Positions 1 through 64,000 of a DNA stretch of 64,000 nt are shown here, piece after piece. Made by a program: the position numbers and the translations under genes. The stretch comes from Rhizophagus irregularis (lineage: Eukaryota > Glomeromycota > Glomeromycetes > Glomerales > Glomeraceae), in contig NC_089453.1 of the NCBI RefSeq assembly GCF_026210795.1, forward strand, positions 64,501 to 128,500. Direction: 5' to 3'. The notes under the pieces are model-generated. The model saw only the letters and a program-made list of their open reading frames with translations. It did not search any database and was not told where the DNA came from. Numbering within the stretch: position 1 is the first letter of the stretch; each line of letters starts with the position of its first letter.

Positions 1-150
1 TGGTATTTATTGAACCCCTTATTTATTGTATATAAAGATGAAGATATGAAAAAACAAGGTGGACGTTTATTAATTTCGAATTTTAATCTGAATATTCATG
101 TGATTTTTAATCATGAAGATTCTTCATGGTTTGCACCTATAATATGATAA
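1..150 (+). CDS. Possible 3' end of a truncated coding region
   Basis: Frame 1 is open from the first base of the window to a TGA at 148-150, about 49 codons. The residue mix is ordinary (ends ...HEDSSWFAPII), unlike the lysine/phenylalanine-only readings of the surrounding AT-rich DNA. I do not recognise the product. It could be the last exon of a gene lying to the left, a transposon fragment, or chance. Confidence 0.25.
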
Positions 151-272
151 TACATGTTTGATATTGGAAAAGCTATATATTGAAAAATAAATCTTTGATT
201 ATATGGTGGAGTGAGGAGCACTGTTATTTTTATTTTTATCAAAATTATTGGCATACACTTATTGAGAATTAT

Positions 273-1140
273 TTATGCTATAGATTTGAAATTATTCCAT
301 ATTGAAAAAAAAATTTTCTCACAGAACTTGGTTTGTATTAGTAAGATTATTGGAAACCTACAAAAAAAAAAGAAACAGTTAATTTGTTTCTTTAATAAAA
401 CTGAAGTTTTGAAAAATTCAAAACTTACCAATCCAATAAAGTCCGAAGGAGAAATCTACAAAAAAAAAGATGAAACAATTAGTTTAATGTTTCTTCAATA
501 AAAAAATCAAAGTTTTGAAATATATTTGAAACTTACCTACAAATCGATAATGGAAACCTACAAAAAAAAAAGAAACGGTTAGTTCGTTTCTTTAATAATA
601 ATAAAAAATGAAGTTTCGAAAAATTCAAAACTTACCTATCCAATAAAAAGTCTAAAGGGGAAATCTACAAAAAAAAAGAAGAAACAATTAGTTTAATGTT
701 TCTTCAATAAAAAAAAATTAAAGTTTTGAAATATATTCGAAACTTACCCATTACCCCAATTCGTTAATGGAAACCTACAAAAAAAAATAAAGAAAATGAT
801 TAGTCCGTTTCTTTAATAATAATAAAAAATAAAGTTTTGAAACACACATCAAAACTTACATGTCTATTTCTCAATAATAGTACGAAGAAGAACCTACAAA
901 AAAAATAAAGAAATGGTTAGCAAACTGATTCTTTTATAAAAAAAAATCTCAAAAAGTTTCAAAATATTTCAAAAACTTACCTGATCTATCAGTCTGAAGT
1001 AAAAGCCTACAAAAAGAAGAAAGAAACGATTAGTAAATCATTTTTTTTAAAGTTTTAAAATAACCCAACTTTGAAATTTACCATTGACTAATCTATGCCT
1101 TAAACCTTAATATCTATTATATTTTAAGGGTGTCTTGAAC
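273..1140 (-). pseudogene. Array of mini-exons separated by 71-87 nt introns, probably decayed gene
   Basis: On the minus strand at least seven short stretches, each preceded by a poly-T tract plus GTAG and followed by GTAAGTTT, are regularly spaced. Predicted exons are 1082-1140, 981-1006, 860-893, 748-774, 636-664, 537-557, 429-455 and a last one ending at 357. Predicted introns are 75, 87, 85, 83, 78, 81 and 71 nt. Exon/intron pairs are duplicated: introns 358-428 and 558-635 resemble each other, as do 456-536 and 665-747, so the array grew by copying a two-exon unit of about 208 bp. The last three exons read through in one frame to a TAA at 273-275, but upstream exons contain stops in every combined frame I tried, for example in 1082-1140 and 748-774. 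It is therefore either a decayed gene or a spliced non-coding transcript. Family unknown. Confidence 0.5.
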
Positions 1141-1339
1141 CTACAAAAAAAAAGAATGAAAACATTAGCAAACGTTTCGTTAAATAAAATTTTTAAAAAA
1201 ATCTAACTCTCCTACCAAAATTCCTACACGTCTAAAAGCTGAATAACTAAAAAAAAAAATTTGAAATTAGTTTATTAAGGTGAAAACAAGGGAAATAATA
1301 AAAATTTAAAATACCGTATCCAAAGAGCTAAGGTGTCAC

Positions 1340-1525
1340 TTAAAAAGAAGGAAGAGAGAATGGATGAAAGAAAGGAAAAAGAAAAAGACGAAAAAGTGAG
1401 AGGGAAAGGAAGACGAAAGAGTGAGTAGAAAGGGGAAGACGAAAGAGTGACGAATGGGGTGAGTGGAAAAATAAAATGAAAAAGTGAGTGGAAAGGGAAG
1501 TATGAGAAAAAAAAGGTTTAATTCA
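1340..1525. repeat. Purine-rich imperfect tandem repeat
   Basis: The plus strand is almost pure A/G, with the phrase GAAGACGAAAGAGTGA recurring at short and irregular spacing. The minus-strand reading of this tract is a phenylalanine/serine-rich low-complexity peptide and is not a credible protein. Confidence 0.6.
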
Positions 1526-1843
1526 AGTTTAATAAATATAGTATCACTTATCGCGAAATGCACGTGATACATAATTTTATAAAATATCAACTAAAAGTTA
1601 TTGGTCAATTTTTTTTGATTTTTAAGTTTAGCCAAAATCTAGTTGAATCACATGACACTTCAGATGAAATTTTACCAAAAGGTCTTGGTGACGAAAGAAA
1701 TGATTTTGATCAGTGATCGTGCCTATAGTGAGATGAAAATTACTTTTATAGATCTAATTAAAGGTATAATTTCTTGTAAGTTAGCAATGTATACATCCTT
1801 AATTTTTGAAAATCAGAATTTACAAGAAAAATTCTTAGTTTTA
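1526..1843. other. AT-rich spacer, no supported gene
   Basis: A plus-strand reading of about 80 codons (1643-1888) exists, but it runs into the foldback element and resembles nothing I know. No RNA gene or strong repeat was seen. Confidence 0.4.
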
Positions 1844-2308
1844 TTACAGCTATTTTCTAAATTATTGACCCCCCCCTGTTATTTTTAAAAAATTTTTCAG
1901 ATACAGTCAGACGCAATCAGACGCAGTCAGACACAGTAATTCTGGCTGACTTATAGTGCCGGCCGGAATTATGAGTCATGTGGTTACACAAATTCCAAAA
2001 AAGGAAATTTTGAATTTGCAAAAATCACAAAAATATTTTTTGTGGAATGGGTATCGCCAAAAAAAGGAAATATTATCGTGTTAAATTTCCTTTTTTGGCA
2101 ATACCCATTTCACAAAAAATATTTGTGATTTTTGCAAATTCAAAATTTTCCTTTTTTGGAATTTGTGTAACCACATGACTCATAATTCCGGCCGGCACTA
2201 TAAATCAGCCCGAATTACTGCGTCGACTGCGTTCCGATTGCGTCGACTGCGTCCGAAAATTTTTTTAAAAATAACAGTGGAGGCCAATAATTTAGAAAAT
2301 AGCTGTAA
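1844..2308. mobile_element. Foldback (palindromic) MITE-like element
   Basis: The left arm starting TTACAGCTATTTTCTAAATT at 1844 is the reverse complement of the right arm ending at 2308. Homology continues almost unbroken to a short centre near 2076. The arms contain iterated TCAGACGCA / TGCGTCGAC phrases and a CCGGCCGGAATTA block. No coding capacity. I could not define a target-site duplication. It sits directly against the LTR fragment that follows, so it probably inserted into that LTR. Confidence 0.75.
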
Positions 2309-2463
2309 GTTCGAGAATTTAAAATAATATTTGGTAAGAAAATAATATTTTGTAATTTTTGTAACTAATTTTTATTTTAAACCAAGCATAGATATTATAC
2401 GAACTCAACACGTCGGTGGCAACATACGATATTTTATTTTAATATCCTATGGGCGGCGTGTCA
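2309..2463 (+). mobile_element. 5' LTR remnant (3' part) of the Ty3/Gypsy element
   Basis: This 155-bp block matches the ends of the LTR copies at 15735-16195 and 16196-16640 almost base for base, and all three finish with GGGCGGCGTGTCA. The CA end fits an LTR terminus. The left part is missing, replaced by the foldback element. A candidate primer-binding site follows directly. Confidence 0.75.
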
Positions 2464-2469
2464 CATTTT

Positions 2470-2485
2470 TGGTGCATGCTTCGAG
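2470..2485 (+). promoter_or_regulatory. Candidate primer-binding site
   Basis: TGGTGCATGCTTCGAG begins a few bases after the LTR end. Retrotransposon primer-binding sites typically start with TGG, complementary to a tRNA CCA end. I did not match it to a specific tRNA. Confidence 0.45.
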
Positions 2486-2580
2486 AAAGTAAAAGATTGT
2501 TGTCTTCATACAAGATCTAAATGAGAAATAAAAGAAAATTATATGAGAAAATGAAAGAAAATTTGTGAAATTAATAAGGA

Positions 2581-2690
2581 ATGATGATATGAGAAATCAT
2601 CAAAGAAATATGAGAAAAGGAAGGATGATATGAGAAATCATCAAAGAAATATGAGAAAAGGAAAGATGATATGAGAAATCATCAAAGAAA
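2581..2690. repeat. Tandem repeat, about 42 bp, ~2.7 copies
   Basis: The unit containing GATGATATGAGAAATCATC and AAAGAAATATGAGAAAAGGA repeats three times, the last copy partial. Each unit includes the small inverted pair GATGATAT...AATCATC. Non-coding. Confidence 0.8.
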
Positions 2691-4794
2691 TGATAAGATA
2701 AGTAAGACTTATCTGAAATATGAGAAAAATGTTACTATATATGAAAAAGGATATCAATCACTGCGCATGTAATAAAATTTAAGGGCAAATTTTTCTTATT
2801 ATGATAGCCATATTAAAAATTATGGTGCCGTATAGTTATTAATTATATAGACTTATGTATGTAGATCAAAATCGGCTAAAATAAATTTTATTGGTTAAAA
2901 TTGATGATTTTTGAATCCATAATTCTGGCCAAATTTTGCTTAATTCCGGCCTATTTTATAATGCCGGCCTAAATTTTATAAAAATTGAAAAATGCAGTTC
3001 AAATGTAACATCACATTTATATAAAATAACTTTCAAACTAAATATAGAAAATAATACTTCTTGACAACATCTAAGAGTGTGTTGAAAAATTTCTTCAAAT
3101 ACTTTTTGTTTTTTAAGGTGGATCTTAACTAGAAGTTGGTACATTTTATTTGCTAAAAATAAGGAATAATGAGAAAAACTTGAAATTTGTCAAATATAGT
3201 AAATAATTTAAACTCCAAATTAAGACAGAAAGTATTTTATATAATTTTATAACAAAAAAAAAGCTAAAAAAAATATTAACTCAAATAAATTTTCAAATAA
3301 ACCCAGAATCTATAAAGAAAAATTTCCCTTTTTTTCATTATATTTGTATAATAGTATTATAAATTCTTTATTATTTCAATGGTTTTAATTACAAAACAAA
3401 CTATTTTCTAATTTAAAAAACAATTTGAATATTAAAATAAAAAAATTTCGTGATGAAATAAATAGGAATCTAATATTAAAACATGATTGGACAAAAGTGG
3501 ATTTACTAAAAATAATGAAAATTTTGTAGTTTTTTTTAATTTAAAACAAATATATTATTCAAAAATAAATCTAATAATACTCTTCCCTTCTTTTTTTCCT
3601 ATAATAAATAAAATTTTATCATTATTTCATATTAAAAAATAGAGAAAATTTGATAAATTCAATAATAAACAAAATTCTTATTGGGTGACCGACCTTATTA
3701 ACTTAATAAAAGCTGTTTCTTTTGAAAAGTTACACCTAAAAATAAAATATTTATTATTAGTTAAAGGATTCTCATTAAAATTTATTGAAGTAAAAATTCT
3801 TTTTTTTATTAAAAAATCAATTTTTTTGTGTTTATACAAAAACTACCTGAATAACTACTATTAAACCCTTAGAAAATCTTTTTTCTCTTGCAAAATTACA
3901 TATATTTTTGCTATTAAAACTATATATTTGTCCAAACTTTTAAAAGGATCTCAAAAAAAGTTCATTTTTTAACGTAAACTTCTTGTATATGCGAAGAGAA
4001 AAAAAAAATTTCAAAAATGGAAAATTAACTTCAGAGACTAGTAAAGCACATGATGTTCTATCAAATTACTTAATTTGTATGGGAGTTACATATTAAAATT
4101 GACGGTTTATCATAAAATGAAGTGACTCAAATATGGTTACATGAATTTTTTTTAATATGAAAATGATTTGCATATTACATGCACGGTGATTGATATAGTA
4201 AAAGTAATATTATGAAAAAGGAATATTACAGAATATATGAGAAATGAAAATATACGATATATTGAAAAAGTATATATTGAAAAGATGAATGAAATATTCA
4301 AGATAATAATGAAAAGATTTAAAAAATTAAATGAAAATAAAAATTTATAATGAGAATGAATTTTGTGGATAATAAAAAGTTAATAAATGATTAAAAAATT
4401 CAAAAGTATTATAAGAAAAGAAAGTTATTAGTAACAAATCCGTAAACTACTATACTTCTATGAAGAAGGTAAAGGCAAGCCCAGTATAGGTTACTAAATG
4501 AAAAAGAAAATTAAAGGATATTGTAAATATGAGAAATATTGAAATGTTATTATTTGAAATATGAGAAATAATTTTATTACAATAAAAGAATGATATGAAA
4601 GATTGTAAAAGATAATAATGAATTATATGAAATAAATGATGTAATAATGATATAATATAAAAATAAAAAGAAATTGCGTAAGCACGTTGCGTAAACAATA
4701 TAAAATGTAATAAAATATTTAATCAAAAAGAGAGAACATGAGTTCAGTTACAGAAATGAATAAATAAAATGAGAATTATACTGTGACAAGTCAT

Positions 4795-4945
4795 GTGTTA
4801 TAAGCGCAGTAAAAATCATGTGATTAAAATGCAGTAGAAAAATAAAATGTTGTACAAATCACGTGAGTAATGTAAATCACGTGATGAAGCGCAGTAAATA
4901 AAAGAAATAAAAGAAAGTATAAGTCACGTGATGAGGCGTAGTAAA
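4795..4945. promoter_or_regulatory. Cluster of CACGTG(A) and GCGCAGTA motifs
   Basis: ATCACGTGA or TCATGTG boxes alternate with GCGCAGTA / ATGCAGTA boxes at roughly 30-50 bp spacing. The same pair of motifs recurs in the 3' LTR (about 10195-10220 and 15745-15770), so this looks like retrotransposon promoter or enhancer sequence. CACGTG is the E-box core bound by bHLH factors. The function is inferred. Confidence 0.45.
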
Positions 4946-5266
4946 ATATATATAGACCTCCCCAGTCTGAGGAGATTGTGGACTTAGAATATTTTTCTCA
5001 AAATTTTATAAAATGATAATAATAAATAAATAAGAGAATAGTAAGGAAATAGTTGTGTCACCAGGGGCATTTGTCAACAGAAATTTTAGTACGTTGATCG
5101 CTTAAAAATCCGTGGCTATCCAATTATAATAAGAAAATATTAATGAATTATAAAATGAAATGCGAGAAATAAAATAATATGAAATAGATTTGAAATAAAT
5201 ATTTTGGAAGTTAATATAAGAAAAAGATTAAAAGTTATTAAAAAGTTTAATTTTGTAGTATATAGA

Positions 5267-5336
5267 ACTGGGAGAACCCCAGTATAAATAAGCCTTTGTT
5301 AGTGATCATATTAGTCTGATACTGGGCGGCCCCAGT
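5267..5336 (+). repeat. Two tandem hairpins ahead of gag
   Basis: CTGGGAGAACCCCAG and CTGGGCGGCCCCAG are perfect 5-bp-stem hairpins spaced 54 bp apart, each followed by TATAAATA. The surrounding 50 bp is partly duplicated. They may be promoter-proximal boxes or a leader RNA structure. Confidence 0.5.
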
Positions 5337-5598
5337 TATAAATAATCCCTAGCTTTGATCACAGTTTATTTGCGCAAGATATAGAAAATTTATAAATAAA
5401 ATCGCGATTATAGATTATGTTATAGAATGCATAAAGAAATTATAGAATCAAAGCTGGAACTTTGAAAATATTAGAATTTTAATTGTATTTTAAAGAGGTA
5501 AAAGATAAAATAGTAATTTAAATGATGATTAAGTTAATAATAAAATTTTATAAAATATAAATAAAAGTGAAATTATGAAATGTTTAAATAAATAAAAA

Positions 5599-6970
5599 AT
5601 GTCTGATATATACGATGAATTAGAAGAGATTAAAAGAAGACATGAAATAGAGAAACATAATGAATCAAAAGAAGAATATCAAGTAGATCCTTCATGCTTA
5701 AAATGTTATAGAACTGATGAAATAGAAATAGGAGATTGGTTTAAAAGATTTTGGAAAATTTTTCAAAAAGTAATACTGGAAGCAATGAGTTATAATAGAA
5801 ACACATATACAAAATTAATGGAATATATAGTATTGACAAGAAAGGATGGAGAAGAAAGTTATCCATCCAGTAAAAAGAAAAGAAATAAAGAATTTGAGAA
5901 AATAAAAAAAAGAAGGAGAAAAACTGTTAGATATAATTGTAAGGTCAATTAGGTATAGAAATAAATCAGATTATAGAAAAATAGGAATTATATCAGTAAT
6001 AAAAGTAATATGTGAACATTATATACTCAGTGAAGATAACGAGTTCATATTAGATGATCAAACAGAAGAGAATTTGTTAGGGAATAAAGAATTGTTGACG
6101 TATAGATATATTATAGAAGATGATGAATTGGATATAAGATTTGTAAAATTTGAAGAATGGTTGGAAGAAATAGAATTAGTAACTATTAAGAATAAAGGAT
6201 ATGGTATTATGAGAAATTTTAAAGAAATATTACATTTAGAAGAAAATATTGCAGAAGAAGAAAATAGAGAGAAAATCAAGAAGTTTCAGAAAAGTATAAC
6301 ATATCAATGGTGGGATGGAAATAAATATCCAAAACCATGGATGAACGATGATTTAACAGATAAGATAATAGAGAAAATTGTAGAAACAAAAGGTTTTGTT
6401 GAAGAACAAAGTGACGTAGGAAAACTAGAAAGTTCAGATGATGTGGGAGAATCAAGTTCAAATGAAGGAGACGAACATATAGAAAGAATATACAGAAATT
6501 ATTGGTTAGAGAATGGTTATAAAATTGATATTGAAGAAATAAGACGAATAATAAATTTTAGAGTAGAATATGAAATAATAAAAACTAAAGAATTTATGAA
6601 ATTTTACAAAATTATTGAAGAATTAGATGACAAAGGAATAGAAGAAGAATTAAGAATATGGCATTATATGTATACAATAGAATGTCCAATGTATAACAAA
6701 ATAATATTAAAGAAAGAAACAATAAAAGCGGTAGAATATAATAAAGAATTTATAGAAAGAATATGTAAAAGTTGTTATGAAAAAGAATTAGAAAATGTAG
6801 AAGCTAAGAATGAATTGATAATGAAAACAACGGGTGTAAATATAGAACAAATAAGACAAGAAAAGAATATAGAAGAAATTTTAAAAGAAGAAATGAATAA
6901 AAAAGAAGAAAATGAAATATATTTAATAAATAATGAAGAAAAAGGACATATCATAGAGGAAAACTATTAG
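5599..6970 (+). pseudogene. gag-like region of the Ty3/Gypsy element, frameshifted
   Basis: The reading frame from the ATG at 5599 runs to 5952. Coding then continues in another frame from about 5922 through 6970, so a single-base frameshift splits it. The product is strongly charged (Lys/Glu-rich), with a CLKC motif near residue 35 and a later ICKSCYEKE stretch. Gag identity is inferred from position just upstream of pol rather than from a recognised domain. No D[ST]G protease motif was found. A further frame change near 6960 separates it from pol. Confidence 0.6.
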
Positions 6971-7002
6971 GTCTTGGCCATAATGATGGAGAGACATTAA
7001 AG

Positions 7003-8600
7003 ATGCACAAAGATTGGACAGACGAAATAAAATATAAAGATTTAGAGAAATTACAAGAGAAAGAATTAAAAGATTTAGTTAAAGAATATGAAGATATTTG
7101 TATATATGGAAATAAGAAAATAAGTAAAACAAATATAGTAAAATGCAATATAAGGATAAAAGATGAAATGCCAATAAATCAAAAAGCATATAGAGAATAT
7201 ATATGCTGCCCAAATTATTTTGGGATGCCATAATTACAATTTGGGATGTCATAATTCATTTGGTTTATATATAATTTACTATGTAAAGTTCTAAAATAAT
7301 TTGGGATGCCATAATTGAATTTGGGATTTTACTTATAATTACGGCAGTCCAAAATAATTTGGGTGGCATGTATAATAGAGAAAGTACAGAAAATAGAGAA
7401 ATAATAAAAAGAGAAATAGAAGAAATAATACAAGAATCATGTAGTCCATGGTCATCACCAGTAGTAATAGTAAATAAAAAGACAGGAGATAAAAGATTTT
7501 GTATAGATTTTAAAAAAATAAATCAAATGACGATAACAGACGCATATCGTTTGCCAAGAATAAATGACTTATTAGAAAAATTTAGAATAGCAAAATGGTT
7601 TACAACAATCGATTTAGCAAGTGGATATTGGCAAATAGAAATGAAGGAAGAAGATAAAGAAAAGACAGCATTTATTTGTAGTCAAGGATTATATGAATTT
7701 AATGTTATGCCGTTTGGATTAAAAAATGCACCGGCAATATTTCAAAGAACAATGAATAAAATATTTAAAGAATACTTAGATAAATTTATGAACGTATATA
7801 TAGATGATATTATAATATATTCGAAAAATTGGAATGAACATTTACAACATATAAAAATAGTATTAGAAGAATTAAGAAAAGCGAATATGATGTTAAAGTT
7901 AAAGAAATGTGAATGGGCGAAAAAGAATGTAGAATATTTGGGACATATAGTAAGAACAGATGGATTAAAACCAGATGATAAGAAAATAGAAAAGATTAAA
8001 AATTTAAAACCACCAAAGAATATCAAACAAATAAGAGAAATAAATGGATTATGTTCATATTATAGAAAATTTGTGAAAGGATATTCAAAAATAGTAAAAC
8101 CAATAATGGAATTAACGAGAAAGAATGTTCCTTTTGTGTGGACAGATAAACAACAAAAAGCATTAGAAGAATTAAAAGAAAAATTAATAAATTATCCGAT
8201 ATTACAACATCCAAATTTTGAAAAAGAATTTATATTAATAACAGATACATCAGGAGAAGGATTAGGAGCTATATTAGAACAATTAGATGAAAATAATAGA
8301 GAAATAGTTATTAGTTATGCGAGTAGAAGTTTAGTAAATGCAGAAAAGAGGTATCTGATAACAGAATTGGAATGTTTAGCAGTATTTTGGGGAATAAAAT
8401 ATTTTCATAAATATTTATTTGGAAGAAAATTTAAAGTAATAACAGATCATGCAGCATTAAAAGGATTTATAAGTACATCAAAAGTTCCTAAAGGAAGAAG
8501 AGGAAGATGGATGATGGAATTACAATAATATGATTTTGAAATAATACATAGACCAGGAAAAGAAAATAAAAACGCCGATGCAATGTCAAGGTTAATATGA
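7003..8600 (+). pseudogene. Ty3/Gypsy pol: reverse transcriptase and RNase H, broken
   Basis: The N-terminal RT lead-in (7003-7197, ending NQKAYRE) is cut by a 177-bp MITE and resumes at about 7383. The RT shows SPWSSPVVIV, CIDFKKIN, LASGYWQIEM, MPFGLKNAPAIFQ and the catalytic YIDD box near 7797-7812. RNase H follows with ITDTSGEGLGA, ELECLAVFWGI and TDHAALKGF. An in-frame TAA at 8526-8528 interrupts the domain just before its usual end; the same frame continues downstream with IIHRPGKENKNADAMSR and stops at 8600. The conserved catalytic residues show descent from an active element, but the MITE and the nonsense codon make this copy inactive. Confidence 0.93.
7198..7374. mobile_element. MITE-B copy inserted in RT, TSD ATAGAGAA
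   Basis: A 177-bp element with inverted ends TATATATGCTGCCC... and ...GGGTGGCATGTATA is flanked by the direct repeat ATAGAGAA (7190-7197 and 7375-7382). Internally it repeats AATTTGGGATG(C/T)CATAATT. A second copy, in the other orientation, lies at 25126-26751. The 8-bp duplication fits hAT-like mobilisation. It disrupts the RT reading frame. Confidence 0.92.
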
Positions 8601-8659
8601 GAAAGATAAAAAGTTAAAAATAATAAATAATAACGAATAACGAGATAAATAAAATTAAA

Positions 8660-10019
8660 AATGGTTGAAAGAATAGGATTAGAAATATATGTATTTATAA
8701 TTCATACAAATATAAATTATCATTGCATATTATTTGAAGATAAAGAAATAAAATTTATTTTACCATTTGAAAACGAAATAGAAAATTTATTAACAAATAG
8801 ATGAAAAAGAATATGATAAAATTTTAAAGAATATAGAAAAAGAAGAAAAATACGTACAAGAAAATGGAGTTTTATATAAAATTAAAGATGAAAATAAGTT
8901 TAGAGTAATAAGAAGATTTGAATTAGAAGGAATAATGTATATGATGCATGATCATGAATTATCAGCACATTTTGGGATTCAAGCTACATATGAAAAAGTA
9001 AAAGAAAAATATTGGTGGAAGAATATGAAACGAGATGTAGAAAAATACGTAAAAAGTTGTGATAATTGTCAAAGAAGAAATAATCCACAAGGGTTACATG
9101 AATTACATCCAATAGAAGTAAAAGAACCTTTTCATATGATTGGGATAGATGTGATAGGACCATTATCAAGAACAGAAGAAGGAAATAAATATATAGTAGT
9201 AGCAATAGATTTCTTTACGAAATGGCCAGAAGCAAAAGTAATAAAAGAAGCGAATGCAAAAGAAATATCAAAATTCATTTATGAAGAAATAATTTGTCGA
9301 CATGGATGTCCAAAGAAAATACTACAGATAATGGATCAGAATTTAATAATCAATTAACTAAAAATCTTACAGAAAAATTTAATGTTCAACATAAATTCTC
9401 AACTCCTTATCACCCTAAAACAAATGGATTAGTAGAACGATTTAATAAAACATTAATAGAATCATTGGCGAAATTAGTAAAAGAAAAATTAACGAGATAT
9501 AGAAATAGAGAATATGAAGATAAAAATTGGGATCAAAGAATAGCACCAATATTATTTGCATATAGGAGTAAAATACAAAAATCAAGTAAAATGACACCAT
9601 TTTATTTGACTTATGGAAGAAGAGTAATATTACTAAATGATGAAGAAATTAAAGGAATTACAATGATTAAAAGAATAGAACATATAATAGAAGAATTACC
9701 AATAAAAAGAAATGAAGCAAAGAAAAATATTGAAAAAGCACAAAAACAACAAAAGAAATATCATGATAAAATTGGAAAACGAAAACAAAACCTTCAAATA
9801 GGAGATAAAGTATTATACTTTGATGCAGCGAAATACAAAACACATACGGGAAAACTAGAAGAAAAATGGAAGGGACCATATTATATACATGAAATAATAA
9901 TAAATGGATCATACAAAATTAAAGAATTAAATGGAAGAATTTTAAGAAGACCAATAAATGGAGAATTATTAAAGGAATATTTTGATAGGGAAATATTTGA
10001 ACCATATATAATAATATAA
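8660..10019 (+). pseudogene. Ty3/Gypsy integrase with GPY/F module, frameshifted
   Basis: The zinc-binding HHCC module (HDHELSAHFG ... CDNCQ) lies at about 8940-9070. The catalytic core follows with GIDVIGP (first Asp), TDNGSEF (second Asp) and NGLVERFNKT (Glu), a complete D,D-35-E set. The first Asp is in the 8935-9357 frame. The second Asp and the Glu are in the 9294-10019 frame, so a one-base frameshift near 9320 separates them. The C-terminus carries the GPY/F motif (KWKGPYYIHEI), typical of Gypsy integrases. No chromodomain was seen. The region 8600-8934 is in poor condition, with several stops. Confidence 0.9.
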
Positions 10020-10069
10020 TATGTTTGAGACCCGAATTCGATTCTTAATTTATGGGACATAAATTTTTC

Positions 10070-10083
10070 AAGAGGAGGATAAA
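10070..10083 (+). promoter_or_regulatory. Polypurine tract
   Basis: AAGAGGAGGATAAA stands directly before the TG that opens the 3' LTR. Such a purine run primes plus-strand synthesis in LTR retrotransposons. Confidence 0.7.
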
Positions 10084-11723
10084 TGTAATAACCGAAAATA
10101 TAATAAAATAGAATAAGGATAAATAATTAGCTGAAGGATAAATAATTAACTGATGGGTTGTAATAACTGAAAATATAATAAATAAATGACGCAGTAAATC
10201 CTGTGGCGCAGTAGGTCACATGATATGGTTACACAAGAAGAAATAGTTGGGATAGGGTGTCCAGGATGGGTTGATCACGATTTTATCATGATTTTGGCAA
10301 TTTTTTTGCGATTTTATCACGGTCACGATTTTTAACAAAAATTTGCGATTTTCACGACTTTTTAATTTGATTGGATAATCTTTATTGATTTCAATTAAAC
10401 GATCAATAAAATCTTTTTTTTTAGCCGAAAAAATTTCTAATCCTAACCATTTTTGTTCTAATTTTTTTTTTCTATAAAAATGGTTGCTCCACATGTACAT
10501 TTGTCACAAAGTGCAGAGTATCGAGAGAATTATATTGTACAAGGCAATGTGCTGTGGTGTCGATTTTGCAATACAGGAGTTGAACATAAAAGAAAAGATA
10601 CTGTAGATAAACATCTTCGTACAGTAAAACACCTTAAGAATAAAACTACCGATAATAATTCACCAATTCAAAGAACTATACCATCATTTGAAAATACAAT
10701 AAGTGAAAGAGAAAGAGTTAATACTGATGTAGTGGCTGCTTTCACATCTGCAGATATTCCTTTAGAGAAGATTGAAAAATTAAAACCATTTTTACTAAAA
10801 TATTGTAAAAACGGTATGAATTTTATATTTTAAATTAAACTAACTTTACTTTATTACAATAATTTACTTATATAATTATTTCCATTTGCATTTTTATTTT
10901 TATAGGAGGCTTAATTACTGGAGCAAATCAGCTTCGTGAAAAATATCTTCCATTATCGTATGAAATAAAATTTCAAAAATTGAAGACAGTTATAGTTAAC
11001 AAAAGTATTTGCTTAACAATTGATGAGACTACTGACCGTTGTGGTCGTCACGCTGTTAATATTTTATTTAGTTTTGATAACCAAACTAAATTAGCTAGAA
11101 CAAATTTTATACCTAATGTTAATGTCTCAATGATTTCTCAATTTGTTATAGATACAATTCATCTATATAATATTCCCTATCAAAACGTTATTTTTTTTAT
11201 ATCTGACAATGCTTCATATATGAAATTGGCATATTCCCATTTATCTCCTTTTTTACCAAAAATGAAACACAATTGTTGCCTGGCACACATCCTTAATCTA
11301 ATTGGTGAAACTTGGATTGATTTTCAAAAATTTGAATTAGTTGACAGATTGTTTTCTAATTTCAAAGCAATTTTTGTTTATAATTCACAAAGAAAAATTC
11401 GTTGGAAGGAGCATTTACTGCGAAATAATGTTGAATCTCCTACTTTAGCTCCATTACCTGTAAAAACGCGGTGGAACTCCTGGTTTTCATTTTTATATTG
11501 GATCAAACCTATATATCCTCATGTAATTACATTTATTAATACAGAATATTTTATCAATCATGATTCAAAAGCTATCCGGTATCTTCAGACTTTTTGTGAA
11601 CATCATGATCATGTTTCATATGTTGAAATTTTTATATTTTTTATTACATACAATTGTGGCAGGTAAGAAAATAAATTATTAGCTATAACTTCATTAATTT
11701 TATTATACTTATCATTTGGATTC

Positions 11724-14700
11724 TGTGCTAGGAAAATCGAGGTACGAAAGGCGCAGTATAATTTGAGATAAACAATGATAAACAATAGCGTTACACAATC
11801 CAGGCATTTTTTGCCAATAAAAAATGGTTCTAATTTTAGGTATGATGATCTACATCACATGATTTAGTTTTGTATTACAGAGAATTTTGCTATCAATTTA
11901 ACCTTCTGAAACATTGTTACACTAATTTTTTTTTCTTTAATGGCTTGGACGACTTGAACCTAAACCAAAAAATTTTTGGTAGGTGTTGCATCGTTTTTTG
12001 TGTTTGTTTATTTATTTTTTTGCTTTCTTTCGTTATTATTAACTATTATTTCTTTTTTTTATAGGTTTATAGACTTTCAGAGCTTTTCAAATGGCCTCCT
12101 TTTTTATTGGAACGGTATATTTCTTTTTTTTTTTTTGTTTTTTTTTTATTATAGAAATGGTACTAACATTCTACTTTTTTTATAGGCTGGACCTCTAAAA
12201 GTCTAAACTTTCCAGAATAGGTTATTGTGGGAACGGTGCTGGCGTTCCACTTCAGAAGTTTTTTATAAAAAGAGGAAAGAAATACAGGTACATCTTTACT
12301 TATGGGAGTATAATATTCCGTATAATAAAACATCATTACTTTTTATTTTTTGGGGGGTTTATTTTAATGAAAATTTGTTTATCTCATGAAACAGCCCGTG
12401 AAAAAGGAAAGGAAATACTTTATGAAGCATAATACTCCGAATCCTTATGGAAATTCTTTCTTTTTTAAGCTCTTTCTATTTTTTTTAATAAAAAGGATTA
12501 CTTTTTTTTATTTTTTTGTTTTTACTTTTACTTTTAGAGTTTATTTTAATAAAAATATTTATTTTACAGATATTTTTTATTTTTTAACGAAATTTTTTTG
12601 GTTTCTTTTTTAATAAAATTTATCACAATTTCAATGAGTTCCGCAACGCCTGTTTATAATTTTATCGAGTTAGGATTAGAAGAATATGAGGAAAATGAAA
12701 TGGTAATTGATGTGGTACATGATTTAATGACATTTTTTAAAGATTCTACAAACTGTACTTGCCGAAATTCTTCCAATAAAAAAGATCTAAGAACCTGTTT
12801 TGAAAAAGTAGGATTTAAGCGTTTTTTTGAAAGACACTTGGAATTAAAAGCATTAGAAAAACATGAATTTGAACTTCATATAAAAAGCCAATTAATGGTC
12901 TTTGAAATTTCAAATGAAAAAGATGAAAAAAATGAAAAAGATAAAAAATCACGTCATTCATACCGATATAGCTTTAATATATCTTTACCACTTTGTAAAC
13001 CTGCCTATATGAAATTATGCAATTTAAATGATTATAAACTTTTAACTTTACAAACTCATCTTCAAGAAAATGGATTAATTGAGCGTACTTCATGGCAATA
13101 CTGGACGTGTTTCAAGGCGAAATTCTAAAGTCTTTGTTGATTTCAATATAACATCTTCTGTTAAAGAATATTTAGTACAATATGGAACTATTTATGGTTT
13201 ACCATCTCCTATGAGACATCGTAATGATTCTGGAAATTTTATATATCTTCCAACTGGTGAAAATTATACTTCAATATATAAGAAATACAAAGAAGATTTT
13301 TATCTTGAACATGATGAAAGTGAAACTATCATTTCTTATTCTACATTTCGTAGACTTTGGCACGAATTAATACCTAATCTCAAATTCCAACCTTCTGCAT
13401 CTGATCTTTGTGAAAAGTGTGTAGAATTCAAAGCAAAAATGCAAGCAGCGAAAAGTGATATTGATAAATACAATATTATAAAAGATTAATATGAAGAACA
13501 CCATAAAGCAGCAGATCTTGAACGAAAACATTATAATGATAATATCGAAAAAAGCAAACAGGATTTATCTATAGCACATATTTGTTATGATTGGGCACAA
13601 AATGTATCAATTCCATATTCACCACAGCAAGTTGGATCAATTTTTTTTAAAACAGCCTATGCTGTTCATTTATTTGGTGTTTGCAAAACCGAAGGTGGAG
13701 AAAATAGACAAATAAATTTTGTTATTACGGAAGATGAATTTCCTAAAGGTGTGTCAAAAGGGGCTAATACAACATTAAATATGGTTTATCAAGCAATTAA
13801 AACATTTGCTAAAGATGGAAAAAAAGATTTACATATTACATGTGATAATTGTATCGCACAAAATAAAAACAATTTATCACTTTTTTTTGGTCTTGGTTGA
13901 GTATGTTAGGTTGGTATAATAATATAACAATTAACTTTATGATACCAGGTCATACAAAATTCATTTGTGATTCATTTTTTGGACATATAAAAAAAACTTA
14001 TCGAAATCAAAAAGTTAATACTGTAGATGATATTGAAGATATTGTAAATAATTCATCAAAAGGTAATGAAGGACTTAGGTATAATGGTGGAATTGGATGG
14101 AAGTGGTTTGATTTTCAAAATTTTTTTTCAAAAAATAATTTTATAAATTTACCCCATATAACAAAATATCATCATTTTCGTTTTAGTAATTTATCAGAAG
14201 ATTTAGGAAAAGTTTATTGTTCTGAAAATTCTGGTGGTGTTGAAATTTGCCATAAGCTTTTACGTGATGATAATAATTTTAATATAAATGAAAAATTAGA
14301 TATTTTGGATGTTATGCATATATCTGAAGAAAGAAAAAAATATTTATATCAAAAAATTCGTCAAATTATAGAAGATCCATACAAAGATGTTTATTATCTT
14401 TGATATATTTGTATTTTTTATTATTTTTCTTAAATAAAAAAAGAAATTACTAATTTAAAGTTATAAATTCCTTAAAAAATTAATTTACTACCTATTGATC
14501 AATTGAAATAACTACCTATCAATGCTGAATTGATTAATATTAGATGTATTATGATGAGATAAGTCTAATAAGCTATTATCTGTCTTTGTATGATCGATAG
14601 GTAATGAATTACGGTACTTCGATTTTTCAAAAAAAATGTATGTCGATCATTTCCAAATCTATTTTTAGATTTTATGGCTGATTGTTACACAAAAAATTGA

Positions 14701-14849
14701 TGATTTTTAAACTTCGATTTACTAATTTTGATAATAAGATAATATGCTATAAAATTTGCACCAAATGATTCTCATATGTCACAGATTCAGATGCACAAAA
14801 AATCTCAATTTTGGTAAAAAATATCTCTAACCCTTATTTTCCTAGCACA
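11724..14849 (+). mobile_element. DNA transposon nested in the hAT intron
   Basis: Short inverted ends TGTGCTAGGAAAA (11724) and TTTTCCTAGCACA (ending 14849) bound about 3.1 kb that interrupts the hAT intron. I found no convincing target-site duplication. The left 850 bp holds T-rich stretches and several TTTTTTATAG acceptor-like sites, with the phrase GGAACGGT repeated, suggesting a multi-intron 5' UTR. It encodes one transposase-like gene. Confidence 0.65.
12634..14403 (+). pseudogene. Transposase-like protein with CDNC..QNKNN and PGHTKF..D..FG..K motifs
   Basis: Coding starts at ATG 12634 (MSSATPVYNFIEL) and runs to 14403 through three frames. There is a frameshift near 13100, an in-frame TAA at 13487-13489, and a one-base shift in the T8 run at 13881-13888. 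Visible motifs are an N-terminal CTCRNSSNKKDL segment, a CEKC pair, ITCDNCIAQNKNN, and then IPGHTKFICDSFFGHIKK. The DNC-Q-NKNN plus PGHTKF-D-FG-K layout matches a broadly distributed, poorly characterised eukaryotic family (DUF7869-like by memory), which I take to be a DDE-type transposase. The family name is uncertain. Confidence 0.6.
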
Positions 14850-15923
14850 AAACCCATTTATTGAATTTTATTCAGATTGTTTAATGATTTGGAATTCTTT
14901 AAAATACGAAACAAAGCTATAGCTCCCTTTGCTTATTCACGAATAATAAACCTTCAAGCTTTTCTTTCATCAGGAAGAAGGAATCCTCCAGTTTCAAATG
15001 AAATAGAACAAATTTTTAATGAAAGAAATTATGATAGAGAACCATTTATCTCATTATTTTCTAAGGCTTTTGTGTTGGCTTATGAAAAGTGTAAAAAACA
15101 TATATCTAATCATCCAGCTTTACCATTATTTAGAGCGATACAATGCTTTGATCTAAGATTTATTCAGTCCAATACGGCACATCATAATATGGGAGACTAT
15201 AGAATTATTGAAGAATTTCAATTTCCTATGGATATTTTAATACAAGAATGGGGTATTTACTGTGGATTAAATGAATCTGTTGAAGAATTTGAAAATTTAG
15301 ATGTATATTAGCGAGGTAAATCACATTTATTACCAGAACTTAGTTCATTAGCTTTGAGATATATATGGTTACCAGTATCTGGTGTAGATATTGAACGTAG
15401 TTTTTTTAGTTACAAAAGTATATTATCGGATAGAAGAGTGGCACTTAAAGAAGAAAGCATTAAAATGCTTAATTTTCTTTATTTTAATCTGAATGGTAAT
15501 ATTGATATTAATTTGCTAGTTAGGGAATAGTTTATAGATGAAATTTTTGTAAAGACGAAAAATTGTAAATAAAATAATAAAAATAAAAATTGTAAGTTTT
15601 TTAATGTTAATTCTGGTCGAAATTATGTTAATTTCGGCCAAAATTATAATCGCAATTTTCGCGATAAAATCGTGAAAATCACACGCGATTTTTAGACTAT
15701 CACGACAACCCATCCTGGACACCCTAAGTTGGGAATACAAAAGTCACGTGACAAGTCACATGGCGCAGTAAGTGACGGATAAATATTTAGCTGATGGATA
15801 AATAATTAGCCAATAAAATTCTATTTATAGTTTAGTTTAGTGTAACGAGATAGTCATATGATAATAGATCTTCAAATTTTATTAGAAATATTAGAAATAT
15901 TAGAAATATTTTTCTTAAAAATG

Positions 15924-15931
15924 TATAAATA
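15924..15931 (+). promoter_or_regulatory. LTR TATA box
   Basis: TATAAATA, preserved at the equivalent point (16339-16346) of the next LTR copy, fits a Pol II promoter in the LTR. Confidence 0.5.
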
Positions 15932-16195
15932 CAAGTGGATTTCGATAGGAAATTCCAGAGTTCAATTTTTGAAAAATAAAAATTTTATTTCGTCCTTAAT
16001 AATAAACAAACACATTCTTTTAGCCTTTTTCTTATGAGTAAAAAGTGCCACATTAATTATTTAATTTTAATTAATGGTTTATTAATGTTTTGTATCGGAT
16101 ATTTTATTTTAAACCAAGCATAGATACTATACGAACTCAACACGTCGGTGGCAACATACGATATTTTATTTTAATATCCTATGGGCGGCGTGTCA

Positions 16196-16640
16196 TAGGG
16201 TAAATAATTAGCCAATAAAATTATATTTATAGTTTAGTTTAGTGTAACGAGATAGTCATATGATAATAGATCTTTTATTTTCTTAAATTTTTATTATTAG
16301 AAAAGATAGAAGTATTAGAAATGATTTTTCTTAAAATGTATAAATACAAGTGGATTTTAATAGGAAATTTCGCAGTCAAATTTTGGCTCAAATAAAATAA
16401 TATTAAAATATTAATTATTAAAAAGTTATTCAAATATGAATATGCTCATTGTACGCTTGAGAATTAATTAATATTATATTATTAAGTTTGAGAATTTAAA
16501 ATAATATTTGGTAAGAAAATAATATTTTGTAATTTTTGTAACTAATTTTTATTTTAAACCAAGCATAGATATTATACGAACTCAACACGTTGGTGGCAAC
16601 ATACGATATTTTATTTTAATATTCTATGGGCGGCGTGTCA
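16196..16640 (+). mobile_element. Second LTR copy, tandem partial
   Basis: It repeats the preceding LTR from TAAATAATTAGCCAATAAAA to GGCGGCGTGTCA, with a diverged middle (about 16295-16480). Its right third matches the 2309-2463 remnant better than the adjacent copy does. It may be a solo LTR that recombined, or a head-to-tail LTR duplication. Confidence 0.75.
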
Positions 16641-16824
16641 TAACATATGAACATATAAAATATTTTGATTGACGCATCATGCTAAGCCACTCCTGTATTA
16701 TTTTTATTATTTTTTTTTATTTTCGTAATGTTTTAATGGGAGATTACTAGCGATTCAACTCCAACTGAATATATTAAATGGGAGTATAATAGCAGTCTCT
16801 CACTGAAAACTGTAACTTCACACT

Positions 16825-17068
16825 TAAGGTTGCTTGTCTAAACCTCTTCAAAATCCTACGATTAGTTTCGTCAAAATTTTACTATAGATTTATTATAGTT
16901 TTGGCAGAGTTTCGGCAGTTTTAGCATTTATAATAAGTTTCGGCAGTTTCGCCTTTCTCCAAAGTTTCACCAGTTTTTTAATATAACTTTAATATAGTTT
17001 TAGCAGAATTTTGCTTTTTGGCGAAATGCCATCTTGCCTAAACCCCTAGGTTTCGGCAAGCAACCTTA
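16825..17068. mobile_element. MITE-A copy 1, TSD TTCACACT
   Basis: The ends are TAAGGTTGC... and ...GCAACCTTA, with the direct repeat TTCACACT on both sides (16817-16824 and 17069-17076). The uninterrupted site is preserved in the opposite arm of the inverted repeat at 22237-22244 (as AGTGTGAA). Inside, GTTTCGGCA / TGCCGAAAC phrases repeat. Confidence 0.95.
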
Positions 17069-18121
17069 TTCACACTAAATATTATTATTTTTTTTTTATT
17101 TAACTGGAGTATTTAACTGAAAATATTTATTAAATAATAACAAAGTACTTGCCAGTATTTTAGATTGCAAAGTTTAACATTATTTTAAAGGTAAACTAAG
17201 TTTATTATTATTATATTGGTAATATTAGCAAGTAATAATTACTGATTTTTATTCTTATTCATTTTATTATAGACCTTGTTGGATAAACAAGATATTTTTA
17301 TATACAGCTAGAGATAAATATTTATATCTATAGATAAATGCGGTGGGTACTTAAGTTAGGGCAATTTTTGGATTATGATTAGAAAAAGATTTGTTTCTTT
17401 CAAAAATTAAAAAATCATTTAAATTACAAATTAACAGAACACTAAGATTTTAATTTTTTTTTTAAAAAAAAAATCATTATAATTATATAAACTTTAAATC
17501 TTTAAATAAAAAATTATTCAAATCAAATTACAGATAATCGAAATATTATAAAGTAGTAATTATTGTTTTTAAATGGTTGGTGAAATTTTCTAATTATTGT
17601 AATGTTGCAAAAAGCATAATGTTAAAATTTTTTCTTTTGAACGTTTGAACGTGAAAAATAATTTTTTTATTCAGTAAATTATTATGTGTTTAAATTTCAT
17701 TGGCTGATCATTGTTGATCAACATGTGACGTAAGTGTTTTCAGTATTTTATTATTTTTATTTATAATTTAATTAGTTTCAACTAAATCAAAAATAGCGAT
17801 AACTATTTTATAACTTTTATCATTGTAAAATAATAAATTATAATGAGTCTAATATAAAATCCTAATAGGTATGGTGCATAACATCTATACTCATCAAATA
17901 AAATTAGTGATTTTAAAAAGCTAACTACTTGTTAAAATTATATGATAATTAAAAATGTAATCCAATAAAATTACACTTTGAGTTCTTCTCTTTCAAATTA
18001 TCAGATTACTTTTCCTTTATCTAACATATTTCAAAAGTTATTAAAGTTTAAAGTTAGCATATTTTTATATATCTTTATATTAACTTATATATAAATGAGA
18101 AAATTTCAGAATTATTCTATC

Positions 18122-18343
18122 TAAGGTTGCTTGCCGAAACCTTCTTAATAACTGCCAAAACCTATACAGAAAATGCCGAAACTATATTAAATCATATTAA
18201 AAATCCTGCCAAAACTTTGCCGAAATGCCGAAACCCCCATTTGCCGAAACTGCCGAAATCCTGCCGAAACTATAGTAAACATATAGTAAAATCTTGCCGA
18301 AATTTATCGCAGGATTTTGGAGAGGTTTTGGCAAGCAACCTTA
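18122..18343. mobile_element. MITE-A copy 2, TSD ATTCTATC
   Basis: TAAGGTTGC...GCAACCTTA is flanked by ATTCTATC (18114-18121 and 18344-18351). By eye it contains eight exact TGCCGAAA and two TGCCAAAA. The single long reading through it is a by-product of these iterations and not a gene. Confidence 0.95.
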
Positions 18344-18446
18344 ATTCTATCATGTAATATTGATTATAACCAATTATATTGATTTATTTGTTATAATAAA
18401 TTGTGATCAAAATTTTAATTACTAAATAAAGTTAGACTATTGCCTT

Positions 18447-19765
18447 AGGACCCTGGAAAATACTTATGTATGTAAGGTATCAAGTCTTGCTTACATAGAA
18501 AAAATTTTATGATGTAAGAATTTTATAATGCTTAATTTTGAGAAAAATTTATACTATGTAAGATAATTAAATTGCATATTTTTGGTATTATTTTAAAATA
18601 CTAAGAGTTTTTAGTTGCTTATTTTTCATATTTATAGAACTTTTTAAAATATTATATATTGAATTTATAATTAATTTTTATTTTATTTTCACTAACGGGA
18701 AGTGTTAATTTTGTACTACATTTCACAATTTTATATAAATACATAAACAAAAATTTTTTTTTGATGAAATTTCAGTTTTTTTTTTTCAATGTTTTATTAA
18801 TTATCTTTCAACAAGTAATTTTATATTAAAAATAATACACCGAGTTTAATAAAAATTAAAAAGATACTATTTATTTTGTTAAATAAAATTACTGTAAATA
18901 TGTTTTACTTTAAAATATAATTTCACTACTCACCACTTTGGTTATATCAAATTATCTTTTATCTTTAAGTAAGGTTGTTCAGCAAGTTAAATCTACTTGT
19001 ATTTTAATTCTCATAAGGCTAAGTATGATATTTATATAGAAAAACATATTTTTATAATGGTAATAACTTTAAAATTTTTCACTTTTTCGTCTACAACTTC
19101 AGAGCGTAATTACACCACTTCGGTCAAATGAAATCAACTTTCTAAATTAATTGAAAGTTGTTCAGCAAGGTCGAAACTACTTATATATTAATTTTCATGA
19201 GTGTGGGTATAATGCTTATAGAGAAAAATGCATTTTTCATAACGGTACTAACTTCCAAATTTTTCATTTCTCCGTTTACAACTTCAGAGCGTAATTACAC
19301 CACTTTGGCCAAATGAAAATCGACTTTCTAAATTAATTGAAAGTTGTTCAGCAAGGTCGAAACTACTTACATATTAATTTTTATGGGTGTAAGTATAATA
19401 CTTATGGAGAAATTTACATTTTTTGTAATAGTATTAATTTCGAATTTTTCTTTTACTGTTTATTAACTTTATTAATTAAATATTGTTAATCTACTTGTAT
19501 ATTATGTTTAGTTTAGCTTCACAATGTATTGATCATATTTAAAATTGGATTTAATAAAATATATTAAATTAATAAATATATTTTATAAATTATATGTGTT
19601 ATAATAAAAATTTAATTAGGTTAGAAGATTGATTTGCTTATTTTTATATAATTTTTAAGGTTAGATATCAATAATGCTTAGCGATCATAGTAAAAACCTA
19701 TGCTTAGAGCTACTAATAAAAAATATTTTTGGGACCTTACCTATATAAGTATTTTCTGGGGTCCT
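18447..19765. mobile_element. Non-autonomous DNA transposon L, TSD ATTGCCTT
   Basis: Long inverted ends (AGGACCCTGGAAAATACTTA at 18447; its inverse, with few changes, ends at 19765) are flanked by perfect 8-bp ATTGCCTT (18439-18446 and 19766-19773). It is 1.3 kb and non-coding, and includes the 185-bp tandem repeat. Its AGG-A-CCC terminus resembles that of the transposon at 34615-40828, which may supply the transposase. Confidence 0.92.
18920..19450. repeat. Tandem repeat, ~185 bp, about three copies
   Basis: ACTTCAGAGCGTAATTACAC recurs exactly 185 bp apart (19096 and 19281), and AAAGTTGTTCAGCAAGGTCG follows in both. A more diverged copy precedes them from about 18920. Non-coding and internal to element L. 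Confidence 0.85.
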
Positions 19766-19800
19766 ATTGCCTTATTTAGAAGTAATAAATCCTAATTTAG

Positions 19801-19978
19801 TAAGGGCAATGACAGATATTACCTAATATCAGTTTATTATAAGAACTTACCACCCCTCCCCCAGGTAAGATATATTATATATGTAATTTCCTTATATAGT
19901 ATATATGTAACCTAAGATTTTCAATTACCCCCCTCCCCCTAGAATATTAGGTAATATCTGTTACTGCCCTAATGATCA
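19801..19978. mobile_element. MITE-G copy 1
   Basis: The inverted ends are TAAGGGCAATGACAGATATT / AATATCTGTTACTGCCCTAA, with inner blocks GGTAAGATATATTATATATG and CCCCTCCCCCTAGAATATTA. Related copies are at 30354-30849 and 33532-33935. No clear target duplication was seen. Confidence 0.8.
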
Positions 19979-20280
19979 TCATAAAATAAAAATGCACTAT
20001 TGATGAGATTAAGTAATATGCACTATACAAAATCCTAAATTCTAATATTAATTAAATAGGATCCCAGACATCACATATATAACTCATAACTGATCTGCAT
20101 GAATTTAAGTACTTTTTGCTCCTGCTAAAATAGGCCTAATTTGCTAAAAATCAAATTATCACATTTCAAATCTATACTAATTTGCTAAAACTCAAAATAT
20201 GAGTTAATAATCTTTTTTTTTATTATCAATAAAAAAATAATTGATTATCGCTATTTTCAATTTAGTAATTTAGTTGAAAT

Positions 20281-21537
20281 TAAAGCTCCGAACGGGTCAG
20301 TTTGGTCCAGATTATAGATGATTCGGATTAAAGCTAAAATCCATAAGAATCGAATCAAAAAACTGGTGGTTTGGTTTGGTTTAATCCGATTTTTATAAAA
20401 ATTCAAAAAATCAAATGGCCACCCATCTAGTGATCGTACAAAGTCAAGCCATATATTATTGGATTCATCTCAACGAGATGCGTCGAATAGAAAAGAAGTT
20501 TCTCATTGAATTCACAGAAGAAAGGAAATTAATATTTTGAAATTTTTTCCATGGTGGTAAGATCATATTTCTAGCATCGATAGATCACACATTAACTCAC
20601 ACAGTCACACTAAATAATTTATCAATAATTAGAATTATCAAGCTATCTATCGGTGCTAGAGATATGATCTTAGTGTCATTCGACGCATCTTAATGAGACG
20701 AATCCAATAAATATAAATTCGTCTGTATACGACTACTGGATTGCAAATAATGTCAAGTTTCATATTTTTTAAAATTTTGAGCGTTAAAAATTAAAAATTC
20801 TGATACATGAATTTATACGTCATCCAATGGTTGTACAAATATAAATTAGGACTCATTAGATTCGTCTCGATGAGATGAGTCGAATGGTAGTGAAATCATG
20901 TCTCTAGCATCAATAGATCGTAAGTTAATTCATGCTAAATGATTTATAAAAAATTGGCATTAGCAAGCTATCTATCAATGCTAGAGACGTGATCTTACCA
21001 CCATTTGACTCATCTTATTGAGACGAATCTAATGAATCCTAATTCATATTTGTATGACCATTGGACGAAGAATAAATTCATGTATCGGAATTTTTAATTT
21101 TTAACACTTGAAATTTTAAAAAATGCGAAACTTAACATTATTTGCCATCCAGTAGTCATATACAGACAAATTTATATTTATTGGATTCGTCTCACTGAGA
21201 CGTGTTGAATAACACTAAGATCATGTCTCTAGCATCGATAGATAGCTTGATAATTCCAATTATTGATAAATTATTTAGCGTAAATTAACGTGTGATTTAT
21301 CAATGCTAGAGATATGATCTTACTACCATTCGACGCGACAAATCCAATGATATATGACTCGACTTTGTATGATCACTAGATGGGCGGCTATTTGATTTTT
21401 CACATTTTTATAAAAAATCAGATTAAACTGAACTGAACCGCTGATTTTTCGGTTCTAATACCCAAACCAAACTGAACTGAATTTTAGGCCAGTTTCAGAT
21501 CAGTTCCCCAGTTTAGCCAGAACTGTTAGGAGCTTTA
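20281..21537. mobile_element. Foldback element with iterated TCGTCTC..GAGACGA units
   Basis: The 1.26-kb near-complete palindrome has ends TAAAGCTCC... / ...GGAGCTTTA and its centre near 20910. It is flanked by GTTGAAAT (20273-20280) and GTTGAAAC (21538-21545), a 7/8 target duplication. Each arm carries sub-palindromes: ATTCGTCTC plus GAGACGAATC blocks alternating with GATCATGTCTCTAGCATC and AGCTATCTATC blocks. No coding capacity. Confidence 0.9.
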
Positions 21538-22408
21538 GTTGAAACTGATTAAATTATAATAAAATACCAAAAACACTTACGTCACATATTGATCAATAAT
21601 GATCAGCCAATGAAATTTAAATACATAATAATTTACTAAATAAAAAAATTATTTTTCGCATTCAAACGTTTAAAAGAAAAAATTTTAACATTATGCCTTT
21701 TACAACCTTATAATAATTAGAAAATTTTACCAACTATTTAAAAACAATAATTACTACTTTATAATATTTTGATTATTTGTAATTTGATTTGAATAATTTT
21801 TTATTTAAAGATTTAAAGTTTATATAATTATAATGATTGTTTTTTAAAAAAAAAATCAAAATCTTAGTGTTCTGTTAATCTGTAATTTAAATGATTTTTT
21901 GATTTTTAAAAGAAACAAATCTTTTTCTAATCATAATCCAAAAATTGCCCTAACCCAAGTACCTATCGCATTTATCTATAGATATAAATATTTATCTCTA
22001 GCTATATATAAAAATATCTTGTTTATCCAACAAGGTCTATAATAAAGTGAATAAGAATAAAAATCAGTAATTATTACTTGCTAATATTATACAGTATAAC
22101 CAATATAATAATAAACTTGGTTTACCTTTAAAATAATATTAAACTTTGCAATCTAAAATACTGGTAAGTGCTTTATTATTATTTAATAAGTATTTTCAGT
22201 TAAATACTCCAGTTAAATAAAAAAAAAATAATATTTAGTGTGAAGTTACAGTTTTTAGTAAGGGACTGCTATTATACTTCCATTTAATATATTCAATTGA
22301 AGTTGAATCGCTAGTAATCTCCCATTAAAACATTACGAAAATAAAAAAAAATAATAAAAAGTGGTTTAGCATGATGCGTCAATCAAAATATTTTATATGT
22401 TCATATGT

Positions 22409-23615
22409 GAAACGTGATGTTTTATTAGTACAGTTTCACAAAATTAAGAGTTTTCAGTCTTTTTATTATAATTGATCGATAAGCCGCAATTTCAACCAAA
22501 TTGAAAATGGCGATAATATAAATTAAACTGCCAATTTTTATAATTAAAATATGTAGATTATAGATCATATCGGTGGATTTGTTTCATCACCTAAATATGC
22601 TGAATTTTTGCATTATACAAGCACAGCAAAGTTAAGGATACATTGCACGATATCTATAAAGATGTGTGATTAAAAAAAATCAATTTTGATACGATTTTAA
22701 TTTTGGCCAGAATTAACATAATTTTGGCCAGATTTATGATATATAGATCAGTGTAACATCATATGATAACGCTAAGCCACTCCAATAAAATGGTTTTCTA
22801 CTTTCGCTTCTTTTTAATTTAATTTCTAATTTTAAAAGTACACAAGTAGTATACGAGTCTCAAGTTAAAACTAAAAAATTGATTTTTAAATTATAAATTT
22901 AATCTATTACAGTATTTATAATACTTTAAATTTAAGTATAATAAGAAATATAAAACATTTTGAACGCTCAACACTTGTGACAAAAAAATAGTGAAATATA
23001 AAGATAACCACCCAAACTCTTTTCAAAAATTCACTTTCAAAATATCTTTACAATAAGTCTTCTCAAATGAACCTACAGTATATAAGCAAAAAGGGAGAAT
23101 TTAGAACAATATTATTTAAAAAACTTCTTAGATCTAAAAGGTAAAAAGAAAAAAAAAAAAGAAATAGAAAACTAGCCAAAAGAATAAAAAAAAATCTAGC
23201 ACTAAATATTCATACAACTCACAAACTGACATACCTTAAGTCAGATGGGTTGTAACTATGTCGGATGGGTTAAAACACGGTTTTTTTTAAAATATTTTTT
23301 TTTTAACGTTGGCAAGTTCAAAAAAAAAATTTTTTCAATTGATCTACAACTCACCTGATGTGAAATCTTGTGTTTGCTGATCAGTTTAGTATTACGCAAA
23401 AGGACCAATGAGGCAATAAAGCAATTTTATCCCGTGAATCAAATCCGCCCATATGTAAAATAATAATTAATAAAAATAATAAATTAAAGAATTTTGTAAT
23501 TTATCGCCATGGCGATGCATGATGCATCACCACTGGTCACGTGATCATATAGATCACGTGATTTACATATATATTTTAAATTTATTGTAATAAACATAAT
23601 CTTAATGTTAAAAAA
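22409..23615. other. Non-coding spacer with repeat debris
   Basis: No gene is supported. TAATTTTGGCCAGAATTA-type motifs lie at 22695-22740. GCTAAGCCACTCC at about 22766 also occurs at 16690 and, inverted, near 22365. GATGGGTTGTA and GATGGGTTAAA lie near 23245-23275, and a double TCACGTGAT at 23535-23562. Confidence 0.5.
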
Positions 23616-23619
23616 ATAT

Positions 23620-23714
23620 ACCCAATTAGTTCAATTGGTAGAACACTGAGTAATTGTAGTTTTTTTTACTCTGAAATGCAGGTTTGATTTCTGCACTGTA
23701 AAAACTTTTTTTTT
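23620..23714 (+). ncRNA. tRNA-like Pol III unit (tRNA relic or SINE head)
   Basis: TTAGTTCAATTGGTAGAAC (D-arm and A box, from about 23626) and GCAGGTTTGATTTCTGC (T-arm and B box, about 23679-23695) have tRNA-like spacing. Both arms form their stems, and a T-run terminator follows at about 23705. The acceptor strands do not pair and the anticodon arm is disturbed by a T8 run, so this is not an intact tRNA gene. A tRNA-derived SINE or decayed tRNA is likelier. Confidence 0.5.
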
Positions 23715-24871
23715 TAATAATATGGTGATTCAGATTTTCAGTGACATTAATGATTATAAACATGAAATAAAATACGTCTAAAACACATCTTTAATTTTTT
23801 AATGGCAGAATTCTGGTGTTATCAGCAATTAAAATTACAAAATCATAAAAAACAAAATACTCATATTATCAAAATAAGATTACAAGAGCAGTGAAAACGA
23901 AATTAATACTTGCTACTTTATTTACTAAAATAATCACACTTACACATTAATTATCTAAACTAATTACTAAACCTAACCTAAGCGTTGCAATTTTTTTGGT
24001 AATGGCCCAATTGCCCATATTTTTTACAATGCCATTGTTGCTTTGTTTTACTATCCCTTCCTTTTTATGTGATGCTTTATATCTTCTTGTACTGACTGGC
24101 CTTCCTTTACCTCACCTAATTTTTGGATTTTGTAATTGAAACCCTTCTTCATTATTTCTATCATCTACATCATCTAATTCTTCTTCAAATTCATCATCTG
24201 ATTCAACTTCATCATCACTACTATCTTCATTAGTGAAATTTTCAAGGATTTCAATTAGTCTCAATGATCTGGATTTCTTTTGTAAAGCTTTTTATAATGC
24301 TTTCTTGTATGTTCCATGAAGATTACCATACATTATTTTTTTGTCAAGAATATTCATTCGCTGTTTAAGGGAGTCTTGCTTTTCTTTATCAATGGCACAT
24401 AAATAATTGTTAACAACACCACTTTCTATAGTTGCAGATGTGCTATTGAACTTATCAGCAACAATAAATGACTTATTTGATGCATCCTTATTTTCTTAGT
24501 ACCATCTAGATGAAATAAGCCTAACATGAAATTTGGCTTCTTGAGTATTTAACATAACTTGAAAATAATGTTTACAAACTATCCCTTTTCAGATGATCAT
24601 AAGACATGAACATAAGTGCACCTCATTTTTTAGAAGAATGATATAATGTTTAGATTTCAATGAGTTACCAACCTTTATCTTCCATGTTTCTTTGATATTA
24701 TCCTGACCACCAACTTCTATCAACTGGTCTATGGTAGCTTGAAGACAATCATCACATTCTCCATCTTCTTCATAAGATTCATCAATTGTTGACTTCTATT
24801 GTTCAACTAAATTTACAACATAATAGACTGATTGGTTGATTTCATCTTTTTGTAATTTTAGAATAGCTGGT

Positions 24872-25116
24872 TAAGGTTGCTAGAGAAATTAGGGGGTTTT
24901 GGCAAGTTGGCGAAATGCCAAAATGATGAAACTTTGCCAAAACTATATAAAAGTCTTATTAAAAAATTGGCGAAACTCTGGAGAAAAGTGAAACCTGACG
25001 AAACTTATTATAAATGCCAAAACTGCCAAAATCTTGCCGAAATTATAATAAAACTATAGTAAAATTTTGGAGAAACTAATCATAGAATTTTGGAGAGATT
25101 TAGGCAAGCAATCTTA
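24872..25116. mobile_element. MITE-A copy 3, TSD TAGCTGGT
   Basis: The ends are TAAGGTTGC... / ...GCAATCTTA, with flanks TAGCTGGT (24864-24871 and 25117-25124). The length is 245 bp, equal to the copy at 33540. It lies in the MULE C-terminal coding region and abuts MITE-B. Confidence 0.93.
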
Positions 25117-25273
25117 TAGCTGGTGTATACATGCCACCCAAATTATTTTAAACTGCCGTAATTATAAGTAAAATCCCAAATTCAATTATGGCATCCCAAA
25201 TTATTTTGGCACTTTACATAGTAAATTATATATAAACTGAATGAATTATGACATCCCAAATTATAATTATGGC

Positions 25274-26714
25274 TAAGGATGATGCCGCAATTGGTTGATC
25301 AAATCTGCAATATTGCGGATTTTGGAGTTGAATTGCGGTTAGTGATCTGCAATTTCGCAATTCACCTGATCGGTTTTAGCACTAGTTTACCAAACCGATT
25401 TAATAAAAAAAACGTTTACGCAACATTTTTTAACTAATTTAACGAAAAAACGTTGCGAAACATTTTTTCAAAATGCTTTTAATTAAAAAAACGTTTGCTC
25501 AACGTTTTTTCAATTAATTTAAAGAAAAAATGTTGCGAAACGTTTTTTCAAACTATTTTATAATTGAAAAAAACGTTTTGCACCATTTTTTTCAATTAAT
25601 TCAAAGAAAAAATGTTGTAAAACGTTTTTTCAAAGTATTTATAATTGAAAAAACGTTTCGCAACATTTTTTCAATTAATTCAAAGAAAAAATGTTGCGAA
25701 ACGTTTTTTCAAAGTATTTATAATTGAAAAAAACATTTCGCAACATTTTTTTAATTAATTTAAAGAAAAAATATTGTGAAACATTTTTTCAAAGTATTTA
25801 TAATTGAAAAAAACGTTTCGCAACGTTTTTTCAATTAATTCAAAGAAAAAATATTGTGAAACGTTTTTTCAAAGTATTTTATAATTGAAAAAAATGTTTC
25901 GCAACGTTTTTTCAATTAATTCAAAGAAAAAATGTTGTGAAACATTTTTTCAAAGTATTTTATAATTGAAAAAAAGCGTTTAGTAGCGTTTTTTCAATTA
26001 ATTCAAAAATGTTGCGAAGCGTTTTTTCAAAGTATTTTATAATTGAAAAAAACATTTCGCAACATTTTTTCAAAGTATTTTATAATTGAAAAAAACGTTT
26101 TGTAACGTTTTTTCAATTAATTTAAAGAAAAAACATTGTGAAATGTTTTTTCAAAGTATTTTATAATTGAAAAAAACGTTTTATAACGTTTTTTCAATTA
26201 ATTTAAAGAAAAAACATTGTGAAATGTTTTTTCAAAGTATTTTATAATTGAAAAAAACGTTTCGCAACATTTTTTCAATTAATTTAAAGAAAAAATGTTG
26301 CGAAATATTTTTCAAACTATTTTATAATTAAAAAATGTTTTGCAACATTTTTTCAATTAATTTAAAGAAAAAATGTTGCGAAACGTTTTTTCAAAATATA
26401 TTCAGGATTGCTTTGCTTTAATAAAAAATATTGCGAAATTGCAAATAGTCGCAATTCCGCAAATGTTTCACAATTTCGCAAATAGTCGCAATTCCGCAAA
26501 TGTTTCACAATTTCGCAAATGTTCTGCAATTCTGCAATTATTCTGCAATTGAATTGCAGTACTTTGCGGAATTGCGGAATTGCGGAATATTTGCGGAATT
26601 GCAGATAATTGCAGATTGCGGAATTGCGGATATTTAGGTTTAAAAATCCGCAATGTTCTGCAATACCGTAAATCGCAATTATTCCGCAATTGCTTATTTG
26701 CGGCACCATCCTTA
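25274..26714. mobile_element. Element C: hAT-like element carrying a hairpin satellite, TSD ATTATGGC
   Basis: The ends TAAGGATGATGCCGCAA and TTGCGGCACCATCCTTA are flanked by a perfect ATTATGGC duplication (25266-25273 and 26715-26722). Both subterminal zones are filled with GCAATT(C)CGCAA-type iterations. The middle is an 80-bp hairpin satellite. Non-coding; the short readings through it follow the repeat period. Confidence 0.95.
25400..26395. repeat. Hairpin satellite, ~80-bp unit, about 12 copies
   Basis: Each unit reads CGTTTCGCAACATTTTTTC, a spacer with AATTAATT, then GAAAAAATGTTGCGAAACG, followed by TTTTTTCAAAGTATTTTATA and ATTGAAAAAA. Every unit is therefore itself an inverted repeat able to fold. 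Units differ by a few substitutions, and one near 26010-26060 is shortened. It is not a CRISPR array: there are no unique spacers and the units are palindromic and contiguous. Confidence 0.93.
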
Positions 26715-26855
26715 ATTATGGCATCCCAAAATAATTTGGGCAGCATGTATAGGCTGGTGTAAGAAAACTTTCAGCTTTTATCTATCCTTGTAAACAAAAA
26801 ATTCACCTGTTCTTGATTTTTTACTGATGGAATTGCAAGTTTCCAATATTGGTAT

Positions 26856-27857
26856 TAAAGCTGCCACCCGAAATTATTTTCTAATTCCGAAATAATTTCA
26901 GCCAGAATTTTGTTTCCAAAACTAATTCCAAAATTCCGAAATTCTTCCAAAATCCCAAAATCTTTCCAAAACTCCCGAAATTGTCCAAAACTTCTGATTG
27001 GCCTATTATAAAATCACATGACTTTCTAAATTTGCTAAAATTTTATCTGTATTCTAATTCCATAATTCTGGCTCCGTAGCGATCTTTCTGACACGTGTAG
27101 CTTCGATTTAAGCCTATGTTCACTTTGTGTAACATCAGTGCATAAAGACGCATAATTTCCTTATATGGGGGACCGTTAAAGCAGGGTAGAATCACATGAC
27201 TTTCGAAATTTTCTTTTTTTTAAATAAAACTCTTTATTATATATAAAACCTTCCAAATAAACATATACTAAGTGCATTTCGATCTGTTTCGCAAGTTTAC
27301 TTAGAGCACAAAATGAGGTTTAGAACACCGTTTTCGATTTATTCAACTTTTTCAATTTCGTTAAAATTGATCTATCCTTTTTTGGGTATGATCAGCAAAA
27401 TTCGTTGCTCATATGTAAAGTCAAAAACATTGTTCAAAATCCACTTTTTCTCCCTAAGTAAACTTGTGGAGCAGGCCGAAATACACTTATTTAATGATTT
27501 TCAAGTTCACTTTAATTTTAGTTTATAAAAAATTTATCAAATCATTATAATTTTAAATCACGTGATTCTACCCCGCTTTAATGGGCCCCCTTATATGGTA
27601 TATATATTACACAAAGCGAACATAGCTTTAAATCGAAGCTACACGTGTCAGGAAGATCGCTACAGAGCCAGAATTATGGTATTAAAATACAGTTATAATT
27701 TTGGTAAAAATTTTAATTTTAGTCACGTGATATTATACAGCCAATCAGAATTTCGGAATAGTTTCGGCATTTTGGAATTAAGTATTTTTCCTAAATTAAT
27801 TTTACCATTTCGGTTTCGGCAAATGGTAAAATTCCCTAATTTCGGGTGGCAGCTTTA
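26856..27857. mobile_element. Element E: foldback element in the MULE, TSD ATTGGTAT
   Basis: The ends TAAAGCTGCCACCCGAAATT and AATTTCGGGTGGCAGCTTTA are flanked by perfect ATTGGTAT (26848-26855 and 27858-27865). The two halves are inverted copies along nearly the whole 1 kb (centre near 27357), including paired GCTACACGTGTC and TTTACTTAG blocks. A 71-codon reading at 27313-27528 lies in the arm sequence and is not supported as a gene. Confidence 0.93.
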
Positions 27858-28801
27858 ATTGGTATCTGTTTTTTTTATTCTGCTCATCAAGCAACTTATG
27901 AATTTCATCTATGAGCCCACAAAGAGAAATATCTGAGTTAAACAACATCCTCTTGATACAGGAATTGACAAATTCAACCTGTGATGAAGCAATCATACCT
28001 CCAGTGAACTTGAAACTTGTATATAAATGTGCCCAATAGTCTCTTGATTCATATAAACCTTCTAAATATTTTTTACTTTGTGGATATTCTTCAATTAACT
28101 TTGCAAATCGATTTGAAAATGTTGTATGAACAAGACTGTTTCTACAATAATAAAAGTCTTGGATAAACTTTTCGTATTAGTCTCCAAAAGATTTTTGAAG
28201 GTTCTTATAAAGATTTTGGGTAATATGAAATGCACAATGAATTGGGTAAGTATTAGTAAATATTTTTTTCACTGCAGCATCAACTGCTGGATCTGAATCT
28301 GTCAATATTATAGTTGATTGAATACCTATAGCCTCAAGAATCTGACTGAACAACCAAGAATGGGATCCCTTGCTTTCATCTATAAGCAAACCCTGCGCAA
28401 ATATAATATTTTTCATGTTTTTATCAAAGCCTATAAAGAGTGATAATACCATCCCATATCTATTTGTTTTATGGGTGACATTATTAATAACGCAATTACT
28501 ATAAAGAATTCAGCTTTTACTGAATTTTATTGCCATTTACACTAAGTACGTTAATGTATTGTCATCATCCCATCCCATAGCTACTATTCAACTTGAATCT
28601 ATTTCTTTTTGTTGATCAAGCCAATTTGACATCTTGGCTGCATCATTTGAAAGGAATTTTGTTGTAGAACGAAACTTTTGAATTGCTGCATATAAGTTCT
28701 TGCTATATAATGGATGAGTGGGATATTTAGCTTCTAAATATCTTCTTTACATAGTAGCTCCTATTTTACAGTGATTTGTTAAGAATTGTATATCCTCTAA
28801 C

Positions 28802-28933
28802 TAAAGATGTTAGCTGTAATTCAAAAAAGTGTCATAATACAAAATTTTTATATGCCGTAATTAATTAAGACTATAAAAATCTTATAGCCGTAATTCAAAA
28901 TTTTTTAAAAAATAATTAAGGCTAACATCTTTA
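28802..28933. mobile_element. Element D: 132-bp MITE, TSD CCTCTAAC
   Basis: TAAAGATGTTAGC... and ...GCTAACATCTTTA are inverted ends, flanked by CCTCTAAC (28794-28801 and 28934-28941). Internal GCCGTAATT phrases repeat. It is inserted in the zinc-finger part of the MULE transposase. Confidence 0.93.
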
Positions 28934-29400
28934 CCTCTAACATTTTATTACTAAATTTTTTACCTTTTCTAAATGCAATAGCTTCTATATTCAACTCATG
29001 ATTATGCTCATCCACAATTTTGTTAATAAAAACTGAGAAATTTGAATTGTTTTCCTTAGGATAAGAAGTATTTAAACGCCATGGACATGAGATCTTTTTA
29101 GTGCTAGTGTCTTTGCTAGAATTTGAAGTGTACTTTTTATCATGTTTGCAAATATAAGTCCTTTTTCTGATATAATCTCTCTATTTAATAACTCTATCTT
29201 TTATTATACTGAAACCCTTATTTTTACCCAATTCATTTATAAACACATCACATAGCTTCCAACTTGGAAATACTTTACCTTCATATAAGCTTGTAGTACT
29301 GCTGGAATCACTTATATTATCATTGAGAACTGGAAAATCCAAAGAAAATAGAATAAAAGAATGAAAAAATAAAGGAAAGGAAGTATAGTGTAGTATGAAA

Positions 29401-31516
29401 GAGACGTTATTGTAAAGGGATAAGAATTGTATAAAAATAAAAAGAAGAGACATGTATTGTTTACTTCATAATACAAATGGCAAGAACTGGCGAAGTAGAA
29501 CAATGCAAAGAAAGAAAGGGTTGTATATTGCAATTATTGCAATTAAGAATTAACTAACTGAAACAAAGAAAAAAACACGTATTGTTTATGTTGTAATACA
29601 ATTGCCGATAACTGGTGAAATTACAAAATTATGGTATACAGATTATAAACAATCAGTCACGTGATAAATCAGGATAGCGACATATCACAGGTGCGATATT
29701 TTATATTTTTCTAAATTAAATAAATAATTATTAAAAAATAAAATATTGCGAAACTAAACAGACAGTTTTTGGCCTGCATTATGCTTAATTTTGGCCAGAA
29801 TTATACTTAATTTTGGCCAAAATATGACTCTGAAACTAATATTTTTAAAAATATTATTTATAAAGTTAAAAAAAAAAGATAAGTTAAATTTTAAAAAAAG
29901 TACCAATTTGCTTAAATATAAAATATGACTTTGCAAAATTAATACAATTTGCTAAAACTCATAATTATAACTATTAATTAATTTTCAATCAATTTGCTTT
30001 ATCTAAAATTATGAGTTTAACCTAATTTTGATTGAATTTGCTAAAAGTGATATCTGGGGTCCTAATTAAATACATTATGTAATTCTATATAATTTTATAT
30101 AATGTGAGCCATTTGTTAGAATTTCATAAGGATCCCGACTACTATTAAAATATGTTACTAGTAGAAATTTTACTTTCATATGAAACTTTACCTTAGGATT
30201 TGTTTAAATTTTATTGGTTAATTAACTAAAAAAAAAAAATCATAATAATGTAATATAAAATTTCCTTTTATAGTAGGATCTTTAAAGAGTTTTATATATA
30301 AACCTTACTTTAGACTATAGGGTGACTGGGTGACCTATCTTAATAATAGATATTTAGGGTACTGTCAGATATTACTGTACTGTATATCGCGGGCCATAGT
30401 ACCCCCCTATGCATAGTACCCTTCTTGAAAAATTTCATAGAATTGTATAGTACCTGGGGGGATATTTTACAATTATCTTGTGATTTAGTAATCAAATTTA
30501 AGCCATCTTTTTTTGTTTGATAGCTCTCATTGAGCTCTTCAAAATAAAAAAAAGATCGTTCAAATTGGACTAGTAGATCGTGAGAAATTCGCAAAAAATG
30601 GAATTTTTAGACTTTGTTTAGTACCTGGGGGTACGGGAATTCGAAAGCCCCCGATTTTTGCAAGATACCTGGGGTACTGTAGTCCACTATATATGGTACC
30701 TAATATTTTAGAAGGAGGGGGTAACTATAAATCTTAGGTTACATATAATACTATATACGGAATTATATATATAACATATCTTACTTAGGAGGAAAGGAGT
30801 AAACTTTTATAATAAAGTGATATTAGGTAATATCTGACAGTGCTCTTAAGATCTTATTTCATATTATTCAGGATTTTAGCTTGTTAATATTTTATATAAA
30901 TTATATATAACTAGTAGTTTTATAAATTCTTTTAAAAAATATTATATTTTAATAAAAATTTATATATAAATATTCAAATCATTTTCAAAAAAAATTTCAA
31001 AAAAATAGTTTGAACTATTATTAAGATATACTTATAATACTGTTATTAAATAGAATAAAAATTAAATAAAATCTTAAACATTTAGTAAAAACCTTAAATT
31101 ATATAAATATAAAAAGAAAAAAGATCCTGATAAAAAAGATGAAGATTTACAAAAATTATATATATAGGAAGAATATAAATTCTTTGAATAGTTGTATATA
31201 ATTTATATTTTAAAGATTTATATGATAAAGTATTTACAAAATTAATAAAGATATTGATGAAGCTTTGATAGCTAAAGAAAATGTAATATAAAAGAATTAA
31301 AAAAAAACTAAAAATTATTATTATCATTTAAATTTAAAAGAATTTATAACAGACAGTGATCATTTGTATATAAAACTTTTTAAAAAAAGACTAAAATATT
31401 TTTATATTATACATCTTCATAATTCTGACTTTATTATCAAAATAATATAAACCCAATAATTAGAAGATGGAAAGTATGATTTGCACTCATTTTATTTTGA
31501 ATTAAAAGAAAATAGC
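29401..31516. other. Spacer with element ends, no supported gene
   Basis: It contains TTAATTTTGGCCAGAATTA iterations (29764-29826), TTTGCTAAAA iterations (29905-30050), an AGGACCCCAGATATCAC-type terminus ending at 30063, and MITE-G copy 2. The stretch 30850-31500 is plain AT-rich DNA. Confidence 0.5.
30354..30849. mobile_element. MITE-G copy 2 with an insert
   Basis: The ends TTAGGGTACTGTCAGATATT and AATATCTGACAGTGCTCTTA match the MITE-G family. About 340 bp of unrelated sequence, rich in GTACC / GGTAC blocks such as AGTACCTGGGGG, lies between them at roughly 30375-30712. Confidence 0.7.
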
Positions 31517-32153
31517 ATAATGGTGTAGTTAGCCAAAAAATTCAGCCGAAAGCGCAGTAAATTTTCGGCTAACAACACCCAGCCGAAAAAAATTCATGTT
31601 GATCTTGAATATTTTTTGAATATTTTATTGGTTTAACATCTACTATTTTCGGCTAGATATTTACGGCTAACTACATTATTATTTTTATTTTAAAAAAGTG
31701 TAGTTAGCCGTTAATATCAAATGCAATACAATAATTTAAGTGGTAACAGGTAATGAAAATCCTGATTGTTCATATTATAATATTTACTATTATTATTTAA
31801 CGGTAAATATTATGTAATTATTACAATAATAATAATTATATACTTTTCTTGATAATATTTATTTATGTAATACAGAATCGTTAATTATTAAATGGTATTG
31901 TTTGGTGTAAAATTGTTTCTTTAAAATGTTTAATTTTAATATTTGCTTGTAAATAATTTTTAAATTCTTGGAAAATATTTAATAAAATGGATTTAAATAT
32001 AATCAAAGATAATTTTTTTTAATAAACTTTTTTTCTTTGTTATAAAATTTGCTAAATTTACTGAAATACTTCACTTAATTATGGATTCTATTTAAACAAC
32101 TTTTAATTAAAACTAGAAAATTCCTTGCCAAATTACCAAGTTTAAGTGAAATA

Positions 32154-32612
32154 ATGTCTTATGGACAAAAGCATAAAAAAATTCAAATTTTATCTTGTAA
32201 TCTTTCATATGTAGATGTTTGTATATCTGAGGATATAGTTATAGATGAAGGTGCATGTTTATTATTACCAGATGAATTTAATGGTTATATATATGCTAAT
32301 ACAACTGCTGATGGAAATTGCTTATATAATGCAGTATCCTATTTTTTTATTCACGAAAACTCTTTATCAACACAACTTCATCTATTTACAATATTAGAGT
32401 TGATGGCATATGCTGATGAATATCTTGTCTTAGAAGTCTTTGAAAAAGATTATTTGTATTCAGATAGAGCATTTTTAAAAGCAAATAATAAGAAATATTA
32501 GCAAATAGAATATAGAAATATTGCACTATTTGTTGCTGAGATTATGGAAATGTGTCGTATAGGAGCATGGAGAACATTAGGTACTCTATATGGTTTAGTC
32601 TCAGTTAAATAT
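32154..32612 (+). pseudogene. OTU-type cysteine protease-like reading frame carried by element F
   Basis: From ATG 32154 the protein (115 codons to a TAG at 32499-32501) contains the OTU catalytic block TTADGNCLYNAVSYFF. It has the Asp just before the catalytic Cys and the usual hydrophobic strand after it, followed by a helix typical of the fold (LRxxxxL-like, here LHLFTILELMAYADEYL). The same frame continues past the TAG with ALFVAEIMEMCRIGAWRTL to a stop near 32612. The OTU histidine was not located. OTU enzymes remove ubiquitin. Whether this one is active is doubtful, given the in-frame stop. Confidence 0.65.
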
Positions 32613-32616
32613 TAGA

Positions 32617-32968
32617 TCACGAAAATATGTAAAAAACTCTCAGCCAAATAAAAAACAAAGGTTAAACAAAATTAAAGATGATGATCCCATTGAACAATGG
32701 AAAGAAACAAAAGTATCACTAGAGGATCAAATATTAGCAAATGGATTTGTTGAAGCATTTCAAAAGTGTAAAATTTTTTTAAAGGTATTACACAACAAAT
32801 TGCTGCTGATGAAATTTGTGAATTAGCTAAATCACCAATTGGCTTTGGACAATCAGCTGTTTCTAAAATTGTTAAAAGATCTGAATTATCTGCTAATAAT
32901 GCATTGATGAAAAATGCCATTAAATTATGGATTGAGAAACAAACTGAAAGTAAGGCATTTGTGGTATG
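32617..32968 (+). pseudogene. Second coding segment of element F, helix-turn-helix-like
   Basis: Two frames joined by a shift near 32785 read NKIKDDDPIEQWKETKVS, then QQIAADEICELAKSP, FGQSAVSKIVKR and ALMKNAIKLWIEKQTE, ending at a TGA at about 32968. The IA-EI-ELA...QSAVSKIVKR spacing looks like a helix-turn-helix of the DNA-binding type. Family not recognised. Confidence 0.4.
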
Positions 32969-33531
32969 ATTAAATTGAATAATAATATAATTAAAATAAA
33001 TTTTGTTTGAACATTTATTATAGCTTAATAAAATATAAATGATTATAAAATTTTATATATTTTATAATTAAATAAGTTAAATATATTAAATATATATAAA
33101 ATCATCACATTTTGATGTTGCTTCCTTGTCTTGCTGGTTCGCTTTGGTCTCCTGGAATATTATATATTGGTGTTTCTTGCGCCTCTGGTTGGATATTTTC
33201 GGCTAACTACACTATTATTTAAAAAAAGTGTAGTTAGACGAAAATATTCAGCCGAAAATAGTAAATGTTGAACCAATAAAACATTCAATAAAATATTCTA
33301 GATCAACATGAATTTTTTTCGGCTGGGTGTTGTTAGCCAAAAATTTACTGCGCCTTCAGCTGAATTTTTCGGCTAACTACACCATTATGAAAATAGCTAT
33401 TATAAAAGATAGATTGTGATTGTAAACTTATATATATACAGTGTGTAACAAAAAAAATTGGAATATCATTCATATAATAAAAATGCATATTATATGCTCA
33501 AAATAAATCTAATTTTCTTTGCGTAAATTGG

Positions 33532-33935
33532 ATAAGGACTAAGGTTGCTAGAGAAATTAAAGGGTTTTGGCAAGTTGGCAAAATGCCGAAATAGTGAAAC
33601 TTTGCTGAAACTATATGAAAGTCATATTAAAAAGTTAGCGAAACTCTGGAGAAAAGCGAAACCTAGCAAAACTTATTATAAATGCTAAAACTGCTGAAAC
33701 CTTGCCGAAACTATAATAAAACTATAGTAAAATCTTGGAGAAACTAATCGTAGAATTTTGGAGAGGTTTAGGCAGGCAACCTTAATAAGGACACTGTTAG
33801 ATATTACCTAATATTACTTTAATATAAGAGTCTACCCCCCCTTCTAGGTAAGATATGTTATATATATAATTCCTTATTATATAGTATTATATGTAACCTA
33901 AGATCTATAGTTACCCCCTCCCCCTAAAATATTAG
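33532..33935. mobile_element. MITE-G copy 3, truncated, split by MITE-A
   Basis: ATAAGGACACTGTTAGATATT, interrupted after ATAAGGAC, and the inner CCCCTCCCCCTAAAATATTAG block identify it. The right terminal repeat is missing. Confidence 0.7.
33540..33784. mobile_element. MITE-A copy 4, TSD ATAAGGAC
   Basis: TAAGGTTGC...GCAACCTTA, 245 bp, is flanked by ATAAGGAC (33532-33539 and 33785-33792), which is the start of a MITE-G copy. Sequence and orientation closely match copy 3. Confidence 0.95.
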
Positions 33936-35142
33936 AATAAACCCATAATCAAGATCTATATTATAATATCATTTAAAGTTATAGTTGCTTCATTATTTTT
34001 TGAAAAATTTTACTGCAAATATTTACTTTGAAAAGAAAATATAACAAAAAAATAAAATATTGTTAAGAATAATGTAAAAAAATTGATACTAAAAAATCAG
34101 CAGTATAGAAACATTTATAGTAAAATGATAAGAAATTTAAATTTTCAAAATTTCACAATTTCGGTATATAGTAAAAAAGCTAAAAAATTACTCAAATTAC
34201 AAAAATATGTGTAGTTCGTTCAAAATAAGTCCAATTTTTATTATTTTAATGCAAAATAAACTTGAATATCAGAACTATATTTTGACATCTTTCATGATCA
34301 TAATGCCTTTTTACTTCTTGAGAAAATTAACTACAAGTCTACAAGTATTGATTTTTAAAGAAAAAATATAATGTGAAATTTGTGAATTTAGAATGGATAC
34401 AAAGTCATTGAAATGTTATCAAAACCAATAGAAAAGTATAAATTAAAAAAATTTTTTTGACTATTTACTGCACTTTATGCTATTAATTCTAAATTAGTTA
34501 TAAAAGTTGTAAGCTTATTATAAAAAAAATTACTATATTAAATACCATTTTAATTTACCACTGATAAAATATACAGGTTTTCAGCTTTTAAATAAGCTAT
34601 TTTACAATTGAAACAGGGCCCCTGAATATACTATTAAGAACCCTATCGTACACTTTTAAAAAAATCCGAAAAGTTTTATCATACTATGATACAAATTTCC
34701 TTTTTAGACAGTTATGTGTTGCTACTTTTGTCGTACACTTAATAGTCCACTAAAAAAAAAAATCGTCGTACACCCACTTAATAGTAAAAAAACCTTGTCA
34801 TACGATTATTTAATAATGGAAAAAAGGTTCATTGTACACTTTGAACCAAATTAAAAATTACTATTAGATGTTTGTCGTACATTTTTATGATCATAAATAA
34901 TAAAATTTTGGTAATTTCCTTGAATAGAAATTGGAATTAAAGACAAAATACAAACTTATTGAACCATGCATGTATTGATTTCCAAATTTCCTTTTTAAAA
35001 TTATATTTTCTTTGATTGGTGTAGCTTTGATTATCAAAAATTGTCTGATTTATATAAAAAGAAGTAATATTCCAAAAATTTGTTTCCAAAATATGGAATA
35101 ATTTTAATGGTTTGTTTAATTTATTCATTCTATACTATACAC

Positions 35143-35415
35143 TGGTAAAAAAATGGTCTATCCTACACATATCCTACACATATCTTACATATATCGGGTA
35201 CTCAAAATGTAGAAAATTATACACAAATAATACACATATCATACACATATCGGGTACTTATATATATAGTATACTTATCAGGTACCTGATATATGTATGA
35301 TATATATATTAGTACCTGATATGTGTATGATATGTGTATTATTTGTGTATGATTTTCTATATTTTGAGTACCCAATATGTGTAAGATATGTGTAGGATAA
35401 ATCATTTTTTTAGGA
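35143..35415. mobile_element. Palindromic MITE in transposon H
   Basis: ACTGGTAAAAAAATGGTCTA... faces ...ATCATTTTTTTAGGATTTT. The interior is an inverted array of TATCCTACACATATC / GATATGTGTAGGATA and GGGTACT / AGTACC blocks. The AT-flanked GGTAAAAAAATG end recalls Tc1/mariner ends. The duplication is not resolved. Short readings on both strands here are repeat artefacts. Confidence 0.7.
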
Positions 35416-35739
35416 TTTTAAATTTTCATTTTTAAGGTGTATTTTATTTTCGTTTAAAAAATTCACGGGGATTTAAGGATAACTGACAAATAATTATGGG
35501 TATTCACTTTTATAGATATTCAAATGAAAATCTCCCGGCTTATAACTGGATTGAATCTTGTAATCGTTCAGAAAATTTAGGATTTGGTATTTTATATAGC
35601 TAAATTTAGTAACCATACAATGTTGGCAGGTAATAGTTGTAGTTTGGTTAAACGTTGATCATAAATCACTGATTGATATTTAAAAAAAGCTTTCATGACT
35701 TAAAACGCGTCTCAAAAAATATAGTCTTTATTAGCTAAT

Positions 35740-38700
35740 ATGAACGGTGAATCTTCCAAAGTAAACTCAAGTAAAAAAACCCTTATTCAATCCAAACTTC
35801 ACTTTTCTAAGACTATATAGTCTACTATAAGCAAAGGAAAAGGAAAGAATGTAAGTTGTTTAGTACCTGAAAAAAGAAAGGAACCAGAATCAGATACTGT
35901 TAATGAAAAAGTAGAAGTTCCGAAGCAAAAAAAGCCAAACTTAAAGGATATGCTGCTTGATGAAAATTTCGAAAAGTTGGACGAAAAACATGTGTATTGT
36001 CATTATTGTGATATGGGAAAATCAATCACTTTGCATCGACCTAATGATGGAGATCGCTTATGGACTCATCTTAACACTGCATTACATATTAGTAACAAAG
36101 AAAAAGATGACAAAAGTGTATCTAAAAGAGTACGAACAACCTTTATTTCTCAATACGTTAATATTGATTATGATTGTGATTCACAACAAAATGATGATGA
36201 TTTGCAATGCAATATCAACTCACGATACAAAGGTAATAATAATATTTTATAAATTTTCTTAAAGCGCGTAATTAAATGCTAATATAACGTTTTATTTAAT
36301 AAATTAGTTTGTAACAGATTTTTTTCTTCTAATTATGCCATATTGGCAAAATATGAAACAAAGGGCAAAAATTATCAAATTTTATGAAATGATAACCTTT
36401 TGATGGTGATGAAAAGGCCGAAGGATACTTTAAACATGACAAATGTGTAGGAAAAACTTTTTCTCAATTTTGTTCAGTGTGTGCATCTTTAGCTTTTAAT
36501 GAATCTTTTAACAAACGTAACCGCCGAATGAAAACTCTTATTGTCCAAATTGATTGTTTATTCCTTCTTAAAGAAGGGCAAGAGATTCCTCAAATTATAC
36601 ACAATCAATTTAATCATAGTTCAGATGCTATATGGCTTAAAATGGATTTTCAACATCTTTATAATGTTGTCTCAAATACACTCAAACATCGACTTGGATC
36701 AACTACATCTGACGCTCTCAAAAATCTTCTTAGTTATGTTACTATTGAACTTAAAGATCATTCCTATCATTCACTTATCAAATCATATCCAGCACTTGGT
36801 CAAATTCTGCAAGCTGTTGAGGCAAATGGACTTGAAGATTGGATTGGAAAATGTGCAGCATTTATGATTGACAAAACTATGGATGAACAACGCCCAGTAT
36901 TTTTTGGTATGGCACAAGCAGTTACCAAGGTTCTTGATAAAATGGAATGTGAAGTAACCTCAATGCGTGGAATTGGGAAATACAATGAAAGTTTTGTAGA
37001 TTTTCTCATTATATTAATGTCAATTAGTACATTATCAGTTTGATGGATTACTGCGAATATAGCTGGAGCAACAATTCAATTTTTACGTAAGAAACGAAAT
37101 GAAGATAGCCAGGAGTTTAATATTCATGGTATTAATCCTTGTGTATTTGAAGAACTTATTGCAATCTGGCGGACAGCATACAATTATAATGGTCCAACTA
37201 TATGTGCAAAAGATCAAACAAAAGTTGCTGAAATGATCGAAGTTTGCAGAACACGTCAGCAATGGGTAGGGTCAGTTCCAATTGATATTTCAACAATACC
37301 TCATTTAATGACTACTGAGGAACTTTGTGCAAAATTTCATCATTTGAAAAGGCTACATATATTACAGTTTTTGCATTATCAGCTGTTTTACCGGGTATTC
37401 TGCCACTAGTATTAGCTGTGATACCATCAAATCAAAAAGAGACTAAAGCCGATGCATTTTTAGAAAATAATACAGTTTTAAAAGAATTAATAAAATTGGG
37501 TGCAAAACCCATTGGACTTTATTTTGATGGTGCTGCACATGATCGGTCTTGGATTGGAAAAACTTATAGCAAAAAATCATCAGTTTTTAATGATCTTAAT
37601 TTAATATCGGTAAATATATACTGTAATTATTGTTATTTAATACATTTATTATATTAATAATCTTTTTTAAAATTATTTAGGATGACACATTTTTTTCAAA
37701 AAAATTTCCCATAGAAATTGGGATATTATCTGATAATGGTCGGTCTTTAATTAATGGAACTGATGTTTTTCATTGTGTTAAAAAAGGTATAAATTGGTTT
37801 TAAAGTTTTTTATATTTATTATAATTTGTTGATAAATAAAATTCAAATATAGGCCGAAACATGCATAATGGAGGTGCACGAATTTGTCCAATTGGTAATT
37901 TTATTATGTCAACTGAACATCTTTGGTATTTAAAAGAGCAATATGGGAGTAAATCAGGATTGACAAATGAAGTATTAAATCCGAAAGATAAACAAGCAGA
38001 TGAACTAGCAGAAAGATTATTTTCTTCTAATGTATTAAAAGATAAAAGATATTTATTTATAATTCTTTTATTATTAATAGAATAATGAATTAAATCTAAT
38101 TTATTTAAATTTAGCAATAGTTCAACATGCTATTGAACACAATGATGATTCGTTTTATGGAGATGCTATGTATCATTTTTTTGCAGGTTTATTGTTTGAA
38201 TCATGGAAATCACGTACAATGGAACATTTAAAAAGAATTCAATTTGCATGGGCAGCAACGATATTTTTCGCAATGACACGTCATTACTTAATATCAAATC
38301 AGTGCCAACGAAATTCTCAAAAATATGGCATTTCTTGGCAATCAAATGATGATTTTATTTACCTTGGCACTATTTTAATACTTTTAATTCATCAATTTCC
38401 AAATCATTATGCTGGAATTCCATTATGTTTTTGGCTTATTTCCACTGCTTTTTTGGAGCATATATTTGGTTATGCAAGACGAATTATAGAAGATTTTACT
38501 GTGTTGGATTTTTTAATGATGAATGAAAAAATAATTAAAACAATTTCAACCAAAATGAAAGGTAAGATTTTTAATGTTTTGTATTAATTAAATATGTTAG
38601 AATCAAATGTTAATTTTACTTTTGGCCTTTAAGAAAACCTAATCCGACCAAATAATAATGATGGATATAATATTCATCTCTCAACTGCAAAAGATAGACT

Positions 38701-40626
38701 TCCAGAAACTCTATCAGATTTTCTGAATATTTATGATATAGATTCTAATATGATAAAGGTCTGTAAAGTTAAAACTTAATTTTGAATTTATATTATGCAA
38801 TTATTACTTATAAATTTAATATTTATTATAGGTTTCAAAGGCAATGAATTCTATATTACACAGGTCGAAAAGTGAAAAATCAGGCATCAATCAGTCACCA
38901 ATCGGACACCAATCAGGTAGCTGATTGGTGACTGATTGGTGACTGATTGGCATTTTCGTCAAATACTGTCACCAATCAGGCAGTTTGCTAACTTTTGATC
39001 CAGTGATCAGAAAATGATGAAATATAGCTCATTGGAATCGTCTCAACAAGACGAATCTAATGGTGGTAAAATTGCATTTCTAGGATTGATAGTTAATAAA
39101 AAATTAAATAAAATATAAATAAGATATTTTTATTTTTATATTTTACTTAATTTCTCATCAAGTATTAATCCTAGAAATGCGATTTTACTACCATTAGATT
39201 CGTCTTGTTGAGACGATTCCAATGAGCTATATTTCATTCTTTTCTGATCACTGGATCAAAAGTTAGCAAACTACCTGATTGGTGATGGTATTTGGCGAAA
39301 ATGCCAATTAGTCACCAATCAGTCACCAATCAGTCACCAATCAGCTATCTGATTGGTGCCCGATTGGTGACTGATTGATGCCTGATTTTTCACTTTTCGA
39401 CCTGTGTTACAAAGTGTAGGAATTAATTACAAATCGTCTGAATATATTGCCATTATTCAGAATACTTTATGTACTTTTAAACACAATAGCTTTGCGTCGA
39501 ATCTTATCAATATTACTGATGATGATAATAATAATACTCATGATGATGATGATGATAGCTTATCTGATCAAACTTCTGAAGATAGTACTCAAGATACTCA
39601 GATTAGTCAGATGCTATTACAACATCAACAGCGCATTATGATGAGAAATAATTTGCCAAATGTTCTTGATCAATTAGTATCTGAGAGTGATGATAAATTT
39701 GAATTAGAGCATAACACTATAGATAATTCATTTTTTGACATTGTTAATCATGATGTGCAACAAAAAAAAGGAGTAGATCGTATGTTTATTATGCAAAAAA
39801 TGGAAGAAACTCGTGGTAAAGTATTTACAATATTACATATAAGAAGTGTATTACAAAGGGTTTATTACACTAAATTATATTTCTTTTTAGTTATATTTGA
39901 CGAGTATACTCAAAAAGAACATCAGAAATCCAATAATAAGGCGGCAAATAATCTAAAGAATTTTGTAGTTGAAACAGAAAATGGCCCAATTGAATTAGCA
40001 ACTGCTTTGAGATATGAACAAATGCGTGCTAATACAAAACCAATTAGAACTAAAGGACGTATTTCAAGATGGACTACAGCATGTAAAAAAATATTTGAAA
40101 CTACAAAAATAAATCTACAAGCATCTACATTCAAAGCTGGAAGTTATTTTTTTTTTATAGATAAATTACAATCAATATTGATAGCAGAAATTATAGCAGT
40201 ATTTGTGGTAAGTTAATTATTTATGAATTTTTCAAGTAATATTATTATGGTTTAACTACTGATTTTTAGAAACGTGGTGCAAGTTATGTTAGAGTTGACA
40301 TGTCAGATGGAATAAATGCTGGTCGAATCCATGCTAGATTTTTTGAACGATCACCTGATTCTAATCACGAATTTTTACCAATAATTGCAAAAAATAGAGC
40401 GCAATTTGCATGTGAGGCATATTCATTTCGATTTTTTGCAGCTTTAGGTAATATTGAAACCACTATTCATGGTACTTCGAAATGGATGGATAAAAGATTA
40501 TTTCTGTCTGACTTACAATTAACATCTTATTATTATTGGAAAAATAATGTTATTGGTATTGAAAATAGCATTATAAATGCTGAAAATATTATGAAAAATG
40601 CAAAAAAACAGGATGATGATAATTAA
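35740..40626 (+). pseudogene. BED-type zinc-finger transposase of transposon H, multi-exon, broken
   Basis: ATG 35740 opens a lysine/serine-rich tail with an in-frame TAG at 35818-35820. The zinc finger follows (VYCHYC ... WTHLNTALH, about 35990-36090). Later blocks are AAFMIDKTMDEQRPVFFGMAQA (split here as AAFMIDKTMDE and QRPVFFGMAQ, 36855-36915), LYFDGAAHDRSWIGKTY (about 37520), GILSDNGRSLINGTDVFHC (about 37720), LNPKDKQADELAERL (about 37980) and FLEHIFGYARRIIEDF (about 38450). The end is at 40626. Several GTAA...TAG introns are evident, for example 37610-37680 and 37786-37853. A TGA at 37041 and a frameshift near 37330 also break it. hAT versus P affinity is unresolved. Confidence 0.65.
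38861..39404. mobile_element. Element I: foldback MITE with GATTGGTG arrays, TSD ~TATTACA
   Basis: The ends CAGGTCGAAAAGTGAAAAAT / ATTTTTCACTTTTCGACCTG bound a 544-bp palindrome flanked by TATTACA and TGTTACA (one mismatch). CACCAATC or its inverse GATTGGTG occurs 11 times by eye, in both arms. The core holds AATCGTCTCAACAAGACGAA-type blocks shared with the 20281-21537 element. It splits the transposase gene of transposon H. Confidence 0.9.
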
Positions 40627-40828
40627 AAGAATAGTTGTACATATTGCATTTTAGTTCAATAATTTTGGTGTACATTTTAATCAAATTCTGAATAAATATG
40701 AAATATTTGTCGTACAAAATAAAAAAATTTTTGTTGATGTCGTACATTTAAGTCGAATTTTAATGTACACTTTGCAAATTTCTCAGACACGGTTCATTAT
40801 ATAAAAATTGTCTGTATTCAGGGGTCCT

Positions 40829-41999
40829 ATTGAAATACAAAACAGATCTGTAAAATACAAGCAGTAGTTTATGTAGTTTCAATTGATCCAGAAGTTTGTA
40901 CTCCATTCACATGGTATTCTTCAACAAAAGGTGCAGGTAAGATAGCTAAAAAAAAAATAAACTGGTATTTTCAACTTCAAAATGAAAGAAAAAGAAAGCA
41001 TTATATATTGAATGAAATTCATTGAAAAACAATCAAGTATGAATTTGATATAATAATTGTTATTCCCCCTTTTGAGATTTCTGAATTGAAATATACAAAT
41101 GCAAGAAATGCAGAATAAAAATAGATCAGGCTTTGCTTAAAGGAGCCATGATCTTGTTATAAGACATCCTCATGCAAGAAATAGTAACTTTTTTAGTAAT
41201 ACTTATCAGGTTTTTAACGTTTTCGCAACGTTTTTATTAAAAAACGTGCGAAAACTTTTTTTTTTTATGAAATTATTAATAAAAAACGTTTTCGAAAAAC
41301 GTTTTTTGTTAAAATTTAAATTTTGTTATCATATTTGATATCAAACAAATAAAATTATTAGGTGTTACAATCCAAAATTTCAAACATTATTAAAATTGTA
41401 TTTATTCCAATTTTATTTTATTGAGTTCACAATAAAAACCAATTTCCTGTGAAAATGTCAATCATGTTTTTGACTTCGGTATTTTCTATTGGAACAGGCG
41501 AACAGCAATTAATTAGGATGATCGAATTTTTTCCGTTGTCACATTTATGGAATAAATCAAAGAATCTAGATTCTTAGAATGGGTTGACCTCATTGTCCAT
41601 GTATGTTCAAAGATAAATGTTAAGATATTATTAAAAATGTCGAAATAAACGTTGTTAGGAAGTTTGACGAATACCTTTTTTTCTGAGAAACTAAATATAA
41701 GTTTGTTATTAAATTTAAGAGGTTAAAATCAAGTTTAATTTTCTTAATTCATGTCTCATTCTTCCTATAAATTTACTATGATTTTAGTGACGGGTTTACA
41801 GGTTCAATAGAGTTTACAGAATTACAGAATTTTACAGATATTTTATACTAAAAGTTTGACCATGTGATTTTCTTCTATATGACATATTAAGTTTGTAATA
41901 GAAATTTATCATCAAGAAAGATTAATTAATAATTTTTTTTTTTCTTAGCTTGTTTTAAAACGCTAACTTCACAAAAAATTTCTTTTCACAAATTCGAAA
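40829..41999. other. Boundary spacer between repeat-rich and gene-rich halves
   Basis: No intact gene. A short open stretch (about 40850-40940, ...SIDPEVCTPFTWYSSTKGAG) may be a gene or transposon relic. AACGTTTTCGCAACG-type palindromes at 41215-41310 resemble the hairpin satellite of element C. The last 600 bp is the presumed upstream region of MEI4. Confidence 0.45.
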
Positions 42000-43935
42000 A
42001 TGAAGCCTTACGATACTTCATATAATCGACTTAAGTTTGTTTTAGTAAGAAAAGAATGTTTTAAATTTATAATCGAATAAATAAACTGTATGTACTATAC
42101 AATTTTTATTTTCAAATTTAAGGCATTAATTATATTACGAAATAAACCTGTCGATTGGAAAATCGAAGGTATGTATTGTTGATTTTAAATCAACTCGATC
42201 AGTTTTTTTTATTAACTGTGGTAAAACTTAGATTACATCCAATTCATAAATCGCAATGATGTACAACAAAACAATTTAAACGAAATAACTCAAAATGTTA
42301 AGGAGAAAATTAGTAACGATAATAAGGAAAAACAAAATAATCAAGAAGTAAGCAACAGTAATAATGCTATTGTTGATGAGCATAATAATTCACAATTGAG
42401 ATGGCGGAAAAGAGCATTGGAATTGGCAAATAATGTCGATTCTTTGAAACAGCAACTATGTTTAGTTGAGCTAGGTAATACGGTAAACCAATATTAGTTA
42501 TTAATTTGTTTTTGAATAATATTTATTGATTTTTTTTATCTAGAACTTGAAAATGCAAAACAAAGTACTGTGACAAATAAAAGGAAGAAAACAAGGGTTC
42601 AACAGTCTAATTCTATATCCGGAACCGTTGAAGGAGATATTTTTTCAAAGAAACAATCGGAAAAAAGATCATCTGCAAAAAGAGAATTAAATAAATATCA
42701 GGATCCTGATGTTCAAATATTTCAAAAGCTTCCAGGAGCTGATGGTAATATCAATGAACTCTCGGTTTTCAAATTAACGTGCTAATATTTAAATTAATAT
42801 AAATTAGATACTTGGGGTCAATTTGATATTAATCAAGCAATGTCGTTTCTACAACAAATAAAGCTATTGATGTCAGTAGCAACTACAATGTCGGAAAAAT
42901 CAACTATTGAAATTCATTCGCCAAGTTTAGAATTATCATCTACGAACTCTAGAGTTATGATAGCACAAACTATCATAAAGATCGTGCATTATATGAGTAT
43001 AAAATTGACGAGTTTGTTAGAGATATTTCAAGCAAATGCACCAAAAAGCAGTAATCTAAAGCGGACTTATTCAACTTGTGTAAATAATTTTGGTACTGTC
43101 TTGGAAAAATTATTGGGTACTTAAAGTAATTAATTTTATTAAATGCTGTTTATGGATAACACATGTTGATAATAATCTTTAATTTGTGTAGTATTTCTTG
43201 AATCGCCATTACTTTCAGACTTTGAGAAAAATAATATCATTTCAACTATTGCAACATCTTTAACATTCTTGATTCAAGCTATCCACATATTAACTACAGT
43301 GGAAATCGAGGAACTAATGCGAGAAAGTAGTGAACTCGAAGATATTGATGAATCAGAGATATCTTCGGAAATTCAAGATCCAAGAGATGTAATAACATTC
43401 GTTTTAATTCACGTATGTAATGAAATTGAACCGAGACTTAAGGAAGCCGTTTGTTTTGTGGCAGCAAAAGAATGCCTTCAATTAATCATTAAAGAATTCA
43501 ACATGTATAAAGAATCAACAACCGATGATACATATTCTTTCATCAATACGATCATGTCCAATATTGGTTCAGGAAAACCCGTTTTTGAACCTGTAAGTAG
43601 TATTGTATGTAAGGACACCACATATTATTTGTTATGGATTCTTGAAGAAGTATTAATTAAAAATCAGGGATGTAAACCGGATAATGTGATTCTCTTGGGT
43701 AAGGATTTATATTAATGTTAATCGCTTTACTTTATTATTAAAAAATTAATTTTTTATTGCAGGAGAAACGATTAAGAACATAACTACATTATTAGAAGCA
43801 TCAATACTAAATAATAGACGAACTTCTTCACACGGAGATGCTTTTACAATGTATTTATATAATATTTGTGAAAAACTTTGTGTTCAATTAGGCTCTATCT
43901 CTTTAATTGACTTGCTTGAAAAACTATTTGAGTAA
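42000..43935 (+). CDS. MEI4: MEI4 homologue, meiotic double-strand-break formation protein
   Basis: Seven exons join in phase: 42000-42044, 42123-42168, 42232-42474, 42544-42744, 42808-43116, 43192-43698 and 43763-43935, giving 507 residues. The N-terminus (YNRLKFVLALIILRNKPVDW, then RWRKRALELANNVDSLKQQL) matches the conserved MEI4/Rec24 start: a hydrophobic helix with I-R-x-KP followed by a W-R coiled coil. The C-terminal half is helical, with YYLLWILEEVL aligning to the conserved F-WxLE-L block of the family. MEI4 works with REC114 to activate SPO11 cleavage on meiotic chromosome axes. At 507 residues it is longer than animal MEI4 (about 390), through a charged Asn/Lys-rich insert. Splice sites are all GT-AG, and introns are 64-78 nt. 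The identification rests on remembered family pattern. Confidence 0.75.
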
Positions 43936-45108
43936 TTGGCGGGAAAATTTTATTTATTCGAATCATAATTCAGGGTTATTTGCTCTGAAAATAAGCAAAT
44001 CAAATATTCAGTTTTTTATTAAACATACAGAATATTAATTTCAATTATCTCTCACTGTCTGCATAAGACTTGCAATATTCCTGACCAGAATATATAACAA
44101 TGAGGTTTTACATTTGTTAATAATATTTCCTATCAGAATTATTTCAAAAAGTTGTTTATATTGGATAAAATGCTTTTCGTCTTGGTACAGATAATCTCTT
44201 AACTTTATCTCCACGGAGAATTTCATCCGATTACTCGAACTAATTTGGATCTAGGGTACTATTCGCAATTCTGCGAGTCTGCGACTGATGTTATACCGAT
44301 GTTGTTAGCCGCAAATTTACTGTGGCTGCGGCTAAATTTGCATTAAGTAGGATAATTGGATAAAACCACTTCAACTGACGCACTAACATGCATGCTTTTG
44401 ACATTCATGCAGCTGATACTTATTTTGGCGTTTTATTTATAAATAATACTATTCCGGAATTAGAGTTTTTTTTTCATGAATCGGAAAATTTATAATCTGT
44501 AATTCATAAAATATTATTCTATAATTTTAACCCCGAATTTTAGTTTAGTCAATCCAGAATGTATTCTAAAATTAGAAAATACAAGAAAAATAATAAATAA
44601 CGTCTGAGCGTCTTGAATTTTGACAGACGTTTTATTAATTGATAACCCTTCCCCCCATTTTTTTTTTACTCCTCCCTTAAAATATCGGAGAAATTAATAA
44701 TTATTCCTTTCGTTCATCCTTTTCTATTTAAATAACAATGTTAACTTTTATGGTAAGTGTTATGGTCATAATCAGATCCTTCGTGAGAATTTTTAAAAGT
44801 TTCAAAGTAACACGATTTCATAATCCGAATTTTTATTATTGTTACAGCTAATATACATTATATCTTAGCGTAGTTTTTTTTAAAGATTATAATTGTATAA
44901 AAAAATATATGGATAGGGAAGTGAAAAAAAACCAGAAAGTTCTTTCAAGAAAATTTACTATCTACAAATTATAAAACGATCTATGAAGTCATTATCTAAA
45001 CTTTCATAAAGTAAATAAGAACTAAACGAAAATTAAAACTAATTTACATTTTATGAACAAATTAAATATTCTAATAGACAAAAAAACGACTCTTTCTATA
45101 ATGAAACT
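43936..45108. other. Intergenic spacer between convergent genes
   Basis: This is the shared 3' region of MEI4 (+) and the MATH-BTB gene (-). Nothing coding is supported. A GTTAGCCGCAAATTT segment near 44305 recalls TTAGCCGAAA repeats elsewhere but is short. Confidence 0.5.
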
Positions 45109-46460
45109 CTAAGAAGCCTCTTCTTTAGTAGGCTTTCCTGTATTAACAGGAGTTACTGGAAATAGTTCTGCCAAAATTTCATTAAGAATTTCCGCATATT
45201 GAGGATGATTAGCCAAATCCGATAAAATATTTTTGAACCCAGTTGTTTGTCTAATATGAACAAAGTTCAAAACAACGTATTTCATCGCATGTTCCTTTAA
45301 TTCTGGATATTTCCATGCAGTTCCAAACAAAAATTCTGCAGCGTCATTTACTGTCAAATAATTAAAAATCTCATTTTTTGCCTGTAAACGTAAATCATCT
45401 ATTAAATATTTATCAGCAATTCTAAAGAGATCCAAAGCAGTAATGTTAAATTGTTCTTCCTTTTTAAACGTGACTTTATTTGTGTAAAGGAATCGTAACA
45501 TCTCCAAAAAAGTTTGATAGTGAAAATCGGTAACTTCAATGACGTGATTGCATCTTGCTTGATGATTATTTACGTTATTATTAGAATTTCTTCTTTCTCT
45601 AGCTTGTTGTGGAGGTTCTGATTTGCCATTCGAATCTGATTCTAACCATTTCCCTTGAAATATCAATTGAAAATATTTAGATCTTGCGGAAAGAATCGAT
45701 GAATTGGCATAAATTGTGTGTCCTTGAATGTTGAATTGAACATCGGATGTTGCCGGGTTGTTTAATTGGCCTTCCCATGCTTTCACTAAATCTTGCGGAA
45801 TAAGATCAGGTAATTGAGGGTTACTAGGTAAAGGCCATTTTTGCGAAACCATTCCCATTTCAGCTCGATCAAATTCAACACCAAATAAAACATGTTCCGG
45901 TAAATTTGCTTTATTAAAGAAAGCTTCCCAACCTATAAATTTATAAAAAAAATCAAATTAATATTTATTATAATAAATCGATCTGTTAAATACGCATGTA
46001 TTAAAAAACATACCCCATCCAGATAATTTAGCTGAGAACGAGTTCATTTTTACAGATTGTCTCTTAAGAAAAATCTGATTTCTTGCGTTTTTCAAATATA
46101 ATTTAGCAGTTAATATACTCCTTCTTGACCATATGCCACTAGAGTTTGCCTCTTCATGATTTGGTATGGCAAAAAGAAATGCTGCGCAATGGCCAGGTTC
46201 TTCTGAAGAGTTCTAAAAAACAAATAGATATTATAAAATTAAGTTTAGAAATTTTATTAAAAAGAAGATAAAATCAATAATTTTAAGATCTAATGTAATC
46301 TTAATTATATTATGCGTACAGGAATGAACTCGAGTTGCCAAAACATATCGTGGGAAGTGGCAAAAGGAGGACTATATACAGTTGTGTCAATCTTAGAAAC
46401 ACTAGAAAGAAGGAATTCATAACAACTTTTGGTTTTAAGAGTTTTGAGAGTCGAAGACAT
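45109..46460 (-). CDS. MATH-BTB domain protein (SPOP-like)
   Basis: Three exons on the minus strand (46460-46320, 46212-46014, 45932-45109) join in phase to 387 residues, close to SPOP (374). The MATH fold covers about residues 12-140: CYEFLLSSVSK, VYSPPF, WQLEFIP, then GHCAAFLFAIPN and WSRRSILTAKLYLKN. The BTB domain starts near residue 175 (TSDVQFNIQGHTIYANSSIL, AR.KYFQLIFQGKW). It contains a low-complexity Asn/Arg/Gln insert, then FHYQTFLEMLRFLYTNKV and a BACK-like helical tail. Proteins of this build are substrate adaptors of Cullin-3 ubiquitin ligases, MATH binding the target and BTB the cullin. The upstream in-frame ATG at 46628 is less likely, as it would add a non-MATH leader. Confidence 0.88.
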
Positions 46461-47981
46461 GACTAAAAAAAAGAAAAAAAGAAAGAAGCAAGAATATATG
46501 ACAGAGTTTTGACAGAAATTTTTATGCGGAATTGTTAGAAAATTGAGAAGCTTAAAGTTTAAGCACAGCAAATAAATGTAGTATCTAAATAATGTTACGA
46601 GAATGTTACACGAAACGCGATTACACAAAAAATTTATTACAACAGTAAAAAACGTGCGATACTTTAGGAATCGCTTCTCAACTATACCAAACTATTTTTT
46701 TTTTAAACAAATTCAAGACGGTAAGAAATAAGGAAAATACCGATACCGATACGGTTGAGATAATTTTCTCCCTTTATATATAATCGAGTAGATTTGATCA
46801 GTAGTTAATCAGTAATCAATAATATCAATAATTACGCTCTAATTTCAAATTTGTATGTTATGGTGATGCAAGTGGAACTCATGACCTTTTGACAATACAT
46901 ATTTGGTATAGGTTTCTGTATGTTCATATGATATATTCAGGGGTTACAATCATAAAAAAAAAACAATGTCAACTTATGTGACTGACCAAACTTAAGATGA
47001 TCGAGATTTAATTTGTTGATCTTCCTAAACGGTATATTAAAGGTATTTAAAAAGGAAATAGTGTTTAATTTTCTGCCGCAAATTTTTTTACAATGTCGCA
47101 CATTTATATAACAAAGAGTGAATCTTGCCTTTTTTCTCATTAATTTTTGGAAAGAAAAGTAATTGACTTTTATTAAAAAAAATATACAATAAATATTCTA
47201 AAATTCAAGTTTCATATTCGGCTGCATAAATTCAATAATTTGATTATGTAATACAGACTAGGAATTATAAGGTAATTCTTGTTAACTCGAGCCGAATAAT
47301 GATGTCTGCCAGAATTAAGTTAGGTAATTTATTATATACTTGTTTATTGTAATTTTATTTATTATAACCAATAACGATAACTAAAATAGCTATTCGTAAA
47401 TTGTAAAAATTAATGTGCACACTCAAAGAAATGAACGTAAATAATCAATAAATACTAAGTACGTACCTAGTATTTGTTTGTATCATTTTATGCATTTTAA
47501 TAATGGAGATCTAGTCCAAGAATGTGCACAATATTGGATTACACTTATCATTTATGCAAGTTGTTTAATCAAAATCATCTAGATATATATTTTTCCCGTG
47601 GACTTTTGATCGGTCATATGGTGGATATATGCAATATTAATAAATAATGTTTTAGATAATTATGATATACAATACAACTTTAAAATATGCATTTTACAAT
47701 GTCCGTATGAGAAAATAAGGCTTGATATTTGATTCAGCAAATGCTCTTTAACGATTATGGTTGATAATAAATAAAAATATCGTATATTTTTTATTTTTTA
47801 TTTTTTGGAAAATAAGTTTATAAGGGTCGATCATTACACTCTACTTATTATTAAAAATTTTTTTGTCTATTTGATTATAATGGTTGCACAAACGTGAGTA
47901 TAAAATACCGAAATAAGAGTCTTCGCTAGTTTAATTTACAATTACTGTATCACAATTATCTCAAGTCTTTAACATATAAGT
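46461..47981. other. Divergent intergenic region
   Basis: About 1.5 kb lies between the MATH-BTB start (-) and the FANCD2 start (+). No gene is supported. The short minus readings at 46937-47140 are phenylalanine/lysine-rich and lack homology. Promoters of both genes presumably lie here; I saw no distinctive motif. Confidence 0.5.
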
Positions 47982-50900
47982 ATGTCTCTAGGACAAAAGT
48001 CAATATTTCATATTCTAACTTCCGAAGCTGGTTTAAAGTTGAAAAGTAATGGAGAAGGGCCACACGAACTGGGTAGGATATGTTGAACGCGTGAATACGC
48101 AAAGTATTTTACACAGCGATTTTTCATACCAATGACGCGTCTTTCAAAGATTATGTCAAGACGGAAAAATCAAAAATTTTTATTAATTGATTTTTTGAGA
48201 CCGAATTCAAACTGATTAATCTTTTGTTCAACACTTTTAAACTTTAAATAGGGATAGAACCTTCAACTTTTCGACGCGAACTTTGTCAAAAGTTAATGTC
48301 GCATCCGCAGTATCCCGATCCTATTATTGATCAATTTTTAGAAGCATTACAAGAATTATTGGACGAGGATCCAGCACAGTTTATGACGTGTTTAAAACCT
48401 CTTTTGGTGAACGGAGAATCAAGATTGTAATTAATAAAAAAAACTTCGTTGATTTTCTTAATCTTAATTTATTATTGACCATAAAAATCTTTATCAATTA
48501 GCGGTACAGATAGTTTGATTAGAATTCTATTGGGTATCGATGTTATCCAATCAAAACTATTTGACCAATTATTAGAGAGATTACCGACATTCATTTCAGA
48601 GTCGGATAATGATAGCGTTGAATCACCAATTCCACGATTGATATTACAACAATTGAAATGGCTAGAGTATACAGTTGACCCTCTTCGTTTAACAGAAAAA
48701 ATCTTGGAGGTAAAGACATTATAAATATGATAATTGTATTTGATGATCTATTATTAAACTAGATTTTGATTATTATATCCAAATTATCCTAAAGATGATA
48801 CCCATCACTCCTTTAGACATCCAAAGAGAAATTATAATAAATTTACCTGAAATTATTAACGATTCAGAACAGATGGTAATGAATGTATTTAAGAATACAA
48901 TAATATAGAATGATTACCCATAATATAATATCCTTTTCTTTAAATACTTTTAGACGGTTATTAAGGCTCTTATAGATTTAATGGACCAAAGCCATCGATT
49001 AATAGTCCCCATTCTTGATGCACTCTCTAATTTTATAATACAAGAAGATTATATGTGTAAAATTCGCGAAACAGTCTTTGATCAGCTTGAATCAGCAGAT
49101 TTGGAAGATTTACCACTTATTATCAAGTTCTTGCTTCAGACGGCTACACTTGAAGATGCTTTTATAGTATGTTTCATTGATAATTTTATTTTGACAAATT
49201 TTATGTGGTTGAAGTCTTAATAAATTATCTTGTAGATTATTAAACAAATTAGGGAAAGAGTCGATTTTCGTTCAATAGGAAAATTACAAAACGAAGCAAA
49301 CCAATCGAAATGTAATCAAAAGAAGAAAAAGGAACAAGTTCCTGAATCTTTGATTCTTGATTCAATTAAAAACGGAATTCAATTTCATAAGTTCATTATG
49401 GACGCTTGGATTAAAGCAATCAATGATATCAAAGTGACGGTACAAGTTTTGGCTCATATAATTTTTTAAAAAGATTTTAAATCTTAAAAAAATTGACTTG
49501 CTTTTTTTTTTATTTTTAGACAAAACACATGATCATTGACGTTTTGGTTTTGTTGATTATGCATTCAATCCCGGGTGCAAAGAAAAAAGTTGAAAATATA
49601 TTCCGTAAAAAGATTGAAAGTGGCCTTTTTACAAGGGAGCTTTTAGAAGAAGCCATTACGTGTCACTATGAAGGTTTGCAAGAATATTTTAATAATATTA
49701 TTTCACTTTCGGAAAGCCTTCTTCGATCAAGTCAACAGCAAGCAACATTAGCACGGGCTGCTTGTTCATTATATAAAAGTTCTTTCATGGTATTCGAAAC
49801 TTATGAACAACAAGAAATTATAGCCTCGTTAGTAACACATATTGGGAGTGGTTCAAATACTGAGGCAGATTCTGCACTATCAGTACTTTCACATCTCGTT
49901 GAAACTGATCTCGTAAAAATATGCCGATTCACAATTTTTGTGAAAGGGATCTTGGATTATTTGGATAACCTATTAATAGATCAAATTAGAATATTATTTG
50001 ATGTGTTAAGTAAACTAATATGTGAGGTAAATTTACTAACTTCTTAATGTTTAAAGAAGTTATTTGATCAACGAGTTTTAATTAAAATTGAAATTATTGA
50101 AGGACGCTAACTACGGGGATGGTAGAAGTGGCTTACTTTCTGAGTTTTCAATTGTTATTCAAAAACAATTGTCGAATCCTAGTGAAAAATACAAACAGAT
50201 CGGTGTCATTGGAGCTTTAGCTTTGGTGAAAACTTTGGGCGCCAAAGAATTAAGTTCAAATGATGTTGACCCAAATTCTGGTAAGTTGCAAATTTTTTAT
50301 TAATATTTAATCAAATTACTAAAATACTTTCTATTAGGTTTAAAGGACTCAGAGAAACGTAATCCATTCTTAGATATAGTAAAAGAAACTCTTACTAAAA
50401 TTGAGCGACATTGTGTGAGATCAATGGTAGAGTAAACATAATTTAATCGTTTTTACGTATTCACTATTTTATCTTGAAATTTATTCTCTACTTTTTAAAG
50501 GCTTGTCTTTCTTTTGCGTTTGACGAGCTCGCCTATTTCATTTCTCATGATCTTTTAGATGAGGATCTCGTCATTTGGATCAATGATAAATTAGCTTCTC
50601 CATTTCAAGATTACTTTATCTTAGATGAAGATGACATATCAGTCTATAATAAGGAGGCTTATCATTTACCACGGATACCAATCGAACCCTGGATGAAGAT
50701 AGATGTAAAAAAATAAATCACTCAACTCGTTTTGTTATTTTATTAGTCCTTATTTTATTCTCACGATTTATTACATTTGAACATAAATAGGGTGAATTAT
50801 TAAATATTATATACCCTTTATTATGTGAGCCTTATGTATCCGCAGACGTACGCACAAGTCTTGGTGTAAAACGTGATTGGATAATGAGCTCTTGTTCAAT

Positions 50901-53668
50901 GTTTAAATTATGGCAAGCGTGTGAAAAGGCCAAAAATAAAGGATCATTAGAAGAGATCGATGCCTTGTTGGGCATGGGGATACTCATGTACGAAAAACAA
51001 ACAGCAGAAGTAAGGGTTTTTTTTTTTGTATTTTCTTCAAGTTTATCTTTTTTTTTCTTTTTTTTTTGTTGATTATTATATTTCCTAGCATATGAAAAGT
51101 AACAACTATACAAAATTAATGTACGAAACTGCATGTAACGCATTATTTTATGCTATTAACTGGTAGGCTATATTGTTCATTTCACTTCTTTTTCTAAGAT
51201 TAAAGACTCGGATTAAGATATTTCATAACGGTTTATGAAAATAAATTGAATTTTTTTTTTTATATATTCACTAAAATAATTAGGTTCCGAGAGATTGTCA
51301 ACGCATTTTGGAGTCAATCGGATATTGATGATACAACATGTAGTAAGTTTTATTCTCTTTATTTACCGATTTTATTTACCTACCTTATTAATAAGAAGTA
51401 AATTTGTTCGATTTGTTAGAAAAAATAATAACAAGATTACAGAATATAAATGAATTAGAGAACCTTTTGACCGAGTTATTAAAAATAACTCCAACCTTTC
51501 AGCCCTTTGGATTTGGAGTACCTACACAAAAATCAGTTACAAAAGTCAGGGCTATTGCCATACCAATTGATACTTCACAAAGAAATATTATTAGAGCAGG
51601 CAAGACAGCAAGAAGATCGGCTATTAGTAAAGGAAAGATCATAAGTGCTCGTAGAATTGAAGAACAAGAAGAGGAACAAAGCAAAATTAATGATTCTGTT
51701 CCGCAGTTTATGTGCGCTGCGGATTTAAGACCTTTAATGCGCGAACTTGAAATGGAAACATTTGGTATCTTAAAGTATGGAGAATTCAAAAAGTCTCAAG
51801 TTGATTATGACGATAACGATGATGGATCTAAAGATAAAGAAGTTTGTGATGATGAAATTCGTTTAAAACCTAAAGAAATCATTTATCTTCTTGAAGACCT
51901 TAATCGAAAGCTTGAACACAAAATATCACCATCATCTATGAATATACCTTTTTTCGCTAAGAAGTTTAAAAAGAACGAAATCAATACAAAATCTAAAGGA
52001 TTTGACTTAATTTCGCGACAGTCCGCATTGGAGATTGTTAGTACAGTCTCCGAAAAGTATTTGCCACTTCTATTAACTCAATTTGAGTCAATTTGTAACT
52101 TGCTCGATCCGGACAATGATGTCTTGTTAGAAAGAAATGAGTTAAATGAAACCCAAAAGTGTCTTGAGTTATTACTTGAAATAATTCATCGACTGGTTTC
52201 ATGGTCTGATTTGAAGAGTCCGGATAATGTACAGACATTAATCAACATTTTGAACCAAATTTCTTCAAGAGATGATTCTTTAACCGAATCCACGACTACT
52301 TCAATTCAACGTGATTGTCTTCAAAAATCTATCACGGATGTATTTGAATATTTACTTAAATTTTCATCAAAACTTCCAACTGCAAATTTGGCTATTTTAT
52401 TTCATAAGATACTTTGTAAAGTTAATGAACTCGCACCTGATCCAAATGAATTATCCGTTAAATTCGGAGATATTGCACGATATTTTGCAACTTATCAATG
52501 GCAGGATCGAAAACAATTGAAGCCTTCCTCAATTGTATATCTTATACAACAAGATATTCATTATTCGATAGATAAAATAGAAAGAATCAAATACTATGCT
52601 GATTTAGTCCTTCCCTCTCTTGAAAATAATGAAGAAAAAGTATTACAAGAAAATCCATTATTTAATAAGGATACGTTTCAACACTTCTACAAGGCCTTAT
52701 CTATAGAGTTAATTGAAACTTTACGGGAATTTAAGATGAATGGGACTACAGAAGAAATCCTAACGCAATTTACCAGCATGGTTTATTGTTGGCAAAGATT
52801 GGTTTCTTTTATAAAGAAAAATCATAAGCGTGTTATACTCTCCGTGGTGTTGAGATATGGTCGTGGTTTTATTGATTTGTTTGTCAAAAAAATGTTGCCA
52901 TTCATAGATGAGAGTTTCAAGTTACATCGAGATGTAACATTGATAATTTTTAAAGATTTTCAGAACGCAACTCGGAATATTCAGACGCTTTGCACTCATG
53001 TGAAGGTAGCTAAAGATACTATGTTGGCTGCAATGGTCCCAGCTGTAAAAAAGTCTTTGGAGATAGTAATCTTCCAAGTTAAGGCTATGTTACAACATAA
53101 TGGATATCCTCCAGAAGCATTTTTCATGGGAGCTCTCAAATGTCGCGATATTGAAGGAAATATAGTTGATCCTAATATGCCTATAGACGAGGATACAAGA
53201 GATGAAGTAAATTCAGTTCTGAATGATGATGATGACGACGACGGTGATGATGAAGACATAGAGAAAATTGAAGAAGAAAAGCAAGATGAAAATGAGGAAG
53301 ATGATGATAATGAGATTGCATCAGAGACTTCAAGATCTGCCGATAAAATTCGTGAACGGAAAGGTAAAAAGAAAACTAATACCCCGCAATTTGAAGAAAT
53401 GGAAGATGGCTCATCTGAGAAGAATGACGGCCATATAACTGAAGACGAAGAAGTAGACGATGCATCAGTTGCAAAGACTGATTCGATAAATTCTGATGTA
53501 GAACAGGATATAATTGAACTCTTAGATGAATATATTGAAGAGAAAGAATTAGAGAGTTATAATAGAAAGCGTAGCGAGTGTTCTGCAGATGATGATGAAA
53601 ATGAGTCAGCGGCAGCATCCTCTTCCAAATCAACGCATAAACGATTAAGAATGGAGTCAAATAAATAG
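47982..53668 (+). CDS. FANCD2: FANCD2, Fanconi anaemia ID-complex subunit
   Basis: Fourteen exons join in phase to 1523 residues: 47982-48072, 48252-48426, 48502-48709, 48795-48875, 48954-49166, 49236-49439, 49520-50026, 50103-50280, 50338-50426, 50501-50704, 50791-51009, 51089-51162, 51284-51342, 51399-53668. FANCD2 hallmarks are SLIRILLGIDVIQ, PRLILQQLKWLE, LPLIIKFLLQTAT, NWFREIVNAFW, LPFIDESFKLHRD and KKSLEIVIFQVKAML with EAFFMGALKCRDIEG. IFVKGILDYLDN contains the lysine (codon 49943-49945, residue 466 here) equivalent to the ubiquitin-acceptor lysine of human FANCD2. The C-terminus is a long acidic Asp/Glu tail ending in a basic KRLRMESNK. With FANCI it forms the clamp that marks inter-strand crosslinks for repair. 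Human FANCD2 is 1451 residues. The start MSLGQKSIFHILTS is the first Met of the conserved N-terminal segment. Confidence 0.93.
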
Positions 53669-54063
53669 AAATAAATGACAATTCAATGTAATAAAGATTA
53701 TAATTATAATATATTGTTCCAATTTACAATTGGAAATTTATCTTAAAAAAATTATCCAATAAAATTTTGCAAATCTTATTTGAAGCAGTATAACGTAACA
53801 ATTTTTTTGATTCACATAATGAAAAATTTCTAGTTGTACAAATTCACTACCGCATTTTGAAAGTAAAAATATACGTATTTTATGGTTCACGGCAGGTTTG
53901 GTTTTTTTTTAAATTTGTGCTTATGAGTTGTAATAATATTTATAAACATTATCTATCATTCGTGGCAGAAATTCTTTTTTAAGCCACTTTTTGTTCGTTT
54001 GGTTTGAATTTTTTAAATAATTAACGTTAAAAGTAATACTAGCTTTTTTTTTTATAAAAAAAA
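53669..54063. other. Intergenic spacer
   Basis: Terminator of FANCD2 and promoter of the lyase-like gene. AT-rich, with no additional feature recognised. Confidence 0.5.
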
Positions 54064-55461
54064 ATGACGTTCTTGAGATCTAAAATTATAGTTTTTATAT
54101 TCGTTGCTACAATATTCTTTCTTATATTTTGGCCAACAAATCCAACAAATTATTATTCAAAACAATCATGTGTTGGACAAAATAGTAATTCGCCAATCGA
54201 AAATAATGGACCAGGACCAGTTATTGATGCAATTAGAACAACAACTATAACGGATTTAAAAGGAGAGCAGAAAGAATATTTAAATGCAAAGGGATATATT
54301 ACATATCTTCATACACTTCGTAAACAACATAAAACAGCAATAGCATCATTAACACGTAACGCAGATAGAGCAGTAGCAAATAATACAGTATATTCAGTAA
54401 CATTAAAACCACAATTACCACCGTCAGGAGATCCGCATGATTATATGTCGTTGGGAAGATATTTTTGGCCTGATCCAACTAAACCTGATGGATTGCCATA
54501 TATTCGTAAAGATGGTTATGTTAATCCCGAGTTTTTTACTGTTCTAGACTATGTTTTTATGAGACAAATGTTTAGAGAAGTCCAAGATTTAGGATTCGCA
54601 TATTTTTTTACTAGAAATGAAACTTATGTTCAAAAGGCTACGTATCGTATTAGAGAATGGTTCTTAGATGAAAAAACTAAGATGAACCCAAATTTAAACT
54701 ATGCTGGATTTAGAAAAGGGGAAGTCATAGGATGGAAAACTGGCGTTTTGGATTTTCATCAAATATTTAGAATGTTACAAGCAATACCGCTTATGAGATA
54801 TTCGAATCAATGGGATCCTAGCATTGAAGTAGGATTAAAGGCATGGTTATCGGAATATTATGTGTGGTTTACTACATCTAAAATGGGTAGAGGAGAAGGG
54901 AAAGCAAAGAATAATCATGGTACATTTTATGATGTACAAGCATTATTTTTATTAGATTATCTTGGTAGATATGATGAAGCAAAAGCTTTTGCTAAACAAT
55001 CTATAGAAAATCGGATAAATAAAGGTATATTACCAACAGGACAACAACCACATGAAACCGAAAGGCCGACATCATGGTTTTATTCAATATTTAACTTGCA
55101 AGGTTTATTTATGTTAGCTGAAAGAGCTGATCATTTTGAAATCGATGCTTGGAATTATGTCGGACCTGAAGGTCAAAGTATACGTAAAGCTGTTGACTAT
55201 TTATTACCTTATGCTTTAAATGATGGTAAAGGTTGGCCTGTACCCAATATTAAAGGTTTTGAAATGAATGATTATGTTAAAATTTTAGAATTATCTTATA
55301 TTATTTGGGGGGACGAAAAATATTTAAATTCTGTCGAAGAATTAAGACCAAAAGCTAAAGCTGAACAAGCTGCTGGTCTTAAATTGGCTAAATGGGAAGA
55401 TAATTATCTTTGTAACATAGCTTTATTGACTAATCGCTTACTTTGGACTTGTTTATATTAA
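54064..55461 (+). CDS. Alginate-lyase-like polysaccharide lyase, membrane-anchored
   Basis: A single exon of 465 residues. A short basic start (MTFLRSK) and hydrophobic segment at residues 8-23 form a signal anchor, so the enzyme should face the ER/Golgi lumen or cell exterior. The body is an (alpha/alpha) toroid-type lyase: DPHDYMSLGRYFWPDPTKPD (residues 123-142), DGYVNP, GWKTGVLDFHQIFRM, and the catalytic-type NNHGTFYD at 283-290 (His285, Tyr289), as in the alginate lyase superfamily fold (PF05426-like). Fungal members occur in soil and wood fungi and act on uronic-acid or related polysaccharides by beta-elimination. The actual substrate here is unknown. There are no introns, unlike its neighbours. 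Confidence 0.85.
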   Translation: MTFLRSKIIVFIFVATIFFLIFWPTNPTNYYSKQSCVGQNSNSPIENNGPGPVIDAIRTTTITDLKGEQKEYLNAKGYITYLHTLRKQHKTAIASLTRNADRAVANNTVYSVTLKPQLPPSGDPHDYMSLGRYFWPDPTKPDGLPYIRKDGYVNPEFFTVLDYVFMRQMFREVQDLGFAYFFTRNETYVQKATYRIREWFLDEKTKMNPNLNYAGFRKGEVIGWKTGVLDFHQIFRMLQAIPLMRYSNQWDPSIEVGLKAWLSEYYVWFTTSKMGRGEGKAKNNHGTFYDVQALFLLDYLGRYDEAKAFAKQSIENRINKGILPTGQQPHETERPTSWFYSIFNLQGLFMLAERADHFEIDAWNYVGPEGQSIRKAVDYLLPYALNDGKGWPVPNIKGFEMNDYVKILELSYIIWGDEKYLNSVEELRPKAKAEQAAGLKLAKWEDNYLCNIALLTNRLLWTCLY

Positions 55462-56047
55462 TAATATAATGTATTTAAAAAAAAAAACATTTGGAATAAT
55501 TATTAGGAAACTTAGATATTTTAATAAATCAATATTATTATTATAAAAGTTAATTATTAATTATGAATTTGATCCATACAGTATGCCCTAAATTTTCACT
55601 GATGTTTCTGTTATGTTTGGAAAATGATCAACAATTAGGAAATAGAAAAGTTCTAAGCGAAACTGAATACTATTATAAAACTTGATACATAACGATAAGT
55701 AAATCTTATGATTAATTTATTTTTGAAAATTAAGTATGAAATTAGAATTGTTTATAGTTTGAAATTAAATGATTATAAAATATTAAAATATAATCTTGGA
55801 TATATATTTAATATTACAAATTATTAGTGACTAATTATCAATAGTTCTTTATATACTTTAAATATTTTAAAATTATTATCTGTAATTCAGAGATTACCAT
55901 TTGGATAATAGGTAGTACAGTAATTATATATTATACAATAAATTTGCCAACAGTCCAACCACTTTTATTAAAAATATATAAATCGTTTGGATATAAATAT
56001 TACATATTACATATTAAATATATTAAATAATTATATTACCCAATCAT
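55462..56047. other. Intergenic spacer between convergent genes
   Basis: AT-rich 3' region shared by the lyase-like gene (+) and RPC4 (-). No feature recognised. Confidence 0.5.
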
Positions 56048-57989
56048 TTATATATCATTTAACAAGCTTGCAATGTTAGGTTTTACAATCAAATGCTGTG
56101 TGATCTGACCTAAATTAAAAACACTTTCTTGAGAAGGATCAATCACTACAGCATTCTCTAGAAATGTTCGATCTAAACCTGACATAACCTAATAAATTAA
56201 TAAAAAAAAATCATATTTAATCGATGTACAAAAGTTAAGTATTTAGTATTAAAGCTACTTACGTCAAATGTAAAATCCCCAAGTATCATTTGCATTTTAC
56301 CTGACCTACGTATAACCAGTCTTCCTATCTGCCCCTCCGGTTTATTACAATTAATGGCGTCCCCCGCATTGTCTTGCTCTCTTTCTTTACCTTTTCCTTG
56401 TCCTGCAGGCAATTGTGTTAATGGTGATCCTGTCCCCAATTTATCTGCGACTCTGCCTTTTCCTTTGTCAAGTTGAGATGATCTATCATTGGACCCACTC
56501 ATCCTTGAGCGTTTAGATGGTTCAAATTCAGGCAAGATAGTAGGCAATTGGAAACATAATAGATGATTTTCCTAATATAAATATAAAACTATTATTAAAC
56601 ACACTTTATCTAAATTAAACAAAATAATTCCTTGTAACTTACTTCATCAAACTGGATTAATTTCCTTTTAACTTCTTTCGATTTTTCGTTGTCAGTTACA
56701 TCCTTGCCTAATGGATAAAAAGAAAAGAAAGTTCGTCGACTTCGGTTTCTATCTCTTTCTAAATCAACAAAAATCACGAGCCATTGACTCCATAATGCAA
56801 AAACTAGAGAATTGCTAATAGAATAAACTATATATTGTATATAAGTTCATTAATGACCTTACCTTCCAATATACCAGCAGTATCCTCTTTTTCATGTTCA
56901 ACTAAAAGCATATCCGGTGCCCATGGATCTTCTCGGAAAGAATCAAAATCTTCAGCATTATCTGTCCTGCTTTTCCTTTCTTCAATAATTGAAGTACTAA
57001 AAACATTTGTGGTATCCACTTGTGATATAGGTGATTATGATTATCAATTTATATTATCCAAAGATAGTATAAAAATTATGATGTATCTTACGTGGTTGAA
57101 TATTAGTATTTGAACCAAATGCAAAGGGTCCAGATGCAACCAAATCTGGCATAAATCTGCCACGTCCACGTGTTCCTAACAAAATTGGTAATACCACAAA
57201 AAGGATTGTGTATAAGTTAATGAATTATTTTAACCGATCACATTCTAGTATACCTCTTCCTTGATCTATTCCTCGTCCACTTGAATCAAAACCAGATGGT
57301 TCATTATCCTAAAGAGTATTATTTTAGTTTCATATATTATTATTTATAAAAAGACTAAATTATCCTATAGAATGCTCACTTCTACATAAAATAATTCAGG
57401 GGTAATTGTGTCGGCAGTTATTGTTCTTAAAAGGATTGCATGGTATTAGTCATTGTGTTTATAAACACTTTTAATCATATTATGCTTACGGTTGGGGTCG
57501 TCTATGTGCTTCAGGTACTGTCGGAACAAATATTTTCTTTTGTGTTCCACGTAACGTTACTCTTGAAGACGTTGATAGAAAGTAATGTCCAGTTGGAGCT
57601 GTTCTCACCGAAGCTAATCTCCCTGGAGCTGGAAGATCATGCGATAAGGAACCAAAACGTCTACCGCTCGAAATTGAAGCTAATGAGGGAGTAGGTGAAG
57701 GTGCCCTGCTTAACTGTGGAGACATTGGACGATTTATTTCCGACCCTAAATCCATATTAATATCTGACAAAAGTGGTCTAGATTGTTCAGGAGTTCTATT
57801 TATATCTGTCATTAAAACTTCGTCTTCTATAGAAGCAGATCTCCCTCTGCCCCGACCCCTCCCTCTTCCTCGAGTAACTCCTGATTGCCTTTCCGCAGTG
57901 ATTCTAGATCGAGTAGTACTTCTAGCACCTCTTGGCCGTCCTCGTCCTCTCTTGGGCGCGGCTTGGCTTTCGATTGCTTCGTCTGCCAT
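56048..57989 (-). CDS. RPC4: RNA polymerase III subunit RPC4 (POLR3D / Rpc53)
   Basis: Eight exons on the minus strand join in phase to 468 residues: 57989-57490, 57425-57380, 57308-57254, 57175-57092, 57018-56863, 56758-56643, 56571-56263, 56188-56048. The N-terminal half is basic and low-complexity, with an AT-hook-like KRGRGRPRG and an RGRGRGRGR run. The C-terminal RPC4 domain is diagnostic: FQLPTILPEF, then GQIGRLVIRRSGKMQMILGD, FTFDVMSGLDRTFLENAVVI, and LGQITQHLIVKPNIASLL at the end. RPC4 pairs with RPC5 (Rpc37) near the Pol III active site and is needed for termination and reinitiation at tRNA and 5S genes. I chose Met 57989 (MADEAIES) over an upstream in-frame Met at 58040, which adds an uncharacteristic leader. 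The exon 5 to 6 junction is the least certain. Confidence 0.88.
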
Positions 57990-58386
57990 TAGGGAGTCAC
58001 AGATATTACGTAATATAATTTTATTAGATCTCCAACGCAAGATATCAAAATTTTAACCAATCAAAATAGAGATCGTGTCACTATGACAAAACATAAGAAA
58101 ATTAATGAAAATAAAAATTATTTTATTGTAATTAAAGAATTAAAGATTAATATAAGTAATTTCATGGCGTGTGATTTATGAACACTCTTACTATCACGTG
58201 TACAATCATTATTTTAAACTTTAAACTTTGTAAGTAGAAGTCATTATTAAGTCACTTGACTAGATAATGTAATTATATATATAATAATTAAAGTTTATTA
58301 CCATCCCGGGAAAAAAATATTTACATATCATTAAGGAAATTACGATGCTCTATATCATAAGTCACACTTAGTGCGACGGGGTATAA
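57990..58386. other. Intergenic spacer, RPC4 promoter side
   Basis: Lies between RPC4 and the downstream end of PMT2, both on the minus strand. CTATCACGTGTAC near 58191 contains a CACGTG box. No gene. Confidence 0.45.
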
Positions 58387-61358
58387 CTAATTTACAATGT
58401 CCCAGGTACTAAGCCATTTTCTACCTTTCAATTTACTTGAAGGATAATTAATTCCGTATGCTATATCTTTAAAGTACCAAAATACAATTATAATGGATGC
58501 ATAACTTATACCAAATATTATCTTCTTTGCCCGTAAATTACAATACACGGTAAAATGATCAAATATAAATCCTGCCATTAAGATTGAAAAATATAATGCG
58601 GGAAAATAATGATGTAAATATGTAACTCTTCCCATTATAAAAAAGGGTATATAATGTAATAACCATCCAATTACGCAAATTTTACCAATATACAAGAAAT
58701 GTATCCATTCGGCTGTAAAATGAATCCGTTAATATTTATTTTATAAATTATTAACAAAATTATTTAATTAATGTTCATACCTGGTGAAAATTCAATATAC
58801 TTCCTTTTTTGTCTCACTGAATACCAGAATAATAAACAGAAAAATAATACCAAAGAAGCAGTTCCAGACCACCACACAATTGGATTTCCAAGTAAAAAAA
58901 ATTTAACCTTGTCATCTGCCCATTCACTCATTCTAAGTCCAACTTCTAATATTGGCCATTGTATTGGCAAGGATGAAATGGAATCTTCTTTGTCGGGATT
59001 AGGAATTAGTGCATTATTTACGGTATACATACCGACATTTAAATGCCAAAAGTTGTGTAGAAATTTTGATTTAAAATTAACTTTACTACCAAGTGGTACT
59101 AAAAGCATTTATAAAAAAAAAAATAATTTAGCAAATATAAGTATGGTTTTTTTTTAATAACTTACACTTTTCATTCCAATGTCGTTCAACATTCCAATGA
59201 GTGTAAATATCCTTTGCATTGTTACGCTTATCACAAGTCACTTCAATTTGTCTAAATCCCCATTCTGGCAATACTCTATTAGCAGACCGGAGATAACACC
59301 CGATTACTTTATGACGAAGTCTTATACTAGTCGTTAATGTTCGAATACGATTTGTTTTTGTATTTGTATCACTAACAACTTCAATCACCCAATAATCATT
59401 ATCATCTCCCAATGTTTCATTACCATAAGCACTAACTTCGAAATGTACATTGGTTACAGGGGCAGCAATTTCATGACTGTGTAGATTTCTTCTGGTATTA
59501 AGATGTAATAATCTAATAGTATCTCCATTATTTACAAATTCGACCTCAGTGATATTATTGTACATTTGCTCTTTTCTTGGTTTCAGTATCATCCAATCAT
59601 TGTTAATATCATTATGATGATAACAAGATACTTGTTGTTGTTCTGATCCTCCGGGATATTGATTAATATGGGAATGCAAAAGTCCACCGCCAAATCCCAT
59701 ATTCTTAAGGGTTAATCTTGATCCATACGCCAACTCTAAATAAGAATTATTGAAAATCAGTACAATTGCATATAAAAAAATAAAAATTTAATAATTATTA
59801 AGTCAAACAAACCAAGAGGACTTTCCAAAAAGTTGTTTCCAATAAGACCAGCCTGAAAGAGAGAACTCATTTGAGCATCTCCAGGTCCAGTATGGGTAAG
59901 AATTGAGAAATGGATAACAAAACATGTCACATATATCAATATAGGGAGAATTATGAGACATATAATTCTCGCTACCCAATGTTTTAGATAATCTACCTAA
60001 ATATAGCAAATTAAGCGTAAACTTTAAAGGGAAAAAGTAATTTATACAGTTAGCTATTACCTTCGATATGTCCAAATCTCCTAATTTATTCCAGAGATCT
60101 TCAATTGTATATAATCCAACCAGTGCTGTTGTAAATAATCCGATCCATTTGACGCTTAAATAGAATTTTAAATTATTAGATTTTATCTATATAAATATAA
60201 TATTTATTTATTATATAAACGATATGATTTACCTTGAGACACAACCTATAGAAATTCCAGTCATGAAAAGCCATATCCACCAATTGGTTGAAAAAGGTCT
60301 ATATTTAAAAAAGTTTTATAATACGTATTTGTTAATTAGTTCAAATAAATACCTTTGTTGAAATGACACATACTTGTATATTTGATTGTGAAATTTGACC
60401 AAACAAAATACGGTTGTATATGTGAAGAATAATAACAGCGAATCCAGAAGAATAAAACGACTAATGCAAATATAAGCTGTATCTAAATACGAATGAAATA
60501 ATAATAAAATAAACAAATGAAATACTTAATTAAGTACAATATTCAAAAACGTTTTTTTATCACTTACCTAGCAATACCATCAAAGTTACTAGAATAACGG
60601 CTTGACTTGAAAAACGCAATTCACTGGTTGTATAATAGGCCAAAGGAACCATCCCCGCTCCAAACGACGCCAAAAACAATCTCATAACTGTATAATTAAC
60701 ATTTTCCGGATATTTAGTAGCAGGTTCAAATGAAAATGATCCATCATATCCGGCAAGCAGTCCTGCTAATGCAACTATCATTTTACCAAGAGGTGGATGC
60801 ACATCAAAGTAAAATTCGCGCTTAAGATAACGTGATGCAAACTAAAAAATAGTGAAAAAAAATTCAATCTATAATAAACCTATGTAATAAATGGAATTGA
60901 TTTTGTACTTACATTGCCAAAATGTGCCTGCATTAGGTGATGTTATATTTAATATCTTTACAATGTATTCAATGTATTATAAAACAATAAAGTTTGTAGA
61001 TAATTTACCTCATCCCACATTACAATATCCGAAAGTGAAATTAAATAAAATCTCGACCAAAAAGATAAGAAAGTGAAAACTAGAGGGACTATTACATTGT
61101 AATATTTATTGTAAAAAGCTCGAGTTTTTGCTAGATTCTTTTGTAACTATATTGAAAAAGCATCAACATGATGATTGATGACTGATGACTATTATTTCTT
61201 AAAAAAGATCACTTCGTTACCTTGATAGAGAAAGTAAATGAATTAGAGAATACTTGTATTGGTTCTTTAGTTTTGAAATCTTTGTCATCGAATTTGAGAA
61301 CTGGTTCATATCCTTCTTTTCGATAAGAAGTTAAATGTCTTCGTTTTATATTATCCAT
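58387..61358 (-). CDS. PMT2: Protein O-mannosyltransferase, PMT2 subfamily
   Basis: Eleven exons on the minus strand join in phase to 750 residues, the usual PMT2 length: 61358-61221, 61146-61009, 60927-60913, 60841-60568, 60482-60353, 60298-60233, 60154-60061, 59996-59813, 59735-59166, 59098-58781, 58712-58387. The first loop carries the catalytic Asp-Glu pair at residues 91-92 (DIVMWDE, then AHFGN from a 15-nt exon) and DVHPPLGKMIVALAG. SRFILLDSLLLFF, GPGDAQMSSLFQAGL and a three-MIR-repeat lumenal loop follow. LLHSHINQYPGG with QQQVSCYHHND is the PMT2/POMT2 signature. The C-terminus has FFIMGRVTYLHHYFPALYF. The enzyme transfers mannose from dolichol-phosphate-mannose to Ser/Thr in the ER membrane, normally as a heterodimer with a PMT1-type partner. 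The exon 8 donor is GTTTGT, a weaker form. Confidence 0.93.
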
Positions 61359-61969
61359 TCTGAAAATAATTGATATTGTTCATGTCGTGCATGTTCAGCC
61401 TTATTTATAATTATTCCATAGAAATAATAGCCGAAAGGCTAGAATAAATCGAATTACGTGTTTGTTTAAATTAAATCATTTTTTTTAAAAAATAAAAAAA
61501 AAAATCATACAGAATAAAAAAGAAAAAAATTGTGAAAGATCGATAAAATGCTGAGAAAACGTTTTTAAAAATCATTGATCCGCGATCTAAAGTTCAAGGC
61601 ACAATAATCGAAAAAGGAAATATTAAATGTAGATACTAGCCAATTAAAATTCATTTTTATAAAATATTTTTTTCTTGATTACTATATATAACTATAATGA
61701 ATCGAGTTGTCATGGCTTATAAGAAATTAACTCTCGTGGCAATTTAACGTTGATGGTTGAAATTTGGATATTTTCTATTTGATCAATTGACCATACATGG
61801 AATTTTAATTAACAATGTTAACAAACGAATTTGAAGTTTGCCTGGATTATCATAATAGCCGAATTATAAATCGTGATTATGCATAAACCTTACAAATCAA
61901 GTTTGGACAAGATGATTTTCATAATGTTCTTTTCTTTTTTTCGCTCCAAATTTCTTAAAAACAAATACA
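61359..61969. other. Divergent promoter region, PMT2 / MATH-BTB
   Basis: About 610 bp between two gene starts on opposite strands. No coding signal. A (CT)TTTTCTTTTTTTCGCTCC pyrimidine stretch lies just upstream of ATG 61970. Confidence 0.45.
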
Positions 61970-63076
61970 ATGTCTACAGCTTATTCGGCTGTCCACAATA
62001 ATTCATGCTTACCCTTTATACATACTTGGGTAATAAAAGAATTTCAACATTTTTGTGATAAACAAAATTTATTGCATTTTATAATAAGTGAACCATTTAA
62101 TTCTCCAGCTCCGAGTGATTCAAATAATAATATTAAACTTGAATATACATGGAGACTCGTTGCCGATATTGAAAATATTGGGGAGGACTTTTCATTATAT
62201 ATGTATATTGTAGCATTACAAACAGATTTTGAAAGGGAAAAAGAACTAAATGATAGGATTTCAACATTTAAGTTCAAAGTATTTAAAAATCAGATACATG
62301 GAAATATGAACTCATTTGAAGAATTTATAATGTTTAATCAAAATTCTTTTACTCATCGAACAAAATTTGGAATTAAAAACGCACATGGAGGAAAGTTATG
62401 CAAGATCAATCAATTATTTCCAAATAATGATACATCTATAAGTACAGATATTATCATTCGTGTTCATATAAATGAAGTCGAAAAACCACAAAATGACTTT
62501 AAAAATAGTATCAACAAATCTTCATTACTTTCTCATTCATTAGAACAATTTTTTAATAATCCATATTTTAGTGATATTACATTCACGTTTGACTGTGGTT
62601 CAGAATTAAAGGCGTCTCGACTTGTCCTTGCAGCTAAATCAACTTATTTTATGAATATGTTCACAGGTGAATGGACGGAATCAAATCAGTCAAAAATTGC
62701 TATTAAAGGTGTAAAATATGAATATTATAAGGCAATGGTTTATTATTTTTATAATGGATCTCTTGATTCTGGTTTAAATTTTGATGCACTCATGGGTCTG
62801 TTTAGTGAGGCTGATATGTGTCAAATTGAAGATTTGATTGAAATCGTTGCAAATAAGATCGTAGAAATGATTTCGAATGATAATTGGCATGAAATTTTAT
62901 TGATGGGTTGGCAATCTAATAACAATAATTTAAAAAAAGCAGGATTAAAATTCGTGCATGAAAATTGGTTGAATATAAAGGATACTGAAAATATGAAATT
63001 TATAATCGAAAACTTGAATGTAGAATGGATGGAAGAATTAATGTCTGTGAGATTTTTTGGAATTAGTAATTACTAA
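61970..63076 (+). CDS. MATH-BTB domain protein, second copy in the window
   Basis: A single exon of 368 residues. The N-terminal MATH-like domain (about residues 15-168) opens with FIHTWVIKEFQHFCDK and includes YTWRLVADIEN and the strand FSLYMYIVAL. The BTB domain (about 198-300) has YFSDITFTFDCGSELKASRL, LAAKSTYFMNMFTGEWTE and YEYYKAMVYYFYNGSLD. A helical tail follows. It shares layout with the 45109-46460 gene but little sequence and no introns, so this is not a recent duplication. Probable Cullin-3 adaptor; target unknown. Confidence 0.87.
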   Translation: MSTAYSAVHNNSCLPFIHTWVIKEFQHFCDKQNLLHFIISEPFNSPAPSDSNNNIKLEYTWRLVADIENIGEDFSLYMYIVALQTDFEREKELNDRISTFKFKVFKNQIHGNMNSFEEFIMFNQNSFTHRTKFGIKNAHGGKLCKINQLFPNNDTSISTDIIIRVHINEVEKPQNDFKNSINKSSLLSHSLEQFFNNPYFSDITFTFDCGSELKASRLVLAAKSTYFMNMFTGEWTESNQSKIAIKGVKYEYYKAMVYYFYNGSLDSGLNFDALMGLFSEADMCQIEDLIEIVANKIVEMISNDNWHEILLMGWQSNNNNLKKAGLKFVHENWLNIKDTENMKFIIENLNVEWMEELMSVRFFGISNY

Positions 63077-64000
63077 AAATTTTAATTTCACATCGTAATA
63101 ATTTTTCTTTATTAACAATTTTGATATTGGATATTTCAGATTTTGAATAAAAGAGATTTTATAGACGTAAAGTTGGAAAAGCATTTATTTATTATTATGT
63201 TACTATATTAATGTAAAGAGAAAATGTAAAGAGAAATAATATGATGTATATTATAATAAATAATGAAAACAAATAATTATTTAACGTTAAAGAAAAAAAT
63301 GTTATAATTAACCTATCCCTCCTTTCCAATTAAAATTTTTGTTTCCCTAAAGTTTTTTTTTTTTTTATATATAATTTAATATACAAATCTAAAAAAATTA
63401 TTATATATAAAAATACAAAAGATGTATAAAATGATGAAAAACGGATTTGAGTGAATAAATAATGTTTTTTAAAATATATTTTATGCAAATTTCTATGCTA
63501 TTAAAACTTATAAAACTTTGTTTGCATCTAAAATATAAAAATGAAAATGTACATATATATGCAAAAATGATGATTTAAAGATTTAAAGTTTTTGATGATG
63601 ATGAAAGGCAAAAGAAAAGCTAAATAATCTTAAATTATTGAGATACTACTAACCAAATCTTTCAATGATTCATTATTTTTTTTTTTTTTCCTTTAATTAG
63701 AATATGAAGATTGAAAGGCAAATTGTTAAAGTTCCTCAATAGAAAATGTATCATATTGTAAAAGGGATGTATTGTATATAACCCATGAAAACAAATAAAA
63801 CTTGATAATTTTAATCGTTCTAGGAAAGTTGTCCATAATGTTGATTTTTAAATCTCTAAAGAGATGTTAACACAGAATTCTGCTCTTTACCTCCCACAAA
63901 AATATTTTTTTTTAATGAAAATATTTGCAAATTCAAGATGCCAAAAAGTTAAAGCCTTTAGAAACACATAAATTTACTTTTCTTGGCCATAACTTTTTCC
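63077..64000. other. AT-rich spacer to the window end, no gene seen
   Basis: Contains long T runs (63351-63366, 63678-63689) and no open frame of note on either strand. Nothing repeated elsewhere in the window was recognised. Confidence 0.5.

Follow-up and report, generated by a model that had tools for sequence, protein, structure and literature searches.

Sex in the arbuscular mycorrhizal fungi is a long-standing question, and in Rhizophagus irregularis it has not been formally observed. A reading of the sequence alone had placed an intact seven-exon gene at positions 42000-43935 of the window analyzed here (the whole stretch of 64,000 nucleotides from contig NC_089453.1), had taken its product for a homologue of MEI4, which belongs to the set of factors promoting double-strand break formation itself, and had drawn from it support for cryptic meiosis, should the organism be an arbuscular mycorrhizal fungus. 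The locus raises the question of whether this gene is coding, whether its product is MEI4, and what such a gene would mean for the fungus.

The gene is present as described, exact to the base (Table 1). Seven exons and six introns on the forward strand (introns of 63-78 bp, all GT..AG, with the splice sites picked by reading the sequence) yield a coding sequence of 1524 nt, with all junctions in phase and a single terminal stop, for a protein of 507 residues. In every one of the seven exons, the two alternative frames carry internal stops whereas the model frame carries none (exon 7 bearing the terminal stop only), and the model frame also has the best codon log-likelihood throughout under a codon table trained on four open reading frames (ORFs) of the window with Pfam matches. 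The spliced ORF is far beyond chance: across the 2.5 kb between positions 41700 and 44200, with introns required to begin with GTA, to finish with AG and to measure 55-89 nt, the longest spliced ORF reached 1575 nt, against a maximum of 522 nt in 100 dinucleotide-preserving shuffles. All five matches at E <= 1 between the candidate protein and the six-frame translation of the genome fall at its own locus, and hence no second copy was detected.

Table 1. The candidate gene and its exons, in positions of the window.
Feature	Position	Strand	Evidence
Candidate gene (probable MEI4), seven exons, 507 residues	42000..43935	+	Splicing, coding tests, remote similarity to MEI4
Exon 1: start codon, residues 1-15	42000..42044	+	Spliced model
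Exon 2: encodes residues 12-36 together with the adjoining parts of exons 1 and 3	42123..42168	+	Spliced model
Exon 3: Asn/Lys-rich insert followed by residues 82-111, W88 among them	42232..42474	+	Spliced model, alignment with mouse
Exon 4: polar and Lys-rich linker	42544..42744	+	Spliced model
Exon 5: block FLQQIKLL, mouse counterpart FLQHLLAL	42808..43116	+	Chained-block alignment
Exon 6: residues 423-436 (43614-43655), the best C-terminal block, against mouse 311-324	43192..43698	+	Alignment
Exon 7: stop codon; FTMYLYNI opposite mouse FTFYLWRL	43763..43935	+	Alignment

The open frame and the codon scores show past constraint and not present use, which leaves some room for a relic, a gene silenced so recently that its reading frame is still open. 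With 1524 nt open over seven exons and the model frame best in all seven, such a relic would be very unlikely, and it is plausible that the candidate is under selection.

The identity of the product is a more difficult matter. The match to a MEI4 profile, sought with PF13971 (Mei4), was not obtained, as this family is not reported for the whole 507-residue protein or for three pieces of it in Pfam searches at E <= 10. Against the six-frame translation of the genome, the same profile gave a single weak match of 12.5 bits (E 3.69) away from the candidate locus. This failure is not decisive, because mouse and yeast MEI4 are reported to be only about 8% identical (PMC3966222) and because the filters of HMMER drop most weak matches. 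The families that Pfam did return, namely DUF2514 for the whole protein (E 1.2) and vRNAP_dom (E 0.14), Nucleocapsid-N (E 5.2), DUF6860 (E 0.079) and DNA_pol_E_B (E 0.055, the best) for the pieces, lie far under their cut-offs and were taken as chance. Two chains of Sex comb on midleg, found with the candidate among the sequences of the PDB at E 0.23-0.25 over 22 residues, were likewise dismissed. Collections of bacterial/archaeal and of viral contigs gave 24 and 3 pattern matches to the candidate, respectively, with none confirmed as a relative. Exon 6 alone, modeled by AlphaFold from the single sequence, was returned as helices with no strands, at low confidence (mean pLDDT 42.2).

Because members of the MEI4 family diverge strongly, a direct test of similarity was chosen. 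The comparison sequence was a reconstructed mouse MEI4 text of 389 residues, which we take to be a fair stand-in, since PF13971 recognizes it with 389.8 bits; the test leans on this one reconstructed MEI4 sequence. As a query against the sequences of the PDB, the reconstructed text returned no matches, and its 54-residue N-terminal piece returned two chains of syntaxin, at E 2.3 and E 4, and no MEI4 chain. Against the candidate, phmmer with its filters off gave 11.8 bits over three collinear domains, in which mouse residues 9-36, 42-69 and 285-371 pair with candidate residues 10-36 (with one gap), 83-110 and 396-485, respectively. This score exceeds that of all 5000 full shuffles by a narrow margin of 1 bit (best shuffle 10.8 bits, 3278 of the 5001 sequences being reported). 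BLASTP found a C-terminal piece at E 1.35e-4 and an N-terminal piece at E 0.003. When ranked together with 663 open frames (40 residues or longer) drawn from the window and the extracted loci, the candidate came first of 664 (E 0.0028). An unrelated frame took second place (E 1.5), and the frames of the candidate's own exons 6 and 3 came after it, each seen in the window as well as in two loci that duplicate that stretch.

The order of the similar segments was set against a stricter control. The best collinear chain of ungapped blocks between the candidate and the reconstructed mouse protein reaches a score of 185; 600 shuffles of the candidate within 15-residue windows, which keep local composition, average 96.6 (SD 13.7, maximum 146), and 600 shuffles of the mouse protein made in the same manner reach at most 140. 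Chance probably accounts for two of the eight chained blocks, scoring 22 and 24 points, one lying in the linker and the other a terminal one of five residues. The candidate surpassed all 150 shuffles and all 15 ORFs of the window in likeness to mouse MEI4 at every one of four settings, the stricter ones among them, and with 100 composition-matched shuffles each, its z score was 6.7, and 6.9 at the stricter setting. As controls, two unrelated proteins of the window gave z scores against the candidate of only -0.1 to 0.6, that of an alginate-lyase ORF being 0.6 and 0.0. The other, a FancD2 ORF, reached a permissive chain score of 165 with the candidate, not far below the 185 of MEI4, but this carries no signal because its own shuffles average 156.6 (z 0.5, and -0.1 at the stricter setting).

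These comparisons bear upon the alternative that the protein is a lineage-specific orphan, whose helical and Lys/Asn-rich composition merely imitates MEI4. Such an orphan would fit a protein with no Pfam family above cut-off, and the best of the 5000 full shuffles falls short of the candidate by no more than a bit or so (10.8 against 11.8 bits). However, none of the 600 local-composition shuffles of the candidate, nor any of the 600 of the mouse protein, attains the collinear score, and the two unrelated proteins of the window remain at z scores of -0.1 to 0.6, making imitation by composition quite improbable. The gene is very probably the R. irregularis homologue of MEI4, an assignment made on collinear remote similarity to the reconstructed mouse protein in place of a match to a curated profile. 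In this respect the identification offered by the sequence-only reading holds by alignment and finds no counterpart in PF13971.

The matched segments may coincide with the expected landmarks of the family. Residues 12-36 of the candidate align gap-free to residues 12-36 of the reconstructed mouse protein, sharing LAL.I.R.KP.D, and are taken as SSM1, the putative REC114-binding region. Residues 82-111 lie opposite residues 41-70 of that protein and are taken as a predicted SSM2-like coiled coil. R21 and W88 of the candidate stand opposite R21 and W47 of the mouse text, and the tryptophan pair is taken to open the second motif. The position of SSM1 has been described for yeast Mei4, in which a basic residue (R29) ends the first helix and a near-invariant Trp (W34) opens SSM2 (PMC10393192); candidate residues R21 and W88 may be the counterparts of this pair. 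Kumar et al. 2010 (via PMC10393192 and PMC3966222) defined membership of the MEI4 family by collinear signature sequence motifs near both ends of the protein. Motifs in this arrangement are found in the candidate, as judged by the blocks shared with reconstructed mouse MEI4 (z 6.7-6.9).

Compared with mammalian MEI4 (PF13971), the candidate presents the N-terminal, coiled-coil and C-terminal blocks in the same order, but is longer (507 residues against 389 in the reconstructed mouse text), contains a Lys-rich linker as well as an Asn/Lys-rich insert that separates the first block from the second, and lies below detection by the profile. Other members can be likened to it by description. Mei4 of Saccharomyces cerevisiae and Rec24 of Schizosaccharomyces pombe would share the expected family function, and the yeast protein features the N-terminal helix pair (PMC10393192). 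The plant proteins PRD2/MPS1 are counted as MEI4 homologues, with six SSMs described in rice PRD2 (PMC9880466).

A plausible mechanism may be drawn from these relatives. For the yeast proteins, helix 1 of Mei4 is described as entering a Rec114 dimer made of two C-termini, giving trimers that bind DNA and form condensates with it (PMC10393192), while in mouse the N-terminal domain of MEI4 and the C-terminal domain of REC114 are reported to form a stable complex (PMC6288613). By analogy with the family, the N-terminal helices of the candidate would insert into a REC114 dimer, the Rec114-Mei4 trimers would bind and cluster DNA, and the assemblies would assist SPO11 in generating the double-strand breaks from which meiotic recombination begins. 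An encounter between two nuclear types is one setting in which such breaks might form in R. irregularis.

The sequence-only reading had also proposed that SPO11 and REC114 be sought in the same genome; of these, SPO11 was found, as a partial model, and REC114 was not. A Toprim match on contig C3 (22.5 bits, or 27.6 bits with its neighbors) led to a SPO11 gene near position 2,241,714, for which eleven exons placed by eye in one frame give a partial model of 285 residues. The model bears both a TP6A_N domain (PF04406, 74.2 bits) and a Toprim domain (PF21180, 118.1 bits), together with the sequence RDIYYKD, which we take to be the catalytic-Tyr motif, and it also matches the sequences of solved Spo11 and Topo VI-A structures. 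One of its introns, at locus coordinates 798-861, displays the donor ATATCCTTT, a branch-like CCTTAAT and the acceptor AC. Splicing at these sites, the sole splice examined there, keeps the frame and yields LIDRIETNAEFVLVIEKE, which aligns to Topo VI-A, and the intron seems to belong to the minor (U12-type) AT-AC class. Rhizophagus irregularis is reported to be rich in minor introns, with 205 predicted (PMC10639083); SPO11 is not named in the available text of that study.

Further meiotic genes were recovered in the genome, including MND1 (62 bits) and a gene of the HOP2/TBPIP type (45.2 bits), the searches for each also giving matches in four of the 14 control genomes, none of them above cut-off. 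A second TBPIP/HOP2-like match at C10:1176660-1176764 (24.4 bits, above cut-off) contains one in-frame TGA and may represent a paralogue, an intron or a relic. A weak HORMA-domain match (25.2 bits), not specific to HOP1, has 11 stops within its span. Two Pfam models of REC114 found nothing in the genome and were likewise silent in the control genomes. A reconstructed mammalian REC114 region, presumably a faithful query given its 208 bits to solved REC114 chains, returned one match only (E 0.167), rejected as REC114 since it lies in a 437-residue frame that reads, by sight, as GTPase-like. A profile of IHO1 also found nothing in the genome or in the control genomes. The negatives for REC114 and IHO1 say little, because the control genomes were silent as well and because PF13971 missed the candidate gene itself.

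These partners also bear on the alternative that the gene is MEI4 by descent and has lost its meiotic role, being kept or co-opted for the spindle, for mitotic repair or for a parasexual cycle. In Arabidopsis, a part in spindle assembly is also reported for the homologue PRD2/MPS1, and the REC114 partner was not detected in the genome searches. The same source describes rice PRD2 as having no spindle role (PMC9880466), so that this function is not general, and the genome that encodes the candidate also encodes a two-domain SPO11, MND1 and a HOP2-type protein. A purely non-meiotic MEI4 is accordingly considered unlikely, if less remote than either an orphan or a relic.

The reading of the gene as MEI4 adds one break-promoting part to the known meiosis toolkit and alone does not show meiosis. 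To our knowledge, MEI4 has little use outside meiosis except for the spindle role in Arabidopsis, and since it also promotes the breaks, the presence of an intact MEI4 weighs slightly against a passive leftover. The core meiosis genes RAD21/REC8, MND1, DMC1, SPO11, HOP2, MSH4 and MSH5 have already been listed for R. irregularis SL1 (PMC6281316), and MEI4 is absent from those named in the available text of that source. For Gigaspora rosea, four meiosis-specific genes have been reported, with REC8, SPO11 and MSH5 not found in the assembly (PMC4771724). The case for cryptic meiosis, to which the gene had been said to lend support, thus gains modestly, as seven core genes were listed before it (PMC6281316), and meiosis itself is not demonstrated by the addition. 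A literature search joining Mei4 with Rhizophagus, or with arbuscular mycorrhizal and meiosis, found no paper, the original inventory by Halary et al. (2011) lying outside that search. It is tentatively proposed, at a little under an even chance, that R. irregularis keeps a working MEI4-SPO11 break module that serves a meiosis yet to be discovered, one taking place, for example, while a single mycelium houses two nuclear types. Were this true, foci of MEI4 or SPO11, or SPO11-linked DNA, could reveal where and when an 'ancient asexual' has sex, and the MEI4 gene offers a concrete marker for expression and localization work.

The remainder of the window contains several other features. A FANCD2 gene spans approximately 48000-53668, with its start judged by eye and with ORFs at 49529-50047 and 51404-53668 matching Pfam FancD2; it shares the strand of the MEI4 gene and lies roughly 4 kb downstream of it. 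A single open frame at 54064-55461 encodes a protein of the alginate-lyase family (PF05426, 241 bits) with a hydrophobic N-terminus, and retrotransposon-like frames bearing reverse transcriptase/RNase H and integrase occupy positions 7359-10019.
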